Below are positions 1-64,000 of a stretch of DNA of 64,000 nt, in pieces. Position 1 is the stretch's first letter, and each line of letters begins with the position of its first letter. Made by a program: the position numbers and the translations under genes. Source of the DNA: Streptomyces sp. ERV7. Its GTDB lineage: Bacteria > Actinomycetota > Actinomycetes > Streptomycetales > Streptomycetaceae. The notes beneath the pieces are model-generated. The model saw only the letters and a list, made by a program, of their open reading frames with translations. It ran no database searches and had not been told where the DNA came from. The DNA is taken from assembly GCF_001653515.1 (NCBI RefSeq), contig NZ_LYOY01000029.1, positions 124,001 to 188,000 on the forward strand. The letters run 5' to 3'.

Positions 1-815
1 TTGATGTGCACTCCGCCGTTGTCCCCTCTCTCGGAGTCGGGGAGGTGGACGAACTTGCTCATGTGGTCGGGCTGGGGGTCCCTGCCGAACAGGGCGTTGT
101 CGTACGCATGCCCGGGCGCCTTCAGCGACCGCAGGGCGTCGGCCTCGATCTTCGGGGTGAAGACCTCAGGTCCGATCAGCCAGTCCGCCTCCTCGACCGT
201 CTGCTTCAGCGACCACTGCTTGACCAGCGAGCCGAAGACGTCCGAGATGGACTCGTTGAGGGCCCCGGACTGCGTGTGATAGGCGAGGCCCGCCGTGTTC
301 TCGGTGACTCCGTGCGTCAACTCGTGGGCGATGACGTCGAGGGAGCCGGTGAAGTCGGTGAAGATCTCTCCGTCTCCGTCGCCGAAGACCATCTGCTGGC
401 CGTCCCAGAACGCGTTGTTGTACTTCGCGCTGAAGTGGACGTACCCGTCCAGACGCATCCCCCGGTCGTCGATCGAATTGCGACCGAACACGTCGTGGTA
501 GAAGTCGCGCGTCGTGCCCAGGCCGACGAACGCCCGGTTGACGGAGTCCTCTGCGGGTTCCGGTCCGTCCTCCGACCGGGCCAGCACAGCCGAGGGAAGC
601 GCCCTGCCGTGCTGGCAGTCGAAGACGGTCCGTCGGCCGTTGCCGGGGGTGGCGGTGCCGGCGAAGGACGCCCGTACGGCTCGCTCACCGCGCAACCCCG
701 CGGTGGTCAGCAGGGTGTCCAACGCTGCTTGGTGCACCTCGCTCTTCTCGCTTCTGAGGAGCTTTTCGAGAAGGAGCGGGGGGATGATGCAACTGAGGCG
801 GCAGGTCCTGGTCAT
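1..815 (-). CDS. M4-family (protealysin-like) zinc metallopeptidase, partial at window edge
   Basis: These are the first 271 codons of a thermolysin-type zinc endopeptidase whose 3' end lies outside the window. From the ATG at 815 the N-terminus carries CIIPPLLL (residues 9-16), the short propeptide motif of protealysin-like M4 enzymes rather than the long thermolysin propeptide. The zinc ligands are HELTH at 164-168 and Glu188 in NESISD, with the same 24-residue spacing as His142 to Glu166 of thermolysin. The last visible residues, DNGGVHIN, include the Asp and His that stabilise the transition state. No Sec signal peptide is evident at this start. The catalytic core is intact as far as it can be seen; only the C-terminal lobe is missing. 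Confidence 0.9.
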   Translation of the reverse strand, partial: MTRTCRLSCIIPPLLLEKLLRSEKSEVHQAALDTLLTTAGLRGERAVRASFAGTATPGNGRRTVFDCQHGRALPSAVLARSEDGPEPAEDSVNRAFVGLGTTRDFYHDVFGRNSIDDRGMRLDGYVHFSAKYNNAFWDGQQMVFGDGDGEIFTDFTGSLDVIAHELTHGVTENTAGLAYHTQSGALNESISDVFGSLVKQWSLKQTVEEADWLIGPEVFTPKIEADALRSLKAPGHAYDNALFGRDPQPDHMSKFVHLPDSERGDNGGVHI

Positions 816-1227
816 CGGATACCTCGCGTAGAAGAGGGGCGGCGGTAAGGCCTCGCTCATCCGGTGTCTCGTGTGGGTTGTTCTTCGTGCTCCAGAACAA
901 CCACGCCCGCCTCGACTGGCTTGGCCACCGCGGCGTCGAACAAGTTGCCCAGGTCGCCCTCGTGGATCGTGGATCGTGGGCGCCGGAGGCGCCGCGTCAA
1001 GGGCGCTGATCGTCGGACTGACGGTGTTGCTGTGACTGAACGACCGCGTCTCATGCGCGGGACGACACCTGCGTGAAGGGCAAGATACCTCCCTGCATGC
1101 CTGCTCAGCCGTATGGCGAGCCTTTCCGCCGAGTGCGCCGTGCGCATGACCGCGGAGGTGCAAACCGTGTCCACTACGAGTATCTATTCGATGCCGCCGG
1201 TGTGCACCCCGAGTGGGGCTCCGCTCC
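816..1227. other. Intergenic stretch, no convincing gene
   Basis: About 410 bases between the metallopeptidase start and the NIPSNAP gene. Short open frames exist on both strands but none has a ribosome-binding site plus recognisable protein. A minus-strand frame near 860-970 has a protein-like tail, but its N-terminal part is arginine-rich shadow composition. The duplicated heptamer GTGGATC near 960-975 is the only small repeat seen. Confidence 0.5.
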
Positions 1228-1257
1228 TCACTGACAGTAGGTTCACTGACAGTAGGT
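1228..1257. repeat. Perfect 15-bp tandem duplication upstream of the NIPSNAP gene
   Basis: The unit TCACTGACAGTAGGT occurs twice without interruption (1228-1242 and 1243-1257), ending 29 bases before the ATG at 1287. Each unit contains CTGACA, which resembles a -35 element, and TAGCAT at 1274-1279 could be a -10. The second CTGACA is 21 bases from it, longer than usual. It may be a duplicated operator or a recent slippage duplication. Confidence 0.6.
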
Positions 1258-1286
1258 GTCAGGAGAGTGTTCCTAGCATACGGCGC

Positions 1287-1865
1287 ATGGACGACTTCAA
1301 CTTCGCGAGCATACGTATCGGCATCGTCGAACTCCGGCAGTACAGCCTGCGCCCCCACACCCGGGAGACGCTGATCGAGCTCTTCGAGCGCGAGTTCGTG
1401 ACCGGCCAGCAAGCGGTCGGCATCACTGTCGGCGGCCGGTTCCGCGACCTTGACGACCCGGACCGTTTCGTCTGGCTGCGCTCGTTCCCCGACATGACGC
1501 ACCGTCGGCGCTCGCTGGAGGCGTTCTACACCGGCCCGGTCTGGCGGGAGCACCGCGAGGCGGCCAACGCCACCATGGTCGACAGCGACGACGTCCTGCT
1601 GCTGCGCGGCCCGGGTTTCGCCACCGAGCCGGGCACCCGCGAGGTGGTCGCGACCATCTGCCACTCGTCCGACGCGGCTGCCTTCGACGCGTACGCCACC
1701 CGACATCTGGGCCCGGGCCACGCGCTGCACCGCACCGAGCACGCCGAGAACGACTACCCCCTCCTGCCCGTCCGTACCGGTGAGGACGTCCGCGTCTGGT
1801 TCGGCCCGGCCGAACCACCACCCTGGCCGATCCGGCGGCTGCGGCTGGAACCCGTGACGACATAG
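1287..1865 (+). CDS. NIPSNAP family protein
   Basis: A 192-residue cytoplasmic protein made of two alpha/beta (ferredoxin-like) halves. The first half holds the NIPSNAP signature: VELRQYSLRP near residue 13, then the GGRFRDLDDPDRFVWLRSF segment and a conserved EAFYTGPVW. NIPSNAP proteins are small dimeric-barrel proteins with no agreed enzymatic role. The open frame continues upstream to 1113, but the ATG at 1287 is preferred because the preceding translation is not protein-like and contains the tandem repeat. It stands alone on the plus strand. The family call is firm and the function is unknown. Confidence 0.8.
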   Translation: MDDFNFASIRIGIVELRQYSLRPHTRETLIELFEREFVTGQQAVGITVGGRFRDLDDPDRFVWLRSFPDMTHRRRSLEAFYTGPVWREHREAANATMVDSDDVLLLRGPGFATEPGTREVVATICHSSDAAAFDAYATRHLGPGHALHRTEHAENDYPLLPVRTGEDVRVWFGPAEPPPWPIRRLRLEPVTT

Positions 1866-1932
1866 CCTCGCGCTGGTTTCCGGGCGCGGGAGCTGCTTCG
1901 GTTGGACAACGGCTCCCGCCCGTGTCGACGAT

Positions 1933-2607
1933 GTGCCAATGATCAACGGAACCGGCTCTCCTTGGGAGCGCCTCGACCGGCTGCGGCGCGAGCGCGGACT
2001 GCTCACGCCCACCGAGCTGCTGGACCTCGCCGACGAGGGCACGGCCGTGCTCGACCCGTTCTCGGTGCTCGTCTCCCGGCGGGTCGAGCTGCACCCGGGC
2101 GTCACGCTCTACCCCGGCGCGGTCGTCGAGTGCGACGGCGACAGCCGGTGCGGCATCGGCGCGGGCACGACGCTGTACGGCGGCGCCCGGATCCGCGCCA
2201 CCGGCGGCGCGCTCGTGACCATCGGAAGGGACACCGAGATCGGCGACGGCGGAGCGCGGATCACGGCGGCGGGCGACGGCGGGATCCGGATCGGCGACGG
2301 GGTGCGGATCTCAGGCGGCGCCGAGGTGATCGGCCCCGGCCTGCTCGGCGCCGGCAGCCAGGTCCTCGGCCCGGTCTCCGCCCGCTCGGCCGACCTGGCC
2401 GCGGGCCGCCCGTACACCCACCCCGACCCGGACCACCGGGGCGCCGTCCTCAAGGGCTTCGGCCGCGCCCACGGCATCCGCCTCGGCCCCGGCGAAGTCC
2501 TCAACGGCACCGGCGACTTCGCCACCGCCCCGGTCCAACGTCAGCGCCACTACCATCCCGACGCCCCGCACCTGCCTGAGCCTCAAGCCCCGGCCGACAG
2601 GCTCTAA
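1933..2607 (+). CDS. Left-handed beta-helix (hexapeptide-repeat) protein, possible sugar-nucleotide acyltransferase
   Basis: A 224-residue protein whose central part (about 45-150) shows hexapeptide-repeat periodicity, with many I/V/L-G-x-G steps such as CGIGAGTTLYGGARI and VRISGGAEVIGPGLL. This predicts a left-handed beta-helix like the C-terminal half of GlmU. The start is GTG at 1933 or ATG at 1939; neither has a clear ribosome-binding site. There is no nucleotidyltransferase domain and I cannot point to a catalytic His, so an acyltransferase role is only inferred. The stop overlaps the convergent ABM gene by four bases. Confidence 0.7.
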   Translation: MPMINGTGSPWERLDRLRRERGLLTPTELLDLADEGTAVLDPFSVLVSRRVELHPGVTLYPGAVVECDGDSRCGIGAGTTLYGGARIRATGGALVTIGRDTEIGDGGARITAAGDGGIRIGDGVRISGGAEVIGPGLLGAGSQVLGPVSARSADLAAGRPYTHPDPDHRGAVLKGFGRAHGIRLGPGEVLNGTGDFATAPVQRQRHYHPDAPHLPEPQAPADRL

Positions 2608-3176
2608 GGGGTGAGCCAGCCGCGCAGGAGTCTGCTGACGGCGGGCATCGCCACGTACGTCATGAGGACGTTGAAGACGCAGGCCACGATCGCACTGGCG
2701 AGCAGGAGGGGGAGCGCGGTCAGGCGTGGCATGAGAAAGAGGCTGCCGAGTACGGAGATCGGGTAGATCGCCAGGGTCGCGCTGATCGCCATCTTCCACC
2801 TCGGTGGCGCAGGCCGTGTCGATCCCGGCTTGGCGAACCAGGTCTCCATGCCGGTCAGTTGGCGCCGGGCGATCTCGGTGTGGTGGTGTCCCTCGCAGTC
2901 GGCGAACCAGGCCGCCCGCTCCGGCGACTCCTGCCAGGCCCGGCATGCCGCCGCGTCCCGGAAACGGTGGACGAGGAACCAGGGGGCGTCGCCGCCGGCG
3001 GAGCGGAAGAGTCCGTATCCGAGGTGGCCGGGGAAGGCGGCCGCGCTTTCGAGGATGCCCCTCGCCCACAGTTCGAAGGCGGCTTCGTAGCCGGGTTCCA
3101 CCCGGCGGGCTATCAGCAGGGTCACCTCTCCCGCGTCGACGGGAACAGTGGCGTGCTCAAGACTGACCGCGGTCAC
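2604..3176 (-). CDS. Antibiotic biosynthesis monooxygenase (ABM) domain membrane protein
   Basis: 190 residues. Residues 15-110 form an ABM dimeric-barrel domain (TLLIARRVEPGYEAAFELWA, then GYGLFRSAGG and FLVHRFRD). A basic linker leads to two C-terminal membrane helices (about 128-150 and 155-178). ABM domains bind or oxidise small substrates or quinones; this membrane-anchored form is common in actinobacteria and has no assigned substrate. The ATG at 3176 follows the AGGAGTTC region on the minus strand. It is the first of two minus-strand genes with no tight coupling to the next. Confidence 0.8.
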   Translation of the reverse strand: MTAVSLEHATVPVDAGEVTLLIARRVEPGYEAAFELWARGILESAAAFPGHLGYGLFRSAGGDAPWFLVHRFRDAAACRAWQESPERAAWFADCEGHHHTEIARRQLTGMETWFAKPGSTRPAPPRWKMAISATLAIYPISVLGSLFLMPRLTALPLLLASAIVACVFNVLMTYVAMPAVSRLLRGWLTP

Positions 3177-3294
3177 ACGAACTCCTCATGATCTCACCGC
3201 GCCCGTCCCTACCTTACGGGTTGGATGCCTCGGCGGGGCCTGTCCTGAGGCGTGGTGGCGATAGCGCCCCAGCTGGGCGACGAGCCACGGACGC

Positions 3295-4449
3295 TCAGCC
3301 GGCGGCGGCAGCGGACTCGATCACGGTGGCGATGAGGTCCCGGTTCTCGGGGGCGCCGCCTCCGCCGCCGAAGGAGAAGCGGCGGCGGGCGTAGCTGTAG
3401 GCGATGCCGCTGAGGGGGTCGGCGAACGACTGGGCGCCGACCGCGCCGCTGTGCCCGAAGGCGTCGGCGCCCAGGCTGGGGTAGCGGACCGCCTGGGCCT
3501 CGAACCCGAGGAGGAAGTGGTCGCGCTCACCGGTCACCACGTCGGTGCCGGAGGTGTGCGGCGTGGTGAACTCGGTGAGCACGTCCGGCTTCAGCAGCGG
3601 TGCATGGCCGTCGAGTTCGCCGATCGCGGCGGCGTACATCCGTGCCAGACCGCGGGCGGTGCCGACACTTCCGGCCGAGGCGGGGCCGAGCGCACGCACG
3701 GTGCGGGTGTTGGCGAACTCGACGAGATCGGTCGGCGCGGTGGCGTTGAAGTTGAAGGCGATACCGGTGAGGGAGTCCGGGGTGGGCAGGTTCGCCTGGG
3801 CGATCTCCTGCTGGTGCGGCGGCAACGGCTGGACCGGCAGGTAGCGGTGCTCCTGGTCGGCGGGCAGGCCGAGGTGGAAGTCGAGGTGGTGGGGCGCGCG
3901 GATCCGTTGCTCGAAGACGTCCTGCAGCGAGGTCCCGGTGACACGGCGCACCACCTCGCCGGTCAGGGCGCCGATGACGAAGGCGTGATAGCCGTAGGCG
4001 GTGCCCGGGGCCCAATAGGGCTTCTGGGCTGCCAGCCGGGCAGCGAGCAGCCGGTCGTCGGCGAGTTCGGCGGGCGTGAAGCCGCCGTCGACACCGATCA
4101 GTCCGGCCTTGTGGGCCAGCAGATCCCGCACGCTGATCCCGGCCTTGCCCTCGGCGGCGAACTCGGGCCAGTACGCGGCGACCGGGGCGTCGAGATCGAT
4201 CACGCCGTCCTGGACCAGCAGCGCCAGGACCAGGTGTGCGGCACCCTTGCCGGACGAGAACAGTGCGAGGAGCGAGTCCCCGGTCAGGCCGGGGCCGGTC
4301 CACAGATCCACCACCTGTCGGCCTCGGTGGTAGACGGCGAGCTGCGCCGAGAGGCCGGGCTCCGTTTCGGCGGCCGAGGTGAGGCGTTCACGTACGTCCT
4401 CGAAGCCTCCGGCGACAGTGCCGTGCACAACGGTGCTGGTGGTGGACAT
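3295..4449 (-). CDS. Serine hydrolase of the beta-lactamase/EstB family
   Basis: A 384-residue penicillin-recognising serine hydrolase, most likely an esterase. The nucleophile motif SxxK is Ser65-Ser66-Gly67-Lys68 (FSSGKG). The second motif is carried by PGTAYGYHAF, where the family has a catalytic Tyr. HSGAVG near the C-terminus is the third, KTG-like element. No signal peptide is seen, so the enzyme is probably cytoplasmic. The frame stays open upstream to 4581, but the ATG at 4449 is preferred because homology begins just after it. It is divergent from the MarR regulator at 4611, which probably controls it. Confidence 0.85.
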   Translation of the reverse strand: MSTTSTVVHGTVAGGFEDVRERLTSAAETEPGLSAQLAVYHRGRQVVDLWTGPGLTGDSLLALFSSGKGAAHLVLALLVQDGVIDLDAPVAAYWPEFAAEGKAGISVRDLLAHKAGLIGVDGGFTPAELADDRLLAARLAAQKPYWAPGTAYGYHAFVIGALTGEVVRRVTGTSLQDVFEQRIRAPHHLDFHLGLPADQEHRYLPVQPLPPHQQEIAQANLPTPDSLTGIAFNFNATAPTDLVEFANTRTVRALGPASAGSVGTARGLARMYAAAIGELDGHAPLLKPDVLTEFTTPHTSGTDVVTGERDHFLLGFEAQAVRYPSLGADAFGHSGAVGAQSFADPLSGIAYSYARRRFSFGGGGGAPENRDLIATVIESAAAAG

Positions 4450-4553
4450 CTCACGTGCCTTCTTTCTGGTCTCAAGAACGCAACAGGCGGTATGAAGCAG
4501 CCCTGTGACTGCGTCCTCACGGCCGGGCCGGTCGTGATCAACAACGGCTACGG

Positions 4554-4599
4554 TATAGTCACTGATAATTACCGTCAACATTGGTGACTAAGTTGAGGA
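4554..4599. promoter_or_regulatory. Divergent control region with inverted repeat and ribosome-binding site
   Basis: Between the hydrolase and the MarR gene lies an inverted repeat TAGTCAC (4556-4562) / GTGACTA (4584-4590) with a 21-base, unusually AT-rich spacer. On the minus strand TTGACG (about 4579-4574) is followed by TATACC with a 15-base spacer, a plausible promoter for the hydrolase. GAGGAG at 4595-4600 is the likely ribosome-binding site for the marR start at 4611. A MarR dimer could occupy the repeat and shut off both directions. Confidence 0.45.
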
Positions 4600-4610
4600 G
4601 TGGTCGACCG

Positions 4611-5078
4611 ATGCGTCGCAGTGAGACGAAACGCGACAACCCCGACCTGGGGATCCTGGCCGCCGGCCTGCTGTTCGGCATCCAGCGTGAACTGTTCGCG
4701 CGGCTGGCCGGGGACGGCTTCGGTGACCTGCGCCCGCAACACGGCGCGATCCTGGCGTTCCTCGACGCCGAGGGCAGTCGCGCCACCGACCTGGCGCGCC
4801 GCTCCGGCCAGCACAAACAGGTCGTCGGCAAGCTCGTCGACGAGCTCGAAGTCCTCGGCTACCTACGCCGGGAGCCGGATCCCGCGGACCGCCGTGCCAA
4901 GCTCGTGCTGCCCACCGAGCGGGGCCTGGCGCAGATGGAGCACTCCGACGCCATCCTCGCCGACATCGAGCGCCGCCACGCCCACGAACTCGGCGCGGAC
5001 GGCTACGCCGCGTTCAAGGACGCGTTCACGAAGGTTGTCGACGACCAGCGCCACCAGTCGAGCGAGGGCAGCTCCTGA
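4611..5078 (+). CDS. MarR-family transcriptional regulator
   Basis: 155 residues with the winged-helix arrangement of MarR repressors: a dimerisation helix at the start, a recognition helix around LARRSGQHKQVVGKLVDELE, and a basic wing DPADRRAKLVLPTERG. The frame opens at a TTG (4581) and GTG (4584), but the ATG at 4611 sits 11 bases after GAGGAG and is chosen. It is divergently transcribed from the serine hydrolase, the usual layout for a local repressor that responds to a small aromatic or lipophilic compound. The ligand cannot be read from the sequence. Confidence 0.88.
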   Translation: MRRSETKRDNPDLGILAAGLLFGIQRELFARLAGDGFGDLRPQHGAILAFLDAEGSRATDLARRSGQHKQVVGKLVDELEVLGYLRREPDPADRRAKLVLPTERGLAQMEHSDAILADIERRHAHELGADGYAAFKDAFTKVVDDQRHQSSEGSS

Positions 5079-5238
5079 TGATGTCGGTCGTCGACGCGAA
5101 GGGCTGAACCGTCACAACGCCGTGGGTGCGGAGCGGTTCCTGGGTATGGGCGGGCCGCGTCCCTATGACGAGGCTCTCGCCCCTGCCTGTTGGGAAACCC
5201 GGGTGCACGGTCTGATCAGCTCGGGGGACACTACGCGC

Positions 5239-6141
5239 ATGATTTCCGACGCCATCCAGACACCGCAGGAACGGGCCCTCGGGCATGTCGCCGGGCTGTC
5301 GTCCGGTCCTCCTGTGGACCCGACGCTGCGGGTCACTCTCAACTTCCACCCGGACCGGCTGGTTGACGGCAAGCCGATCCTGGAGGCCCTGGGTCAGGCG
5401 GGCGTCTACCTCTCGCAGTTCGTCACCGGCACGAGCAACGGAGGCCTGACCGCCCACCCGGGTGGTGACCGGTGGCGGTGGGAGAGCCGGATCTTCGGCG
5501 GAGCCTATGACGACGCGTCACCCCACGACCGGCCCGTCTACGGAGCACTGAACTTCCGCCGCAAGCCGGTCGGTGCGGCGCCCCGCTTCGGTTCGGCCTG
5601 CTTCCAGCTCAATGCCCAGGCGCTGGCGCGGACCACGTTCTGCTACCCGGACAGCTACCTGGAACCCGCCGACTTCGCTACCGCGGAGCGCATGGGTCTG
5701 ATCGAACTCGCTCTGGCTGATGCGCAGGACGCCCTCGACGACTACATCGAGGCGCAGGTGCACGGCGCGGTCCGACTGGACCGCGATGTGGAAGCGCTGG
5801 TCCTGGACCCCTGCTACCAGGGCACGCCCCTTGAGGAGGCGGCCCGTCGTCTTCCGTGCCCGGTGCGATGGCACCCCGGATTCCAGCTCACGGTCGAGGA
5901 ACTCCACCTGCGCCCCGCTTACCGGGGCCAGGAGTATGTCGACCTGGGCGCCCAGATCGCCGTGGGTGGCAGGCTCGACCCGCGCATCGTCGCAGATGCC
6001 GCCCGTACGGGCCGCTATGACCCGCAGGCGGTCAAGAAGGTGTGGCACTACCTCGCACGTTTCGGCGCGCCCGTGCGGCTCTTCGATGGGGAAGCGAACA
6101 ATGGGCGAGAAGACGTGCCCGTGCTCGATGGCCTTCGCTGA
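5239..6141 (+). CDS. DUF3626 domain-containing protein
   Basis: About 300 residues matching DUF3626 as I remember the family: an N-terminal QERALGHVAGL segment, VTLNFHPDRLVDGKPIL near 40, an SGTSNGGL-like turn, YGALNFRRKPVGAAPRFGS around 105, and WHPGFQL near 215. The His/Asp/Arg-rich conserved positions suggest an enzyme, perhaps a hydrolase or ADP-ribosyl-type fold, but no function is established. The open frame extends to 4600 through shadow sequence of marR. ATG 5239 (MISDAIQ) is preferred, ATG 5146 is possible. It stands alone. Confidence 0.75.
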   Translation: MISDAIQTPQERALGHVAGLSSGPPVDPTLRVTLNFHPDRLVDGKPILEALGQAGVYLSQFVTGTSNGGLTAHPGGDRWRWESRIFGGAYDDASPHDRPVYGALNFRRKPVGAAPRFGSACFQLNAQALARTTFCYPDSYLEPADFATAERMGLIELALADAQDALDDYIEAQVHGAVRLDRDVEALVLDPCYQGTPLEEAARRLPCPVRWHPGFQLTVEELHLRPAYRGQEYVDLGAQIAVGGRLDPRIVADAARTGRYDPQAVKKVWHYLARFGAPVRLFDGEANNGREDVPVLDGLR

Positions 6142-6355
6142 CCACCAGACGGTCGCTGGGCCGGTCGCTGTGCGTGCTGGCCGGTCGGGGGTGGCGGGTT
6201 CGCGCTGTATACGCCCGGGGTGAGGAGTACCGGCACCACCTCGCCGTCGGTGGCTGAGGCCGCCTCGGCCACGTCGGTGCTCGTCCAGTGACCTACGAGG
6301 TCGCGCCGCAGCGGGATACGTGCTGTCCTGGAAGAAGCCGCAGGAGTACACGCCC

Positions 6356-7192
6356 ATGCGTCACCACCAGACTTCCGCCCCCGTATCCGCCCGGTCGGCC
6401 GCGCCGACCGGAGCGGGCGGGGGCCTGCTGCCGAAGCGGGATCTCGCCGCCGCCTGGTTCCTGGTCGTACTGATCGCGGTGCCCGCATGGGCGCTGACGA
6501 TCGGGCAGGCCCGGGACATGGGGGTCGAGCCGGGCACGATGGGGATGGCGCTGCCGCTGTTCCTGCTGCTGTGGGTGACGATGATGGCGGCCATGATGCT
6601 GCCGTCGATGGCGCCGGTGGCCATCACATGGGTGCGGGGGATCGGTCGGCAGTCCTCGGGCTGGGCACGGACCCTGCGCACCGTGGAGTTCGTGGGTGGG
6701 TATCTGCTGGTGTGGACCGCCTTCGGACTGCTCGCCTACGGAGCCCTGGCCCTCACCGGGGGCCTGGTGGACGACCATCCCACCGCCGGACGCTGGATCG
6801 GGGCGGTGTCCTTCCTGCTCGCGGGCCTGTATCAGCTCGGCCCCCTCAAGTACGTCTGTCTGCGGCACTGCCGCGACCCCATGAGCCACCTGGTGCGCTA
6901 CGCCGGGTTCCGGCGGCCGGCCCGCGACCTTCGGGTGGGTGTCCATCACGGCGCCTACTGTGTCGGCTGCTGTGCGGGACTGATGGTCGTCCTCGTTCCC
7001 CTCGGGGTGATGAACGTGGCGGCGATGGCCGGACTGGCCGTGGTGATCTTCGTGGAGAAGCTGTGGTCCCATGGCCCGCTGCTCGCCCGGGTCGTGGGCG
7101 TCGCGTTTCTCGTACTGGCCGTACTCGCCCCGTTCCAGGACTGGCTGCTGCCGGGGTTGCAGGGGTCGATGCCGTCGATGGGCGGTATGTGA
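6356..7192 (+). CDS. DUF2182 predicted metal-binding membrane protein
   Basis: 278 residues with six or seven membrane helices. Conserved elements are WVTMMAAMMLPSMAP (Met-rich helix, about 75-90), LGPLKYVCLRHCRDPMSHL (about 160-180) and HHGAYCVGCCAGLM (about 200-213). Clustered Met, His and Cys at membrane surfaces are why the family is described as metal-binding; no transport reaction is established. GGAG at 6343-6346 fixes the ATG at 6356. The gene converges, with one base between stops, on a DUF1326 gene, a family that often neighbours DUF2182. Inference: the two act together on a soft metal. Confidence 0.82.
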   Translation: MRHHQTSAPVSARSAAPTGAGGGLLPKRDLAAAWFLVVLIAVPAWALTIGQARDMGVEPGTMGMALPLFLLLWVTMMAAMMLPSMAPVAITWVRGIGRQSSGWARTLRTVEFVGGYLLVWTAFGLLAYGALALTGGLVDDHPTAGRWIGAVSFLLAGLYQLGPLKYVCLRHCRDPMSHLVRYAGFRRPARDLRVGVHHGAYCVGCCAGLMVVLVPLGVMNVAAMAGLAVVIFVEKLWSHGPLLARVVGVAFLVLAVLAPFQDWLLPGLQGSMPSMGGM

Positions 7193-7193
7193 C

Positions 7194-7808
7194 TCACCGG
7201 CCTGTCGCAACGGTCTCCGCGCTACTGAAGACGTAGCCGGCCGTCTCGCCGTACGACGCCTCGTAGCTCAGCCCGAAGGCATCGGACCGACCGGAGGTCC
7301 TGCCGACTTCGAATTCGGGCGCGAACCCGAACATGGCGTTCTTGATCTTTGTCGAGCTGCCGTCGGGCCCGGTGAGCGGCTCGTAGGAGAGTTCCGTCCG
7401 GCCCTCGACCGTAAGGCCGGGACTGTCCCCGCCCGTGAGGGCCACCCTCGCCCGCTCCATGCCCAGGTACTCGCCGTAGAACTGGGACAGCTGGCCGAAC
7501 GGTCCGCCTTCGCGGCCGGACAGGATGCGTTCCAGGCCCTCGGCCTGCTCGTCGCTGGCCGCGCTGTCCACGACGATCCCGACCTTCCAGTTGCCGGAGG
7601 TCAGATTGGAGGGGAAGTGGTTGTAGAACGCGAAGTCCACGTCGGACAGGTCCAGGTCGTCCAGGTTCCCGTCCGCCACATGGAACACGGCGGTGCCGAG
7701 GCACTCGGTCCCGCCCTTGGCGTCCCGTGGCTGGCCGTCGTACGGACAGCTGCACAACACCGCGCAAGAGCAACCGGCCACATACGTGCCGGAAATTGTC
7801 CACGACAT
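7194..7808 (-). CDS. DUF1326 protein with CxCxxxCxC motif (first copy)
   Basis: 204 residues, soluble. The N-terminus has GCSCAVLCSCPY, a CxCxxxCxC cluster at residues 13-21 that could bind a thiophilic metal such as copper. The rest is the beta-rich DUF1326 domain (WKVGIVVDSAASDEQAEGL, then a C-terminal FGLSYEASYGETAGY segment). The function of the family is unknown. It is convergent with the DUF2182 gene and divergent from the permease at 7938, with a 129-base shared control region. A second DUF1326 gene lies 1.3 kb away, so this locus carries two diverged copies. Confidence 0.8.
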   Translation of the reverse strand: MSWTISGTYVAGCSCAVLCSCPYDGQPRDAKGGTECLGTAVFHVADGNLDDLDLSDVDFAFYNHFPSNLTSGNWKVGIVVDSAASDEQAEGLERILSGREGGPFGQLSQFYGEYLGMERARVALTGGDSPGLTVEGRTELSYEPLTGPDGSSTKIKNAMFGFAPEFEVGRTSGRSDAFGLSYEASYGETAGYVFSSAETVATGR

Positions 7809-7845
7809 GACTGCTCCCCTCTTCCATGGTGATGGCGGCGAGCGT

Positions 7846-7886
7846 CGCCTGTACTTTTACGCTAGACCTGTCAAATTGGCCTGTAA
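7846..7886. promoter_or_regulatory. Shared upstream region of DUF1326 and permease genes with CCTGT boxes
   Basis: The divergent interval contains three direct copies of CCTGT (starting at 7848, 7867 and 7880), the last two extended to CCTGTCAA and CCTGTAAA. The local sequence is more AT-rich than its surroundings. A regulator binding direct repeats is possible; no consensus is recognised. Confidence 0.3.
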
Positions 7887-7937
7887 ACGGCGTTTCCTGG
7901 CAAACGCTGGAATCCTGCGCCGAAGGGCAGGCACACT

Positions 7938-9134
7938 GTGGAAGCGATCGGCCACGCGTTGTCCATCGCCGGGTCGATGACCTGGGAAGTCACCTGGGCG
8001 CTGATCCTCGGCTTCGCCTTGTCGGCCGTAGTGCAGGCGGTGGTGCGCCGCTCGACCGTCGTCCGGCTGCTGGGCGATGACCGGCCGCGCACGCTCGCCC
8101 TGTCGGCCGGCCTCGGGGCGGCCTCGTCGTCCTGCTCGTACGCGGCCGTGGCGCTGGCCCGTTCGCTGTTCCGCAAGGGCGCGGACTTCACCGCGGCGAT
8201 GGCGTTCGAGATCGCCTCCACCAACCTGGTGGTGGAGCTCGGCGTGATCCTCGCACTGCTGATGGGCTGGCAGTTCACGGCCGCCGAGTTCGCAGGCGGG
8301 CCGATCATGATCGTCGTACTCGCCGTGCTGTTCCGTCTCTTCCTGCGCGAGCGGCTGCTGACACAGGCGCGGGAGCAGGCCGAGCGTGGGATCGCGGGAT
8401 CGATGGAAGGCCATGCGGCGATGGACATGTCGGTGCGGGGGGAGGGCGGTTTCGCGCGCCGCTTGTTCTCCCGCGACGGCTTCACGTCTGTGTCCCATAT
8501 CTTCGTCATGGAGTGGGCCGCGGTGGTGCGGGACCTGGTGGCGGGGCTGCTGATCGCGGGGGCGATCGCGGCCTGGGTGCCGGACGACTTCTGGCGCACG
8601 TTCTTCCTGGAAGGGCATCCGCTCGCCGCCAAGCTGATCGGCCCGCTGGTCGGGCCATGGGTGGCGGTGGCCACGTTCGTCTGCTCGATCGGCAACGTCC
8701 CACTGGCCGTGGTGCTGTGGAAGGGCGGCATCAGCTTCGGCGGTGTGGTCGCCTTCATCTTCGCGGACCTGTTGATCCTGCCGATCCTGAACATCTACCG
8801 GAAGTACTACGGCGCCCGGATGGCCGTCTACCTGCTGGTCACCTTCTTCGTCGCGATGGCCGTCGCCGGATACGCGGTCGAGTTCGCCTTCGGTGGACTG
8901 GGGCTGATTCCCGACCAGGCCGATGCGACGATCCCCGAGGAGGGGGTCGCCTGGAACTACACGACGTGGCTCAACATCGCCTTCCTGTTGCTGGCCGCGA
9001 CGTTGCTCGTACGGTTCTGGCGCACCGGCGGCCCGGCCATGCTGCGGATGATGGGTGGCACACCCGGAGACGGCTCACCCGGAGACGGCGAACAGGGGCA
9101 CGGGCCCGCCTCCGGGGCATCGGGTCCGCGCTAG
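7938..9134 (+). CDS. Permease of the ArsP/YraQ (COG0701) type
   Basis: 398 residues with about eight to ten membrane helices in two related halves. The first half holds GAASSSCSYAAVALARSLFRKG and the second FVCSIGNVPLAVVLWKGG; paired Cys/Ser-Gly motifs facing each other are characteristic of this permease family, whose ArsP members export trivalent organoarsenicals. A cytoplasmic loop (about 145-175) rich in Met, His and charged residues separates the halves. The start is GTG 7938. The C-terminus has a small repeat, GDGSPGDGE. It is flanked on both sides by DUF1326 genes and overlaps the second by four bases at the stops. The substrate is unknown; a metal or metalloid is inferred. Confidence 0.78.
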   Translation: MEAIGHALSIAGSMTWEVTWALILGFALSAVVQAVVRRSTVVRLLGDDRPRTLALSAGLGAASSSCSYAAVALARSLFRKGADFTAAMAFEIASTNLVVELGVILALLMGWQFTAAEFAGGPIMIVVLAVLFRLFLRERLLTQAREQAERGIAGSMEGHAAMDMSVRGEGGFARRLFSRDGFTSVSHIFVMEWAAVVRDLVAGLLIAGAIAAWVPDDFWRTFFLEGHPLAAKLIGPLVGPWVAVATFVCSIGNVPLAVVLWKGGISFGGVVAFIFADLLILPILNIYRKYYGARMAVYLLVTFFVAMAVAGYAVEFAFGGLGLIPDQADATIPEEGVAWNYTTWLNIAFLLLAATLLVRFWRTGGPAMLRMMGGTPGDGSPGDGEQGHGPASGASGPR

Positions 9135-9787
9135 TCGGGACCGCTCCAGTCGAACGGGAAGTATTTGCTCGACTTCCCCGAGCGTTCCCACGAGAAGCCG
9201 AACGCCTCGGCGCGGTCGGCAGTGGCCCGCCCCCAGGTGGCGACCTGGCCCGGTCCGACCTCGGCGCCCGGGGCATTGTGGACCTGGACGCGTGCGCCGT
9301 CCGGTGTCGTGGGGCCGGTGAGCGCCTCGGCGGTGGCCGTGACCTTGCCGGGAATCTCGGCCCGCCAGCTGCCGAGGTCCTCGTCGATCTCGACGCGGAT
9401 GGGAACGAAGTCCATGCCGCGCATCTCGGGGTGGAACATCTCCCCGAACCGCGCCGGCCATCCGCCCGCCTCACCGCCGAAGATGGCACCGAGTGCACCG
9501 CGCTGCTGCTCGTCGGCACGCTCGTCCAGGAATACCGCGGCGTACGCGTCGGTGTGTTCGCCGGCCCAGACATTGCCGACGAAGGAACCGAGCATCAGGA
9601 CGTTGAGATCGTCCAGCGAAACGTCGCCGAAGCGGCCTTCCCGGATGTGCCAGGCCAGCACGCCTTCGCAGTCGCCGTAGGTCGGGGGCTGGGCAAACGT
9701 GCAGGGACACGGTATGGCGCACTTGCACACATCGAACCAATCACCGGTCAGGCGCCAGTGTGTACCGGTGGTGACCTGTTCTGTCAT
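9131..9787 (-). CDS. DUF1326 protein with CxCxxxCxC motif (second copy)
   Basis: 218 residues. The start ATG at 9787 is decided by the strong GGAGGGA ribosome-binding site a few bases upstream. Residues near 20 read VCKCAIPCPCTF, again CxCxxxCxC, with an additional Cys in YGDCEG shortly after. The body follows DUF1326: LNVLMLGSFVGNVW, EIDEDLGSWRAEIPG and a C-terminal EAFGFSWERSG segment that matches the first copy only loosely, so the duplication is old or the two came separately. Its stop overlaps that of the permease. The same possible metal-binding role is inferred. Confidence 0.8.
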   Translation of the reverse strand: MTEQVTTGTHWRLTGDWFDVCKCAIPCPCTFAQPPTYGDCEGVLAWHIREGRFGDVSLDDLNVLMLGSFVGNVWAGEHTDAYAAVFLDERADEQQRGALGAIFGGEAGGWPARFGEMFHPEMRGMDFVPIRVEIDEDLGSWRAEIPGKVTATAEALTGPTTPDGARVQVHNAPGAEVGPGQVATWGRATADRAEAFGFSWERSGKSSKYFPFDWSGPD

Positions 9788-10043
9788 CTCGCTTCCCTCC
9801 TGCCGAGCCCCGGGGGCCCATTCGGAGTGGCGAGGCCGCGGGTCTTCCCCAGCCCGCTCCCGGGCCGGCAAGGCGGCCTCCCTTCCAGCTTGCACCTCAC
9901 GCCTCGGTTACCGGCAGGGATGAGGGGAACAGCGGCCGGTACTTCAGTGCCTTCGGGGGATATGGGACAGCGGGGTCCGTGGAGTGAGGCCGCGGGCACA
10001 CCCCGGGGTTTCGCCGAAGTGCATGTGCCCCTACGGTGGCCCC

Positions 10044-10472
10044 GTGACGTCGATCAAGAAGTTCCAGGTCACCTTCGACTGCGCGGAGCCCGAGCGCCTC
10101 GCCCGTTTCTGGTGCGAGGTGTTGGGGTACGTCGTACCTCCGCCACCGGAGGGGTTTGCCACATGGGACGATTTCAAGCGTTCCCAGCCACCTGAGCAGC
10201 AGGACGCATGGTTTGCCTGCACTGATCCGTCAGGTGTGGGCCCGCGGCTGTACTTCCAGCGCGTCCCTGAAGGGAAGGCCGCCAAGAACCGGGTGCATCT
10301 CGACGTGCGGGTCGGCACCGGGCTCGTGGGCGAAGAGCGCCTCGCCGCACTTGAGGCCGAGTGCGCACGACTGGTCCCGCTCGGTGCGGTCCACGTGCGC
10401 ACGCTGTATGACGGCAATGATGCGTGTATCCCGATGCTGGACATCGAGGGCAACGAATTCTGTATCGACTGA
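10044..10472 (+). CDS. VOC-superfamily (glyoxalase-like) protein
   Basis: 142 residues forming one glyoxalase-like module pair: IKKFQVTFDCAEPERLARFW at the N-terminus, NRVHLDVRVG in the middle and IPMLDIEGNEFCID at the end, where the terminal Glu would be a metal ligand in active members. The family includes dioxygenases, lyases and resistance proteins; the substrate cannot be predicted. GTG 10044 is taken as start because the translation before it lacks homology. A fragment of an AraC regulator follows 15 bases after the stop. Confidence 0.75.
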   Translation: MTSIKKFQVTFDCAEPERLARFWCEVLGYVVPPPPEGFATWDDFKRSQPPEQQDAWFACTDPSGVGPRLYFQRVPEGKAAKNRVHLDVRVGTGLVGEERLAALEAECARLVPLGAVHVRTLYDGNDACIPMLDIEGNEFCID

Positions 10473-10487
10473 GGGGCCGCGGCGACC

Positions 10488-10660
10488 GGCTGACGGTGCC
10501 GGAGACCGCGACGGCGGTGGGTGTCTCGCACAACCATCTGACGCGGCTCATCCGCGCGGCCACGGGGGAGACGGTCGTCGGCTGCATCCGGGCCCGGCGC
10601 ATGGAACGGGCGCGCCACTTCCTCCAGGCCACCACGCCTCCGCCCCGCCCCGCTCGGTGA
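10488..10660 (+). pseudogene. Fragment of an AraC-family HTH domain
   Basis: About 57 codons that match the first helix-turn-helix of AraC regulators: VPETATAVGVSHNHLTRLIRAATGETV, then RARRMERARHFLQAT. The ligand-binding domain before it and the second half of the DNA-binding domain after it are missing, and no start codon or ribosome-binding site precedes it in a sensible place. It is best read as a leftover of a deleted regulator. Confidence 0.65.
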
Positions 10661-10722
10661 GTGCGCGGGCCCGCACCCCGGGTGCGGGGTGCGGGCTGTG
10701 TGCGGAGGGGTGGGAAAGACCG

Positions 10723-12125
10723 TCAGGCGATGGTGCAGGGGCTGTGGTCGAGGCTGAACGCCATGGGGAAGGAGGTGTTTCCGGTGTGGGTGGCCTGGAA
10801 GCCGAAGGAGGTGGCGGCGCCGGGGGCCAGGGTGCCGTTGTAGCTGAGGTTTGTGGCGGTGGCCTGGCCGTTGGCCGGAGTGATGGTGGCGTTCCAGGCG
10901 CTGGTCACGGTCTGGCCTGCGGGCAGGGTGAAGGCCAGAGCCCAGCCGTTGATCGTGGACGAGCCGGTGTTGGTGAGGGTGATGTCCTCGGTCAGACCGG
11001 TGTTCCAGGCGTTGACTCTGCCGGTCACCTTGCAGGAGGTGCCCGGCGTGGGGGTGGTGCTGCCGCCGAGGGCGGTGACGGAGGCGGTGTAGGCCGGTTT
11101 CGGCTGGTAGCCGGTGTCGTACATGGTGGCGGCGCCGTAGCCGGGGAAGGCGCCGGGGATCCAGGAGTCCGCGTCGCCGACGCCCCACTGGGTGATGCCC
11201 GTACACCCGGTGACGGCGAGGCAGGTGTTGATCACGGAGGCGTAGTCGCTGGCCTGCTGGGCGAGCGCGGCGCCGGTCGCCGGGAGCTGGAGGCGGTCGT
11301 CGAGCTCGGTGATGGCGACGTTGACGCCGAGGGCGGTGAACCGCTGGAGGTTGGCCTTGAAGGTCGAGGGGACCTGGCCGAGGATGAAGTGGGCCTGGAA
11401 GCCGACGCCGTCCAGTGGGACGCCCTGGCTCTTGAGCGACCTCACCAGGTTGTACATGGCGTCGCTCTTCGCGTTCTGGCCCTCGATGTTGTAGTCGTTG
11501 AGGTACAGCTTGGCATCGGGGTCGGCGGCGCGTGCGGTGCGCAGCGCGTCGGCCACGTATCCGCTGCCCATCGCGTTGGAGAAGGCGTCGGAGCGGAGGC
11601 TGCCGTCCTCGTTGAAGGGTTCGTTGACCACGTCCCAGGCGTAGAGCTTGCCCTTGTAGTGCGACACCTCGTTGGTGATGTGGTCCTCCATCGCGGCCTT
11701 CACCTGGGTGGTGGGCAGGCTGCTGACCCAGGACGGGAGCTGGCTGTGCCAGACCAGGGTGTGGCCGCGCAGCTTCATCGAGTGGGTCTGGGCGAAGGAG
11801 ACGATCCGGTCGGCGGGGGCGAAGTTGAAGCTGCCCCGCGAGGGCTCGGTGGTGTCCCACTTCATCTCGTTGCCGGGGGTGAGCATGCCGAACTGGCTGC
11901 CGGCGACGGCGGTGAGCGAGGAGTTGTCGAGGTCGGTCTGGGTGATGGCGGTACCGAAGTAGATGCCCTTCGCCTCGGCGAGCGAGCGCAGGGTGGGCCC
12001 TGCCGCGCCCGCCTGGCCGGTCGGCAGGAGGGTGGCGGCGAGGGCGGCGACTGCGGTGACGGCGGCGGCGCCGAAGGCGCGCCGGGCGTGCCTGGGGCGG
12101 GGGGGCGGGGCGTCCGGACTGACAC
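10723..12125 (-). CDS. GH10 endo-1,4-beta-xylanase with C-terminal CBM2; apparent frameshift in the signal peptide
   Basis: A secreted xylanase that cleaves internal beta-1,4 bonds of xylan. The GH10 barrel holds WHSQLPSWV, the acid/base Glu in WDVVNEPF and the nucleophile in ITELDD. A short Thr/Pro linker leads to a CBM2 (CKVTGRVNAWNTGL to PCTIA) with one Cys near each end. The catalytic frame has no start codon upstream of an internal ATG at 11886. GTG 12125, nine bases after AAAGGA, starts a good Sec signal peptide but is in another frame. Adding one C to the C7 run at 12099-12105 joins the two. This is either a sequencing error or a real inactivating slip. Confidence 0.85.
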
Positions 12126-12219
12126 CGGCGTGGTCCTTTCTCTGTGGGGGAGGAGAGACGGACGTGCGGTGGTGCGGGGAACGCTGACCGTGCGGAGATG
12201 CTGTGGGGGAGTCTGCTTG

Positions 12220-12232
12220 TCGAAAGTTTCGA
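12220..12232. promoter_or_regulatory. BxlR-type operator before the xylanase
   Basis: TCGAAAGTTTCGA is a perfect palindrome around one central base and contains CGAA/TTCG half-sites, matching the CGAA-N-TTCG type element I recall for BxlR of S. thermoviolaceus except for the extra A/T pair. It lies just downstream of a TAGGGT -10-like hexamer on the minus strand, so a bound repressor would cover the start of xylanase transcription. bxlR is the next gene upstream. Confidence 0.65.
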
Positions 12233-12238
12233 ACCCTA

Positions 12239-12255
12239 CAGCGATTCTGTCGCTG
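12239..12255. promoter_or_regulatory. Inverted repeat flanking the xylanase promoter
   Basis: CAGCGA (12239-12244) and TCGCTG (12250-12255) form a 6-bp inverted repeat with a 5-base spacer. On the minus strand the repeat sits exactly between two TAGGGT hexamers 23 bases apart. It may be a second regulator site or a weak terminator for bxlR. Confidence 0.4.
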
Positions 12256-12258
12256 ACC

Positions 12259-13296
12259 CTAGAACCGGGCTGATGCTCCGTCAACCGTTCGGGGGCGCTT
12301 CTGAGGTGAGGCCGTGCTGGAGCGCTCGACCAGGCTGGTGGCGAGGTCCACCCGCTGGGTGCCGGGGCGGGTGCCCCGGGCCAGGTCGATCACCATGCGG
12401 GCCGCGACCTCGGCCATCTCGGTCAGCGGCTGGCGGACGGTGGTGAGCGGCGGGCCGACCCAGCGGGCCAGCGGCAGGTCGTCGAAGCCGACCACGCTGA
12501 GGTCCTCGGGGATGCGCAACCCCAGCTCACGGGCCGCCTCGTAGAGTCCGAGGGCCTGTAGGTCGTTTCCGGCGAACACGGCGGTCGGCCGGTCGGGGAG
12601 GTTCAGCAGCTCCCGTCCGATCCGGTGCCCCGCCTCGTGGTGGAAGTCGCCCTCGCGGACCAGTTCCGGATCGTAGGCGATGCCCGCCATGTCGAGGGCG
12701 GCCCGGTAGCCGTCGGCCCGGGCCCGGCTGCACATCATCCGGCCCGGGCCGCCGATCAGGCCGATCCGGCGGTGGCCGAGGTCGAGCAGGTGCCGGGTGG
12801 CGGCCAGGCCGCCGTCCCAGTTGGTGGTGCCGACGGCGGGCACCTCCTGGCCGGGGTCGCCGGCCGGGTCCATCACGACGAACGGGATGTCGCGGCCGGC
12901 CAGTTGTTCCTGCTGGGAGCGGTCCAGGCCGGACAGGACCAGCAGCACGCCGGTGGGGCGGCGGGCGAGCACCCCGTCCACCCAGGACTGGCCGGGGGTG
13001 AGCCGCCCGGAGGATTCCGAGAGGACGATGCTCAGGCCTTCGGCGCGCGCCACGTTCTCGACGCCGCGGATCACCTCCATCGCCCAGACGCTCTCCAGCT
13101 CGTGGAAGACCAGTTCGAGCAGCGGGCTCGGCTGGGTGCCCCGCCGCCGCCGGTAGCCGTGCCGGCGCAGCAGTTCCTCCACCCGCTCCCGGGTGGCCGG
13201 GGCGACGTCGGCCCGGCCGTTGAGGACTTTCGAAACAGTCGGAGCCGAGACCCCTGCCTCGTGCGCGATCTCAGCGAGCGTCGCCGCTCTGCTCAC
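12259..13296 (-). CDS. bxlR: LacI-family repressor of the xylan-utilisation locus
   Basis: 345 residues. The start is GTG 13296, nine bases after AGGAGG. Residues 5-50 are a LacI helix-turn-helix with hinge helix (LAEIAHEAGVSAPTVSKVLN, then VAPATRERVEELLRRHGY), followed by a periplasmic-binding-protein-like sugar domain (GVLLVLSGLDRSQQ, LDLGHRRIGLIGG, AVFAGNDLQALG, VVGFDDLPLARWVGPPLTTV). It sits between the xylanase and the divergent bxlEFGA operon, the same order as bxlR-bxlEFGA of S. thermoviolaceus from memory. The probable inducer is xylobiose or a related oligosaccharide, and it should release both palindromic sites in the locus. Confidence 0.88.
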   Translation of the reverse strand: MSRAATLAEIAHEAGVSAPTVSKVLNGRADVAPATRERVEELLRRHGYRRRRGTQPSPLLELVFHELESVWAMEVIRGVENVARAEGLSIVLSESSGRLTPGQSWVDGVLARRPTGVLLVLSGLDRSQQEQLAGRDIPFVVMDPAGDPGQEVPAVGTTNWDGGLAATRHLLDLGHRRIGLIGGPGRMMCSRARADGYRAALDMAGIAYDPELVREGDFHHEAGHRIGRELLNLPDRPTAVFAGNDLQALGLYEAARELGLRIPEDLSVVGFDDLPLARWVGPPLTTVRQPLTEMAEVAARMVIDLARGTRPGTQRVDLATSLVERSSTASPQKRPRTVDGASARF

Positions 13297-13398
13297 GGTT
13301 TCCTCCTGCCCTTGCCCTGCTGGGCGAACTGCGCTGTGGGTGGCCGACCGCACGGATGCTAGCCGGTCGGCCCGTTGGATCGGATCTCGCCGGAAGTC

Positions 13399-13427
13399 TT
13401 GACGGGCGGCGAGGCCGGTCCTAGCTT
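13399..13427 (+). promoter_or_regulatory. Promoter of the bxlEFGA operon
   Basis: TTGACG (13399-13404) and TAGCTT (13422-13427) are separated by 17 bases, a good vegetative sigma promoter. Transcription would begin near 13434, giving a leader of about 45 bases that carries the operator. Confidence 0.65.
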
Positions 13428-13451
13428 TCCGACCACATTCGCTCAATATTC

Positions 13452-13462
13452 CGAAACTTGCG
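13452..13462. promoter_or_regulatory. Imperfect BxlR-type operator before bxlE
   Basis: CGAAACTTGCG is the same 11-base palindrome type as the site before the xylanase, with one mismatch (TTG in place of TTT). It lies in the leader between the promoter and the bxlE start, where a bound repressor would block elongation. Confidence 0.5.
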
Positions 13463-13477
13463 AACGAGGGTAGGGGC

Positions 13478-14770
13478 ATGGGACCGAGACTTGCCGCGAT
13501 CGCCGTCACCACCGCACTCGTCCTGGGCATGACCGCGGCGTGCGGCTCGGGCGGTACCTCCTCCGGCGCTGGCTCCGGGACGATCCACGTGATGGTCTAC
13601 GGCGACGCCGCCAACAAGGTCGAGAAACAGATGGTCGAGACCTTCAACAAGACCTCCAAGGTCAAGGTGGTACTCGACACCGTCCCCGGCGCGGACTACC
13701 AGCAGAAGCTGCAGACCGTCATCAACACCCCGCACGCGCCGGACGTCTTCTTCAACTGGGGCGGCGGCTCCATCCAGCCCTTCGTCAAGGCCGGCCTGCT
13801 GCTCCCGCTGGACGGCTTCATCGCCAAGGACCCGGGCCTGAAGAGCAACTTCCTGCCGTCGGTGTTCAACTCGGCCGTCGTGGACGGCAAACCGTACGGC
13901 GTGCCGATGCGCGGCACCCAGCCGGTGCTGCTGTTCCACAACAAGAAGGTGCTGGCCGACGCCGGTCTGACCCCGCCGCGCACCTGGGACGAGCTGATCG
14001 CCGCCACCAAGGCCCTCAAGGCCAAGGGCATCACCCCGATCGCGCTCGGCGGCGCCGACCAGTGGCCCACCCTGATGTGGTTCGAGTACCTGTACGACCG
14101 GATCGCCGGCCCCGGCCTGTTCTCCCGGGCGGTGAACGGCGATCGGGCCGCCTGGGCGAGCGAGGACAGCCGCAAGGCACTGACCGCCCTGAGGCAACTG
14201 GCCGAATCCGGCGCGTTCGGCCGTACCTTCGACTCGGTGAAGTTCACCGACGGCGGCTCCCCGGCCCTGGTGGCCAGGGGCCGGGCCGCCTTCGAGCTGA
14301 TGGGCTCCTGGTACTACTCCACCCAGCAGGACGCCAACCCGGACTTCGCCAAGTCCGGCCTCGGCTACACCGGGTTCCCGACCCTGAGCGGGGGCAAGGG
14401 CGACCCGGCCGACGTGGTGGGCAACACCAACAACTTCTATTCGGTACTGAAGAAGACCAAGCACCCCGAGGCCGCCGCCGCGTTCCTCAAGCTGATGTAC
14501 TCCAAGGAGTTCGTCGAAGCCCAGCTCGCCATCGGCAACCTGCCCACCACCGTCAACACCGTCGACTTCCTGGACAAGGCGGCCAGCCCCGCGTACTCCA
14601 CGTACCAGTACGAGCTGGTCAAAGCCGCCCCCTCGTTTCAGCTGTCCTGGGACCAGGCATACCCGCCGAGCGCGGCCACCCCGATGCACACCGCCATCCA
14701 GCGGTTCTTCGACGGCAAGCTCGACGCCGACGGATTCATCAAGGCCATGCAGGCCTTGCCCGCCTCATGA
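13478..14770 (+). CDS. bxlE: ABC sugar-binding lipoprotein (xylo-oligosaccharide uptake)
   Basis: 430 residues, an extracellular solute-binding protein of family 1. The signal sequence ends in a lipobox, MTAAC, with Cys22 as the lipidated residue. The mature part has typical features: IHVMVYGDAANKVEKQMVETF, DVFFNWGGGSIQPFVKAG, GVPMRGTQPVLLFHNKKVL and GNTNNFYSVLKKTKHPEAA. It would deliver xylobiose or longer oligosaccharides to the BxlF/BxlG channel. No ATPase gene is present; Streptomyces sugar importers of this kind generally share the MsiK ATPase encoded elsewhere. The stop overlaps the next start by ATGA. Confidence 0.88.
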   Translation: MGPRLAAIAVTTALVLGMTAACGSGGTSSGAGSGTIHVMVYGDAANKVEKQMVETFNKTSKVKVVLDTVPGADYQQKLQTVINTPHAPDVFFNWGGGSIQPFVKAGLLLPLDGFIAKDPGLKSNFLPSVFNSAVVDGKPYGVPMRGTQPVLLFHNKKVLADAGLTPPRTWDELIAATKALKAKGITPIALGGADQWPTLMWFEYLYDRIAGPGLFSRAVNGDRAAWASEDSRKALTALRQLAESGAFGRTFDSVKFTDGGSPALVARGRAAFELMGSWYYSTQQDANPDFAKSGLGYTGFPTLSGGKGDPADVVGNTNNFYSVLKKTKHPEAAAAFLKLMYSKEFVEAQLAIGNLPTTVNTVDFLDKAASPAYSTYQYELVKAAPSFQLSWDQAYPPSAATPMHTAIQRFFDGKLDADGFIKAMQALPAS

Positions 14771-15663
14771 GGACCGCCCCGAAGTCCGGGGCGGGGGTGA
14801 GCCGCCCCGGCTTCGTCTGGGCGGCGCCCGCCGCGGTGTTCTTCCTGCTCTTCGCGATCCTGCCGCTCATCCTGGTCGTCGTACTCTCCTTCACCAGCTG
14901 GGACGGCATCAGCGAGCCGCACTTCAACGGCCTGGCCAACTGGAGTGCGCTGATCCACGACCCGGTGATGACCCAGTCGGTCTGGACCACCCTGCTGCTC
15001 GCCGGCCTCGGAGTGGTCACCCAGACGCCGGTCAGCCTGCTGCTCGGCGTCTGGGCCGCCGGGCACCAGCGCAACCGGGCCGTGCTCTCCGCGATCTACT
15101 TCGTCCCGCTGCTGCTGTCGGCGACCGCCGTGTCCGTGGTGTGGCGGGCCGTCCTGGACCCCAACTTCGGCGTACCCTCCCAGCTGACCTGGCTGTTCGG
15201 CGACGGCAACCTGCTCGGCAGCCGCAGCGGCGCCCTCGCGGTACTCACCTTCGTGGGCGTGTGGCAGTTCACCCCCCTGCACGCGCTGATCTATCAGGGC
15301 GGCGCCCGGGCCATCCCCCAAGCGCTCTACCAGGCCGCCGCGATCGACGGCGCCGGCACCGTCCGGCAGTTCTTCCACATCACCCTGCCGCAACTGCGCA
15401 ACAGCATCATCACCTCGATGGTTCTGATGGTCGTCGGCGGGCTCACCACCTTCGACACGGTGCTGATCCTCACCCAGGGCGGCCCCGGCACCGACACCAC
15501 CGTGAGCGCCTTCTACATGTACCAAAAGGCCTTCAAGAGCTACGACTTCGGCGCCGCATCGGCCATCGCCCTGGTCCTGGTGGTCGTCGCCACCCTGATC
15601 TCCCTGGCTGTGGTCAAGTTCTCCGGTTACGACCGGATGCGCGGCACGACGGAGGGCCTGTGA
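14767..15663 (+). CDS. bxlF: ABC sugar permease, first subunit
   Basis: 298 residues with six membrane helices and the cytoplasmic EAA loop YQAAAIDGAGTVRQFFHITLP (about 195-215) that docks on the ATPase. This is a MalF-type inner membrane subunit of a carbohydrate importer. The ATG at 14767 overlaps the bxlE stop by four bases and is translationally coupled. A longer upstream open frame is shadow sequence of bxlE. Confidence 0.88.
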   Translation: MRTAPKSGAGVSRPGFVWAAPAAVFFLLFAILPLILVVVLSFTSWDGISEPHFNGLANWSALIHDPVMTQSVWTTLLLAGLGVVTQTPVSLLLGVWAAGHQRNRAVLSAIYFVPLLLSATAVSVVWRAVLDPNFGVPSQLTWLFGDGNLLGSRSGALAVLTFVGVWQFTPLHALIYQGGARAIPQALYQAAAIDGAGTVRQFFHITLPQLRNSIITSMVLMVVGGLTTFDTVLILTQGGPGTDTTVSAFYMYQKAFKSYDFGAASAIALVLVVVATLISLAVVKFSGYDRMRGTTEGL

Positions 15664-16481
15664 TACGCCCGCGCCCCAACTACCTCGCCGGGTTCGGCTC
15701 GCTGGTCTGGCTGCTGCTGGTCGGCCTGCCGCTGTACGTGCTGGTGCTCGCCACCCTCCGCACCCGCGCCGACTACTCCACCGAGGGGCCGCTCAGCCTG
15801 CCCGCCCAGTGGACCGTGCGCAACTACCTCACCGACCTGTCCAACGGCTTCGGCCAGGACTTCCTCAACACCCTCACCGTCACCGCCAGCGTGGTCGCGA
15901 TCGTGCTGCTGGTCGTCCCGCCGCTCGCGTACGCCATCGTACGAGCCCGCGGCAGGGCCACCGGCTGGGTGTTCCGGCTGTTCCTGCTGGGCCTGGCGAT
16001 CCCCGCCCAAGCGGTGATCGTGCCGATGTTCTACCTGATCAGCAAGGCGGGGCTGTACGACCACCTCATCGGTGTCATCCTGCCGACCGCCGCCTTCTGC
16101 CTCCCGGTCTGCACACTCGTCCTCACCGGAGCGATGCGCGACATCAGCCCCGAGCTGTACGAGGCGATGGCGATGGACGGAGCCTCACCGGCCCGGGTCT
16201 TCCGGCAGCTCGTGCTGCCGCTGTCCAGGGGCGGCCTGTCCTCCATCGTGGTCTTCGCCGCCCTCCAGGCATGGAACGGCTTCCTGTTCCCGCTGATCCT
16301 CACCCAGTCCGACTCCACCAAAGTCATCACCCTGGGTTTGTACGAGTTCCAGACCGAACACGGCGTCGACGTACCCGGACTGCTCAGCGCCGTGGTGCTG
16401 TCCATGCTCCCCATCCTCGTCGTCTACCTGTTCGCCCGCCGCGCCCTCGTCCAGGGCCTGACGGGAGTGGGAGGAAAATGA
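15660..16481 (+). CDS. bxlG: ABC sugar permease, second subunit
   Basis: 273 residues, six membrane helices, MalG-type. The EAA loop is YEAMAMDGASPARVFRQLVLP (about 165-185). The start is a GTG at 15660, overlapping the bxlF stop as GTGA. It pairs with BxlF to form the translocation channel for xylan breakdown products. The stop overlaps the bxlA start, so all four genes form one tightly coupled transcription unit. Confidence 0.88.
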   Translation: MIRPRPNYLAGFGSLVWLLLVGLPLYVLVLATLRTRADYSTEGPLSLPAQWTVRNYLTDLSNGFGQDFLNTLTVTASVVAIVLLVVPPLAYAIVRARGRATGWVFRLFLLGLAIPAQAVIVPMFYLISKAGLYDHLIGVILPTAAFCLPVCTLVLTGAMRDISPELYEAMAMDGASPARVFRQLVLPLSRGGLSSIVVFAALQAWNGFLFPLILTQSDSTKVITLGLYEFQTEHGVDVPGLLSAVVLSMLPILVVYLFARRALVQGLTGVGGK

Positions 16482-18877
16482 TCGGCACCCCGAACCCCGA
16501 GCCCGGTGGCACCTCGACCCCCGCCGCGGACGGCGTTCCCGCCTGGCGGGACACCGCGCTCAGCCCGCGGGCCCGCGCCGACGCGCTGATCGCGGCGATG
16601 ACCCTGCGGGAGAAGACGGCCCAGTTGTTCGGCGTCTGGGTGGGCGCCAGCGACGAGGGCGGCGACATCGCGCCGCACCAGCACGAGATGGAGGATCCGC
16701 CCGACCTCGACACCCTGCTGCCGTACGGGCTCGGCCAGCTGACCCGTCCGTTCGGGACGGCGCCGGTCGACCCGGCACTGGGCGCCCTCTCCCTGCTGCG
16801 TTCCCAGCGCCGGATCGCCGCTGCCAACCGCTTCGGCATTCCCGCCCTCGCCCACGAGGAGTGCCTGGCGGGCTTCGCCGCCTGGGGCGCCACGGCCTAT
16901 CCCGTACCGCTTTCCTGGGGCGCCGCCTTCAACCCGGCGCTGGTGCGCCGGATGGCTGCCGCGATCGGCCGCGACATGCGGGCCGTCGGCGTGCACCAGG
17001 GCCTCGCGCCGGTCCTCGACGTGGTGCGCGACGCCCGCTGGGGGCGGGTGGAGGAGACCATCGGCGAGGACCCGTACCTGGTCGGCACCATCGCCACGGC
17101 CTATGTGCAGGGCCTTCAGTCGGCCGGAATCGTCGCCACCCTCAAGCACTTCGCCGGATACTCCGCCTCCCGCGCCGGACGCAATCTCGCCCCCGTCGGC
17201 ATGGGCCCGCGCGAGCGCGCCGACGTCATCCTGCCGCCGTTCGAGATGGCTGTGCGCGAAGGGCGCCCCGGCTCGGTCATGCACGCCTACACCGACACCG
17301 ACGGTATCCCCAGCGCCGCCGACGAGACGCTGCTCACCGGTCTGCTCCGGGACACCTGGGGCTTCGACGGCACGGTCGTCGCCGACTACTTCGGCATCGC
17401 CTTCCTCAAGGCCCTGCACGGCGTCGCCGAGGACTGGTCGCAGGCCGCCGCCCTGGCTCTCACCAGCGGCGTCGACGTCGAACTGCCGACCGTGAAGACC
17501 TTCGGACAGCCCCTGCTCGACGCCGTCGCCACCGGGCTCGTACCGGAGCGGCTGATCGACCGGGCGCTGCGCCGGGTGCTGGTCCAGAAGGCCCGGCTCG
17601 GGCTGCTGGACCCGGACTGGAACCCCGTGCCCGACGCCCTCGCCGGCACCGATCTGAGCGCAGTCGGGGGACTGCGCGGCCTCGTCGACCTCGACCGGCC
17701 CGCCAACCGGGCACTCGCCGCCGAACTCGCCGAACAGGCCGTGGTGCTGCTGCGCAACGACGGCCTGCTGCCGCTGAGCCGCCCCACCCGGATCGCGGTG
17801 ATCGGCCCCAACGCCGACGAGCCCACCGCCGTACTCGGCTGCTACGCCTTTCCGGTGCACGTGGGAAGCCAGCACCCGAAGGTGCCGCTCGGCATCGAAC
17901 TCCCCACGCTGTACGAGGCGTTGCAGGCGGAGTTCCCCGACGGTGAACTGTGGACCGTGCGCGGCGTCGGCATCGACGGTGAGGACGCGAGCGGCATCGA
18001 GGAAGCCGTCCGGGCCGCCCACCGGGCCGACGTGGTGGTGCTGGCCCTCGGCGACCGGGCCGGGCTGTTCGGCCGCGGCACCAGCGGCGAGGGCTGCGAC
18101 GCCGCGACACTCGAACTACCCGGACGCCAGAACGAGTTGCTCGACGCCATGCTGGACTGCGGCACCCCGATCGTGGTCACCCTGCTGGCGGGTCGGCCGT
18201 ACGTACTGGGGCGAGCGGTGAGCGAGGCGGCAGCGATCGTGCAGTGCTTCTTCCCGGGCGAGGCGGGTACGCAGGCCGTGGCGGGCGTGCTCAGCGGGAG
18301 GGTCAACCCGTCCGGAAGGCTGCCGGTCAGTATCCCCACGCACACCGGCGTCCAGCCCTCCACCTACCTCGCCGCGCGGCTCGCCCAGGCGAGCGAGGTC
18401 TCCAGCACCGACCCGACACCCGCCTACGCTTTCGGACACGGACTCGGCTACAGCGAATTCACTTGGTCGGGGCTGGCGGTCGAGAGGGCGGAAACCGGCA
18501 CTGACGGTGAGTTCCGGCTCGCCTTCGACCTGCGCAACACGGGGGACCGGGCGGGCAGCGAGGTCGTCCAGCTCTACCTGCACGATCCGGTGGCCAGTGT
18601 GGTGCAGCCGGTGCAGCGGCTGGTCGGCTACCGGCGCATCGCGCTGGCCGCGGGGGCGGCGTGCCGTGTGGAGCTGGTGCTCCCCGCCGACCTGGCCTCT
18701 TTCACCGGTCGAGAGCGCCACCGGATCGTGGAGCCCGGCGCGCTGGAGCTGCGGATCGCCGCCTCCAGCACTGATGCCCGTCTCTGCGTACCGCTGCGCC
18801 TCACCGGTCCGGTGCGCCCGCTCGACCACACCCGCCGCCTGCACCCGACTGTGACCGTTCGGGCTTCTCATCCGTGA
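16478..18877 (+). CDS. bxlA: GH3 beta-xylosidase/beta-glucosidase
   Basis: 799 residues with no signal peptide, so an intracellular enzyme that removes xylose from imported oligosaccharides. Domains in order: GH3 N-terminal barrel (about 30-350) with LKHFAGYSASRAGRN and the catalytic nucleophile Asp303 in GTVVADYFG; alpha/beta sandwich (about 400-640) with AVIGPNADEPTAVLGCY; and a C-terminal fibronectin III-like domain (about 690-770) with AGSEVVQLYLHD. GGAGGAAA precedes the ATG at 16478. Position after an importer and a LacI repressor favours beta-xylosidase over beta-glucosidase; the sequence alone does not decide this. Confidence 0.88.
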   Translation: MIGTPNPEPGGTSTPAADGVPAWRDTALSPRARADALIAAMTLREKTAQLFGVWVGASDEGGDIAPHQHEMEDPPDLDTLLPYGLGQLTRPFGTAPVDPALGALSLLRSQRRIAAANRFGIPALAHEECLAGFAAWGATAYPVPLSWGAAFNPALVRRMAAAIGRDMRAVGVHQGLAPVLDVVRDARWGRVEETIGEDPYLVGTIATAYVQGLQSAGIVATLKHFAGYSASRAGRNLAPVGMGPRERADVILPPFEMAVREGRPGSVMHAYTDTDGIPSAADETLLTGLLRDTWGFDGTVVADYFGIAFLKALHGVAEDWSQAAALALTSGVDVELPTVKTFGQPLLDAVATGLVPERLIDRALRRVLVQKARLGLLDPDWNPVPDALAGTDLSAVGGLRGLVDLDRPANRALAAELAEQAVVLLRNDGLLPLSRPTRIAVIGPNADEPTAVLGCYAFPVHVGSQHPKVPLGIELPTLYEALQAEFPDGELWTVRGVGIDGEDASGIEEAVRAAHRADVVVLALGDRAGLFGRGTSGEGCDAATLELPGRQNELLDAMLDCGTPIVVTLLAGRPYVLGRAVSEAAAIVQCFFPGEAGTQAVAGVLSGRVNPSGRLPVSIPTHTGVQPSTYLAARLAQASEVSSTDPTPAYAFGHGLGYSEFTWSGLAVERAETGTDGEFRLAFDLRNTGDRAGSEVVQLYLHDPVASVVQPVQRLVGYRRIALAAGAACRVELVLPADLASFTGRERHRIVEPGALELRIAASSTDARLCVPLRLTGPVRPLDHTRRLHPTVTVRASHP

Positions 18878-18889
18878 GTCCGTTGCCTG

Positions 18890-18930
18890 CCCGGTGCCTG
18901 CCGCCCACGCCATGGGCGGCAGGCACCGGG
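18890..18930. terminator. Strong bidirectional terminator between bxlA and the GH9 gene
   Basis: A perfect 18-bp stem (18890-18907 with 18913-18930) closes a 5-base loop. The left arm is CCCGGTGCCTGCCGCCCA. It lies 13 bases after the bxlA stop and just beyond the stop of the convergent GH9 gene, so it can end both transcripts. There is no T-run, as is usual in Streptomyces. Confidence 0.88.
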
Positions 18931-18942
18931 TGTGGTCGGTGC

Positions 18943-20913
18943 TCAGGAGCAGAGCACACCGTTCAGGGTGTATCGCGTCGGTACCGCGTTCGTACCCGAG
19001 TACGTCGCCTGGAACCCGAGGCTGGTGCTCGCACCGGGCGCCAGCGCGCTGTTCCATCCGGCGTCCCGGGCCGTGACCGCGGCGCCCGCCTGGCTCACCG
19101 TGGCGTTCCAGGCGCTGCTGATCCGCTGATCGCCCGCGAAGTTCCACCCCAGCGTCCAGCCCGAGATCGCCGCCGCCCCGGTGTTCTTCACCGTCACCGT
19201 CGCCGTGAACCCGTTGCCCCAGGCGTTGTCGACCCGGTACGCCACCGCGCACGACACCGCTGACGGCGCGTCGTCGTCCACCTCCGTCGCCGTGAACGTC
19301 GCCGCCCTCACCCCCGGCCCGCCGGCTGTGAACGTCGCGCTGCCCGGCACCGCGTCGTCATCCTGCGCGGCGGACACCGAAACCTGCTGCGACGTCGACC
19401 AGTTGGCCGGTGTGAACACCAGCGTCCTTCCCGCTGTCGCGGCCAGATCCTCGTCACCGGAGCTCCGGGTCACGGTCACGGTGACGTTCTGCGTCGGGGC
19501 GGCCGTAAGCCGTACCCCCACCGCCGCCGAGCCGCCCTCCGCGACCGTCACCGCCGCCGGTGCCACCTGCACGGCGGGAAGCGCCGGGGCGCCGCTTCGC
19601 TCCGCCGCGAAGGCCGCCAGCCACGCCAGCGAGGCGTTCCAGTTGATCGCCACCTCGTTGGTGGAGTACGAGCCGATGTCGTCCACGTAGCAGGCCGCCG
19701 GTGCGCAGCCCGGAAGCTGGGCCTTGGCCACCGGGTCCTCAAGGCCCGAGTTCGGCCCGCCGGCGAAGGAACCGGCCGGGGGGTGCGGCAGCGAGGCGTC
19801 GTTCTGGTGCGCCCAGAAGCGGTGGTGCTGGTTCTGCGAGAAACGCTCGCCGTAGCCGGTGACGTAGGAGAGGTCGAGCGCATTGCGGCCGAGCAGATAG
19901 TCCAGCGATTCCAGCGCTCCCGCGCGGTACCGCTGTGCGCCGGTCAGCTCGTAGGCGACGGCGAGCACCATCGCGTTGTTGGCGACGGAGCTGTTGGAGC
20001 CCCATACGTAGCCGTCGGCCGGGATGGGCACCGCGTAGCCCTGGCGGGCCATGGTGGACAGGTGGCTGTCGGCTGCCGTGGTGAGCAGGCCGCGCACCCG
20101 GGCCAGATCATCGGCGGGCAGAGCCACGCCGGGGACCGTGGCGAGGGTGATCCGGCCCAGTGTCGCGGTGCCGCCCCACCAGAACCCGTCGACCGGTTTG
20201 GCGTGATGGGGCGAGGAGACGACAGCGTCCCGGTACGCCGATTCTCCGGTGGTGGCGAGGAGTTCGGCCGCCGCCCAGTAGAACTCGTCGGAGACGTCGG
20301 CGTCCTCGTACGCACCGCCGCCAGTGTTGTCGGTCGCCGGGGCGAGCACATCGGGGTTGGCCTTGGCGGCCGTCCAGGCACGGCGGGCCGCGTCCAGGCA
20401 GCGGGCGGCGAACGCGGCGTCGTAGGGCGCGTACGCCCTGGCACACTGTGCGGCCGTGGCCGCCAGGTTCAGCGTGGCCGCGGTGGAGGGGCGGTGCACC
20501 TCACGCTGCGCGTCGTCGAGTTCGGGCCGAGTCGGCAGTGCGGTCCACTGGGCGTCGTGCATCTTGTGGAACGCCATCCCGGCCATCGGCCTGCCCACCG
20601 GAACCTGCATACGCAGCAGGAAATCCAGCTCCCAGCGGGCCTCGTCCAGCACGTCCGGTACCCCGTTGCCGCGCTCCGGCACCCGCAGTGTCCCGTCGCC
20701 GAGCGCCGCCTCGCTCCCCGAACGGCGGGCCCGCTCGAAGGAGTTGACGATCTCCCAGACGGATATACCGCCGTTGACCACGTACTTGCCCTGGTCGCCC
20801 GCGTCGTACCAGCCGCCGCGCACGTCCAGACGGTAGTCGCACACCCCCGCCTGGCAGGGGACGCTGGTGTCCCCCTTGTTCGGGGCGACACCCAGGTGCC
20901 CGGCGGGGCGGGC
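18943..20913 (-). pseudogene. GH9 cellulase with CBM2, 5' end missing
   Basis: The first usable start in this frame is GTG 20844, already inside the GH9 domain ([20 protein letters not shown]). Homology continues upstream to about 20913 ([15 protein letters not shown]) with no start codon, and the frame then meets the stop of the VOC gene at 21013. The signal peptide, any N-terminal CBM and the Ig-like domain are therefore absent. The remainder is well kept: catalytic segments YVTGYGERF and [16 protein letters not shown], a Calx-beta-like module (about 410-520), and a C-terminal CBM2 ending in NGVLCS. It probably cannot be secreted and looks like a truncated gene. Confidence 0.75.
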
Positions 20914-21012
20914 GGTAGGCGCCCCTCCCGCGTCGACCGCCCCTGACCCGACCCCTCCGAAGGCAACCTCCGGTACGTGCGGACAGTCCGTCCGCCCTAT
21001 CCGTATCAGGGT

Positions 21013-21390
21013 CTACGTGCGGATGAGCCTGCCGACCAACTCCGCGTTCCACTCGACATACTCCACGCCCGCTCCGTCCGCGTGGCGGGCGTAGAGAAAC
21101 CGCCCCGTCGGGCCATCGGCTACGGGGGTCGTGATGATCGCCTTCGCCGATACCAGCGTCCCCTGAAGGGCATCGAGGTCGTCGACGACGACGGTGGCGG
21201 AGGCGTGCTCGTACTTCGCGCGTTCCTCGGCCGGGCCCGCGATCACCAGGAAGCCGCCGACAGCGGCGAGGCCCACCGCGTGGAAATCCAGACGCAAGTG
21301 GGGCTGCTCGCCGGTGAGTTGCTCCAGGAGAGGCAGTGCGCGGTCGAGGTCGTCGGTCCACAGGCGTGCATAGGTCTTCAGGATGGTCAT
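21013..21390 (-). CDS. VOC-family protein
   Basis: 125 residues, a single glyoxalase-like module pair: LKTYARLWTDDLDRALPLLEQL at the N-terminus, FHAVGLAAVGGFLVIAG, ASATVVVDDLDALQ, and a C-terminal FLYARHADGAGVEYVEWN. GAGAGGG lies upstream of the ATG at 21390. It is divergent from an HxlR regulator with about 95 bases between the starts, so expression is probably switched by that regulator in response to a toxic aldehyde or similar compound. The truncated GH9 gene begins directly after its stop. Confidence 0.78.
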   Translation of the reverse strand: MTILKTYARLWTDDLDRALPLLEQLTGEQPHLRLDFHAVGLAAVGGFLVIAGPAEERAKYEHASATVVVDDLDALQGTLVSAKAIITTPVADGPTGRFLYARHADGAGVEYVEWNAELVGRLIRT

Positions 21391-21434
21391 GGCCGTGCCC
21401 TCTCAAGTCTCTTCCGGGTTCTCTGGAACCGTAG

Positions 21435-21464
21435 GTGCGTAGCCTCGGGCGTGGAAGAACGCAC
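21435..21464. promoter_or_regulatory. Inverted repeat in the VOC/HxlR divergent region
   Basis: GTGCGT (21435-21440) and ACGCAC (21459-21464) form an inverted repeat with an 18-base spacer, centrally placed between the two divergent starts. It is a plausible HxlR operator. AGAGAGGA just downstream is the ribosome-binding site for the ATG at 21487. Confidence 0.4.
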
Positions 21465-21486
21465 TTTCCGGTGAGAGAGGAACCTC

Positions 21487-21888
21487 ATGGAAACCGAGCA
21501 GCCCCAGCCCGTGCCCGACGAAGCGGACCTGACGCGCGCCGAATCCCTCGCCCGCGAGATCTTCTCGGGGGTGGCCAACAAGTGGGCACTGCTCGTCATC
21601 AACGCCCTGGGGACGCGCACGCTGCGGTTCACCGAGCTCAGAGGCGAGGTCGAGGGCATCAGCCACAAAATGCTCACTCAGACCCTGCGCGGGCTGGAAC
21701 GAGACGGGGTCGTGCACAGGACCGTGTACGCGACAGTGCCGCCCCGCGTCGACTACCACCTCACCGAGGCAGGCGCGGCGCTGCGCGACACGGTCAACGG
21801 CATGTGCGCCTGGACCCGCCGCTACCTCGACGAAATCGACACCGCACGACGCCGCTTCGACGCGGATGACCGTGGCACCGTGCGTTGA
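21487..21888 (+). CDS. HxlR-family transcriptional regulator
   Basis: 133 residues with the HxlR winged helix: FSGVANKWALLVINALGTRTLRFTELRGEVEGISHKMLTQTLRGLERDGVV is read across residues 20-72, and the wing is VPPRVDYHLTEAG. No Cys corresponding to the formaldehyde-responsive HxlR position is seen near the N-terminus, so it may sense another compound. It is divergent from the VOC gene, its likely target. Confidence 0.87.
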   Translation: METEQPQPVPDEADLTRAESLAREIFSGVANKWALLVINALGTRTLRFTELRGEVEGISHKMLTQTLRGLERDGVVHRTVYATVPPRVDYHLTEAGAALRDTVNGMCAWTRRYLDEIDTARRRFDADDRGTVR

Positions 21889-22007
21889 TTACCAGTCCCG
21901 CACCGGACCTCCGCCCCCCAGGCCAACAGGTCCTGGCGACACCAACACCCTCGTCGTCAGCGGCCCACTGGCATGACGGTCCCCGCGCACGCGAGGCCCC
22001 ACAGTCC

Positions 22008-23177
22008 CTAGTTCACGCCCGCGCTGAACTCGTCGAACAGGCGCTTCGCCGTCGGCGACGTGAACATGCGCTCCAGCTCCGCTCGGGCGATCCGGCGGCG
22101 GAACTCCCCCTCGTAAGAGGCGTCTCCGGCATTGTGCATCAGCTCGGTGATCCAGACCGCGAACGCCTGGTAGTTCCAGATGTGGCGCAGGCAGGTCTCC
22201 GAGTAGGCATCGAGGAGGGTCGAATCGCTCTCCTTCATCCGGCGGATCACGGCGCGGGCGAACACCTCGGTGTCGTGCAGAGCGAGGTTGATCCCCTTCG
22301 CGCTCATCGGCGGGACGAGGTGCGCCGCGTCTCCGAGCAGGTACAACCTGCCGTAACTCATGGGGCTGTACACCACGCTACGAAGCGGCACGAGGCGCTT
22401 GTCGAGGATCGGGCCGGTCGAGACGGGAGTGCCGAAGCGGGCTTCCAGCTCGCTCCAGATGCGTTCGTCCGGCCACTGCGCGAGAGCGTCTTCGGCCGGG
22501 CACTGGAGGTAGAGCCGACTGGCGTTCGTGCCACGGGGGATCAGCCCGGCCAGGCCGCGGGAGTGTATCGCCATGGCTGCGGGATCGGCCGGCACATCGG
22601 CCAGGACGCTCAGCCAGGCGTACGCGTACTCATGAGCGTGGCGTGTGAGTACGCCTGCGGGGATGGAGGCCCTGCTGACGCCGTGGTGGCCGTCGCAGCC
22701 GGCGACGTAGTCGCAGTCGACGGTCTTCGTCGAACCGGCGGCGTCCCGGTAACGGACGCGGGGGCGCTTGCCGTCGATGCCTTCGAGTAAGACGTCGGCG
22801 GCCTCGAACCGGAGGTCGCCGCCGTCGCGCAGGAAGACGTCCGTGAGGTTGCGTACGAGGACCTGCTGCGGGCAGAAGGCGATGTCGTCGACCTCATCCC
22901 CGCCGAAGACGAGCGGCAACTCCTCGCCGTCGAGCCGGAAACCCATCATCTTCGGAGAGAAGAAGCTCTCCACCACCTCTTCGAGGCCCCACTCCCGGTA
23001 CATACGCACCCCTCGGGCGTCGACGGTTCCGGCCCGTTGCCTCTGCTCGACGTATGCCCGGCTGTGTTTCTCCACAACGGTGCAGTCGATGCCGCTGCGC
23101 AGCAGGAAATTGCCGAGCGTGAGTCCGGCGACCCCGGCTCCCACGATGACGACCGCGGTGCTTTCACCTGTATCCAT
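22008..23177 (-). CDS. pobA: 4-hydroxybenzoate 3-monooxygenase
   Basis: 389 residues, a class A flavoprotein hydroxylase that converts 4-hydroxybenzoate and NADPH to protocatechuate. The FAD-binding Rossmann motif is VVIVGAGVAGLTLGNFLL near the start, followed by the family-typical RAYVEQRQRAGTVDARGV. A second FAD motif is LYLLGDAAHLVPPMSAKGIN. CDYVAGCDGHHGVSR is the conserved DG motif contacting FAD and NADPH. GTG 23180 and ATG 23177 are both possible starts. Further ring-cleavage genes are not in the window; the AraC gene upstream on the same strand may be its regulator. Confidence 0.85.
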   Translation of the reverse strand: MDTGESTAVVIVGAGVAGLTLGNFLLRSGIDCTVVEKHSRAYVEQRQRAGTVDARGVRMYREWGLEEVVESFFSPKMMGFRLDGEELPLVFGGDEVDDIAFCPQQVLVRNLTDVFLRDGGDLRFEAADVLLEGIDGKRPRVRYRDAAGSTKTVDCDYVAGCDGHHGVSRASIPAGVLTRHAHEYAYAWLSVLADVPADPAAMAIHSRGLAGLIPRGTNASRLYLQCPAEDALAQWPDERIWSELEARFGTPVSTGPILDKRLVPLRSVVYSPMSYGRLYLLGDAAHLVPPMSAKGINLALHDTEVFARAVIRRMKESDSTLLDAYSETCLRHIWNYQAFAVWITELMHNAGDASYEGEFRRRIARAELERMFTSPTAKRLFDEFSAGVN

Positions 23178-23216
23178 CACTTGTCCGTCTCCCTCTCGCT
23201 ACGCCTGTCGCCCGGT

Positions 23217-23255
23217 GCGGCGCGGCGTGCCCACCCCCACTGTGAGCCGCGCCGC
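23217..23255. terminator. Hairpin between the AraC gene and pobA
   Basis: GCGGCGCGGC (23217-23226) pairs perfectly with GCCGCGCCGC (23246-23255) across a 19-base loop. It follows the AraC stop on the minus strand and could end that transcript or attenuate reading into pobA. Confidence 0.5.
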
Positions 23256-23321
23256 GATTTCCCCCAACCGGGAAACAGTCAGCGAATACGGGAAAGCCGC
23301 CAAGGTGGGAACGGCGTACGG

Positions 23322-24116
23322 CTACGTCACCTCGCCGCGCAGACCGGCCTGGTACCGACCCGGAGTCTGACCCACGATGGTGGTGAACGCCTCTATGAAG
23401 CTGGAGGGGTTGGACCACCCGCACTCCATCGCGGTGTCGGTGACCGACCGGCCGTTGGTGAGGTGCACCAGGGCGTGATGGATGCGCAGGACGGTGCGCC
23501 AACGGTGGAAGCTCATACCGAGGTCGGTGTGGAACAGACGGCTCAAGGTCCGCTCGCTCGCCCCCACCGTCCGCCCCAACACCGCCAGGGTCGCGGTCCG
23601 GCCGGGATCGGCGTGCAGAAGGGCGGTCACGGCCCGCAGCCTGTCGTCGCGCGGTTCGGGCAGGTGAAGGGACGGCTCGGGGGCCGCGGCGAGCTCGTCG
23701 ACCACCACCGTGAGCAGCCGCCGGTCGGCCCCGGGGCGGAACTCCGGCCGGTCGGTCAACGCCAGGAGCACCTCCCGCAGCAGCGGGCTCACCTCGAACA
23801 CACCGGGGTACGAGGTGAGTTCGCCGCACAGGTCGACGGGGAGGTCGAGCAGACGGACGTCGGTTCGGCCGTAGAAGCGATGGGAGTGGTCGAACCCGGG
23901 CGGCGTCCACGTCACCCGGTTCGCCGGGGCGATCCAGGTCCCGCGTTCCGTCGTGGTGGCGAACGCTCCGGCAGCGGCGTACACCAACTGGCCGTGAGTG
24001 TGGGAGTGGGCGTCTAGGTGGTAGCCGTGCGGGATCCAGGCCGCACCACGAGGCATCTCCGCCGGTGGTGTCGTGGGCGTTGGTAGGCGCGGTGAGGGTT
24101 GGCGGGGCTCCGGCAT
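23322..24116 (-). CDS. AraC-family transcriptional regulator with cupin domain
   Basis: 264 residues. An N-terminal cupin (WIPHGYHLDAHSHTHGQLVYAAAG, then VTWTPPGFDHSHRFYG) carries His residues typical of AraC sensor domains. The C-terminal 100 residues hold two helix-turn-helix motifs (LAVLGRTVGASERTLSRLFH and SVTDTAMECGWSNPSSFIEAF, then the GQTPGRYQ tail). ATG 24116 is chosen; ATG 24056 is possible, and the frame stays open much further only through shadow sequence. It is 144 bases upstream of pobA on the same strand, so it may activate pobA, but other targets are possible. Confidence 0.83.
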   Translation of the reverse strand: MPEPRQPSPRLPTPTTPPAEMPRGAAWIPHGYHLDAHSHTHGQLVYAAAGAFATTTERGTWIAPANRVTWTPPGFDHSHRFYGRTDVRLLDLPVDLCGELTSYPGVFEVSPLLREVLLALTDRPEFRPGADRRLLTVVVDELAAAPEPSLHLPEPRDDRLRAVTALLHADPGRTATLAVLGRTVGASERTLSRLFHTDLGMSFHRWRTVLRIHHALVHLTNGRSVTDTAMECGWSNPSSFIEAFTTIVGQTPGRYQAGLRGEVT

Positions 24117-24208
24117 CGGCCGCCAGCGTACCGGTGGCCCGGCGCCGGTTTTCCTGAAGCTGGTCGGCGGCCTTGGGGGGATGGGTCCCCGGGCCAGCCT
24201 TGGCCATT

Positions 24209-24296
24209 GATCAACCCAGTTGACCGTCCCACCGCGCAGAAACAATAGTTGCCCACTGAACGGAATTCTGACCGAACCGTTCGGGTGTTCACAGGG
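24209..24296 (+). repeat. 88-bp repeat, copy 1
   Basis: This 88-base sequence recurs in the same orientation at 27968-28055 with about 93 percent identity (a few substitutions and two one-base indels). It contains a promoter-like TTGACC, ATAGTT about 18 bases later, and an inverted repeat GAACGG/CCGTTC. In this copy the downstream DNA is the remnant of a penicillin-binding protein gene and then a 5'-truncated HEAT-repeat gene, so whatever it once drove has probably been lost. Confidence 0.85.
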
Positions 24297-24299
24297 AAG

Positions 24300-24630
24300 C
24301 CGCATCATGCTCTTGAGCTGCTGATGGGCCGACGTGGGCATGCTGCGCTGCGCGGTGGCCAGTTCACGGCCGTCTAGTCCCTTGGGCACGGTGATCGGCT
24401 GTCTGAAGGTTCCGGACTTCACGGTGGCGGCGATGGACGCCACGTTGAGGGGGCTCATCTGGATCTGGCCTTGACCGATGTATTCGGCCGCTGCCTCACC
24501 CTGCGTCACTGCGGGAACGCTGCCGTCGAAGGCTTGGACGCCACGTTCCAGTTGAGGCCGATCCCGAAAATCTCTTTGGCTTCGTCGGCCAGGGCCGCGT
24601 CGTCCTTGGTGTCGTCGATCAGCCGTCGCC
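24300..24630 (-). pseudogene. Remnant of a penicillin-binding protein transpeptidase gene
   Basis: About 110 codons of the C-terminal transpeptidase region. One frame gives LIDDTKDDAALADEAKEIFG and GLNWNV; after a one-base deletion near 24537-24540 the next frame gives VQAFDGSVPAVTQGEAAAEY, GQGQIQMSPLNVASIAATVK and TVPKGLDGRELATAQRS, which I recognise from class B penicillin-binding proteins of Streptomyces. The 5' two-thirds with the active-site SxxK are missing, and the 3' end stops at MMRL, where the 88-bp repeat begins. It is non-functional. Confidence 0.75.
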
Positions 24631-25659
24631 TGGTCCCGGAAGCCCGGTGACGCCGAACTCGCCCTCGCCCTCTGCCACCCCAACGGCCTGATCCGCGAGG
24701 CCGCGCTGAGCCACGCCGAGGAGCGGCCCGCACTGCACGCGCTGGTCATCATCCGCTGCGCGGACTGGGCAGGGCCGGTACGCGAACGGGCCCGCGCACT
24801 TCTGGCCGCGGCACCCCGGCACCGGCTGGCCGCGCACTCCGCGCTGATCCTGCGCCTCGGCCGCCGACCACGAGGAGCGTTCGCCCAGGAACTGCTGACC
24901 GGGGCGCTGAGTGCGGGTCCGGCCGCGCAAGCCGAGGCCCTGCTCGACAGCGCCGATCGGGCCACCGCCCGCCTCGCACACCGCGTCGCCATCGAGCGGC
25001 GGCTGCTCCCGGCGAAGCACCTGGCTCAGACCGCCGCTCGCCACCGCGACGTCGTGGTGCAGGACCTCTGCGCCGAAGCGGCCGTGGCCACCCTCGGCCA
25101 GGGCACCACCGACACGTTCACCCAGGTCGTGGTGCCACTGCTCGCCTCCCGGCAGCCCCGGGTCAGGTCGACGGGGGTGACCGCGTTGCGCCGGGCCGGA
25201 CGGCACGCCGACGCCGAGCCGTACCTCACCGACCCCTCCGCCCTGGTGCGGGCATGCGCCCGGTGGGTGCTGCGGGAGGGCGGCACGGACCCGGCGCCGC
25301 TGTACCGCGCGCTGTGCGCCGACCCGGCGGCCCGGCCCGCCGCCGCGGTGGGCCTCGGTGAGTGCGGGACGCACGAGGACGCGGACCTGGTCCGCGCGCT
25401 CCTCGCCCACCCGGTACCCGGCGTGCGCGCCTGCGCGGTGGCCGGGCTGCGGGCGCTGGACGCGGTACGCGTGGACGACGTACGCCCGCTCCTGGACGAT
25501 CCGTCGTCGGCAGTGGTCCGGCAGGCGACCGCAGCCCTGTTGCCGTGGGCCGACCGCCTACCGCACGACATGCTGCGCAGGCTCCTGGCCGAGGACCGTC
25601 CACGCCACCAGCGGGTCGCGGCGATCCGGCTCCTACGGGCCACCGGGGCAACGCCCTGA
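24622..25659 (+). pseudogene. HEAT-repeat protein, 5' end missing
   Basis: An open frame of 346 codons with strong helical-repeat character (AELALALCHPNGLIREAAL, PRVRSTGVTALRRAGRHADAE, PGVRACAVAGLRALDAVRVDD, SAVVRQATAALLPWADRLP). There is no ATG, GTG or TTG start in frame before 25051/25054, and the protein-like reading begins exactly where the penicillin-binding protein remnant on the other strand ends, so the N-terminus has been removed. HEAT repeats bind proteins or nucleic acid; no partner can be inferred. A shortened protein from 25054 (201 residues) could still be made. Confidence 0.65.
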
Positions 25660-25874
25660 GCCCCGTGCGGATCTGAACTGAACCGCCAACAGGCCCGGCC
25701 TCGGGGTGTTCGCGTTTCAGCGACAGCACGGGGGCAGCGGGATGCGATTCAGAATCACGGCGGACGACCAGACGACCCTGCCCGTCTGACCACGTACATC
25801 ATCCACCGCACGGGGGGCGAGTACGTGTCTGACCGCGTCGGCCCAGGCCAGCGTCTGCTTCTAGGATCTGTGGC

Positions 25875-26612
25875 ATGGCAACACGACTTGTGCAGATCAA
25901 TATGAAGGCCCTGGACGACTCCGCGCTCGGCCGGTTCTGGGCGGAGGCACTCGGTTGGGGTGTCGACAGCGAGGGCCCCGGCGTGACCAACCTCGAACCC
26001 GTGGGCTTCGCCTACCCCGACCCCGTGGCCGTTTGCATCGACATCATCGCCCGCCCGGAACCCAAAACCGTGAAGAACCGGGTGCACCTTGATCTGGCCA
26101 CCACTTCCACCGCCCACCAGGCGGAGTTGGTCGCGCGCCTCAAGGATCTCGGTGCGACGCTCGCCGACGTGGGTCAGGGTGACGTCCCCTGGACGGTCAT
26201 GGCCGACCCGGAGGGCAACGAGTTCTGCGTCCTGGAGCCCCGCCCGGTCTACGGGGACACCGGGCCGATCGCCGCGGTGGTGGTCGACTGCACCGACCCA
26301 GGAGTGATGGCCCGGTTCTGGGGCGAGGCGATGGACTGGACGCTGCACGAGGTCACCGACGACCACGCGACGATGCGCTCCGCCCAAGGCGTCGGCCCCT
26401 ACCTGGAGTTCCTTCGCACTCCCGACACCAAGAGCGTGTGGAACCGCGTCCACCTCGACGTACGCCCCTACCCCGGTGACGACCTGGCCGCAGAGGCAGC
26501 CCGACTGCGCGCCCTGGGCGCCACCGACCCTGATATTGATCAGTCCGCAATCTCCTGGACGGTTCTGGCCGACCCGGAAGGCAACGAGTTCTGCCTCCTC
26601 ACGCCTCGGTGA
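25875..26612 (+). CDS. Tandem VOC (glyoxalase-like) protein
   Basis: 245 residues formed by two related halves. Half one runs VQINMKALDDSALGRFWAEALGWG to VMADPEGNEFCVLEP; half two runs VVVDCTDPGVMARFWGEAMDW to VLADPEGNEFCLLTP. Each half has NRVHLDL or NRVHLDV in the middle. The repeated DPEGNEFC supplies the conserved Glu. Proteins of this type are widespread in Streptomyces and often unassigned; a role in detoxification or small-molecule binding is only inferred. A relic CRISPR unit starts right after the stop. Confidence 0.8.
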   Translation: MATRLVQINMKALDDSALGRFWAEALGWGVDSEGPGVTNLEPVGFAYPDPVAVCIDIIARPEPKTVKNRVHLDLATTSTAHQAELVARLKDLGATLADVGQGDVPWTVMADPEGNEFCVLEPRPVYGDTGPIAAVVVDCTDPGVMARFWGEAMDWTLHEVTDDHATMRSAQGVGPYLEFLRTPDTKSVWNRVHLDVRPYPGDDLAAEAARLRALGATDPDIDQSAISWTVLADPEGNEFCLLTPR

Positions 26613-26619
26613 TCCCGAA

Positions 26620-26708
26620 GTCACCGCGTCTGCGGGGATGGTCCCGCGGCGGTGACCACGGCGTACTTGATGCTGGTGGTGCTCCCCGCGTCTGCGCGGG
26701 GACATCCC
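26620..26708. CRISPR. Relic two-repeat type I-E-like CRISPR unit
   Basis: The right repeat (26679-26708) begins GTGCTCCCCGCG and ends GCGGGGACATCCC. The left one (26620-26645) is degenerate at its 5' side but ends TGCGGGGATGGTCCC. Combined they resemble the 29-nt type I-E repeats of Streptomyces, which form a short CCCCGC/GCGGGG hairpin. The 33 bases between them (26646-26678) have the length of a spacer. There are no cas genes in the window. This is probably a leftover array end, not an active locus. Confidence 0.5.
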
Positions 26709-26720
26709 ACGCTCCACCAC

Positions 26721-26760
26721 ACCGCACCGCACCGCACCGCACCGCACCGCACCGCACCGG
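26721..26760. repeat. Pentanucleotide microsatellite (ACCGC)n
   Basis: Seven exact ACCGC units plus one imperfect unit (ACCGG), just after the CRISPR-like repeat and about 130 bases before the lectin-CAP gene. Such tracts are prone to slippage, so copy number may vary between isolates. Confidence 0.85.
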
Positions 26761-26891
26761 AGACAGCGTCAACCGAGACCACTTAGACCGCGTTTAGTTG
26801 ATATTGAGAGCCCGTCCATAGCGTCCTCGACGACATGAACGGCCCTGGTGAGACGCCTGGGCCACGCATACGAGGGCAAGGACTGACTGTC

Positions 26892-27794
26892 ATGACACTG
26901 GCACTCAAGAAGTCGCACCTATGGGGAACGCTCGCCATCGCCGCGATGGGCGTCGCCGCCGTTCCGGCCACCGCGCAGGCAGCGCAGATGACCGGCCAGG
27001 TCGTCGGGCTCGGGGGCAAGTGCCTCGACGTCCGCGGCGGGAACACAGCCAACAGCACCCCCGTACAGATCTACGGCTGCAACGGCACCGCGTCCCAGAG
27101 ATGGACCTACACCGAGCAGCCCGGCGAGGTCGGTGCGACGGTGACCGCGTTCGGCAAGTGCCTGGACGTCGCGTCCAGCGGCACCACCGACCGCACTCCC
27201 GTGCAACTGTGGGACTGCAACGGCAGCGCAGCGCAGAAGTGGGTCCGCTACCAGGGCGACGTGCTCATCAACCCGCAGTCCAACAAGTGCCTGGACGTTT
27301 CCGGCGGGAACACCGCCGACAACACCCCGGTGCAGATCTACACCTGCAACTTCACGGCATCCCAGGTGTGGAAGTGGGGCGGCGACCAGGGCCAGAACCC
27401 GCCCGCCGCGCTGCAGCGCCAGGTGTTCGACCTGGTCAACAACTACCGCGTACAGCACGGCAAGGCGGCGCTCCAGTACGACGACGCCGTGGCCCGTACC
27501 GCACAGGACGAGGCGAACGAGCAGGCCCGCCGCGGCCAGCAGGGCCACTGGACCTTCGGAGCGATTTTCGACTCGCTCCGCAAGTACGGCTACTCCCACC
27601 CGGTCGGCAAAGTCAGTGAAAACGCGGCCGGCGCGCCCGGCATGTGGAAGAGCGCCGCCTCGGTCGTCGACGCATGGATCAAGGAACCGCTGCACGAGCG
27701 GAACATCCTCGACGACGCCATCAAGTACACCGGCGTCGGCGTCACGGTCGACGCGAACGGCAACTACTGGTGGGCGCAGGACTTCGTCGGCTGA
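26892..27794 (+). CDS. Secreted protein with ricin-type lectin and CAP domains
   Basis: 300 residues. A Sec signal peptide ends near QAAQ. Residues 35-160 are a ricin-type beta-trefoil (CBM13) with three repeats, each with a KCLDV motif and a QxW element (CLDVRGGNTANSTPVQIYGC, CLDVASSGTTDRTPVQLW, CLDVSGGNTADNTPVQIYTC). Residues 175-300 are a CAP/SCP-PR1 domain: VFDLVNNYRVQHGKAALQYD, TAQDEANEQA, GKVSENAAG, ILDDAIKYTGVGV and YWWAQDFVG. ATG 26892 follows AAGGA. The lectin probably anchors the CAP domain to a polysaccharide; CAP activity in bacteria is not settled. Confidence 0.85.
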   Translation: MTLALKKSHLWGTLAIAAMGVAAVPATAQAAQMTGQVVGLGGKCLDVRGGNTANSTPVQIYGCNGTASQRWTYTEQPGEVGATVTAFGKCLDVASSGTTDRTPVQLWDCNGSAAQKWVRYQGDVLINPQSNKCLDVSGGNTADNTPVQIYTCNFTASQVWKWGGDQGQNPPAALQRQVFDLVNNYRVQHGKAALQYDDAVARTAQDEANEQARRGQQGHWTFGAIFDSLRKYGYSHPVGKVSENAAGAPGMWKSAASVVDAWIKEPLHERNILDDAIKYTGVGVTVDANGNYWWAQDFVG

Positions 27795-27967
27795 TCCGGG
27801 GCCACCAAGGCCCGCAAGCGCCACCGACGGCAGCCACACGCCGCCAGTGAGCACGCACGCCGCGGTGCCGGCGCCGCGGCGTGCCCCCGGCTGACGGCCC
27901 TCTCCTCGCATACGCAGCCTGGCAGCACCGCAGGTGGGAGCGTAAGGCCGGGCAAGGGGTGCCCACC

Positions 27968-28055
27968 GATCAACCCAGTTGACGGTCCCACCGCGCAGCG
28001 ACATAGTTGCCCACTGAACGGAATTCGGACCGAACCGTTCGGGGTGTTCGCAGGG
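27968..28055 (+). repeat. 88-bp repeat, copy 2 (probable promoter of the TPR gene)
   Basis: Second copy of the element at 24209. Here it ends ten bases before ATG 28065. TTGACG at about 27980-27985 with ATAGTT some 18 bases later makes a promoter-like pair, and GAACGG/CCGTTC form an inverted repeat downstream of it. In this location it most likely is the control region of the following gene. Confidence 0.75.
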
Positions 28056-28064
28056 TGGGGAATC

Positions 28065-29606
28065 ATGCAGGCCAAGGGGCAAGAAGGCAGTTCGGCATGC
28101 GCGGAAGCGGAAGCAGAAGCGGACGCTGAGACGGCGACCGACACGGCGGTCGACACGGAGGCTGACGCGGCGCCCGACACAGCCGTACCCGAAACAGCAC
28201 TGACCGCGGCGGTCCACGCGGAGGCGCTGCTCCGGGACGGGCGGCTCGCCGAGGCGCGGGAGGCCGCGCGGCGCGCGCTCGACACGCACGAGCCCGTCGC
28301 CCGCCTCTACACCGTGCTCGGCCGGGCCCACGCCGCCGAGAACGACGACGACCACGACGACCGCGCCGAGACCGTCTACCGTACGGGCCTGGACGCCTTC
28401 CCCAACGACATCGAGCTGCTCTCCGCCTACGCGGAACTGTGCCTGAACGCCGACTACCTGGAACGCCCCGGACGCCACCGCCGTGGCCCCGAACTCACCG
28501 CCCGGATACGGGAGTTGGCGCCGGGATCGACCCAGGCGCTCCGGGCCGAACGGGCAGCGGGCGGCAAGAACGTGCCCAAGCCCGCCCGCGTGCAGCGCCA
28601 CGACGCCAGGCTGGTGCTCACGCTCTCCCCCACCCCCCGCACGGCCGCGGACCGAGCCCGCATCCAGGCAGCCGCCCGCCCCGAGGACGAACGCCTCGCG
28701 GTGCTGGCCGAAACCCTGAGCACGCTGGTCCGGCCGGGCCGAGGACCACTGCGCTGGATGGTCGGACACCCGCTCGCGACCACCCTGCTGTCCTGGGTGA
28801 GTTACGCCGCGGTACTCCTCGCCGTGCCCGCCGTCCCCCTCCCGGCGTGGACCGCGTGCGCCGCCGCACTCCCTCTCCTGCCGTCGGCTGTCCTGCACCA
28901 AGTACTACGCGGGGCTCGACGCAGAGCCCAGACACACACCCCGCCCACCCCAACCCAGGCTCCGCAGGACCTCACCTTCCCGGTGCTACCGCCCGTACCG
29001 GCCCACACCACACGCGGCCGGGTCGCCGGCGCGCTCGTCCTCGCCACCGCCGTCGGAGCGGCCGCCGGTTCCGTGACCTGGTCGCAGATCCAGTACCGGG
29101 ACTACCCCCGCTACACGGTCGCCGCGCCCCTGAGCCTCGGCGTCCTGGACCGGCTGGAACTGACACCCGCCCAGCAGGGCATGGCCGACCAGTTGAACGT
29201 GAATTTCGGGGGCACGGCACACGAGACATTCGCCTACGTATACGGGGACGAGGAGCTCGGCCGGACCGCCTTCGCCGTCTTCGGTGCGACGGGCGACTTC
29301 CACCAGATGACCCCCGACCTCCTCGACGAGCTGCGCGAAGGCCTGGAGGCGTCCGGCCTGACCGTCAGCGCCGAGTGGAACGCCGAACCGGGCCACTACG
29401 GCGGCTGGATGAAGTGCGTGACATACAAACCCGCCGCCAGCGTGCCCGAAGTCGCTTGCGGGTGGGCGGACAAGGGCAGCATCGGCATCGTCATCACCGC
29501 CGAACGGAGCACGGGCCGGAACGCGGCGGAGGAAACCACCCGGCGGGCCCGGGAAGCGGTGCTGCACCGGGGCACGGGCGCGGAACGCTCGGAGCCGGAG
29601 GTCTGA
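28065..29606 (+). CDS. TPR-containing membrane protein of unknown function
   Basis: 513 residues. An acidic Ala/Glu/Asp-rich N-terminus (about 8-45, with repeated EAEA and DTA steps) leads to TPR-like helices (AALTAAVHAEALLRDGRLAE region, LYTVLGRAHAAENDD, VYRTGLDAFPNDIELLSAYAELC). Two or three membrane segments follow (about 230-280 and 325-345), then a C-terminal exported or cytoplasmic domain with two Cys (WMKCVTYKP and VACGWADKGSIG). I do not recognise the family. ATG 28065 is preceded by GGTGGGG; GTG 28044 is possible. It lies directly under the 88-bp repeat. Confidence 0.65.
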   Translation: MQAKGQEGSSACAEAEAEADAETATDTAVDTEADAAPDTAVPETALTAAVHAEALLRDGRLAEAREAARRALDTHEPVARLYTVLGRAHAAENDDDHDDRAETVYRTGLDAFPNDIELLSAYAELCLNADYLERPGRHRRGPELTARIRELAPGSTQALRAERAAGGKNVPKPARVQRHDARLVLTLSPTPRTAADRARIQAAARPEDERLAVLAETLSTLVRPGRGPLRWMVGHPLATTLLSWVSYAAVLLAVPAVPLPAWTACAAALPLLPSAVLHQVLRGARRRAQTHTPPTPTQAPQDLTFPVLPPVPAHTTRGRVAGALVLATAVGAAAGSVTWSQIQYRDYPRYTVAAPLSLGVLDRLELTPAQQGMADQLNVNFGGTAHETFAYVYGDEELGRTAFAVFGATGDFHQMTPDLLDELREGLEASGLTVSAEWNAEPGHYGGWMKCVTYKPAASVPEVACGWADKGSIGIVITAERSTGRNAAEETTRRAREAVLHRGTGAERSEPEV

Positions 29607-29627
29607 GGATCCCGGAGGTCTGAGGAT
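29595..29627. repeat. Tandem duplication across the TPR gene stop codon
   Basis: CCGGAGGTCTGAGGAT occurs at 29595-29610 and 29612-29627 (period 17). The first copy contains the stop TGA of the TPR gene. It looks like a small slippage duplication. Confidence 0.75.
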
Positions 29628-29775
29628 CTGCGGCGCACCGGGCGAGCCGTCCGGGGGGAGCCACAGTCGGGCCACCTCAGTTGCGCGTACCGAAGCACCA
29701 GGTCAGCCCCCTGTCGTGCGACCGTTTGCGGGTTGCCGGGGAGGTCCCGGCGCTTGTTGATGCGGGGATATTCGC

Positions 29776-30873
29776 GTGAGTGTGGCGGGGGATCAGGGCG
29801 GCGGTTCAGCCGTGCCCGACGAGGAGTGGGAGCGGTTTCTTCGGGAGTCCGCGGATGGTGTGGCGGATGCACCCAAGGAGCCGTCCGCCCGCGCCCGGGT
29901 GGTGGCGCAGCGGTTGCGTGAGGAACCCGAGGCACCACAGGCCTGGCGCGGATACTCACCGGCCCGGACGAGGCGGAGGAAGCAGGGCTGGTACGCCGTC
30001 GGCTTCATCGCCTCGCTCGCGTTGCTGGCCGTGGCCCTGTTTCCGGGGCGGGTGGTCGACTGGTTCGCCGGTGACGCGTCGACAGGCGCGCCGCTTGCCG
30101 CGGAGACGAGTCGTCCGACCCAGGCTCCGCCCGCCCGGGCCGCGGAACAGCCCACGCTCGACGCGCCGTTCCGGGGGTCGCCCGCGGCACAGTGGGCCGA
30201 TGGCGCGGCGGGGATCTCGGTGCCCGCGGCCAAGGCGACCGGCTGGATGAGTACGGAGCAGGTGGCAGCGGCCCTGGGCCACTCCCGGGACTTCCTCGTC
30301 GCCGCCGGCCTGGATCCGGCGGTGCTGCGGGGCGATCATCCCGCGAACGCGATCGCCCTGATCAATCCGCACCAGCGCGACGTGCAGGACTACCTGTCGA
30401 CCGCGTTTCGTACGCCCAGCAAGACAAATGACCCGTTGCTGTTGTTCAGCCGGTTCGACAAGACACGTACACGTCTCGTCGGCGACGTGGTGAAGACGCG
30501 GGGCCGGATCACCTTCCGGCAGGGTGACCGCGGCGCGCTGCGGGTGACCACGGATGTCACGTACGTCTACCCCGTCGTGCGCGCGGCCGCGGGCAGCGGC
30601 GACGTCGAGCGGACGATTGTGCGGCGCGAAGTGGTGATGGACTGGGACGATCCCTCGAAGGTGATCACCAAGGCGGGAACGTTCTCACTGGTCTCGTACA
30701 AGATGAACATGACGAACGGCGGTTGCGGCGACCCGAACGGCTACTTCACTCCGGAGTTCGGAGCGGGACGGGACGCCGCCTCGGGTGACGGCCGCGCGAT
30801 CGATCCGTACGACCGCAGTACGTCCATGGAGGAGCGGATGAGGAAGGGGTGTGGGGTCGCGACGCGGACGTGA
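29776..30873 (+). CDS. Single-pass membrane protein of unknown function
   Basis: 365 residues from GTG 29776. An acidic N-terminal cytoplasmic part (about 1-65) precedes a basic stretch and one membrane helix (about 73-93, GFIASLALLAVALFPG). A Pro/Ala/Thr linker follows, then an exported domain of about 230 residues with TGWMSTEQVAAALGHSRDFLVAAGL, HPANAIALINPH, VTTDVTYVYPVVRAA and a C-terminal NGGCGDPNGYFTPEF and KGCGVA with two Cys that could pair. I recall similar unassigned proteins in Streptomyces but no function. It is not obviously coupled to the TPR gene. Confidence 0.7.
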   Translation: MSVAGDQGGGSAVPDEEWERFLRESADGVADAPKEPSARARVVAQRLREEPEAPQAWRGYSPARTRRRKQGWYAVGFIASLALLAVALFPGRVVDWFAGDASTGAPLAAETSRPTQAPPARAAEQPTLDAPFRGSPAAQWADGAAGISVPAAKATGWMSTEQVAAALGHSRDFLVAAGLDPAVLRGDHPANAIALINPHQRDVQDYLSTAFRTPSKTNDPLLLFSRFDKTRTRLVGDVVKTRGRITFRQGDRGALRVTTDVTYVYPVVRAAAGSGDVERTIVRREVVMDWDDPSKVITKAGTFSLVSYKMNMTNGGCGDPNGYFTPEFGAGRDAASGDGRAIDPYDRSTSMEERMRKGCGVATRT

Positions 30874-30953
30874 GCAAGACGCGTCACCGGTGGTCCGCCA
30901 CCGGCACGGCGCCGCTCGCCCCACCTGCCCGTCAAGTACCGGCGACAGCCATC

Positions 30954-30980
30954 GGGATCCCCCGCGCAAGTGGGGGTCCC
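30954..30980 (+). terminator. Hairpin with short T-rich tail
   Basis: GGGATCCCCC (30954-30963) pairs with GGGGGTCCC (30972-30980) over an 8-base loop and is followed by TTCTTGT. It lies 80 bases after the membrane protein stop and is a likely terminator. The hairpin also resembles a lone CRISPR repeat, but nothing repeats beside it. Confidence 0.55.
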
Positions 30981-31074
30981 TTCTTGTAGTCGGCGGCTCC
31001 TCGGGAAACCTGCGGGAACAACGCCGACAGCGGGCCGGCATCCCGAAGACCACGGGCTTTGGCGATGAACCTGA

Positions 31075-32217
31075 TCATCCGGGCTGTCGGCACGACCGAC
31101 AAAGCAGCGGAGTCTGGGCTGCGCCTCGTCTCACGATCGCCTCGATACACGGCTGACTCCCTTCGGGCGGCAGGCGCAGCATCCGACGGCGGGAGTGGAC
31201 GGCTTCGCGTCGGTGGCGCGAGGACGACGATGCAGTACCACCACCCACCCCCACCTCATCTGGCTCAATCCGCAGCAACTCCGGCTGCTTCCCGCCCAGC
31301 CCCGGCACGGCGACGATCGCCGAGTCCGGGGCGACGACCCCGTGCCCCAGCTCCGCGAGCCCCGCCCGCAGCCGCCCGGCGAGCGCCAGGTCGTGCGCGT
31401 GGACGGCGTCGACGCCCACGGCCTCAAGCCCCGCCAGCGACTCCGCGGCCGCGTGGTACGACAGGAACGACGCGGGCTCGTCGTACCGCCGCGCGGTCCC
31501 CGCGAGGGCCCGCACCGGCCCGTAGTTGTCGGACAGGTCCTCCGCCGCGAACCACCCCGAGTGCAGCGCCGCCAGCCCCTCCTGGGCCTCCTCGGTCACC
31601 GTCAGGAAGGACGTGCCCCGCGGACAGGTCAGGAACTTGAAGCCGGCCGTGACCGTGTAGTCGTACGCGCCCGCGTCCAGCGGCAGCCACCCCGCCGACT
31701 GGCTGGCGTCGAGGAGCGTACGGGCCCCGTGCGCGGCCGCGGCGGCCCGTACGGCCGCGAGGTCCGCGACCCGCCCGTCGACGGACTGGACGGACGAGAA
31801 GGCGACCAGCGCCGTGCCCGGCCGCACCTCCTCGGCCAGCGACTCCAGCGGCACGTACCGCATCTTGAGGTCGCCGCGTACCGCGAAGGGCTGCACCACC
31901 GAGCTGAACTCGCCCTCGGGCGCGAGGACTTCGGCCCCGGCGGGCAGCGAGTGGGCGATCAGGGCGACGTGCACCGAGACGGACGAGCCGAGCGCGACCC
32001 GGTCGGCGCCGACCCCCACGAGCCGGGCGAACGAAGCACGGGCGGCGGCGAGCGCGTCGAAGCCGCCCGCACCCTCGCGGGTGCCCGCCGCGTTCTCCGC
32101 GGCGAGGCGTGCGATGGCGTCGACGGCACGCCGGGGCAGCAGCCCGCAGCCGGAGGTGTTCAGATACGTCGTCTCGGGCGCGAACGCGTCGCCCGACAGG
32201 GGCTCCAGGATCTCCAT
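31075..32217 (-). CDS. Class V aminotransferase-fold PLP enzyme with aberrant C-terminus
   Basis: 380 residues from ATG 32217. The PLP-binding core is intact: TYLNTSGCGLLPRRAVDAI near the start, ALGSSVSVHVALIAHSLPAG, LLDASQSAGWLPLD with the PLP-contacting Asp, and the Schiff-base Lys in TAGFKFLTCPRG. After PGLGGKQPELLRI (about 31280) the sequence leaves the family pattern; the usual small-domain end with an RAGNLRASFHLYN-like strand is absent and a basic tail of about 60 residues replaces it. The 3' end was probably replaced by recombination, so activity is doubtful. Confidence 0.75.
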   Translation of the reverse strand: MEILEPLSGDAFAPETTYLNTSGCGLLPRRAVDAIARLAAENAAGTREGAGGFDALAAARASFARLVGVGADRVALGSSVSVHVALIAHSLPAGAEVLAPEGEFSSVVQPFAVRGDLKMRYVPLESLAEEVRPGTALVAFSSVQSVDGRVADLAAVRAAAAAHGARTLLDASQSAGWLPLDAGAYDYTVTAGFKFLTCPRGTSFLTVTEEAQEGLAALHSGWFAAEDLSDNYGPVRALAGTARRYDEPASFLSYHAAAESLAGLEAVGVDAVHAHDLALAGRLRAGLAELGHGVVAPDSAIVAVPGLGGKQPELLRIEPDEVGVGGGTASSSSRHRREAVHSRRRMLRLPPEGSQPCIEAIVRRGAAQTPLLCRSCRQPG

Positions 32218-32333
32218 GATCCCACCCTGCGGTCCCCCCGCCCCGGGGTCAATCAACAAAAGGCGGGGGGAACCGTCAACGAATGCTTACGGGTTGGGGC
32301 CACCCGGATGGGCGCCCCACGGCCGTACGGGCG

Positions 32334-33053
32334 TCACGCGCGCGGGACCTCGCACCCGTCCGGGCCGCACGCCTCGCCGTCGGCCGCGGGGGTACCGAGG
32401 GTGGCGAGGACCGGGGTGCGCTCCTGCCAGGCCTGCTGAAGGGCCTGGGTGAACACCTCGGCGGGCTGGCCGCCGGAGATCCCGTACTTGCGGTCGACCA
32501 CGAAGAACGGCACCGCGTTGGCGCCGAGCGCGGCGGCCTCGGCCTCGTCCGCGCGCACCTCTTCGGCGTACGCGCTCCCGTCGGCGAGCACGGCCCGCGC
32601 CTCGTCGGCGTCCAGGCCCGCCTCGACGGCCAGCTCCAGCAGCACACCGCCGTCGAAGACCGAGCGCTCCTCGGCGAAGTTGGCCCGGTAGGCGAGGTCG
32701 AGCAGCGCCTCCTGGCGGCCCCGGGCCTTGGCCAGGTGGAGCAGCCGGTGGATGTCGAAGGTGTTGCCGTGGTCGCGGCCCTCGGTGAGGTAGCCCAGGC
32801 CCTCGGCGTGCGCGTTGGAGGCGACGTGCTCCTCCATACCGCGGGCCTCGTCCAGGGTGCGGCCGTACTTCTCGGCCAGCATCGGGATCACCGGGCCGAC
32901 AGCGCCCTTGGGGCGGTTCGGGTCGAGCTCGAAGGAGCGGTGCACGACCTCGATGTCGTCGCGGTGGGCGAACTCGGCCAAACCCTTCTCGAATCGGGCT
33001 TTTCCGATATAACACCACGGGCAGGCGATATCGCTCCAGATCTCGACGCGCAT
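32334..33053 (-). CDS. DsbA-family (FrnE-like) oxidoreductase
   Basis: 239 residues, cytoplasmic, no signal peptide. The thioredoxin-fold active site is CPWC at residues 11-14 (SDIACPWCYIGKARFE). The helical insertion contains FELDPNRPKGAVGPV and the cis-Pro side is NAVPFFVVDRKYGISGGQPAEVF. Two further Cys in a C-terminal EACGPDGCEV are characteristic of some FrnE proteins. ATG 33053 follows GAGAGAAG. Members act as thiol-disulfide exchangers or isomerases, in some pathways as polyketide-tailoring enzymes. The neighbouring GlxA-type regulator is upstream on the same strand. Confidence 0.87.
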   Translation of the reverse strand: MRVEIWSDIACPWCYIGKARFEKGLAEFAHRDDIEVVHRSFELDPNRPKGAVGPVIPMLAEKYGRTLDEARGMEEHVASNAHAEGLGYLTEGRDHGNTFDIHRLLHLAKARGRQEALLDLAYRANFAEERSVFDGGVLLELAVEAGLDADEARAVLADGSAYAEEVRADEAEAAALGANAVPFFVVDRKYGISGGQPAEVFTQALQQAWQERTPVLATLGTPAADGEACGPDGCEVPRA

Positions 33054-33152
33054 GTCACTTCTCTCGGATTCTCTCGGAGGAGGTTGTATCACTTTCAAGT
33101 AGTGCAACGTACGGGACGCGCGAGGCATTCCCCCGGCCGGCCCACCCTCCGC

Positions 33153-34160
33153 TCAGCCCACCCGCTCCAGCCTGCTGAAGCCGGCCCGGTACGCGCTCGG
33201 GGTCAGGCCGGTGCGCCGGACCAGATGGGCGCGGAGCGAGTCGGCGCTGCCCAGACCACTGGCCTCGGCGATCCGGTCCATGGCGAGCGTGGTGGTCTCC
33301 AGGAGCTCCTTGGCCCGCTCGATGCGCTGGTGCAGCAGCCACTGCAGCGGGCTGACCCCGCTCTCGGCCTGGAAGCGCCGGGTCAGGGTGCGCACGCTCA
33401 CCCCCGCGTGCCGGGCCAGGTCGGCGAGGGTGAGCGGCCTGTCCAGGTTGCGCATCGCCCAGCCCCGGACGTCGGCGCAGGCCACGCCCCGCTCGGGGGG
33501 CAGCGGGGTCTGGGTGAACTGGGTCTGCCCGCCGGGCCGCACCGGCGCGACCAGCGCGGCCCTGGCCACCTGGTTGGCGACGGCGGCGCCGTAGTCGGTG
33601 CGGATGATGTGCAGACACATGTCGATCCCGGCCGCGTAGCCGGACGAGGTCATGACGTCGCCGTCCTCCACATAGAGGACGTCGCCCTTGAGGTCGAGGG
33701 CCGGGTAGCGCCGGCGCAGCTCCTCGGCCAGCTCCCAGTACGTGGTGGCGCTGCGCCCGTCGAGCAGTCCGGCCTCGGCGAGGACGAAGGCGCCGCTGCA
33801 GATGGAGGTGATCCGGCGCCCGTCGGCGGCGGCCGCGCGGACGGCCTCCACCGTGCGGGGATCGACGGTGTAGCGCTGCCCCGTCCCCGCGACCAGCACC
33901 GTGTCGGCGTCCGCCACGGCCTCCAGGCCCAGGCCCACGTACAGATCGAGCCCGCCGGTGGTGGCGACCGGGCCCGGCTCCGGGGTGCAGACGGTCAGCT
34001 CGTACCCGGGGGCGCCGTCGATCTCGACCTTGGAGAAGAGCAGTTCGGGGATGGCGAGGTTGAACATCGACAGGGGGGAGGGTGCGATGACGACGACGCG
34101 GTGGGGCCGCCAGGGGGTGGGCTTTCGGTCGGACCGCATGGCCAGAACCTCCGGATGCAT
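33153..34160 (-). CDS. GlxA-type transcriptional regulator (DJ-1/PfpI plus AraC HTH)
   Basis: 335 residues. The N-terminal 190 residues form a DJ-1/PfpI-like domain (VVVIAPSPLSMFNLAIPELLF, then ITSICSGAFVLAEAGLLDGR with the Cys at the nucleophile elbow, and TSSGYAAGIDMCLHIIR). The C-terminal 100 residues are an AraC DNA-binding domain (TLADLARHAGVSVRTLTRRF, RIAEASGLGSADSLRAHLVR, LTPSAYRAGF). ATG 34160 or 34139 could be the start. It is divergent from the MFS exporter at 34210 and may control it. Confidence 0.87.
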   Translation of the reverse strand: MHPEVLAMRSDRKPTPWRPHRVVVIAPSPLSMFNLAIPELLFSKVEIDGAPGYELTVCTPEPGPVATTGGLDLYVGLGLEAVADADTVLVAGTGQRYTVDPRTVEAVRAAAADGRRITSICSGAFVLAEAGLLDGRSATTYWELAEELRRRYPALDLKGDVLYVEDGDVMTSSGYAAGIDMCLHIIRTDYGAAVANQVARAALVAPVRPGGQTQFTQTPLPPERGVACADVRGWAMRNLDRPLTLADLARHAGVSVRTLTRRFQAESGVSPLQWLLHQRIERAKELLETTTLAMDRIAEASGLGSADSLRAHLVRRTGLTPSAYRAGFSRLERVG

Positions 34161-34209
34161 GGCGTTCGGGTCACTACTGTATCGGCCTGTGGATCGTCAG
34201 GCTGAGGGC

Positions 34210-35513
34210 ATGCCAACCGATGCCGTACGCCAACCCACCGCCACCGCCACCCCGTTGACCGCGGAGAAGCCGACTCCTGGGCGGCCGGCCCGCCCCTCCT
34301 CCCCCGGCGTCACCCTGGCCGCCGCGCTCCTCGGCTTCGCGTTGATCACGCTGGACGCGTCCGTGGTGAACGTGGCGCTGCCCGCGATCGGCTCCGACCT
34401 GGGCGGCGGGATGTCCGGGCTGCAGTGGGTGGTCGACGCGTACACGCTGGCGTTCGCGGCGCTGATGCTGTCGACCGGCGCGTTCGCGGACCGGATCGGC
34501 TCGGCCCGTGCGTACGCGCTGGGCACGGTCGTCTTCGTCCTCGCCTCGGCCGCGTGCGGCTTCGCGCCGGATCTCGGGGTGCTGATCGGGGCCCGGGTGG
34601 TGCAGGGCGCGGCGGCGGCCGTGGTGCTGCCCGCCTCGCTCGCGCTGGTGCGCCAGGCGTACGCGGATCCGGCGCGCCGGGCCCGGGCGGTGGCGCTGTG
34701 GGCGGCGGGCGGCTCGGTCGCGGTGGCGCTCGGCCCGGTCGCGGGCGGCGCGCTGACCACGGCATGGGACTGGCGCGGCATCTTCTTCATCAACCTCCCC
34801 CTGGGCCTGGCGGCCCTGGCCCTGACGCTGCGGGCCCCGCGCCCGGAGCCCCGCCCGGCTCCGCTGGACCTGCCGGGACAGCTGACGGCGGTGGTGGCGC
34901 TGGCCGCGCTGGCCTTCGCGGTGATCGAGTCGGGGCCGGTACGGCTGGTCGCGGGCGCCGTCGCCCTGCTGTCCGGGGCGGCGTTCCTCCTGATCGAGTC
35001 GCGCGCGGCGCATCCGGTCGTACCGCTGGGCCTCTTCCGTACACCGACGGTCGCGGTGGCGGTCGCGGTCGGGGCGGCGGCGAGCGTCGCCTTCTACGGC
35101 GTGATCTTCGTCTTCAGTCTGTACTTCCAGCGGGTACGGGGGGAGTCGGCGCTGGTGGCCGGGCTGATGTTCCTGCCGATGACGGCGCTGATCCCGGCGA
35201 CGAACGTCCTGTCGGGCAAGCTCTCCGCCCGCTACGGCCCGCGCCGCCCCCTGCTGCTCGGCCAGCTCCTGGCCCCGGCGGGCCTGCTTCTCCTCCTGCT
35301 CCCCGACGAACACACGCCCCCGCTGCTGGCGGCCTTCCTCCTCATCCCCGTGGCCCTCGGCTGCGCCCTGGCGATCCCGGCCCTGACGGCAGCCATGATG
35401 GAGGCCCTCCCCCAGGAACGAGCAGGCCTGGCGGCAGGCGTACTGAACGCGGCGCGGCAGGTGGCGGGGGCGCTGAGCGTGGCGGTGTGCGGGGCGCTGG
35501 TGTCCGGGGACCC
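34210..35513 (+). CDS. MFS exporter (DHA2 type), 3' end lost and fused to antisense of enoyl-CoA hydratase
   Basis: The recognisable part is about 434 residues: ATLLGFALITLDASVVNVALPAIG-type helix 1, WVVDAYTLAFAALML, DRIGSARAYALG (motif A), VLPASLALVRQAY and GPVAGGALTTAWDWRGIFFINLP, diagnostic for drug:H+ antiporters with 14 helices. After VAVCGALVSG (about 35510) the frame continues without a stop to 36276 through the antisense strand of the hydratase gene, giving a 688-residue reading frame. The last one or two helices are missing. It is divergent from the GlxA-type regulator. As annotated it is unlikely to work as a normal transporter. Confidence 0.75.
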
Positions 35514-36243
35514 GCTGCTCCTCGTACGACCGCCCCGAAACCCCCCGCAGCAGCGCCTTCGTCTCGATCACCGCATCCCGCGGCGCCGCGACGAGCGCAG
35601 CCGTCAAGTCCCGTACCGCCGCGTCCAGTTCGGAAACCGGCACCGCCAGGTTCGCGAGCCCGATCCGCTCCGACTCGTCCGCTCCGACGAAGCGGCCGGT
35701 CACGCAGATCTCCAGGGCGCGGGCGTAGCCCACCAGCCCCACCAGGGGGTGGGTGCCCGTCAGGTCCGGCACCAGGCCCAGGCTGGTCTCGCGCATGGCG
35801 AACTGCACGTCGTCCGCGACGACGCGCAGGTCACAGGCGAGCGCGAGCTGGAAGCCCGCACCGATCGCATGCCCCTGGACCGCCGCGACCGACACGATGT
35901 CGTTGCGGCGCCACCAGGTGAACGCCTCCTGGTACTCGGCGATGACCCCGTCCAGCTCCTCGTCGGAGCCGCGCGCGAGGTCCAGGAAGGACGGCTCGCC
36001 GTCGAAGCCCTCGGGAGTGAAGGCCTGACGGTCGAGCCCCGCGGAGAAGGACTTGCCCTCTCCCCGCAGCACAACGACCCGGACGGTACCGGGCAGTTCC
36101 TGACCAGCGGCCGCCAACGCCCGCCACAGAGCGGGAGACTGGGCGTTGCGCTTGTCCGGATTGGTCAGGGTCACCGTGGCGACTGCGTCGTCGACGGTGA
36201 GCCGGACGCCGTCCTTGTCGAGTACGGGGTCGGGCGAAGCCAT
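35512..36243 (-). CDS. Enoyl-CoA hydratase/isomerase, 3' end lost
   Basis: The first 244 residues of a crotonase: VATVTLTNPDKRNAQSPALW, GKSFSAGLDRQAF (oxyanion hole), AAVQGHAIGAGFQLALACDLR with the second oxyanion Gly, and LGLVPDLTGTHPLVGLVG with the acidic catalytic position. GGAGGCGCC precedes the ATG at 36243. The normal end is reached only as far as SYEEQR; the last 15-20 residues and stop are missing, and the frame continues to 34174 through antisense MFS sequence. The fold would be mostly complete, but a 440-residue tail would be added. Confidence 0.78.
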
Positions 36244-36419
36244 GGGGCGCCTCCGGGTCGGGTGCGGTCAAAATAAGTGACTGCACAGTAACCACCCGGC
36301 CGACAGCGCGGCCGACCGGGTGGCAACCCGACCCGACGAATCCATGGACCTGGGTCCACACAGCTGAGCCCGTAGAGCTGGGCCCACGGATGTGAGCCCC
36401 TGGATCCGCCCGGCCCCGG

Positions 36420-36641
36420 TCAGGCCGAGGCGGTCTTCTTGCCGCGTGTCGCTCCGCCGCGTCCGCGCAGTACCACCCCGGACTCGCTGAGCATCCGGTG
36501 GACGAATCCGTAGGAGCGGCCGGTCTCTTCGGCCAACGCCCGGATGCTCGCACCGGAGTCGTACTTCTTCTTCAGGTCTGCCGCGAGCTTGTCGCGCGCG
36601 GCGCCGGTAACCCGGCTGCCCTTCTTCAGAGTCTCGGCCAC
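36420..36641 (-). CDS. gbn: Gbn-type nucleoid-associated HTH protein
   Basis: 73 residues: a Lys-rich N-terminus (ETLKKGSRVTGAARDKLAAD), a single helix-turn-helix (SIRALAEETGRSYGFVHRML) and a basic tail ending GGATRGKKTASA. From memory it is nearly identical to S. coelicolor SCO1839, described as Gbn, a small protein that binds GATC-centred sites along the chromosome. GTG 36641 is chosen because AGGAGG lies nine bases upstream; the longer open frame to 36851 is not protein-like. In S. coelicolor the gene is also beside an enoyl-CoA hydratase and an ABC-F gene as I recall, so this supports core synteny. Confidence 0.88.
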   Translation of the reverse strand: MAETLKKGSRVTGAARDKLAADLKKKYDSGASIRALAEETGRSYGFVHRMLSESGVVLRGRGGATRGKKTASA

Positions 36642-36988
36642 CCGTGCCTCCTCATGGGAAGTGCGCTCTGGACTTCTCATGATCACCCCTCCCGGGCTTC
36701 CTGGCCACCCATTCGGCAAGGTCCGTGCAACCGGGTTTCGGCGCAGGGCGGGGCCGGAGAGGGCCGGAATCAAGAATTCCGCGCGGCCGCGAAATCGTCC
36801 CTGATTCAAACGCGAGAAGAACGCGCTGGTCAGAGGTGTGCTCGGGGTCACACTCCGGAATCAGTCCGTCCCGTACCCACCGGATCTTGATCCCGTGCAT
36901 GACACGCCGGGGTACGAGACGCACTCACTCAGATTGAGGATCACGCGTAAGCCGAATGATCCATATGGAGTGGATCAGTCGCCCAGCG
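36642..36988. promoter_or_regulatory. gbn upstream region with clustered GATC sites
   Basis: No gene is seen in these 347 bases. They hold five GATC tetramers (36681, 36883, 36889, 36939, 36973), two of them six bases apart as GATCTTGATC, with another just inside the ABC-F gene end. In DNA of this GC content fewer than one would be expected. GATC is the core recognition sequence described for Gbn, so autoregulation is a reasonable inference. CATATG at 36961 marks a locally AT-rich spot. Confidence 0.45.
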
Positions 36989-38587
36989 TCACGCGAGGGC
37001 GACCAGATCCGCGTAGTCGGGACCCCACAGGTCCTCGACCCCGTCGGGCAGCAGGATGATGCGCTCGGGCTGCAGAGCCTCGACCGCGCCCTCGTCGTGC
37101 GTCACCAGAACGACCGCGCCCTTGTACGTGCGCAGCGCGCCCAGGATCTCCTCGCGGCTGGCCGGGTCCAGGTTGTTGGTCGGCTCGTCGAGGAGCAGGA
37201 CGTTGGCGGAGGAGACCACCAGCGTGGCCAGGGCGAGCCGGGTCTTCTCGCCGCCGGAGAGCACGCCCGCGGGCTTGTCCACGTCGTCGCCGGAGAACAG
37301 GAACGAGCCCAGCGTCTTGCGGACGTCGACCAGGTCGAGGTCGGGCGCCGAGGAGCGCATGTTCTCCAGGACCGTGCGGTCCGGGTCGAGCGTCTCGTGC
37401 TCCTGGGCGTAGTAGCCGAGCTTGAGGCCGTGGCCCGGGGTGACCTCGCCGGTGTCCGCCTTCTCGGCGCCCGCGAGCAGCCGCAGCAGGGTCGTCTTGC
37501 CGGCACCGTTCAGACCGAGGATGACGACCCTCGACCCCTTGTCGATGGCCAGGTCGACGTCGGTGAAGATCTCCAGGGAGCCGTACGACTTGGAGAGGCC
37601 CTCGGCGGTCAGCGGGGTCTTGCCGCAGGGCGCCGGGTCCGGGAAGCGCAGCTTGGCGACCTTGTCGGAGACCCGTACCGCGTCGAGGCCGGAGAGCAGC
37701 CGCTCGGCGCGCTTGGCCATGTTCTGCGCGGCCACCGTCTTGGTCGCCTTGGCGCGCATCTTGTCGGCCTGCGAGTTGAGGGCCGCGGCCTTCTTCTCGG
37801 CGTTCTGGCGCTCGCGCTTGCGGCGCTTCTCGTCGGCCTCGCGCTGCTGCTGGTAGAGCTTCCAGCCCATGTTGTAGACGTCGATCTGGGAGCGGTTGGC
37901 GTCCAGGTAGAACACCTTGTTGACGACCGTCTCGACCAGGTCCACATCGTGGGAGATCACGATGAAGCCGCCCCGGTACGACTTGAGGTAGTCGCGCAGC
38001 CAGACGATGGAGTCGGCGTCGAGGTGGTTGGTCGGCTCGTCGAGGAGCAGGGTGTCGGCGTCCGAGAACAGGATGCGGGCGAGCTCGACGCGGCGGCGCT
38101 GACCGCCGGAGAGGGTGTGGAGCGGCTGGCCGAGCACCCGGTCGGGCAGGCCGAGCGCGGCGGCGATGGTGGCGGCCTCGGCCTCGGCGGCGTACCCGCC
38201 CCTGGTGAGGAACTCGGTCTCCAGGCGCTCGTACTTCTTCATCGCCTTCTCGCGCGTGGCGCCCTTGCCGTTCGCCATGCGCTCCTCGTTCTCGCGCATC
38301 TTGCGCAGCACCTCGTCGAGGCCGCGCGCGGAGAGCACGCGGTCGCGCGCGAGGACGTCGAGGTCGCCGGTCCGGGGGTCCTGCGACAGATAGCCGACCT
38401 CGCCGGAGCGGGTGATGGTGCCGCCGGCCGGGATGCCCTCGCCGGCCAGGCACTTGGTGAGGGTGGTCTTGCCGGCTCCGTTGCGGCCGACGAGACCGAT
38501 GCGGTCGCCCTTGGCGACACGGAAGGAAGCGTTCTCGATGAGGATGCGGGCGCCGGCGCGCAGCTCGATGCCGGAGGCGGTGATCAC
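36989..38587 (-). CDS. ABC-F family ATPase
   Basis: 532 residues with two ABC ATPase domains and no membrane segments. Walker A motifs are GRNGAGKTT (about 35-43) and GLNGAGKTT (about 350); signature motifs are LSGGQRRRVELAR and LSGGEKTRLALA; Walker B with catalytic Glu is LLLDEPTNHLDA and LLLDEPTNNLDP. The interdomain linker (about 245-310) is a long basic coiled coil (QQQREADEKRRKRERQNAEKK), the P-site tRNA interaction motif of ABC-F proteins that act on the ribosome. It is of the EttA/Uup-like actinobacterial type; antibiotic resistance is possible but not indicated. Confidence 0.88.
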   Translation of the reverse strand: MITASGIELRAGARILIENASFRVAKGDRIGLVGRNGAGKTTLTKCLAGEGIPAGGTITRSGEVGYLSQDPRTGDLDVLARDRVLSARGLDEVLRKMRENEERMANGKGATREKAMKKYERLETEFLTRGGYAAEAEAATIAAALGLPDRVLGQPLHTLSGGQRRRVELARILFSDADTLLLDEPTNHLDADSIVWLRDYLKSYRGGFIVISHDVDLVETVVNKVFYLDANRSQIDVYNMGWKLYQQQREADEKRRKRERQNAEKKAAALNSQADKMRAKATKTVAAQNMAKRAERLLSGLDAVRVSDKVAKLRFPDPAPCGKTPLTAEGLSKSYGSLEIFTDVDLAIDKGSRVVILGLNGAGKTTLLRLLAGAEKADTGEVTPGHGLKLGYYAQEHETLDPDRTVLENMRSSAPDLDLVDVRKTLGSFLFSGDDVDKPAGVLSGGEKTRLALATLVVSSANVLLLDEPTNNLDPASREEILGALRTYKGAVVLVTHDEGAVEALQPERIILLPDGVEDLWGPDYADLVALA

Positions 38588-38664
38588 GGAAATACTCCAG
38601 GGCGGTATGGACGGCGGGACGGACGGGGGGCGAAGGAGCGTCGACGCCGTCTAATGCACAAGGA

Positions 38665-38686
38665 GAATTGCCATGGACCAATTCTA
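38665..38686 (-). promoter_or_regulatory. Probable promoter and palindrome upstream of the ABC-F gene
   Basis: On the minus strand TAGAAT (38686-38681) is a good -10 for the ABC-F gene. It overlaps the inverted repeat GAATTG/CAATTC (38665-38670 and 38679-38684), whose centre contains CCATGG. The overlap with the transcription start suggests an operator, but no regulator is assigned. Confidence 0.4.
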
Positions 38687-38774
38687 GCGGGGGCGCACAA
38701 CTGCTTTTACGTGCGGTGATCCTTTGCGGAAGGTCGTCCGCCGGGCGCCGCGCCACCCCCGTCGCGCACGGGTC

Positions 38775-39473
38775 TCACACGCCCCGGGCGGCGCCCTCGC
38801 GCGCGGGGAGCTCGTTGCCCAGCGGGGTGCGGCCGGGGGCGATCCGCCCGAGGGTGTCCACCGCCACCAGCTCCTGGGTCCACACGTCCCGGTCGCCGCA
38901 CGGCTGGGCGACGATCAGCACGCCCTCCACGCGCGCGACGCGGCCGGGATCGAAGGCGCACTCCCGCCGGGCGGGCAGCGTCCAGCGCAGATCCCCGTCG
39001 GCGGTGCGGTACGCGGCGATGCGCTCGGGGGTGACGACGGCGAGCATCCCGCCGCTCCGGGCGGGCGGGGCGAGCTGCTGGAGTACACCCGCGGCCCGGC
39101 CGGGGCGCCCGGCGAGCCAGCCCGCGAGGCCCGGGACGGCCCGGTGCCAGCGGACGGCGTCGACCGAGAGCACGCGCGCGGTGTCGGTGACCATGCCGTC
39201 GCTCCACAGGGCGAAGGCGTGCCCGGGCGCGGTGCGCACGGCGAGCGGGCGGCGCCCCTCGCGCCGGTACGTCCAGCTGCGCGCCCCGCTCCTCGGGTCG
39301 TACGCCTCGACGGCCGCACCCCGCACCCGTACCGCCGGGCGGCCCGGTGCGGCGGCGGGCAGCACGGTGAGGCGGTCGCCGTAGGGGGCGGGCCGGGCGT
39401 GCCGGCCCGCGGTGACCAGGGGAAGAGCCAGTACGGCGGCGACGGCGGCCAGCGCGAGACGGTTCCGGTCCAT
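38775..39473 (-). CDS. Secreted PQQ-like beta-propeller protein
   Basis: 232 residues. A short basic N-terminus and hydrophobic stretch (RLALAAVAAVLALPLVTAG) form a signal peptide or anchor. The rest shows repeats typical of PQQ/WD-like propellers: AVEAYDPRSGARSWTYRRE, RVLSVDAVRWHRAVPGL, RIAAYRTADGDLRWTLPARRECAFDPG and QELVAVDTLGRIAPG. Two Cys (REC and QPCG) may pair outside the cell. ATG 39473 is selected over an upstream start because it gives a clean signal sequence. It is divergent from the zinc metallopeptidase. No substrate or partner is evident. Confidence 0.65.
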   Translation of the reverse strand: MDRNRLALAAVAAVLALPLVTAGRHARPAPYGDRLTVLPAAAPGRPAVRVRGAAVEAYDPRSGARSWTYRREGRRPLAVRTAPGHAFALWSDGMVTDTARVLSVDAVRWHRAVPGLAGWLAGRPGRAAGVLQQLAPPARSGGMLAVVTPERIAAYRTADGDLRWTLPARRECAFDPGRVARVEGVLIVAQPCGDRDVWTQELVAVDTLGRIAPGRTPLGNELPAREGAARGV

Positions 39474-39571
39474 GAGGCGCCGAGCGTATCGGCCACCGCG
39501 GCAAAACGGGCGCAACGCAATGAACTGTTCGATACTCGGGGTTGGTATCGCGTGACGGAGGGTGGTGGGCC

Positions 39572-40465
39572 GTGCAGTTCGACGACGACGCCGATCTGGA
39601 CACGTCCGAGGTCCAGGACGTCCGGGGCAGTCGCGTCCCCGGCGGCAGAGCCACCATCGGCGGCGGCATCGTCGGGATCATCGCGCTCGTGCTCGGTCTG
39701 CTCTTCGGGGTGGGCCCCGAGCAGCTGGGGCTCTCCTCCGGCGACTCCACCCCGGCGGCCTCGGTGTCGGCCCAGGGGCAGGTGCAGGCGAGCTGCCGCA
39801 AGGGGCGCGACGCCAACACCAGGGAGGACTGCCGCGTCCTTGCGGTGGTCAACAGCGTGCAGGACTACTGGTCGCAGGAGTTCCCGCGCCGGGGCGGCCG
39901 CTACACGCCCGCGCAGACCGTCTTCTTCACCGGCCGGGTGCCCACCGCCTGCGGGACGGCGACCTCGGCGGTCGGGCCGTTCTACTGCCCGGGCGACCGG
40001 AAGGTCTATCTGGACCTCGGGTTCTTCGACGACCTGCGGACCAAGTTCGGCTCCACCGGCGGGCCCTTCGCCCAGGCGTACGTGGTGGCGCACGAGTACG
40101 GGCACCACATCCAGAACCTGATGGGCACGCTGGCCCGCTCGCAGGACGGGCGGCAGGGCGCGGGCAGCAACGCGGTGAAGGTCGAGCTCCAGGCCGACTG
40201 CTACGCCGGGGTGTGGGCGCACCACGCCACGACGACGCCGGATCCCAAGACGGGCCGGCCGGTGCTGACCCGGCTGACCGACCAGGACATCGAGGACGGC
40301 CTGGACGCGGCGGCGGCCGTGGGCGACGACCGGATCCAGGAGAAGTTCCAGGGCCGCGTCACCCCCGAGTCCTGGACCCACGGCTCGGCCCAGCAGCGCC
40401 AGCAGTGGTTCCGCACCGGCTTCGACACGGGCGACATGGGCCGCTGCAACACCTTCGCGCGCTGA
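39572..40465 (+). CDS. Neutral zinc metallopeptidase (YpfJ family)
   Basis: 297 residues from GTG 39572, preceded by GGAGGGTGG. One membrane helix (about 33-52, [20 protein letters not shown]) anchors an extracytoplasmic protease domain. Zinc site: HEYGHHIQ at 174-181 and the distal ligand in ELQADCYAG about 35 residues on. Other family features are [29 protein letters not shown] and the C-terminal [14 protein letters not shown]. The family (YpfJ, also called KPN_02809) has no known substrate. A second, lipoprotein member lies at 62579. Confidence 0.88.
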
Positions 40466-40571
40466 GCCCCGGGGCCGCCCGCGCACGGTCCCCGGGCGTT
40501 GTCAGTGCCGGGTGCAAGACTGAGATCCAGGTCACATCGAGGCAGGTCGGCACGAGGGACGGGAGTGCGTG

Positions 40572-40961
40572 ATGAGTGTGTATCCGACGATTCTGTACGC
40601 GGACGCGAAGGCGGCGATCCGGCTGCTGAAGGAGGCCTTCGGGTTCACCGAGACGAGTGTGTACGAGGACGCGGACGGCCTGGTGCTGCACGCCGAACTC
40701 GCCAGCGGCACCGGCATGGTGATGCTCGGCTCGAAGGGCCGGGGCGGCCTCTTCGCGGAGGCCATGCGCGACGCGGGCCCGGTCGGTGTCTATGTGGTGG
40801 TGGACGACGTGGACGCGCACCACAAACGGGCGGTGGAGCACGGCGTGGAGATCCTGATGGAGCCCACCGACCAGGACTACGGCTCGCGCGACTACATGGC
40901 GCGCGACGCCGAGGGCAACGTGTGGAGCTTCGGTACGTACGCCCCCGGCACGGGCGGCTGA
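40572..40961 (+). CDS. PhnB-like VOC protein
   Basis: 129 residues, one glyoxalase/bleomycin-resistance module: SVYPTILYADAKAAIRLLKEAFGF, LHAELASGTGMVMLG, VYVVVDDVDAHHKRAVEHG and the C-terminal RDYMARDAEGNVWSFGTY. The pattern is that of PhnB-like proteins, which are often of unknown activity. ATG 40572 with GGGAG upstream; the GTG just before it is less likely. It stands alone, and the convergent gene ends 43 bases downstream. Confidence 0.8.
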   Translation: MSVYPTILYADAKAAIRLLKEAFGFTETSVYEDADGLVLHAELASGTGMVMLGSKGRGGLFAEAMRDAGPVGVYVVVDDVDAHHKRAVEHGVEILMEPTDQDYGSRDYMARDAEGNVWSFGTYAPGTGG

Positions 40962-41003
40962 CCCCGGCCGGGCCACTCCGGCCGGGACCCGGGGCCTGTC
41001 GCC

Positions 41004-42320
41004 CTAGACCCCGCCCGTGTGGACCTGGAAGGCCGCGCGTCGCACGGCCTTGGCCAGGGCCGGGTCCGGGTGGGCGGCGGCGAGCGCGACCAGGACCTGG
41101 ACGGTGCGGGGGTGGCCGACGGCCCTGACCTCGTCGAGCAGGGCGGGCACGGTGCCCTGCACGGCCGAGTCGAGGTGGCGCACCATCAGGTCGACCTCGC
41201 CGTGGTCGGCGACGGCCGCGGCCGTGTCGACCCAGAGCCAGGTGGACTCCTCGCGGGTGAGGACGGCGGTGACGTCCTCGGGGTCGGTCCCCTCGTGCTC
41301 GGCGAGCCAGAGCAGGGCGTAGGGGCGCAGGAAGATCTCGTCGGTGGCGGCGCGCACCTCGGGCTCGGCGGGGGCGCCGACGACCCGGAGCGCCTCGAAG
41401 GCGAGCCCGCGCACCAGCGCGTCCTCGCCCCGGGCGGCGTCGAGCAGCTCGGTCACCGCGCTGCCGACGGGCCGGGCGGCGAGCCAGGCGCGGTACTCGG
41501 CGCGGGCCGGGCCGGGGGTGAGCCGGGCGCAGCCGCGCAGCATGTCCTCGGCGGACTGCTCGATGTTGCCGGCCGGGCTCTGCGCGGCGACGCAGATCTG
41601 CTCCAGCTTGACCCACACCGCCCAGCTGCCGAGCGGGGTGAGGGTGGCCGAGCCCTCGCCGAGGGTGAGCGCGCCGACGGCGGCGAGCCCGGCCAGCACC
41701 CAGTCGAGGAGAAGGGAGAGGAAGGCGAGGGAGGCGGGGTGGTCGCCGCCGCCGTCCGCGTCGGTGCCGTACGGCACTTCGCAGCGCTCGTCGCGCAGTT
41801 CGGCGACGCGCTGGCCGAGCAGGTCGAGCAGGGCCGGTACGAGGACGGGGCCGGCCGAGAGCTGGAGGAGGGAGAGCACCTGGGGGACGGCTTCGACGAC
41901 CTCGGCCACGGCGGCGGGCGCGATGGCGGCCGGGGCGGGGTGGACGATCGACCAGGCGTCGAAGAGGGCGACCCAGCCGCGCAGCACCGCGGCGTCGTCA
42001 CGGTCCCAGGCGCGCAGCCGCCAGCCGGGGCGCGCGGTGCCGCCGTGCAGCTCGACGAGTCCGGCGAGCCGGGCCCGGTCCCAGCCGGCCCGCACCTGGG
42101 CGGGCGTCAGCCGCAGGGTGGCGGCGGCCAGTTCGGCCGCGGCGCCCGACAGGGTGCCCGTCGGGGCGGGGCGCGGCGCGCTGCCCCGGGCGCGCTCGGC
42201 GTCGGCCCAGCGGGCGACGCGGACGGCGTCGGCGAGCACCGCTCTGGCCTGGCGGGCCAGTTCGGCGGCGGCCGGGGTGCCCTCGGGCGGCCGGGACGCC
42301 CGGGAGCGGCGGTCGCTCAC
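41004..42320 (-). CDS. Conserved hypothetical protein with helical repeats
   Basis: About 438 residues, Ala/Leu-rich, soluble and largely helical. The C-terminal third has HEAT-like pairs (PEVRAATDEIFLRPYALLWLAEHEG, GTVPALLDEVRAVGHPRT, VQVLVALAAAHPDPALAKAVRRAAFQ). The middle holds HPASLALFLSLLLDWVLAG-type segments and VWVKLEQICVAAQSPAGNIEQ. I do not recognise a family with a function. The start is uncertain: GTG 42320 is proposed because the upstream reading, although open to 43139, runs through two structured repeats and then antisense of the hydrolase. Confidence 0.6.
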   Translation of the reverse strand: MSDRRSRASRPPEGTPAAAELARQARAVLADAVRVARWADAERARGSAPRPAPTGTLSGAAAELAAATLRLTPAQVRAGWDRARLAGLVELHGGTARPGWRLRAWDRDDAAVLRGWVALFDAWSIVHPAPAAIAPAAVAEVVEAVPQVLSLLQLSAGPVLVPALLDLLGQRVAELRDERCEVPYGTDADGGGDHPASLAFLSLLLDWVLAGLAAVGALTLGEGSATLTPLGSWAVWVKLEQICVAAQSPAGNIEQSAEDMLRGCARLTPGPARAEYRAWLAARPVGSAVTELLDAARGEDALVRGLAFEALRVVGAPAEPEVRAATDEIFLRPYALLWLAEHEGTDPEDVTAVLTREESTWLWVDTAAAVADHGEVDLMVRHLDSAVQGTVPALLDEVRAVGHPRTVQVLVALAAAHPDPALAKAVRRAAFQVHTGGV

Positions 42321-42441
42321 GGCGCGGCGGGCGGTCGCGAGGGGTCGGGCATCCTTCGCGTGCGGTGCGCGGACAAGCCGCAGTCTGGAGTCTCGCGGCA
42401 ACTTCTCTTCAGGCTTCCGGGACGTCACGGATGCAGTCTTC

Positions 42442-42473
42442 CCGTTGACGGGCAGAAAGCCCAAACGGAATGG
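42442..42473. repeat. Structured 32-nt repeat, copy A
   Basis: It matches 42543-42574 at 29 of 32 positions. It can fold into a two-tier hairpin: an outer stem CCGTT/AACGG and an inner stem GGGC/GCCC closing a five-base AGAAA loop. The surrounding 320 bases (42321-42640) contain no gene. Confidence 0.65.
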
Positions 42474-42542
42474 AGCCCGCCCGGCTTCCGCACGGGCCGG
42501 GCACGGCCGGGGCACGGGGTCCGCCTCTATGGGGGGTGCGGT

Positions 42543-42574
42543 CCGTTGACGGGCCGAAAGCCGAAGCGGAATGG
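42543..42574. repeat. Structured 32-nt repeat, copy B
   Basis: Second copy, 101 bases after copy A. The outer stem reads CCGTT with AGCGG, where one pair becomes G-U, and the inner stem is GGC/GCC with a CGAAA loop. The substitutions largely preserve pairing, which suggests selection on RNA or cruciform structure. Confidence 0.65.
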
Positions 42575-42640
42575 GCGCCCTGATCGCCGGGGCGGTGCCG
42601 GGTGCCTCGTGCGCCGCTTCGGGGGCCCTGGCCCCGCCCG

Positions 42641-43795
42641 TCACATGAGCGGGGTCAGGAAGCGCCGCAGCGCCTCCTCGTAACGGTCGGGGTCCGCGTT
42701 CCACATCGAGGCGTGCGGGGCTTGCTGGACTGTGTGAAGGGTCACCAGATCGGGGCGGCGGGCCGCGAGTTCCCGGGTGAGGGGCCAGGAGGCCAGGGTG
42801 TCGTCGGGGCCGTGGAAGATCAGGGTCGGCACGCTGAGGGCGGCCGGGTCGGCCGCCTCGCGCAGATGGTCGCCGTGCGGGCCGGTGCGGCCCTGCGCGG
42901 CCCGGACGGCGAGCGGCAGCAGCGCGCTGGGGGTGCCGTGCGCGAGGGCGAGGGCGCGCAGGGTGCCCTCCCAGTCGAGGACCGGCGAGTCCAGGACCAC
43001 GCCCCGGACGCGCTCGCGCATCCCGGAGCTCGCGGCGGCGTGCAGCGCCATGGTGGCGCCGGTGGACCAGCCGTGCAGGATGACGCCTTCGGCGCCGGAG
43101 CGGACGGCGTAGCGGATCGCGGCGTCGAGGTCGCGCCACTCGGAGTCGCCGAGGTGGCCGAGGCCGTCCGGGGACCGGGGGGCGCCCTCGTCGCCCCGGT
43201 AGGCGAGGTCGAGCACCGGCAGCCGGTGGCGGTGCAGGAACCCCATGACGTTGAGCGGGTGCTCCCGGGTGGTCCCCAGGCCGTGCACGGTGATCACCCA
43301 GGTGTTCCGTACGCCCTTGACCAGCCAGGCGGGCAGCACGCCGAGCTCCGCGGGGATCTCGACGTCCTCGTGGTCGAGGCCGAGCGCCTCGGCCGGGGTG
43401 CCGTGGTGGAGCTGCGGGGTGAACCGGACCCGGTCACCCGGCTGCGGGCTCCCCCAGGTGACCCGCTCCAGGCGGCGCACCACGGTGTCCGCCGCGTGCG
43501 GCACGTCGACGACCTCGCCGACCACCGCGTGGACGCCGCGGCCCTCGATCCCGTACGTACCGGGGCGCAGCGAGGCCAGGCAGCGGGTCAGGGCGATCCG
43601 TCCGGGCGCCGTGGAGTGCACGGTGAGGTCGGGGTCGGTGGGCAGCGGGCGGCCTGGCGGCGCCTTGAGGGCCGCGTCGCTCGCGTACCGTCCGGCGGCC
43701 ACCGCTGCCGCGCCGACGCCGATGAGTGTGGTGACGGCCGCTGCCGTCGCTGTAGCCGGGCGCACGGTTCCAGTGTCGGCAGTGCGCGGCGACAC
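42641..43795 (-). CDS. Membrane-anchored alpha/beta hydrolase
   Basis: 384 residues from GTG 43795. An N-terminal hydrophobic segment (about 14-36, ATAAAVTTLIGVGAAAVAAG) acts as anchor or signal. The hydrolase core has WVITVHGLGTTREHPLNVMG (oxyanion region), the nucleophile Ser in ILHGWSTGATMALH, the acid in LIFHGPDDTLASW and the His in QQAPHASMWNADP. The family contains lipases, esterases and prolyl peptidases; no specificity can be assigned. It lies between the class II aldolase and the structured repeats, all on the minus strand. Confidence 0.82.
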   Translation of the reverse strand: MSPRTADTGTVRPATATAAAVTTLIGVGAAAVAAGRYASDAALKAPPGRPLPTDPDLTVHSTAPGRIALTRCLASLRPGTYGIEGRGVHAVVGEVVDVPHAADTVVRRLERVTWGSPQPGDRVRFTPQLHHGTPAEALGLDHEDVEIPAELGVLPAWLVKGVRNTWVITVHGLGTTREHPLNVMGFLHRHRLPVLDLAYRGDEGAPRSPDGLGHLGDSEWRDLDAAIRYAVRSGAEGVILHGWSTGATMALHAAASSGMRERVRGVVLDSPVLDWEGTLRALALAHGTPSALLPLAVRAAQGRTGPHGDHLREAADPAALSVPTLIFHGPDDTLASWPLTRELAARRPDLVTLHTVQQAPHASMWNADPDRYEEALRRFLTPLM

Positions 43796-43840
43796 GGCCA
43801 GTGGGCGGGGCCACCGGGGTACGCCCCGGGCACCCGGGCG

Positions 43841-44500
43841 TCACCCCTGCCCGTATCCCCGGAACTGTTCGGCGGCCCGGTCGAGGTCGGCGGCGGAGAG
43901 CAGGGAGGGGGTGCGGCCGGGGACGGAGGAGGCGGCGAGCCAGAGGCGGCACATCCACTCCAGTTGGGCGGTGCGGTCGTATGCCTGGGAAAGAGTGGTT
44001 CCGTAGGTGATCGTCCCGTGGTTCTGGAGGAGACAGCCGGTGCGGCCGTCGAGGGCGCGGAGCATGTTCCGCGCCAGTTCCCCGGTCCCGTACAGCGCGT
44101 AGGGCGCGACCTGGACCGGACCACCGAGCGTGGCGGTCATGTAGTGGACCGGCGGGAGCTCGCCGACCAGGGTGGAGACGGCCGTGGCGTGCACGGCGTG
44201 GGTGTGGACGACGGCCCGGGCGCCGGTGTTCTCGTATACGGCCAGGTGCATGGGAAGCTCGCTGGTGGGCCGCAGTGTGCCCCTCACTTGGCGGCCGGTG
44301 AGGTCGACGGCGACGGTGTCGCCGGGGCCGAGGCGGTCGTAGGGGACGCCGGTGGGGGTGACGAGGACCAGGTCCCCGACGCGTACGGAGACATTGCCCG
44401 AGGTGCCCACGACCAGGCCTTCCTCGGCGGTGCGGCGCGCGGTGGCGGTCAGCTCGGCCCAGGCCGCGGCGATCGTTTCGGAGTCCTTCGGCTCTCCCAT
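43841..44500 (-). CDS. Class II aldolase/adducin family protein
   Basis: 219 residues from ATG 44500. Signature regions: GLVVGTSGNVSVRVGDLVLVTPTG (phosphate binding), SELPMHLAVYENTGARAVVHTHAVHATAVS with two His zinc ligands, and GCLLQNHGTITYG with the third. The family includes L-fuculose-phosphate and related aldolases and some epimerases; a likely reaction is retro-aldol cleavage of a sugar phosphate to dihydroxyacetone phosphate. No kinase or isomerase is next to it, so the physiological sugar is unknown. It is divergent from the Pit transporter. Confidence 0.85.
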   Translation of the reverse strand: MGEPKDSETIAAAWAELTATARRTAEEGLVVGTSGNVSVRVGDLVLVTPTGVPYDRLGPGDTVAVDLTGRQVRGTLRPTSELPMHLAVYENTGARAVVHTHAVHATAVSTLVGELPPVHYMTATLGGPVQVAPYALYGTGELARNMLRALDGRTGCLLQNHGTITYGTTLSQAYDRTAQLEWMCRLWLAASSVPGRTPSLLSAADLDRAAEQFRGYGQG

Positions 44501-44639
44501 GGGGCGATCCTCGCAGGCTCCGCGACGGGGGCGGCGGAGTGAGCAGAATCTCTTCAATGGGGCCTATGGGCGATTAACGGGGTTTGTCAGGGCCTGGCCG
44601 CACCAGAAACCAGTCAGATACACCGTGACGCCCGACCCA

Positions 44640-44680
44640 GTTCACCTTCCGTTCATCCAGGTTACTTACGTTCGTCCAGC
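44640..44680 (+). promoter_or_regulatory. PHO box upstream of the phosphate transporter
   Basis: Direct-repeat units GTTCACCTTCC (44640-44650) and GTTCATCCAGG (44651-44661), an eight-base gap, then GTTCGTCCAGC (44670-44680). The 11-base periodicity and GTTCACC core match Streptomyces PhoP sites. It lies 28 bases before the Pit start, so phosphate-dependent control by PhoR-PhoP is expected. Confidence 0.7.
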
Positions 44681-44708
44681 CACTGACGTCGAACGATTGC
44701 CTGGGTAA

Positions 44709-45777
44709 ATGGAACACATCACGCTGCTGCTCGCCATTGTGGTCGTGACAGCTCTAGTGTTCGATTTCACGAACGGTTTCCATGACACCGCCAACGCGAT
44801 GGCCACGACCATCTCGACCGGCGCCCTGAAGCCCAAAGCCGCGGTCGCCATGTCCGCGGCACTGAACCTGGTCGGCGCGTTCCTGTCGGTGGAGGTCGCC
44901 AAGACGATCTCCGGCGGGATCATCAACGAAAAGGGCATCAGAACCGAGGTCATCTTCGCGGCGCTCGTCGGCGCCATCCTCTGGAACCTGGTGACCTGGC
45001 TGCTCGGCCTGCCGTCCAGCTCGTCCCACGCCCTGTTCGGCGGTCTGATCGGCGCGGCCGTGATGTCGGCCGGCTGGTCCTCGGTGAACGGCTCGACCGT
45101 CGTCACCAAGGTGCTGCTCCCCGCCGTCGCCGCCCCCATCGTGGCGGGCGTCGCCTCGATGCTGGCCACGCGTCTGACGTACCGGATCAACCGGAACGTC
45201 GACCCGGCCGCCGAGAAGGCCACCGCCAAGGGCTACCGGGCCGGACAGATCGCCTCCGCCGGTCTCGTCTCGCTCGCCCACGGCACCAACGACGCGCAGA
45301 AGACCATGGGCATCATCACCCTCGCCCTGGTCGCCGGCGGTGTGCTGCACCCGGGCGCCAACCCCCCGCTGTGGGTCATCGTCTCGGCCGGCATGGCCAT
45401 CGCCATGGGCACCTACCTCGGCGGCTGGCGCATCATCCGCACCATGGGCAAGGGCCTGACCGAGCTGGCGCCGCCGCAGGGCTTCGCCGCCCAGTCCGGT
45501 GCCGCGACCGTCATCCTGTCCTCCTCGCACCTCGGCTTCTCGCTCTCCACCACCCAGGTCTGCTCCGGCTCCGTCATGGGCGCCGGCCTCGGCCGCAAGG
45601 GCGGTGTGGTCCGCTGGTCCACCGCGACCCGGATGTTCATCGCCTGGGGTCTGACCCTGCCCGCCGCGGGTCTGGTCGGCGCCGGCGCCGAGTTCCTCAC
45701 CGGCCAGGGCACCTGGGGCGTCGTCCTCGTGGCGATCCTGCTGGTCGCGGGCTCCGGCTTCATCTGGAAGCTGTCGC
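44709..45777 (+). CDS. PiT-family low-affinity phosphate transporter, 3' end lost at a fusion point
   Basis: The first 356 residues of a phosphate/metal-phosphate:H+ symporter. Both PiT signatures are present: DFTNGFHDTANAMAT near residue 20 and SLAHGTNDAQKTMGI near 195. About ten helices are visible, ending in VVLVAILLVAGSGFIWKLSRR. There the frame runs out of phase into cobB sequence and on to 46337, adding a basic Arg-rich tail. The normal C-terminal cytoplasmic tail is missing, but the membrane part may be complete and active. A PHO box precedes it. From memory it corresponds to a Pit gene near SCO1845. Confidence 0.82.
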
Positions 45778-46353
45778 GCCGCCGCCTTCACCTTCTCGTA
45801 CGCCGAGCACGGCGAACTGCTGGCCGCCGCAGGCGCGGACGTCGTCGTGTTCGACCCGCTCAGGGACGAGGCGCTGCCCGACGGCACCGCGGGGATCGTC
45901 ATCGGTGGCGGGTTCCCCGAGGTCTACGCGGCGGAGCTCAGCGCCAACGAGCCGCTGCGCAAGGCCGTCGGGGAGCTCGCGCGGAGCGGCGCGTCCGTCG
46001 CCGCCGAGTGCGCCGGGCTGCTCTATCTGGCGCGCTCGCTCGACGGGCAGCCGATGTGCGGCGTCCTGGACGCCGACGCGCGGATGTCGGAACGGCTGAC
46101 ACTCGGGTACCGGGAAGCCGTCGCCGTGGGCGACAGTTGCCTGGCCGAGGCCGGAACACGGCTGCGCGGCCACGAGTTCCACCGGACCGTCCTCGACCCG
46201 GGGGCGGGGCCCGCGCCCGCGTGGGGGCTCGTGCAGCCGGAGCGCCGGGTCGAAGGATTCGTACAACAGGGCGTGCACGCGAGCTATCTGCATACGCACT
46301 GGGCCGCCCGGCCCACCATCGCCCGTCGGTTCGTTGAGAGGTGTGCCGGATGA
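45778..46353 (+). pseudogene. cobB: Cobyrinate a,c-diamide synthase, C-terminal glutaminase domain only
   Basis: 191 in-frame codons starting AAFTFSYAEHGELLAAAG. It holds the class I glutamine amidotransferase domain: VIGGGFPEVYAAELSAN, the catalytic Cys in AAECAGLLYLARSL and the His in ASYLHTHWAARP. The N-terminal ATP-dependent synthetase half (about 250 residues) is absent and replaced by the Pit gene in another frame. No start codon with a ribosome-binding site is available, so it is probably not made, and without the synthetase domain it could not amidate cobyrinate. The stop overlaps cobI as ATGA. Confidence 0.8.
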
Positions 46354-47078
46354 GCAGGCTGGTCGGAGTCGGAGTCGGTCCCGGGGACCCGGAGCTGGTG
46401 ACCGTGAAGGGCGTCAAGGCCCTTCAGGGCGCCGATGTGGTCGTCGTGCCCGTCATGGACACCGGAGAGCGCGGGCGCGCCGAGGCGACCGTGCTCCACT
46501 ACGTGGACGGGGCCAAGGTCGTCCGGGTCGTCTTCGCGCTCAACGAGCGCACCGACCGGGGCCGGCGCGAGGCCGCCTGGGACGCGGCGGGCGAGACGGT
46601 CGCCGGGCTGCTGCGCGCCCATGAGCGCGTCGCCTTCGCGACCATCGGCGACCCCAATGTGTACTCGACGTTCACCTATCTCGCCCAGACCATCACCGAG
46701 CTGGTGCCGGGCACGGAGATCGCGACCGTCCCCGGGATCACCGCGATGCAGGACCTCGCCGCGCGTTCGGGCGCCGTGCTCACGGAGGGGACGGAGCCGC
46801 TCACGCTGGTCCCCGTCACCGCCGGGGCGACCGTGCTCAAGGACGCGCTGGAGGGGCCGGGCACGGTGGTGGCGTACAAGTTCGGGCGCCAGGCCGGTGA
46901 GGTGGCGGCGGCGCTGCGGGCGACCGGGCGGATCGACGACGCGGTGTGGGGCTCGGCGCTGGGCCTGGACGAGGAGTCCATCAGCCCGGCCGCCGAGCTC
47001 GACGGCAGCGCCCTGCCCTACCTCTCGACGCTCATCGCGCCCGCGCGGCGCGAGGGCGGACGCGGCGGCAAGCTGTGA
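46350..47078 (+). CDS. cobI: Precorrin-2 C20-methyltransferase
   Basis: 242 residues, an SAM-dependent tetrapyrrole methylase that adds the C20 methyl of precorrin-2 in cobalamin synthesis. Motifs: LVGVGVGPGDPELVTVKGVKAL at the N-terminus, VAFATIGDPNVYSTFTYLA around 105, EIATVPGITAMQDLAARSG around 130, and VAYKFGRQAGEV. These match CobI/CbiL. The ATG at 46350 overlaps the cobB stop by four bases, so in the original operon it was coupled to cobB. It looks intact. Confidence 0.87.
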   Translation: MSRLVGVGVGPGDPELVTVKGVKALQGADVVVVPVMDTGERGRAEATVLHYVDGAKVVRVVFALNERTDRGRREAAWDAAGETVAGLLRAHERVAFATIGDPNVYSTFTYLAQTITELVPGTEIATVPGITAMQDLAARSGAVLTEGTEPLTLVPVTAGATVLKDALEGPGTVVAYKFGRQAGEVAAALRATGRIDDAVWGSALGLDEESISPAAELDGSALPYLSTLIAPARREGGRGGKL

Positions 47079-47113
47079 CCCCGCCGCCGGCCCTGCCCCC
47101 GGCCCCGCCGGGC

Positions 47114-47833
47114 TCACCCCGCGATGCCCACCACGAGCCAGATGAAGGCCACGCCCGCGACCGTGCACAGCAGGGTCGAGCGGGCCGGGTGGTCGTGGTG
47201 GGCCTCGGGCAGGATCTCGGCGGCGGCCAGATACAGCAGCACCCCGCCGAAGAAACCCAGATAGCTTCCGAGCAGCTCGGCCGGAAGGGTGAACAGCAGC
47301 GTCGAGGCGGCACCGACCATCGGGGCGAGCGCGTCCGCGACGAGCATGGCGACGGCCTTGCGCTTGTCGTTCCCGTACAGGCTGGTGATCGTGTAGGTGT
47401 TGAAGCCGTCGGCGAAGTCGTGGGTGATCACGGCGACCGCCACGGCCGCGCCCATACCGCCGCCCACCTGGAACGCGGCGCCGATCGCGATGCCGTCCAT
47501 GAGGCTGTGCCCGACCATCGCCGCGGCGGCCGTCAGGCCCACCTGCGGCGCCCTCTCGTCCGCCCCGTGGGCCGCCCGGCGCACCGCCAGCAGGCGTTCC
47601 ACCAGGTGGGCGAGGAGGAAGCCGCCGACGAACAGCAGCAGCGCGGCCGGTACGCCGAAGACGTCGTCGCCCGCCGCCTCCAGCGCCTCCGGCAGCAGGT
47701 CGAGCCCGACCACGCCGAGCATCAGCCCGCCCGCCAGCCCGAGCACCAGATGGCGCCGGTCGGTGACGCGCTGGGCCGTCCAGCCGCCGACCAGAGTCAT
47801 CAGGAACGCGCCGAGCGCGACGATCACCACCAT
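47114..47833 (-). CDS. ZIP-family metal transporter
   Basis: 239 residues with eight membrane helices. Metal-binding motifs of ZIP proteins are present in helix 4 (GHSLMDGIAIGAAF) and helix 5 (THDFADGFNTYT). A short His-containing cytoplasmic loop (AHGADERAP) lies between helices 3 and 4, and EILPEAHHDHPARS is near the end. ZIP proteins carry zinc, or other divalent metals including cobalt, into the cytosol. Its insertion on the opposite strand between cobI and cobM suggests, without proof, a supply of cobalt for cobalamin. Confidence 0.85.
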   Translation of the reverse strand: MVVIVALGAFLMTLVGGWTAQRVTDRRHLVLGLAGGLMLGVVGLDLLPEALEAAGDDVFGVPAALLLFVGGFLLAHLVERLLAVRRAAHGADERAPQVGLTAAAAMVGHSLMDGIAIGAAFQVGGGMGAAVAVAVITHDFADGFNTYTITSLYGNDKRKAVAMLVADALAPMVGAASTLLFTLPAELLGSYLGFFGGVLLYLAAAEILPEAHHDHPARSTLLCTVAGVAFIWLVVGIAG

Positions 47834-47910
47834 GCGCCCTTGCTAACCGACTGACCCACCCCCGCGCATTTCGCTTTACCGACTGTGTGACGTACGAGAG
47901 GACCCCTCCC

Positions 47911-48747
47911 ATGGCCGATGCCCCCACCGGCAGGCTGACCGTCGTCGGCGCCGGCCCCGGCGCCGCCGATCTGCTGACGTTCCGCGCCGCCCGGGCGATC
48001 GCCGAGGCCGACGTGGTCATCTGGGCCGCGAGCCTGGTGCAGGCCGAGGTCCTGGACCACGCGCGCGAGGACGCCGAGATCCTGGACTCGGCGGCGATGT
48101 CCCTGGAGGACGTCGTCAGCGTGTACGAGCGGGCCGCCCGCGAGGGGCTGAAGGTCGCCCGTATCCACTCCGGCGACCCGGCCCTGTGGGGCGGCACCCA
48201 GGAGCAGCTGGACCGGGTGGAGGGGCTCGGCCTGGAGGTCGAGATCATCCCCGGTGTCTCGTCGTTCTCGGCGGTCGCCGCGATCGCCCAGCGCGAGCTG
48301 ACCATCCCGGAGATAGCCCAGTCCGTCATCCTCACCCGCCTCGGCGGCGGCAAGACGCCGATGCCGCCCGGCGAGGAGGTGCGCGAGTTCGCCCGGCACG
48401 GCACGACGATGGCGGTGTTCCTGTCGGCCGCCCGCTCCGGCCAGCTGGTGGAGGAGCTCCTTGAGGGCGGCTACCCGACCTCGACCCCGGTCGTCGTGGC
48501 GTACCAGGCGACCTGGCCCGAGGAGCTGGTGCTGCGCTGCACGATCGAGACGCTGGAGGAGACGGTCAAGGAGCACAAGCTCTGGAAGCACACGCTCTTC
48601 CTGGTCGGCCCGGCCCTCGCGGCCTCCGGCACCCGCTCGCACCTCTACCACCCGGGCCACTTCCACGGCTTCCGCCGGGCCGACCCGGCGGCCCGGCGCG
48701 CGCTGAAGGCCGAGAACGCCGAGAAGACGGAGCGCTCCCCGTCATGA
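47911..48747 (+). CDS. cobM: Precorrin-4 C11-methyltransferase
   Basis: 278 residues. It is an SAM-dependent methylase of the corrin pathway: LTVVGAGPGAADLLTFRAARAIAEAD, VARIHSGDPALWGGTQEQL, IIPGVSSFSAVAAIAQRELTIPEI and SVILTRLGGGKTPMP, the last being specific to CobM/CbiF. ATG 47911 is chosen because GAGAGGA lies about nine bases before it; GTG 47887 is possible. Its stop overlaps the cobL start (ATGA), so the two are co-translated. Confidence 0.88.
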   Translation: MADAPTGRLTVVGAGPGAADLLTFRAARAIAEADVVIWAASLVQAEVLDHAREDAEILDSAAMSLEDVVSVYERAAREGLKVARIHSGDPALWGGTQEQLDRVEGLGLEVEIIPGVSSFSAVAAIAQRELTIPEIAQSVILTRLGGGKTPMPPGEEVREFARHGTTMAVFLSAARSGQLVEELLEGGYPTSTPVVVAYQATWPEELVLRCTIETLEETVKEHKLWKHTLFLVGPALAASGTRSHLYHPGHFHGFRRADPAARRALKAENAEKTERSPS

Positions 48748-49722
48748 TCACCGTCATCGGTACGGGGACGGGCGCGCCGCTGGCACCGGACGCCCTGGCG
48801 GCGCTGGCCGAGGCCACGCTGGTCACCGGCGCCGCCCGCCATCTCGCGGCGGCCGAGGTCCCGCCGGGGGCCAAGCAGGTGGTGCTCGGTCCGCTGGCGC
48901 CCGCCCTCGACGCCGTCGCCGAGCACCGCGAGCGGGGCGGCCGCGTCGTGGTGCTGGCCTCCGGCGATCCCGGGTTCTTCGGCATCGTGCGGGCGCTTGC
49001 CGAGCGCTTCGGGCCGCAGGAGCTGGACGTACGGCCGGGGACCGCCTCGGTGGCGGTCGCCTTCGCCCGCCTCGGCCTGCCCTGGGACGACGCGCTGGTG
49101 GTCAGCGCGCACGGGCGGGACCTGCGGACGGCCGCCAACGTGTGCCGGGCGCACCCCAAGACCGCCGTGCTGACCGGGCCCGGTGCCGGGCCCGCCGAGC
49201 TGGGCGCGGAGCTCGCCCGCCGGGCGCCCGAGCGGATGCTCGTCGTCGCCTCGGCCCTCGGCGACCCCGAGCGGGAGCGGCTGGTGCGGGTGACTCCGGC
49301 GGAGGCGGCGGCCCGGGAGTGGGACGCGGTCAGCGTGATCGTCTGCCTGGACGAGGAGAAGACGCTCTCGCCGGTGCGCACGGTCGCGGGCGGCCGGACC
49401 ACACCCGACCGCTGGGCGCTGGACGAGAGCGAGTTCACCCACCGCGACTCGATGATCACCAAGGCCGAGGTACGGGCGCTCGCGCTGGCCAGGATCGGCC
49501 CCCGGCTCGGCGATCTCGTCTGGGACATAGGGGCCGGCTCGGGCTCGGTGGCCGTGGAGTGCGCCCGGTTCGGGGCGGCGGCGGTCGCGGTCGAGAAGAC
49601 CGCCGAGGGCTGCGAGCACGTCCGGGCCAACGCGGCCGCGCACGGCGTGGACGTGCGGGTGGTGCACGGCGCGGCGCCCACGGTCCTGTCCGATCTAGCG
49701 GATCCGGACGCGGTGTTCATTG
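48744..49722 (+). CDS. cobL: Precorrin-6Y C5,15-methyltransferase, truncated in the CbiT domain
   Basis: The first 326 residues of bifunctional CobL. The CbiE methylase domain is complete (TVIGTGTGAPLAPDALAAL, VVVLASGDPGFFGIVRAL, VRPGTASVAVAFARLGLPW). The CbiT domain starts normally (DSMITKAEVRALALARIGP, LVWDIGAGSGSVAVECARF for SAM binding) but breaks off at DPDAVFI, where GGG would follow. From about 49721 the frame continues to 50459 through antisense suf sequence. About 75-80 residues of CbiT are lost, so C15 methylation and decarboxylation are probably abolished. Confidence 0.8.
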
Positions 49723-50051
49723 AACCCCAGCGCCCGCAGCTGCTCGCGGCCATCGTCCGTGATCTTGTCCGGGCCCCACGGCGGCATCCAGACCCAGTTG
49801 ATCTTCAGCTCGTTGACGATGCCCTCGGTCGCCGACTTCGCCTGGTCCTCGATCACATCGGTCAGCGGGCAGGCCGCCGACGTCAGGGTCATGTCCAGGG
49901 TGGCGACGTTGGAGTCGTCGATGTGGATGCCGTAGATGAGGCCCAGGTTGACGACGTCGATACCCAGCTCGGGGTCGACGACGTCGTACAGCGCCTCGCG
50001 GACTTCTTCCTCCGAGGCCGGCTTCAACGTGGCCTCTGCGTTCTCGGTCAT
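49695..50051 (-). CDS. sufT: SufT-like metal-sulfur cluster biosynthesis protein (MIP18/DUF59)
   Basis: 118 residues from ATG 50051. The DUF59 fold is complete: EEEVREALYDVVDPELGIDVVNLGLIYGI, TLDMTLTSAACPLTDVIEDQ with the conserved Cys, and INWVWMPPWGPDKITDDGREQLRALGFN. Family members end just after GFN (GFNV in relatives as I recall); here the last codon and stop are replaced by EHRVRIR from antisense cobL, so the change is trivial for function. It is the last gene of the SUF operon and overlaps sufU by four bases. It is believed to help cluster transfer or maturation. Confidence 0.85.
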   Translation of the reverse strand: MTENAEATLKPASEEEVREALYDVVDPELGIDVVNLGLIYGIHIDDSNVATLDMTLTSAACPLTDVIEDQAKSATEGIVNELKINWVWMPPWGPDKITDDGREQLRALGFNEHRVRIR

Positions 50052-50512
50052 GCGCTCTTCCTCTCGGCTCCGGCGCCCAGCGCCTGGGCCGTCGCGTCCT
50101 TCCAGGCCATCCAGCTCAGCAGAGCACACTTCACGCGCGCGGGGTACTTGGAGACCCCGGCGAACGCGACCGCGTCCTCAAGGACCTCCTCCATCGCGTC
50201 GTCCGGCTCCAGCTTGCCCTTGGACTGCATCAGCTCCAGGAAGGTCTCCTGGATCCGCTGCGCCTCGTCCAGCTCCTTGCCGACCAGCAGGTCGTTGAGG
50301 ACCGAGGCGCTGGCCTGGCTGATGGAGCAGCCCTGGCCCTCGTACGAGATGTCGGAGATCTGCGAGCCCTCGTACTTCACCCGGAGGGTGATCTCGTCCC
50401 CGCACGTCGGGTTCACGTGGTGCACCTCGGCGTCACCGTCCCGCAAGCCCCGCCCGTGAGGGTGCTTGTAGTGGTCCAGGATGACGTCCTGGTACATCGA
50501 ATCCAGCTTCAC
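50048..50512 (-). CDS. sufU: SufU sulfur-transfer protein
   Basis: 154 residues. The zinc-coordinating set of SufU is present: Cys37 and Asp39 in NPTCGDEITL, Cys62 in GQGCSISQAS, Cys129 in RVKCALLSW. SufU accepts sulfur from SufS by ligand exchange at the zinc and passes it to the SufBCD scaffold. GTG 50512 is chosen because the family starts MKLDSMYQDVILDHYKHP and AGGGG is just upstream. It follows sufS with a ten-base gap. Confidence 0.9.
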   Translation of the reverse strand: MKLDSMYQDVILDHYKHPHGRGLRDGDAEVHHVNPTCGDEITLRVKYEGSQISDISYEGQGCSISQASASVLNDLLVGKELDEAQRIQETFLELMQSKGKLEPDDAMEEVLEDAVAFAGVSKYPARVKCALLSWMAWKDATAQALGAGAERKSA

Positions 50513-50522
50513 GTCGCTACCC

Positions 50523-51779
50523 CTAGCCGAAGAAGTTCCGTACGTGCTCCAGACCGTCCACCAGGGCGTCGACCTCGGCAGGCGTGGAGTACAGGTAGAA
50601 AGACGCTCGCGTGGTCGCGGGAATTCCGTAGCGCAGGCAGACCGGGCGCGCGCAGTGGTGGCCGACCCGGACCGCGATGCCCTGCTCGTCGAGGACCTGG
50701 CCCACGTCGTGCGGGTGGATGTCGCCGAGCGTGAAGGAGATCGCGGCGCCCCGGTCCTCGGCCGTGGTCGGGCCGATGATCCGCAGGTCGGGGACTTCGA
50801 GCAGACGCTTGACCGCGTACTCGGTGATCGCGTGCTCATGCGCGGCGATCTTGTCCATGCCGATCGAGGAGAGGTAGTCCACGGCCGCGCCCAGGCCCAC
50901 GGCCTGCGCGATCGGGGGCGTGCCCGCCTCGAACTTGTGCGGCGCCGGCGCGTACGTCGACGAGTGCATCGAGACCGTCTCGATCATCTCGCCGCCGCCG
51001 AGGAAGGGGGGAAGGTCCTCCAGCAGCTCCTGGCGGCCCCACAGGACGCCGATGCCGGTCGGGCCGCACATCTTGTGGCCGGTGAAGGCCACGAAGTCGG
51101 CCTGGAGGGCCTGGACGTCCAGCGGCATGTGCGGCGCGGCCTGCGAGGCGTCGATGCAGAGCAGCGCGCCGACCTCCTGGGCGCGGCGGACGATCGCCTC
51201 GACCGGGTTGACCGTGCCCAGCAGGTTGGAGACCAGCGTGAAGGAGACGATCTTCGTCTTCTCGGTGATGATCTCGTCGATGTTGGAGAGGTCGAGACGG
51301 CCGTCGTCGGTGAGGCCGAACCACTTCAGCTTCGCGCCGGTGCGCTGCGCGAGCAGCTGCCACGGCACGATGTTGGAGTGGTGCTCCATCTCCGTGATGA
51401 CTATCTCGGTCTCGTGGTCCACCCGGTAGGGCTCGTCGGCCCAGCCCAGCATGTTGGCGACCAGGTTGAGCGACTCCGAGGCGTTCTTGGTGAAGATCAC
51501 CTCGTCGCGGCTGGGCGCGTTGATGAACGCGGCGACCTTGTCGCGCGCACCCTCGTACAGCGCCGTGGCCTCCTCGGCCACCGTGTACACACCACGGTGG
51601 ACGTTGGCGTTGTGCCGCTCGTAGTACTCGTTGAGGGCGTCGAGCACCTGGCGCGGCTTCTGCGAAGTCGCCGCGCTGTCGAGGTACACGATCTTCTTCC
51701 CGTCGTGGACCACACGGTCCAGCAAGGGGAAGTCCTTACGGATCGCCTCGGTGTCGAGGAGGCCCGGCAGCTGTGTCAC
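50523..51779 (-). CDS. sufS: Cysteine desulfurase SufS
   Basis: 418 residues, a group II PLP-dependent cysteine desulfurase. Lys236 in AFTGHKMCGPTG forms the Schiff base; Cys376 in VGHHCARPVCLRYG is the persulfide-bearing active-site Cys; MEHHSNIVPW supplies the His stacking on PLP. The start is GTG 51779, overlapping the sufC stop by four bases. It mobilises sulfur from cysteine for SufU and SufBCD. Confidence 0.92.
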   Translation of the reverse strand: MTQLPGLLDTEAIRKDFPLLDRVVHDGKKIVYLDSAATSQKPRQVLDALNEYYERHNANVHRGVYTVAEEATALYEGARDKVAAFINAPSRDEVIFTKNASESLNLVANMLGWADEPYRVDHETEIVITEMEHHSNIVPWQLLAQRTGAKLKWFGLTDDGRLDLSNIDEIITEKTKIVSFTLVSNLLGTVNPVEAIVRRAQEVGALLCIDASQAAPHMPLDVQALQADFVAFTGHKMCGPTGIGVLWGRQELLEDLPPFLGGGEMIETVSMHSSTYAPAPHKFEAGTPPIAQAVGLGAAVDYLSSIGMDKIAAHEHAITEYAVKRLLEVPDLRIIGPTTAEDRGAAISFTLGDIHPHDVGQVLDEQGIAVRVGHHCARPVCLRYGIPATTRASFYLYSTPAEVDALVDGLEHVRNFFG

Positions 51780-52540
51780 TCGGATGCGCCACCCTTCGTG
51801 TAAGCCTCGTAGCCCTCGTTCTCCAGCTTGTCGGCGAGCTCGGCGCCGCCGGACTCGGCGATGCGGCCGTTCGCGAACACGTGCACGAAGTCGGGCTTGA
51901 TGTAGCGCAGGATGCGCGTGTAGTGCGTGATCAGCAGCGTGCCGACCTCGCCGGACTCGCGGACGCGGTTGACGCCCTCGGAGACGACGCGGAGCGCGTC
52001 GACGTCCAGACCCGAGTCGGTCTCGTCGAGGATCGCGATCTTCGGCTTGAGGAGCTCCAGCTGGAGGATCTCGTGGCGCTTCTTCTCACCGCCGGAGAAG
52101 CCCTCGTTGACGTTGCGCTCGGCGAAGGCCGGGTCCATCTGGAGCTGCTCCATCGCGGACTTGACCTCCTTCACCCAGGTGCGCAGCTTGGGGGCCTCGC
52201 CGCGCACGGCGGTGGCGGAGGTGCGCAGGAAGTTGGAGACCGAGACGCCGGGGACCTCGACCGGGTACTGCATGGCGAGGAAGACGCCGGCGCGGGCGCG
52301 CTCGTCGACGGACATCTCCAGGACGTCCTCGCCGTCCAGGGTGACCGTACCGCCGGTGATCGTGTACTTGGGGTGACCCGCGAGCGAGTACGCGAGGGTG
52401 GACTTGCCGGAGCCGTTGGGGCCCATGATGGCGTGGGTCTCGCCCTGCTTCACGGTCAGGTCGACGCCCTTGAGGATCTCCCGGGGGCCGTTCTCGGCTT
52501 CCACGGAGACGTGCAGGTCGCGGATTTCAAGCGTTGCCAT
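51776..52540 (-). CDS. sufC: SufC ATPase of the Fe-S assembly complex
   Basis: 254 residues, an ABC-type ATPase without membrane partner. Walker A GPNGSGKST at 40-48, Q-loop in FLAMQYPVEVPGVSV, signature GFSGGEKKRHEIL, Walker B and D-loop in IAILDETDSGLDVD, and H-motif LLITHYTRIL. SufC drives conformational change of the SufB2C2 or SufBC2D scaffold on which Fe-S clusters are built. It sits six bases after the Rieske gene and overlaps sufS. Confidence 0.93.
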   Translation of the reverse strand: MATLEIRDLHVSVEAENGPREILKGVDLTVKQGETHAIMGPNGSGKSTLAYSLAGHPKYTITGGTVTLDGEDVLEMSVDERARAGVFLAMQYPVEVPGVSVSNFLRTSATAVRGEAPKLRTWVKEVKSAMEQLQMDPAFAERNVNEGFSGGEKKRHEILQLELLKPKIAILDETDSGLDVDALRVVSEGVNRVRESGEVGTLLITHYTRILRYIKPDFVHVFANGRIAESGGAELADKLENEGYEAYTKGGASE

Positions 52541-52546
52541 GGGGAC

Positions 52547-52867
52547 TTAGTTCTCCTGGGATACGGAGACGAGCACATCGTCCCCTTCGATCTTTACGGG
52601 GTAAACGGGCACGGGTCGCGTCGCGGGAAGGCCGGACGGCTTGCCGGTGCGGAGGTCGAAGGTCGAGCCGTGCAGCCAGCACTCGATCTGGCAGTCCTCC
52701 ACCTCGCCCTCCGACAGCGAGACGTTCGCGTGCGAGCAGATGTCGTGGATCGCGAACACCTCGCCCGCCGTGCGGACGACCGACACCGGCGTGCCGTCGA
52801 GTTCCACCCGCTTCGGGGTGTCCTCCTCCAGCTCGCTCAGTGCGCAGACGCGGACGAAGGCGGTCAT
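52547..52867 (-). CDS. Rieske [2Fe-2S] ferredoxin of the SUF operon
   Basis: 106 residues, a single Rieske domain with cluster ligands Cys44/His46 (ICSHANVSL) and Cys63/His66 (IECWLHGSTF). Resembles the small subunit of non-heme dioxygenases, but a Rieske protein in this position between sufD and sufC is standard in actinobacterial SUF operons. A role as electron donor or cluster intermediate during assembly is inferred. The ATG overlaps the sufD stop. Confidence 0.9.
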   Translation of the reverse strand: MTAFVRVCALSELEEDTPKRVELDGTPVSVVRTAGEVFAIHDICSHANVSLSEGEVEDCQIECWLHGSTFDLRTGKPSGLPATRPVPVYPVKIEGDDVLVSVSQEN

Positions 52868-54048
52868 CAGACGGACGCCTCCAGCTCCGCCTCGATCTTG
52901 GCGAGCAGGCGCTCCTCGACATCGGCGACGCCGACCTGCTGGACCAGCTCGGCGAAGAAGCCGCGGACCACCAGACGGCGGGCCTCGGCCGCGGGGATGC
53001 CGCGCGCCATCAGGTAGAACAGCTGCTCGTCGTCGAAGCGGCCGGTGGCCGAGGCGTGACCGGCGCCGGCGATCTCGCCGGTCTCGATCTCCAGGTTCGG
53101 CACGGAGTCGACGCGGGCGCCGTCCGTGAGGACCAGGTTGCGGTTCATCTCGTAGGTGTCGGTGCCCTCGGCGCTGGCCTGGATGAGGACGTCACCGATC
53201 CACACGGCGTGCGCGTCGTCGCCCTGCAGGGCGCCCTTGTACACGGCGTTGGACTTGCAGTGCGGCGTGTTGTGGTCGACGAAGAGCCGGTGCTCCTGGT
53301 GCTGGCCCTTGTCGGTGAAGTACAGGCCGAAGAGCTCGGCCTCGCCGCCGGTGCCCGCGTAGGAGACCCGCGGGTGCAGCCGGACCAGGTCGCCGCCGAA
53401 GGTGACGACGACGGACTTGAAGGAGGCGTCCCGGCCGACCAGCGTGTTGTGCTGGGCGACGTGGACGGCCTTGGCGTCCCAGTCCTGGACGGAGACGACG
53501 GTCAGCTTGGCGCCGTCACCGAGGACGAAGTCCACGTTGGCGGCGAGCACCGCGTCACCGGTGTGGTCGATGACCACGACGGCCTCGGCGAACGCGCCGA
53601 GCTCGACGACCTGGTGCGCGAAGACGGTGCCGCCCTCGCCGTGCACGGCGATGCGGATCGGCTCGCTGAGGACCGCCTCCTTGGGAACGGTCACGACCGA
53701 GGCCTTCTCGAACGCCGAGTAGGCCTGGGCGGCGATCCGGTCCACCGGCGTGCCGGCCCGGCCGAGCCGGGCGTCGTCGCGGCCGACGGTCTCGACGGTG
53801 ACGCCCTCGGGGGCGTTCACCTCGACGCGCAGCCCGTCGCCGGTCGCGACGGCGGTGCCGTCGTGCAGCCCGCGCAGCCGCTCCAGCGGCGTGAACCGCC
53901 ACTCCTCCTCGCGGCCGTGCGGCACCGGGAAGTCCGCCACGTCGAAGGACGGGGGCGCGCTCATGCGCGTGGCGACGGTCGACTCGGCGGCCACCGCGAT
54001 CGAACCCGCGGTGGTGGAGCCCGCGGGAATGTTCTGAGCCTCAGCCAT
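52867..54048 (-). CDS. sufD: SufD scaffold subunit
   Basis: 393 residues. N-terminal helical part with FPVPHGREEEWRFTPLERLRGL, then the right-handed beta-helix core with HNTLVGRDASFKSVVVTFGG, FVDHNTPHCKSNAVYKGALQGD (His and Cys positions used at the SufB-SufD interface) and QTNRNLVL-like MNRNLVLTDGARVDSVPNLEI; it ends with RFDDEQLFYLMARGIPAAEARRLV. It pairs with SufB and SufC to hold the nascent cluster. It is separated from sufB by 63 bases. Confidence 0.92.
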   Translation of the reverse strand: MAEAQNIPAGSTTAGSIAVAAESTVATRMSAPPSFDVADFPVPHGREEEWRFTPLERLRGLHDGTAVATGDGLRVEVNAPEGVTVETVGRDDARLGRAGTPVDRIAAQAYSAFEKASVVTVPKEAVLSEPIRIAVHGEGGTVFAHQVVELGAFAEAVVVIDHTGDAVLAANVDFVLGDGAKLTVVSVQDWDAKAVHVAQHNTLVGRDASFKSVVVTFGGDLVRLHPRVSYAGTGGEAELFGLYFTDKGQHQEHRLFVDHNTPHCKSNAVYKGALQGDDAHAVWIGDVLIQASAEGTDTYEMNRNLVLTDGARVDSVPNLEIETGEIAGAGHASATGRFDDEQLFYLMARGIPAAEARRLVVRGFFAELVQQVGVADVEERLLAKIEAELEASV

Positions 54049-54111
54049 GGCTGTCGTAGTGCTCTCTTCCTAGATCAGTCTGCGTTCGCTGCTGCGGGGA
54101 CGGTGGCCGTA

Positions 54112-55533
54112 CTAGCCGACCGAGCCCTCCATCTGCAGCTCGATCAGCCGGTTGAGCTCCAGGGCGTACTCCATGGGCAGCTCCTTGGCGATCGGCTCGA
54201 CGAAGCCGCGCACGATCATCGCCATCGCCTCGAACTCGGTCAGACCGCGGCTCATCAGGTAGAAGAGCTGGTCCTCGGAGACCTTGGAGACGGTCGCCTC
54301 GTGGCCCATGGACACGTCGTCCTCGCGGACGTCGACGTACGGGTAGGTGTCGGAGCGGGAGATCGTGTCGACGAGCAGCGCGTCGCACAGCACGTTCGAC
54401 TTCGATCCGGCCGCGCCCTCGCCGATCTCGACCAGACCGCGGTACGAGGTGCGGCCGCCGCCACGCGCCACCGACTTGGAGACGATGTTGGAGGACGTGT
54501 TCGGCGCCATGTGGACCATCTTGGATCCGGCGTCCTGGTGCTGGCCCTCGCCCGCGAAGGCGATGGACAGGGTCTCGCCCTTGGCGTGCTCGCCCATCAG
54601 GTAGACGGCCGGGTACTTCATGGTGACCTTGGAACCGATGTTGCCGTCGATCCACTCCATGGTCGCGCCCTCGTACGCCACGGCGCGCTTGGTGACCAGG
54701 TTGTAGACGTTGTTCGACCAGTTCTGGATCGTCGTGTAGCGGCAGCGGCCGCCCTTCTTGACGATGATCTCCACGACGGCGCTGTGCAGCGAGTCCGAGG
54801 AGTAGATCGGGGCGGTGCAGCCCTCGACGTAGTGGACGTACGCGTCCTCGTCGACGATGATCAGCGTCCGCTCGAACTGGCCCATGTTCTCCGTGTTGAT
54901 ACGGAAGTAGGCCTGGAGCGGGATGTCGACGTGGACACCCTTCGGGACGTAGATGAACGATCCGCCCGACCACACCGCGGTGTTCAGCGACGCGAACTTG
55001 TTGTCGCCGACCGGGATGACGGTGCCGAAGTACTCCTGGAAGAGCTCCGGGTGCTCCTTCAGCGCGGTGTCGGTGTCGAGGAAGATGACGCCCTGCTCCT
55101 CCAGGTCCTCACGGATCTGGTGGTAGACGACCTCGGACTCGTACTGGGCCGCGACACCGGCGACGAGGCGCTGCTTCTCCGCCTCGGGGATGCCGAGCTT
55201 GTCGTACGTGTTCTTGATGTCCTCCGGCAGGTCCTCCCAGGAAGCGGCCTGCTTCTCGGTGGAGCGCACGAAGTACTTGATGTTGTCGAAGTCGATGCCC
55301 GAGAGGTCGGAGCCCCAGTTCGGCATGGGCTTCTTGCCGAAGAGCCGCAGGCCCTTGAGGCGCAGCTTCAGCATCCACTCGGGCTCGTTCTTCTTGCCCG
55401 AGATGTCGCGGACGACGTCCTCGGAGAGCCCGCGCTTGGCGGCGGCGCCCGCCGCGTCGGAGTCGGCCCAGCCGTACTCGTAGTTGCCCAGACCCTCGAG
55501 TTCGGGGTGGGCAGTCTCCGTGGGGAGAGTCAT
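54112..55533 (-). CDS. sufB: SufB scaffold subunit
   Basis: 473 residues. It starts [22 protein letters not shown] at ATG 55533 with GGGAGGAA upstream. Core features: [67 protein letters not shown] with the persulfide-accepting Cys, [15 protein letters not shown] and [17 protein letters not shown]. It is the main scaffold where the Fe-S cluster forms. There is no intein, which mycobacterial SufB proteins often carry. The ATG overlaps the sufR stop by four bases. Confidence 0.93.
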
Positions 55534-56285
55534 GCGGGGTTCCTCCCGGCCGTGCTTGTGGATGCTGATTCGGTGTCGTGCGGGGGCTGCGGTGCGCTGT
55601 GCGGGATGAACGTCGTGCACACCCCGTCGCCATGGGCGATGGTGGCCAGACGCTGCACATGGGTCCCGAGGAGGCGGGAGAAGAACTCCGTCTCCGCCTC
55701 GCACAGCTGTGGGAACTGCTCGGCGGCGTGGGCGACCGGGCAGTGGTGCTGGCAGAGCTGCTCGCCCCGTCCGGGGAGGGGCGCACTGCGCGCCGTAGCA
55801 GCGTACCCGTCGGCGGTCAAGGCCTTGGCCAGGGCCTCGGTGCGCTCCTCGGGGGGCGCTGCCTCGATCGCCTCGCGGTAGCCCTCGGCCTGGGCCTCGA
55901 TCCGTGCCCGGGCGAAGGCGACGACGGCTTCCTCGCCTGCCGGGCCGCCGCCCGCGGACTTCTCGATCCAGCGGAGCGCGTCCACGGCCAGCTTGTCGTA
56001 CGACTGGTCGAAGGCGTCCCGCCCGCAGTCCGTGAGGGCGAAGACCTTGGCGGGCCTGCCGCGGGTCCGTGCCCCGTACACCCGCTGTTCGCGGGGGGAC
56101 ACGACCTCGTCGGCCACCAGTGCGTCGAGGTGGCGGCGGACGGCGGCCTGGGTGAGGCCGAGGCGCTTCGCGAGGTCCGCGACGGTGGAGGGCCCATGGT
56201 CCAGGATGGAGCGCGCGACCCGGTTGCGGGTGGACCGCTCACCGGTCGCGAGTTCCTCCTGCGGAGCCTCGCCGACGTTTTTCAC
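55530..56285 (-). CDS. sufR: SufR Fe-S-sensing repressor of the SUF operon
   Basis: 251 residues. An N-terminal winged helix ([55 protein letters not shown]) leads to a helical domain with cluster-binding Cys178, Cys182 and Cys195 ([23 protein letters not shown]), the SufR pattern. The holo form represses the operon and the apo form releases it when Fe-S demand is high. GTG 56285 is chosen as start; an upstream TTG at 56321 overlaps the promoter. No ribosome-binding site precedes the GTG, so the mRNA is probably leaderless. It is the first gene of the operon. Confidence 0.9.
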
Positions 56286-56321
56286 AACACCATTGTTGCG
56301 TAATTCCTCAGAGCCTGACAA
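56285..56321 (-). promoter_or_regulatory. sufR promoter and operator
   Basis: On the minus strand TTGTCA (56321-56316) is a good -35. The inverted repeat CAACA (56285-56289) / TGTTG (56294-56298), with a four-base spacer, covers the -10 position and the GTG start. The layout fits autorepression of a leaderless transcript by SufR. Confidence 0.55.
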
Positions 56322-56589
56322 GCCACGTCTCGATCATCGAGCGGTGCGGTGCATCACTTAGGCATACCTAAGCTGACCTGCGGAAACGATCTTTGATCGA
56401 TCAAATGGGGCAGACCTGAAATAGACCCCGCCAACCCCCTTGACCTCGCCATATGGCCGGGACGCAGTCCTTTTCGGCTACCCCGGGGCGATCACTTTCG
56501 GCCGGGTCCGCAGAGGGGCTCGACCGGGCCCCCGATGGCCGGAAAACGAAGGTCGCGCACCCGCGCGTCCGTGCCCCCGTACGACCATC
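56322..56589. other. Intergenic between sufR and the DUF11 gene
   Basis: About 270 bases without a convincing gene. The start is AT-rich, with a short CATACCTAAG-like direct element near 56362 that could be the edge of an iron-box-type site, but it is incomplete. The plus-strand open frame from 56440 before ATG 56590 is Arg/Pro-rich and not protein-like. Confidence 0.4.
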
Positions 56590-57111
56590 ATGAGCAGCCC
56601 CTCCGCCACCGTCGGCTCAGCGGGCGGCGGCGGAGGCAGCGGGTACGGTCCGGCCGACACGGCCTTCCACACCGGCGTGCGCGCGGGCGACGGCTCGCTG
56701 ACCATCACCTACGCCCCGGCCGCCACGGACATCGATGTGCGTGTCACGGCCCAGCCGCGTGTGGGCATCCTGGTGCCCTACCTCCGCTACACACTGACGG
56801 CCAACAACGCCGGACCGCACGCCGCCACCTCGGCCACGATCACCGCGTCGCTGCCCCGGGGTACGAGCGCGACCGGCCTGTCTGCCGGATGCACCACCAG
56901 TGCGGGGACCGTCACCTGTACCTACGAGGCCATCGCAAGCGGTGCCCGCGCGACCAAGTCCTTCGACATCCCCCTGCATCTGCTCTCACTGGGCCGCGTG
57001 TCGGTGACCGGCACACGTACCGCGTCAACTCCGATTGACCCCAACGCCAGCAACGACACCTCCACGGCCAACTGCACCGTGATCTCCATCCTCCTGGCCA
57101 CCTGCTCCTGA
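56590..57111 (+). CDS. DUF11-domain secreted-type protein, probably 5'-truncated
   Basis: 173 residues from ATG 56590. The first 45 residues are Gly-rich (VGSAGGGGGSGYGPADTAFH, then RAGDGSLTITYAP), resembling the end of Gly-rich surface proteins of Streptomyces. Residues 50-160 form one DUF11/CARDB-type beta-sandwich (GILVPYLRYTLTANNAGPHA, ATSATITASLPRGTSATGL, PIDPNASNDTSTANC) with four Cys. There is no signal peptide and no ribosome-binding site, so the true beginning has probably been lost. Such modules occur in cell-surface or secreted repeat proteins. Confidence 0.5.
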   Translation: MSSPSATVGSAGGGGGSGYGPADTAFHTGVRAGDGSLTITYAPAATDIDVRVTAQPRVGILVPYLRYTLTANNAGPHAATSATITASLPRGTSATGLSAGCTTSAGTVTCTYEAIASGARATKSFDIPLHLLSLGRVSVTGTRTASTPIDPNASNDTSTANCTVISILLATCS

Positions 57112-57129
57112 CATCGCAGAGGCTGCACC

Positions 57130-57160
57130 GGGTGGGCCCGAGCGAGCGCCGGGCCCACCC
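57130..57160. terminator. First of two terminators between convergent genes
   Basis: GGGTGGGCCCG (57130-57140) and CGGGCCCACCC (57150-57160) form a perfect 11-bp stem with a 9-base loop just after the DUF11 stop. Confidence 0.8.
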
Positions 57161-57170
57161 CAAAGGCAAA

Positions 57171-57204
57171 CTCGGCGTTCCATGGCCGGGGCGGGAACGC
57201 CGAG
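57171..57204. terminator. Second of two terminators between convergent genes
   Basis: CTCGGCGTTCC (57171-57181) and GGAACGCCGAG (57194-57204) form a perfect 11-bp stem with a 12-base loop, 37 bases before the stop of the convergent MFS gene. Confidence 0.8.
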
Positions 57205-57240
57205 CTGGGCTCAGCACTGACTCAACGAGCTCGCGGAGCC

Positions 57241-58527
57241 CTACATGGCACCCGCCTGAACGGGTTCCGAGGATTCCGGGTGAGCTGGATCGTCGGCCGG
57301 GGCGGCGGCCCGCAGCGCCGCCTCGACCCGGCGGTTGCTGGTCATGGTCGACGTGACGGCGGTCATGGTGAGAAGGAGGCCGGCGGCGGTGTAGAGCGGG
57401 GTGCGTACGTCGTAGGTGGTGGCCAGCCAGCCGCCGAGGAAGGCGCCGAACGGGGCGGCGCACATGCCGAGCATGCGGGAGGTGGAGGCGACCCGGCCCA
57501 TCAGGTGGGCGGGGACGATGGCCTGCCGCAGGGAGGGGGCGAGCACCATCGTGGCGCCCATGCCCGCTCCGCAGACGGCGAGCGCGAGGCCGGCGACGTA
57601 CGGGTTCGGGGCGGCGGCAAGGCCCAGGATGGCGAGTCCCTCGACCGCGGCCGTGCAGGTCAGCGCGGTGCCGGTGCCGAGGCGTCGGCCGAGGAAGGAG
57701 GCGATGCCCGCGCCGAGCAGACCACCGGTGGCCTCCGCGGTCAGGAGCAGGCCGAAGCCGAAGGTGCCGATGCCGAGGCGATCGTGCGCGAAGAGGGCCA
57801 GTACGGTCTCCAGGGCGACGAAGGCGATGTTCCCGACCGCCGGACGCAGCGCGAGCCCCAGCAGCAACCGGTCCCGGAAGACGTACGAGGCACCGGCCCG
57901 CGCCTGGCTCAGCAGCGACTCACGGACCTGGGGTACGGGCCGGGGCGTGACGGGCAGCGACCGTACGAGCGCTGCGGAGAGCGCGAACGACACCGCGTCG
58001 GCGAGCAGCGGAAGCGACCGCCCGAGCGCGAGCAGGGCACTGCCCGCGGGCGGCCCCGCGAAGCCGGACGCGGCGGTCTGGGCTCCGCGCAGGCGGGAGT
58101 TGGCGCGCTCCAGGAGCGCGGGGTCGCGGCCGAGCAGATCCGGCAGATAGGCCGTGGCGGCCGTGTCGAAGAAGAGTCCGCCGAGGCCGAGCAGGAAGGC
58201 GACGGCCGCGAGCAGCGGAATGCTCAGCACGTCGAGCACTGCCGCTGCCGCCGGTATCGCGAGCAGTACCGCACGTGCCGCGTCCGTGACCCACATCGTG
58301 CGCCGACGGTCCCAGCGGTCCACCAGCGCACCGCCCAGCACTCCGAAGAGCAGCCACGGCAGCGTTCCGGCGGCCGTGACGACGGCGAGCGCCATCGGAT
58401 CCCGCGTCAACGTCAACGCGAGCAGAGGCAGCGCGGCATGCGACACGCCGTCACCGAGCGAGGACACCGTCTGCGCGGTCCACAGCCGTCCGAACCCGGT
58501 CGGCATCTTTCTGACGTCCGAAGTCAC
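57241..58527 (-). CDS. MFS exporter
   Basis: 428 residues, 12 membrane helices, MFS_3-type exporter related to enterobactin/macrolide efflux proteins. Features: RLWTAQTVSSLGDGVSHAALP in helix 1, motif A-like GALVDRWDRRRTMWVTDAAR, the ERANSRLRGAQTAASGFAGPPAG segment after helix 4, and GFGLLLTAEATGGLLGAGIA in the second half. It is encoded four bases overlapping the end of the ArsR-type regulator, so the two form one operon in which the regulator precedes its target. The substrate is unknown, probably a lipophilic drug or metabolite. Confidence 0.85.
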   Translation of the reverse strand: MTSDVRKMPTGFGRLWTAQTVSSLGDGVSHAALPLLALTLTRDPMALAVVTAAGTLPWLLFGVLGGALVDRWDRRRTMWVTDAARAVLLAIPAAAAVLDVLSIPLLAAVAFLLGLGGLFFDTAATAYLPDLLGRDPALLERANSRLRGAQTAASGFAGPPAGSALLALGRSLPLLADAVSFALSAALVRSLPVTPRPVPQVRESLLSQARAGASYVFRDRLLLGLALRPAVGNIAFVALETVLALFAHDRLGIGTFGFGLLLTAEATGGLLGAGIASFLGRRLGTGTALTCTAAVEGLAILGLAAAPNPYVAGLALAVCGAGMGATMVLAPSLRQAIVPAHLMGRVASTSRMLGMCAAPFGAFLGGWLATTYDVRTPLYTAAGLLLTMTAVTSTMTSNRRVEAALRAAAPADDPAHPESSEPVQAGAM

Positions 58528-59063
58528 TTGGCGTCTCCTTCGGTGTGCGCGCGCTGTGCCGGGTGGAAGAGTGCGAAAACGAGTGACGTGTCCGGCAGCG
58601 ACGGGTCGGACAGCTCCCGGTACTCGTCCGCCAGGGCCTGCAGCCGCTCCCCCAGCTCCGCGAACTGCTCATCGGTGAGCCGCAGATGCGCCATCCGTAC
58701 GTGCCGCTCGCCATCCGCCGGCGACGCCTCCAGGTCCGCCACCGCATGCCGCATCAGCACATCCGGCCCTCCCTCGCCCGGATCCGGCAGCTGGATCGAC
58801 CGCGCGGCCATGGCGTAGTACCGCTCGGTGACTCCCCGGACCTTCCGCGTCCGTACCACCTTCACCAGGCCGGCTCGCTCCAGCAGCCGTACGTGGTAGC
58901 TGGAACTCCCCTTCGCGAGGCCCACTCGCTCGGCGATCTGCGTGATCGTCGCGGGCTCGAAGCGGAGCACGGCCATGATCCGGTGGCGCGTGAGGTTGGA
59001 GACGGCGCGTAGCTGCTCGTCAGTGGTGACGTGGAACGTCTCGGGAAGATCATCGGTTGGCAT
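58524..59063 (-). CDS. ArsR-type winged-helix regulator
   Basis: 179 residues from ATG 59063. Residues 10-85 form the winged helix: TDEQLRAVSNLTRHRIMAVL, ATITQIAERVGLAKGSSSYHVRLLERAGLV and the wing RTRKVRGVTERYYAMAA. A helical C-terminal part (HLRLTDEQFAELGERLQALADEYREL) probably dimerises or binds ligand. No Cys metal site is seen, so it does not look like a metal sensor. A perfect palindrome sits directly in front of the start, indicating autoregulation of this regulator-exporter operon. Confidence 0.85.
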   Translation of the reverse strand: MPTDDLPETFHVTTDEQLRAVSNLTRHRIMAVLRFEPATITQIAERVGLAKGSSSYHVRLLERAGLVKVVRTRKVRGVTERYYAMAARSIQLPDPGEGGPDVLMRHAVADLEASPADGERHVRMAHLRLTDEQFAELGERLQALADEYRELSDPSLPDTSLVFALFHPAQRAHTEGDAK

Positions 59064-59066
59064 GTC

Positions 59067-59096
59067 CACAATGGTCAATGATTCTTGACCATTGTG
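59067..59096. promoter_or_regulatory. Perfect 12-bp-arm operator at the regulator start
   Basis: CACAATGGTCAA (59067-59078) and its exact reverse complement (59085-59096) flank a 6-base spacer. The near arm ends four bases from the ATG at 59063, leaving no room for a ribosome-binding site, so the transcript is probably leaderless or nearly so, with the operator over the core promoter. It is a strong candidate site for the ArsR-type protein. Confidence 0.75.
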
Positions 59097-59317
59097 CAAG
59101 GGGGTTTCGGAGTCGGCTTGCGTCGGCTTGCCATGACGACCCTTCAGGAGCCGGCGGGCGACGCGGACGTACTCGTCGCTGAAGCCGTTCTCCAGGAGCG
59201 AGGCCGCCGCAAGTCCCCCTGGTGGGTCCGCCATCGGCAGCACGGCCCCGTGGCTTCAGCCTTGGCGAGCTGCGAGTATGAGCACGTTCGACTCGGTCCT
59301 CGTACCTTGGAGATTTG

Positions 59318-60370
59318 ATGCGTGCAGGCGTTGTGGTCGCCGCTCACCCCGGTGTGGAGGATCTCGCGGTGCGGGCCGAGGAGTTGGGCTTCGGCAGCTT
59401 CTGGGTCAACGACACCCCGATGGTCCACGGTGACCCCTTCGTCGCCCTGAGCCTCTGCGCGAAGGCCACCCGGCGCATCAAGCTCGGTATCGGCGTGACC
59501 TCACCGGCGCTGCGTTCGGCCCCGGCCGCGGCAAGCGGATTCGCCAGCCTCAACTCCCTGGCACCGGGCCGGATCATCTGCGGGGTCGGTACCGGAAACA
59601 CCGCCCGGCGCACCCTGGGCATGCCGCCGACCACGGCGGCCGCGCTGGAGCGTTTCACCGCGGCCCTGCAGGATCTGTGTGCCGGGCGCCCGACCGCGTA
59701 CCGCGAAGGAGACCAGGTCCGCGACATCCGGTTCCTGCACACCGGGGCGCACGTGAACACCACCGATCCGATCGAGTTCGTCGTGGCCGCGCTCGGGCCC
59801 AAGGCCGCCGCCGTCGCCGGCCGCCGCGGTGCGGGCCTCATCTCCTTCGGCCTGCTCGACCCCACCGCCTGGCAGGCGCTGCACGACGCCAGCCGCCAAG
59901 CCATCCACGGCACGTCCCGTGCCCCCGGCTCCCATGGGAACTCCTACGTGGTCACCGCGCTCCACCTGCTGCACGAGAACGAGGACCCCCACAGCGACGC
60001 GGCCCGGGACGCGACAGGTCACCTCGTCCTGTCGCTGCTGGACTTCGCCGCCGACACACCCGAGGTCGCGGAGCAACTCGGCCCCGACGAACGCGCGGCG
60101 GTGCGTGAGCTCCTGGACCGGCGTGGCACCACCGCCACCGCGCCGGACCGGTACACCAAGCTCTACCCCAACTACCTCGGACGCATCGCCCCGCAGGACC
60201 GGGACCTGATCCTGCCCTCACTGATGAACACCCTGGCCCTCGTCGGCACCCGCGACGACCTCCTCACCCGTATCACCGCCCTGGAACAGGCCGGTATCGA
60301 CGAACTCCTCATCCAACCGGTGGTCGACCCGCCCACCGAGATGGCCCAACTCGCCGAACTCCTGGCCTGA
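59318..60370 (+). CDS. LLM-class flavin-dependent oxidoreductase
   Basis: 350 residues, a luciferase-like TIM barrel that uses F420 or reduced FMN. Features: VVVAAHPGVEDLAVRAEELGFGSFWVNDTPM, RIKLGIGVTSPALRSAPAAASGFASLN, LAPGRIICGVGTGNTARRTLG (cofactor phosphate loop), VVAALGPKAAAVAGRRGAGLI and a C-terminal GTRDDLLTRITALEQAGIDELLIQPV. The pattern is close to 5,10-methylenetetrahydromethanopterin reductase-like enzymes common in actinobacteria. GGAG precedes the ATG at 59318 by five bases. The substrate is unknown. Confidence 0.83.
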   Translation: MRAGVVVAAHPGVEDLAVRAEELGFGSFWVNDTPMVHGDPFVALSLCAKATRRIKLGIGVTSPALRSAPAAASGFASLNSLAPGRIICGVGTGNTARRTLGMPPTTAAALERFTAALQDLCAGRPTAYREGDQVRDIRFLHTGAHVNTTDPIEFVVAALGPKAAAVAGRRGAGLISFGLLDPTAWQALHDASRQAIHGTSRAPGSHGNSYVVTALHLLHENEDPHSDAARDATGHLVLSLLDFAADTPEVAEQLGPDERAAVRELLDRRGTTATAPDRYTKLYPNYLGRIAPQDRDLILPSLMNTLALVGTRDDLLTRITALEQAGIDELLIQPVVDPPTEMAQLAELLA

Positions 60371-60475
60371 ACCCTCCGCGCGTCCGCACCACGCGGGCCT
60401 GCTCGCCCGGCACCGGCAGAGCGCGGATGCACGGCCGCGATGCAGATGGCGGACCCACCAGAAACGCCGCCGCAC

Positions 60476-61246
60476 TCACCTGCTGGAAGAACCTCGACGC
60501 GTGACGCTCGTACGCAGGAAGGTCTCAAGCTGTTCGGCGAAGCCCGGTGCTGCGGCGACGAAGTGCCCGGCGCCCGGATGCACGCTGCGCTGGGCACCGA
60601 GCGCCTCCGCGAGCGCATCGCAGATCCGCTCAAGCGCGGCCACGTGGTCTCCGGACGCGACGAGCACCGGGACGCCCGCGTCCCGGATCGCGTCGAGCCG
60701 CGGGCGCGCCTCGCTGGTCGGCCGGGCACCGTGCGCCCGCCGAACACCGGCGACCACCGCCTCGGGGAGCGGGCCGTCGCCGATGGGTGCGCCCGCGACG
60801 CGGAGGAACTCCCGCAGCTCGGCCGGGTCCGCATCCATCCCGTGGGTGAGGACCGCATCGCCGATGCGCTCAAGCCGCGCCGCCTCAGAATCGCCAGGGA
60901 CAAGGTAGTTGAGCGGCGGCTCGATCAACGTGAGCGAGCGCACGCTGTGCGGCGCGGCAGCGGCCGCGATCAACGTCCCCAGTACGCCGTAGGAGTGGGC
61001 GACCACGTGCGGGCGGCCGACGAGCAGCGGCGCCAGGTCCAGGGCATCAACCTCGAAGTCCTGACGCTCCTTTGGCGGTGGACTCGGCGGATAGCCACGG
61101 CGATGGACGTATGCCAGCGTCCACCGGTCGGACAGCGCAGCAAGAGCACCCCACGTCGTCCGCGGGCCGGCACCACCATGTACCAGCAGGACCTCCGGCC
61201 CAGAGCCATCACGCACCACTACGATTTCGCCCACGCAGGCGAGCAT
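60476..61246 (-). CDS. Alpha/beta hydrolase
   Basis: 256 residues, cytoplasmic. LLVHGGAGPRTTWGALAALS is the oxyanion region, the nucleophile is Ser85 in VVAHSYGVLG (Ala-His-Ser-Tyr-Gly, with Ala instead of the usual first Gly), the acid is in VLVASGDHVAALE and the His in HPGAGHFVAAAPGFAEQLETFL. The family spans esterases, lactonases and haloperoxidases. ATG 61246 is preferred to an upstream in-frame TTG. It is monocistronic as far as can be seen. Confidence 0.82.
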   Translation of the reverse strand: MLACVGEIVVVRDGSGPEVLLVHGGAGPRTTWGALAALSDRWTLAYVHRRGYPPSPPPKERQDFEVDALDLAPLLVGRPHVVAHSYGVLGTLIAAAAAPHSVRSLTLIEPPLNYLVPGDSEAARLERIGDAVLTHGMDADPAELREFLRVAGAPIGDGPLPEAVVAGVRRAHGARPTSEARPRLDAIRDAGVPVLVASGDHVAALERICDALAEALGAQRSVHPGAGHFVAAAPGFAEQLETFLRTSVTRRGSSSR

Positions 61247-61292
61247 AGCCGCCAAGTACCCCCAGTGAGGGAAACACCTCCGCTACCGCGTC

Positions 61293-61338
61293 CTCATGAA
61301 TGTAGGCCACGCGAATTCGCGTGGCCTACATTCATGAG
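61293..61338. repeat. 46-bp perfect palindrome
   Basis: Each 23-base arm is the exact reverse complement of the other with no loop; the centre is GAATTC (61313-61318) and the outer ends are CTCATGAATG and CATTCATGAG. It lies between the 5' end of the alpha/beta hydrolase and the 3' end of the crystallin-like gene. It could be that gene's terminator, a cruciform or operator, or a fold-back artefact. Confidence 0.9.
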
Positions 61339-61452
61339 CCGGGCAGGAGTGAATTTATCCCGACGGGCAATTTGATTCCACGCCGAAAGGAGATTGAATC
61401 CACGGAGGACGCCAGTCGGCGTGGATCCCTCGGGGTGCCACCCTCTCGCCCG

Positions 61453-61806
61453 TTAGAGAATTTCGATGTCCTTGACCCGCGGGGGACGGTTCGGGAACGT
61501 GATGTCCGTCCACCGGTTGATACGGACCGAGTCGCCGTTTACATCGTAGTAGATGAGATCGTTGTTGCCCGTCGAGATGCGGTCCACCCACCAGCTGCCG
61601 AAGGACTTCCGGCCCTTGTTGGCGTAGCAGTCCACGCTGGAGCGGTTGTCCAGGTGCGACCAGATCTTCAGGAAGTTCTCGCCGCCGCGGCACTCGACGT
61701 GGTCGATGGCGAACGCGTTACCCGTGGGCATGGCCACCGTCACCGCCGTGGTGGCCGCCAACGCCACGACCACGGAACGTGCCACCCTCATCGTCTTTGA
61801 GATCAC
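61453..61806 (-). CDS. Secreted beta/gamma-crystallin-like protein
   Basis: 117 residues. GTG 61806 is chosen because AAGGAG lies about six bases upstream; ATG 61791 is the alternative. A Sec signal peptide (RVARSVVVALAATTAVTVAMPTGNAFA end) is followed by an 83-residue domain: DHVECRGGENFLKIWSH, VDCYANKGRKSF, DRISTGNNDLIYYDVNGDSV and TDITFPNRPPRVKDIEIL. The pattern matches Streptomyces beta/gamma-crystallin fold proteins such as the killer-toxin-like SKLP and metalloproteinase inhibitors, with two Cys that would pair. It is probably an extracellular toxin or inhibitor. Confidence 0.75.
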   Translation of the reverse strand: MISKTMRVARSVVVALAATTAVTVAMPTGNAFAIDHVECRGGENFLKIWSHLDNRSSVDCYANKGRKSFGSWWVDRISTGNNDLIYYDVNGDSVRINRWTDITFPNRPPRVKDIEIL

Positions 61807-62578
61807 CAGTTCTCCTTCATTCGATGTACGAACAGGGGGAAACCACGTCACGGTTGCACAAATAAAGGCTCGCGAAAAACATACGCCTACCTACGCGCAA
61901 CCCCTCCGCAATTTCGTCTCTCTGGCTTTCCTCATCAATATCACTCAAGGAAGCTGCACACGGCAATCATTCACGTCCCTCAGGGCCGGAATGCTCCCCT
62001 GAATGTCTAGATCGAGACTATGCGGGTTGTCATGTTTCTCTCCCAGGTACCCGTTGCATTTGCTCAGGAGATCGTCGATGACCTCTTCCGCATCCCCTCA
62101 CTACGCCCCTTATCCATTTACAGACCATGCGCCTCGGCGGCCAAGGACCGAACGGGCAGTCCCATGGGCACAGTTGGCGCCCGGCGGCACAGCCACCGAC
62201 AGCAGCATGGCCACCTCGTGACCGTGGTCGTGCCTTCGTGGCCGACGAGCGCGGTGGAGACCGACCGGCCAAGGGCCGCTGATCCACTGTTGATGGGTTA
62301 TTGATCGCCAACTGGCCCACTGACGCTCGGAGTTCCGTTCGCGGTTTGGGAGGACCACGGATGACCGACTTCGTGACGCGGCGGCTCCCAAGGCGCGTGG
62401 CAAGGCACTTGAGGAGGCGCATTGAAGCAGAGGGGGGCTCCTGGACCGCCCAGGTCGCACCTCGATCAGATCTGTCGGTGTTGGGCAAGGCGCTGCCCTG
62501 AAGGACCCCGTTCGGGACACTGGGGTGCGGGCGGGGGGCGCGCACCCTGTTCCCGTGTGCCGAGGACAGGAGGCAGTC
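61807..62578. other. Long intergenic region, no convincing gene
   Basis: About 770 bases. The first 200 are AT-richer than the surroundings and should hold the crystallin-like gene promoter. The rest contains several short open frames on both strands without ribosome-binding site or recognisable domain. Composition near 62080-62420 is coding-like on the minus strand and might be a decayed gene, but I cannot name it. AGGAGG at 62568-62573 serves the next gene. Confidence 0.4.
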
Positions 62579-63298
62579 ATGGCCCTGCATCGCAGCACGT
62601 GGCCCGTGGCCGGTGCGGCAGGTGTGCTCCTCGCCGTGGTGTTCGTCGCGGGCTGCTCGGACGGCGGTCCACCGAACCGGGGCACCGTACCGGCGAACAA
62701 GGGGGACCAACGGAGCGGGACGGACGGCTCGTCCGCCGGGAACCCGGCGGACGAAGCCTGGACGGCCGAGGCCCGGGACGCTGTCAACGTGGTGGACGAT
62801 TTCTGGCGGTCACACTGGAATCAGCACTTCACCGGCACCTATCGCTCCCCGAAGGTCGTCGGCACGTACACGCCCAACACTCCACAGGCCCCGAGCTGCG
62901 GGAGCCAACCGGCCGTCCCGTACAACGCGTTCTACTGCCCGGCCGGCGACTTCATCGCCTGGGACGGAAAACTGATGAGCGACGGCTACGCCCAAGGCGA
63001 CTCCTGGGTGTATCTGGTCATCGCCCATGAATGGGGCCACGCCGTGCAGCGCAGGGTCTTGGGGCTCAAGGACGTGGCCCAGGAACTCCAGGCGGACTGC
63101 CTGGCCGGGGCCACTCTGTTCGGCTCCGAGGAGCTGCAGTTCGAGCCGGGGGACACCGACGAACTGGCCCAGGCGCTGACCGCGCTCGCCGACGAGTCGC
63201 CCTGGACCAACTCCCAGGACCACGGCAACGCCGACCAGCGACTGTCGGCCTTCAGCACGGGAGGCCGGGGCGGGGTCAACGCCTGCCTGCCCAGCTGA
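62579..63298 (+). CDS. Neutral zinc metallopeptidase lipoprotein (YpfJ-like)
   Basis: 239 residues. AGGAGG precedes the ATG. The signal sequence ends in a lipobox, VAGC near residue 23, so it is a membrane-anchored lipoprotein. The zinc site is HEWGHAVQ at 150-157 with the distal ligand in ELQADCLAG about 20 residues on. VNVVDDFWRSHWNQHF and FYCPAGDFIAWDG match the family. It is the second member in the window; the first (39572) has a transmembrane anchor instead, so they probably act at the same surface but are regulated separately. Confidence 0.87.
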   Translation: MALHRSTWPVAGAAGVLLAVVFVAGCSDGGPPNRGTVPANKGDQRSGTDGSSAGNPADEAWTAEARDAVNVVDDFWRSHWNQHFTGTYRSPKVVGTYTPNTPQAPSCGSQPAVPYNAFYCPAGDFIAWDGKLMSDGYAQGDSWVYLVIAHEWGHAVQRRVLGLKDVAQELQADCLAGATLFGSEELQFEPGDTDELAQALTALADESPWTNSQDHGNADQRLSAFSTGGRGGVNACLPS

Positions 63299-63333
63299 GT
63301 GGCGTCATACCGGAGTCCGTCACCGTGTACGCG

Positions 63334-63373
63334 GACAACGGCCGCCGCGCCCAAGAGCGCGGCGGCCGTTGTC
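63334..63373. terminator. Strong bidirectional terminator
   Basis: A perfect 17-bp stem (63334-63350, GACAACGGCCGCCGCGC, with 63357-63373) closes a 6-base loop between two convergent genes. Confidence 0.9.
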
Positions 63374-63395
63374 ACTGGCTGCGGTATCCCCCTGC

Positions 63396-63824
63396 TCAGC
63401 GGGCGGTCATGATGCGGGTCTGCATCGGCAGGTCACCGGGCCCGGTGTAGTCGCCGTAGATCCGTACCCACACCCGGCCCTGCTCCCCCGGGTTGAGCTT
63501 GCGGTCCCGTCCCTCGAAAACCTCGGTGAGGGCCACGGTCTTGGTCTGCCACTTGTTGTTGCAGACGATGTCACCGCGCCGCAGCCACTTCCCGACATAC
63601 GTCGTCGGCTGGGTCTCCGGCGCGGTCAGACCCACGTGAATACTCCGGTCCAGATTCGGCTTGCACCGGTAGGAGAACTGCACGACGTTCGGGGCGATCA
63701 GCTTGTTCGCGGTAATGCCCTCCGGCGGCCGGAACGGCTTCCCGGCAGCCGACGCGGGCAGCACGGCTCCCGAGGTGATGGCGGCGACAATCGCGGCGGT
63801 GGCGGTGATCTTGCCTATCTGCAT
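63396..63824 (-). CDS. Small secreted protein of unknown function
   Basis: 142 residues from ATG 63824, with AGAGGGG upstream. A clear Sec signal peptide (KITATAAIVAAITSGAVLPASAA) precedes a 118-residue domain with two Cys (YRCKPNLDRS and DIVCNNKWQ) likely to pair. Other segments are HVGLTAPETQPTTYVGKW, KTVALTEVFEGRDRKLNPGEQGRVWVRIYGDYTGP. The beta-rich pattern suggests a small extracellular binding protein. I do not recognise the family. Confidence 0.7.
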   Translation of the reverse strand: MQIGKITATAAIVAAITSGAVLPASAAGKPFRPPEGITANKLIAPNVVQFSYRCKPNLDRSIHVGLTAPETQPTTYVGKWLRRGDIVCNNKWQTKTVALTEVFEGRDRKLNPGEQGRVWVRIYGDYTGPGDLPMQTRIMTAR

Positions 63825-63950
63825 GGTTTCCCCTCTGGTGTCATTCGGTCGGTCACGGCCCCTGCCAGAGCCCATGGCAGGGGAGAGAACGGGCGAACAC
63901 AGGCTCCCCCGGCGGTGGCTGGTGGCCGCTGGTCGCAAGCCAACCAGGCC

Positions 63951-63994
63951 CGGGATTGTTCGGCAGCCCGCTGCTCGCGTACTGAACAATCCCG
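63951..63994. repeat. Inverted repeat at the right window edge
   Basis: CGGGATTGTTC (63951-63961) and GAACAATCCCG (63984-63994) are exact reverse complements 22 bases apart, about 125 bases upstream of the small secreted protein gene. It may be an operator or the edge of an element that continues outside the window. Confidence 0.7.
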
Positions 63995-64000
63995 CTGACC

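Follow-up and report, generated by a model that had tools for sequence, protein, structure and literature searches.

The family PF09948, formerly DUF2182, now goes under the name 'PpoB2, copper chaperone' in Pfam; its namesake is a Marinomonas protein that carries copper to a tyrosinase, and the statement in a preliminary description of the present DNA that DUF2182 has no assigned function is therefore outdated. Through the family profile, the PpoB2 described here is likened to the protein from Marinomonas mediterranea (COG5486), also a membrane protein, with candidate ligands for copper. According to the published account, Marinomonas PpoB2 shares an operon with tyrosinase, which is its client (PMC2855505); at the locus described here the partner is instead a DUF1326 protein, and tyrosinase is not nearby. 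For DUF1326 (PF07040) no function is given in the Pfam version used. Among 5.39 million open papers, name searches returned none about DUF1326 and no instance of DUF2182 as a name, although other such names do turn up.

Four genes make up the locus within the window, which is the whole 64-kb stretch of DNA that was analyzed. The gene for PpoB2, an integral membrane protein of 278 aa (6356..7192, forward strand; Pfam E 8.9e-53), converges with that for DUF1326a, an accessory paralogue of 204 aa (7194..7808, reverse strand; E 9.8e-38). After 129 bases, the gene for an ArsP_1 (PF03773) or COG0701-type permease of 398 aa (7938..9134, forward strand; E 5.7e-77) converges with that for DUF1326b, of 218 aa (9131..9787, reverse strand; E 4.5e-60). 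The open reading frames and Pfam matches agreed with the gene positions given in the preliminary description, and in the profile search all four proteins exceeded the Pfam cut-offs, with 179.5 bits for PpoB2 (cut-off 28.7), 130.5 and 203.2 bits for DUF1326a and DUF1326b (cut-off 25) and 259.2 bits for the permease (cut-off 32.3). The packing of 1 to 4 bases reported earlier holds in the window, where the ORF list places 1 base between PpoB2 and DUF1326a and a 4-base overlap between permease and DUF1326b, but is not a conserved trait: the gap was 1, 46, 162, 263 and 277 bases in the five convergent PpoB2/DUF1326a cases, and the spacing was -4, 100 and 372 bases in the three convergent permease/DUF1326b cases. 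In the permease, Cys66 and Cys249 are both conserved: each stood in 23 of 24 aligned rows, the remaining row having a gap. A PADLOC search revealed no defence families.

The actual unit is PpoB2 together with DUF1326b (9131-9787). In a phylum sample of 296 genomes, DUF1326 was found in 53, PpoB2 in 62 and both in 48 (p 1e-36), and 59 of the 76 DUF1326 hits lay within 1.5 kb of PpoB2, which bears out the earlier remark that the two are often neighbours. The same association was observed in 159 Streptomyces genomes (DUF1326 in 42, PpoB2 in 44, both in 39; p 5e-28). Amongst 80 named relatives, PpoB2 was close to DUF1326b in 73, at 500 bases or less in 68, and all four relative arrangements of the two genes occurred. 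DUF1326a is an extra copy present in a minority of relatives, and the permease was broken or missing in some relatives retaining the other genes; both look like optional additions. Scans of flanking proteins found no recurrent third gene beside the pair in the 80 loci (134 of 152 proteins; largest family 4) and nothing strong at the phylum loci (115 of 119) or at the permease loci (78 of 80). The unscanned proteins were mostly very long or very short, and the flanking gene calls came from a simple script, so some are wrong frames.

These counts bear directly on the proposal of the preliminary description that two soluble chaperones, DUF1326a and DUF1326b, are each dedicated to a membrane partner of their own, PpoB2 and the permease respectively, within one four-gene system. 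The order of the genes and their close packing in the window speak for such an arrangement, as do two of the 80 relatives: L080, where the entire block recurs, and L077, where it recurs but the permease is truncated. However, DUF1326b sits with PpoB2 rather than with the permease and, where PpoB2 is nearby, nearly always has no permease beside it; the packing varies, and a shared upstream motif described below occurs in the window only 5' of PpoB2 and DUF1326b. The co-occurrence count, which came out in favor of DUF1326 and DUF2182, showed no association of DUF1326 with the permease in the 159 Streptomyces genomes (8/25, Fisher p 0.47). The two-pair arrangement is thus largely refuted already, and we regard it as very improbable.

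Our preferred reading, to which we assign a probability of roughly 0.55, is of a copper(I)-handling module made up of two proteins, PpoB2 and DUF1326b, with DUF1326a as a second soluble copy and the permease as a separate exporter. The ligand-type residues of PpoB2 are M76-x3-M80-M81, C168, C172, H198, C202, C205, C206 and M210, to which E234 and K235 can be added. None of these varied across the 36 homologues taken from the phylum (in that alignment, residue numbers run 12 higher) or across the 38 rows of a second alignment (A6). In PpoB2 proteins from other replicons, of which 18 of 23 pieces were full-length, M76, M80, M81, C168, C172, C202 and C206 were kept in 18/18 full-length sequences, and the MxxxMM motif and Cys ligands were retained from Actinomycetota to haloarchaea. 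Ctr1-type copper transporters carry an MxxxM motif within a membrane helix, and PpoB2 may be compared with them in this respect, as an analogy of motif only. The predicted PpoB2 model (mean pLDDT 69.8) gave no usable fold match.

Additional evidence for copper was provided by the neighborhoods of PpoB2-family genes on mycobacterial plasmids, where they adjoin the gene of a sensor for copper or heavy metals as well as a copper ATPase. On M. avium pMAH135, which also carries a multicopper oxidase, and on a plasmid of M. lentiflavum, csoR is divergent from PpoB2, with a CCCACCC/GGGTGGG dyad in the intergenic region and a copper ATPase present. On M. avium pP4-4a, a perfect ACCTTCC-N8-GGAAGGT dyad precedes the gene of a heavy-metal-responsive regulator, and a copper ATPase is present too. 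These island proteins have S205 and Y198 where the window PpoB2 has C205 and H198, and no DUF1326 was found within the regions read of these three plasmids. Elsewhere, an HMA protein, a P-type ATPase and a metal-sensitive regulator lie near a broken PpoB2 in Rhodococcus WAY2, and DUF1326 of M. gallinarum is flanked by copC and a metal-sensitive regulator. In total, 6 of the 27 plasmid regions read had copper or heavy-metal genes close by, a raw count without a background rate; 3 of the 6 are related mycobacterial plasmids, and a few other regions had iron-uptake genes in place of copper genes. No recurrent copper gene was found beside the pair in the Streptomyces loci or the phylum sample, and a search for half-sites of the CsoR type in front of the Streptomyces genes, assessed by eye without a formal control, revealed nothing striking.

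Tyrosinase was also considered as the client of PpoB2 and was rejected. It is present in 121 of the 159 genomes and is commoner in DUF1326 carriers (39/42) than in others (82/117; p 0.003, kinship ignored), but is unlinked in the organism's own genome, where neither of the two copies (G000:C1:209949, on another contig, and C29:931252) is near PpoB2 (C29:130566); the one on the same contig is about 800 kb away.

Both DUF1326 proteins carry the CxCxxxCxC cluster noted earlier, and each has a fifth cysteine as well (C13-C21 and C36 in DUF1326a). In DUF1326b, C21, C23, C27, C29, C40 and D88 are invariant. Besides glycines, these five cysteines and the aspartate were the only invariant residues in 16 of 16 diverse sequences, and they were present in 23 of 23 DUF1326 proteins from Actinomycetota, Pseudomonadota and haloarchaea, so the cysteines are indeed family-wide. 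The five lie within 20 residues, which would suit them to a Cu(I)-thiolate site. No signal peptide was seen in DUF1326, a call made by eye and not with a predictor. No DUF1326b relatives were found in viral contigs.

The predicted fold of DUF1326b appears to resemble that of acetoacetate decarboxylase, a likeness new here. Over its full length, the model was similar to 3bgt, 5upb (Swit_4259) and 4jmd (MppR), with VIA Z from 10.5 for acetoacetate decarboxylase to 11.3 for MppR (over 169 residues, rmsd 4.0) and about 8 for the next group. Foldseek matched the model to acetoacetate decarboxylase 3cmb at E 2.6e-5, but Foldseek TM-scores were low (0.34-0.40), with an rmsd of 13.6. No sequence similarity to acetoacetate decarboxylase was detected (Pfam to E 10; PDB profile search), PDB searches with single proteins and profiles gave no credible relative, and no paper was found on metal- or cysteine-bearing relatives of this enzyme. 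A catalytic lysine is a feature of the acetoacetate decarboxylase superfamily; DUF1326 has five cysteines instead, and no invariant or near-invariant lysine was present in the 16 diverse sequences.

In a further explanation, DUF1326 is itself the client, a metalloenzyme or metal store built on the decarboxylase-like fold, into which PpoB2 loads copper or another metal. The operon partner of Marinomonas PpoB2 is its client (PMC2855505), and here the constant partner is DUF1326, whose nearest predicted folds are enzymes. However, none of the residues that could point to an active site (Lys, Arg, Glu or His) is invariant in DUF1326, and its cysteines are grouped in a lower-confidence stretch between the first two strands of the model. 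We consider this explanation unlikely.

A metal-handling system, as initially proposed, is the likely class, and cysteine-rich sites fit many soft metals. The pair could handle a soft metal or metalloid other than copper (Zn, As, Hg, Ag or Cd), with the permease as its exporter. The permease is a member of ArsP_1, and M. avium pP4-4a has arsM together with a regulator of the ArsR type, at least 2.6 kb from PpoB2. Against this stand the Met motif conserved in PpoB2, the copper role already published for that protein and its neighborhoods with csoR. The permease shares family PF03773 with SO_0444, SaoE and ArsP, but is not tied to DUF1326, and its similarity to the SO_0444 Cu/Zn exporter (53.1 bits, cut-off 300) and to SaoE (50.3 bits, cut-off 325) is weak, far under the NCBIfam equivalog cut-offs. 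Another metal appears improbable, somewhat more so than DUF1326 as a client.

Two candidate regulatory features, both new here, were found upstream of the paired genes. The first is a motif with only two matches in the window, GTGC-N4-CTGGAAG 5' of PpoB2 (6320..6334, forward strand) and GTGC-N3-CTGGAAG 5' of DUF1326b (9882..9895, reverse strand). It precedes 24 of 80 DUF1326b and 21 of 72 PpoB2 genes, amongst 49 occurrences in 2.33 Mb with both strands counted; the exact motif is missing from 56/80 and 51/72, and across the genome the motif is not rare (31 matches vs 35 for a reversed control). We count it toward possible co-regulation. The second is a candidate leader at 9788..9895 (reverse strand) with a P1 stem, a P2 hairpin and P3; the second motif copy lies at the 5' end of the leader. 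In P3, CUCC pairs with GGAG of the DUF1326b ribosome-binding site, so that this conserved leader, which often precedes DUF1326b, could hide the site.

What supports the leader is conservation together with covariation. A model of it (R1) matched 15 of 159 genomes, once each and always 5' of DUF1326b. The alignment (A9) comprised 46 of 80 upstream regions (the window and 79 loci); near-identical, deletion-bearing and diverged copies were left out, and pair counts therefore lean towards the conserved form. A control slid by -1 column had 7 pairs with double change vs 5 in the leader, and 9 vs 13 such cells. Folding stability showed no excess over shuffles (z -0.5 for the window). Rfam 15 gave no matches at gathering score over the window; over 9700-10000, an E-value setting yielded just two (E 1.2 and 3.8), both far under their gathering scores.

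Altogether, the best reading is that of a pair handling Cu(I), where PpoB2 is the partner in the membrane and DUF1326 either carrier or client. DUF1326 would be a soluble protein with an acetoacetate decarboxylase-like barrel that displays five cysteines and exchanges copper, in either direction, with PpoB2, whose helices bear the MxxxMM and Cys ligands; the outcome would be the loading of a cuproprotein or the removal of copper from harm. In many strains both genes carry the common upstream motif, and the leader would add control of DUF1326b by hiding its ribosome-binding site. The permease would be a separate exporter that joined some loci. A bolder version remains tentative and is less probable than the module itself: DUF1326 would be a copper protein of a new structural class, its acetoacetate decarboxylase-type barrel having become a Cu(I)-thiolate carrier or client. 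PpoB2 would be its partner in bacteria as well as haloarchaea, and in Streptomyces an RNA leader would switch DUF1326 by masking the ribosome-binding site and would perhaps sense copper or the loaded protein.

The genes of PpoB2 and DUF1326 adjoin each other in many bacteria and some salt-loving archaea; the pair probably handles copper, which gives a long-unnamed family a testable job. The role of DUF1326 is made testable by its ties to PpoB2, its five invariant cysteines, its likely fold and the copper-sensor neighborhoods of its partner. PpoB2, known from one tyrosinase system, would in both bacteria and archaea commonly adjoin a partner other than tyrosinase.

The four open reading frames found in the window agree exactly in position with those of the preliminary description, and each gives a Pfam match above cut-off. 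These are a DUF2182 gene (PF09948; 6356-7192, forward strand), hereafter PpoB2, DUF1326a (PF07040; 7194-7808, reverse), an ArsP_1 permease (PF03773; 7938-9134, forward) and a second PF07040 gene, DUF1326b (9131-9787, reverse). While the observation was right, its interpretation was half right, and the tight packing remarked on there proved, by comparison with relatives, to be a local accident. A DUF3626-matching frame lies directly upstream of the block (5200-6138, forward), and nothing found ties it to the block.

The unit is PpoB2 together with DUF1326b. Among 296 genomes of the phylum, DUF1326 was present in 53, PpoB2 in 62 and both in 48 (Fisher p 1e-36, ignoring kinship), and 59 of 76 DUF1326 matches were located within 1.5 kb of a PpoB2 match. 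The 17 more distant matches include one at a contig end and the window's own DUF1326b, which exceeds that distance because two extra genes part it from PpoB2. In 159 genomes of the genus Streptomyces the corresponding counts were 42, 44 and 39 (p 5e-28, again ignoring kinship). Around the best 80 of 355 named DUF1326b relatives, PpoB2 was detected in 73 of the stretches examined, as a partial match only in two (loci L104 and L110), within 500 bases in 68 and within 1 kb in 71, and all four relative arrangements of the two genes occur. PpoB2 was not found at the other seven loci, two of which are short stretches (L125, L144). Two of the 80 (L077, L080) carry all four genes arranged as in the window, with the permease truncated in one. 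A DUF1326a-like gene without the permease was seen at four more loci (L122, L146, L135 and, as a fragment, L123), PpoB2, DUF1326b and the permease without DUF1326a at L133 and L137, and two neighboring DUF1326 genes without the permease in genome G386. No third family at the pair was matched by more than four flanking proteins, either at the Streptomyces loci or in the phylum sample. At five loci of a single actinomycete family (L024-L028), the pair has a cluster of mutually related FAD-oxidase genes nearby, which Pfam assigns to the berberine-bridge type.

The permease is a guest at this locus. Close homologues (E below 1e-100) were identified in 25 of the 159 Streptomyces-genus genomes, of which 8 carry DUF1326, the chance expectation (p 0.47), and 11 carry PpoB2 (p 0.055). 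The permease adjoins DUF1326 and PpoB2 in this genome, in G413 and G340 and, in broken form, in G393; a remnant also lies beside the two genes in G428, a genome outside the 25. Adjacency in four or five genomes exceeds chance, and the linkage is therefore real but recent or loose. Broken or truncated permeases were also observed where the DUF1326 and PpoB2 genes persist (L045, L046, L077). Against the NCBIfam exporter families the permease scored far under cut-off. At 20 permease loci apart from the pair (L003-L022), the 78 flanking proteins included DUF4142 (four) and DUF305 (two), a hint of a separate permease role.

The two genes of the pair also share an upstream motif, GTGC-N2..4-CTGGAAG, which precedes 24 of 80 DUF1326b and 21 of 72 PpoB2 genes, although these counts are not independent because the relatives are kin. 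It was absent ahead of DUF1326a (0/5) and the permease (0/5), and occurred 49 times in 2.33 Mb on both strands. In the window it is located only at 6320-6334 (forward), ahead of PpoB2, and at 9882-9895 (reverse), ahead of DUF1326b. The motif is meaningful by position only, since it is about as frequent genome-wide (31 matches) as a reversed control (35).

Approximately 105 nt upstream of DUF1326b (9788-9895, reverse) are conserved, and the sequence preceding them is not. Because a GGAGG at the 3' end is well placed 8 bases ahead of the ATG, the stretch reads as a leader rather than as coding sequence; 53 of the 80 upstream regions contain an exact anchor. The predicted structure of the leader consists of a stem, P1 (GAGGCCGC paired with GCGGTCTC), a hairpin, P2, and a last stem, P3, in which CUCC pairs with the GGAG of the ribosome-binding site and could hide it. 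Amongst 46 chosen copies, the structure was kept in 95.3% of cells, compared with 94.0% in shuffles and at most 52% in slid versions, and double-change cells numbered 13 versus 3.5 in shuffles. RNAalifold, unaided, returned a similar P1 and P3; the folding energy was not unusual, and nothing in Rfam resembled the leader. A covariance model located it in 15 of 159 genomes (42 with DUF1326), once each and always immediately ahead of DUF1326b, under strict filters that may miss weak copies.

Ligand-type residues are conserved in both proteins. In DUF1326, C21, C23, C27, C29, C40 and D88 (DUF1326b numbering) were invariant in 16 diverse sequences, in 47 mostly close ones, and in 23 of 23 across Actinomycetota, alpha- and betaproteobacteria and haloarchaea. 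In PpoB2, M76, M80, M81, C168, C172, H198, C202, C205, C206, M210, E234 and K235 were invariant (36/36 and 38/38). Amongst 23 PpoB2 pieces from other replicons, the 18 full-length copies all retain M76, M80, M81, C168, C172, C202, C206 and E234, with H198, C205, M210 and K235 variable. Three mycobacterial plasmid copies without DUF1326 nearby carry S205 and Y198 and, being related, count as one hint; Y198 also occurs in one haloarchaeal PpoB2 that does have DUF1326.

A DUF1326b model (47 sequences, mean pLDDT 85.8, pTM 0.85) placed the five cysteines between strand 1 (11-21) and strand 2 (39-53), a stretch of lower confidence (72-75). Its fold is likely similar to that of acetoacetate decarboxylase, as suggested by VIA-align 2 matches over 169 aligned residues to MppR (4jmd; Z 11.3, rmsd 4.0) and over 166 to acetoacetate decarboxylase itself (3bgt; Z 10.5, rmsd 3.6). 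This falls short of certainty because, by the tool's own warning, top Z values of 7-8 are usual even for models without relatives; the next fold group (e.g., 25-phosphosteroid lyase, CghA and kievitone hydratase) scored Z ~8. Foldseek matched acetoacetate decarboxylase 3cmb at E 2.6e-5, but the TM-scores were low (0.34-0.40) and the rmsd was 13.6. Sequence-profile searches returned no relative of this type, and the 16 diverse sequences share no invariant lysine. The PpoB2 model was helical and of low confidence (69.8), and its fold search gave no match.

DUF2182 had been described as lacking an assigned function, which its current Pfam name, PpoB2, 'Copper chaperone', and a studied homologue speak against. 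PpoB2 of Marinomonas mediterranea takes part in delivering copper to the tyrosinase PpoB1 but does not serve other copper oxidases, and no member of COG5486 had been given a role before it (PMC2855505). For DUF1326, no paper was found by name in the open literature, where other DUF names can be found.

Copper or heavy-metal genes lie near the PpoB2/DUF1326 family in 6 of 27 annotated plasmid regions, as a raw count. These are copC and a metal-sensitive regulator flanking DUF1326 in M. gallinarum; an HMA protein, a P-type ATPase and a metal-sensitive regulator in Rhodococcus WAY2, whose own PpoB2 is broken; a CusA/CzcA pump in Microvirga VF16; csoR, a copper ATPase and a multicopper oxidase on M. 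avium pMAH135; a heavy-metal-responsive regulator and a copper ATPase on M. avium pP4-4a; and csoR and a copper ATPase in M. lentiflavum. On pMAH135 and in M. lentiflavum, the stretch from csoR to PpoB2 contains a CCCACCC/GGGTGGG dyad, and a perfect ACCTTCC-N8-GGAAGGT dyad precedes the regulator-PpoB2 pair on pP4-4a; we take these dyads to resemble CsoR and CueR sites. Dyads of metal-sensor type ahead of mycobacterial plasmid PpoB2 genes are located at L163 5735-5811, L166 5614-5730 and L165 5337-5457. The remaining 21 regions include S. meliloti pSymB, C. necator pHG1 and Haloferax mediterranei, the last with an ArsA-family ATPase gene ~2.6 kb off, and a few contain iron-uptake or siderophore genes. 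On pHG1, a small GDCCVxC-domain (seleno)protein gene follows the pair (L067 8491-8718), and its product is a possible third partner.

Altogether, a metal-handling system is still the likely class, with the permease and the second DUF1326 as additions around PpoB2 and DUF1326b. The system is most likely a Cu(I)-handling pair of these two proteins, in which DUF1326 may be either carrier or client; here and in a small number of related strains, a second DUF1326 and a separate exporter have most likely gathered around it. A copper role for the pair is supported by the one studied member of the family found and by neighborhoods elsewhere, outside Streptomyces.
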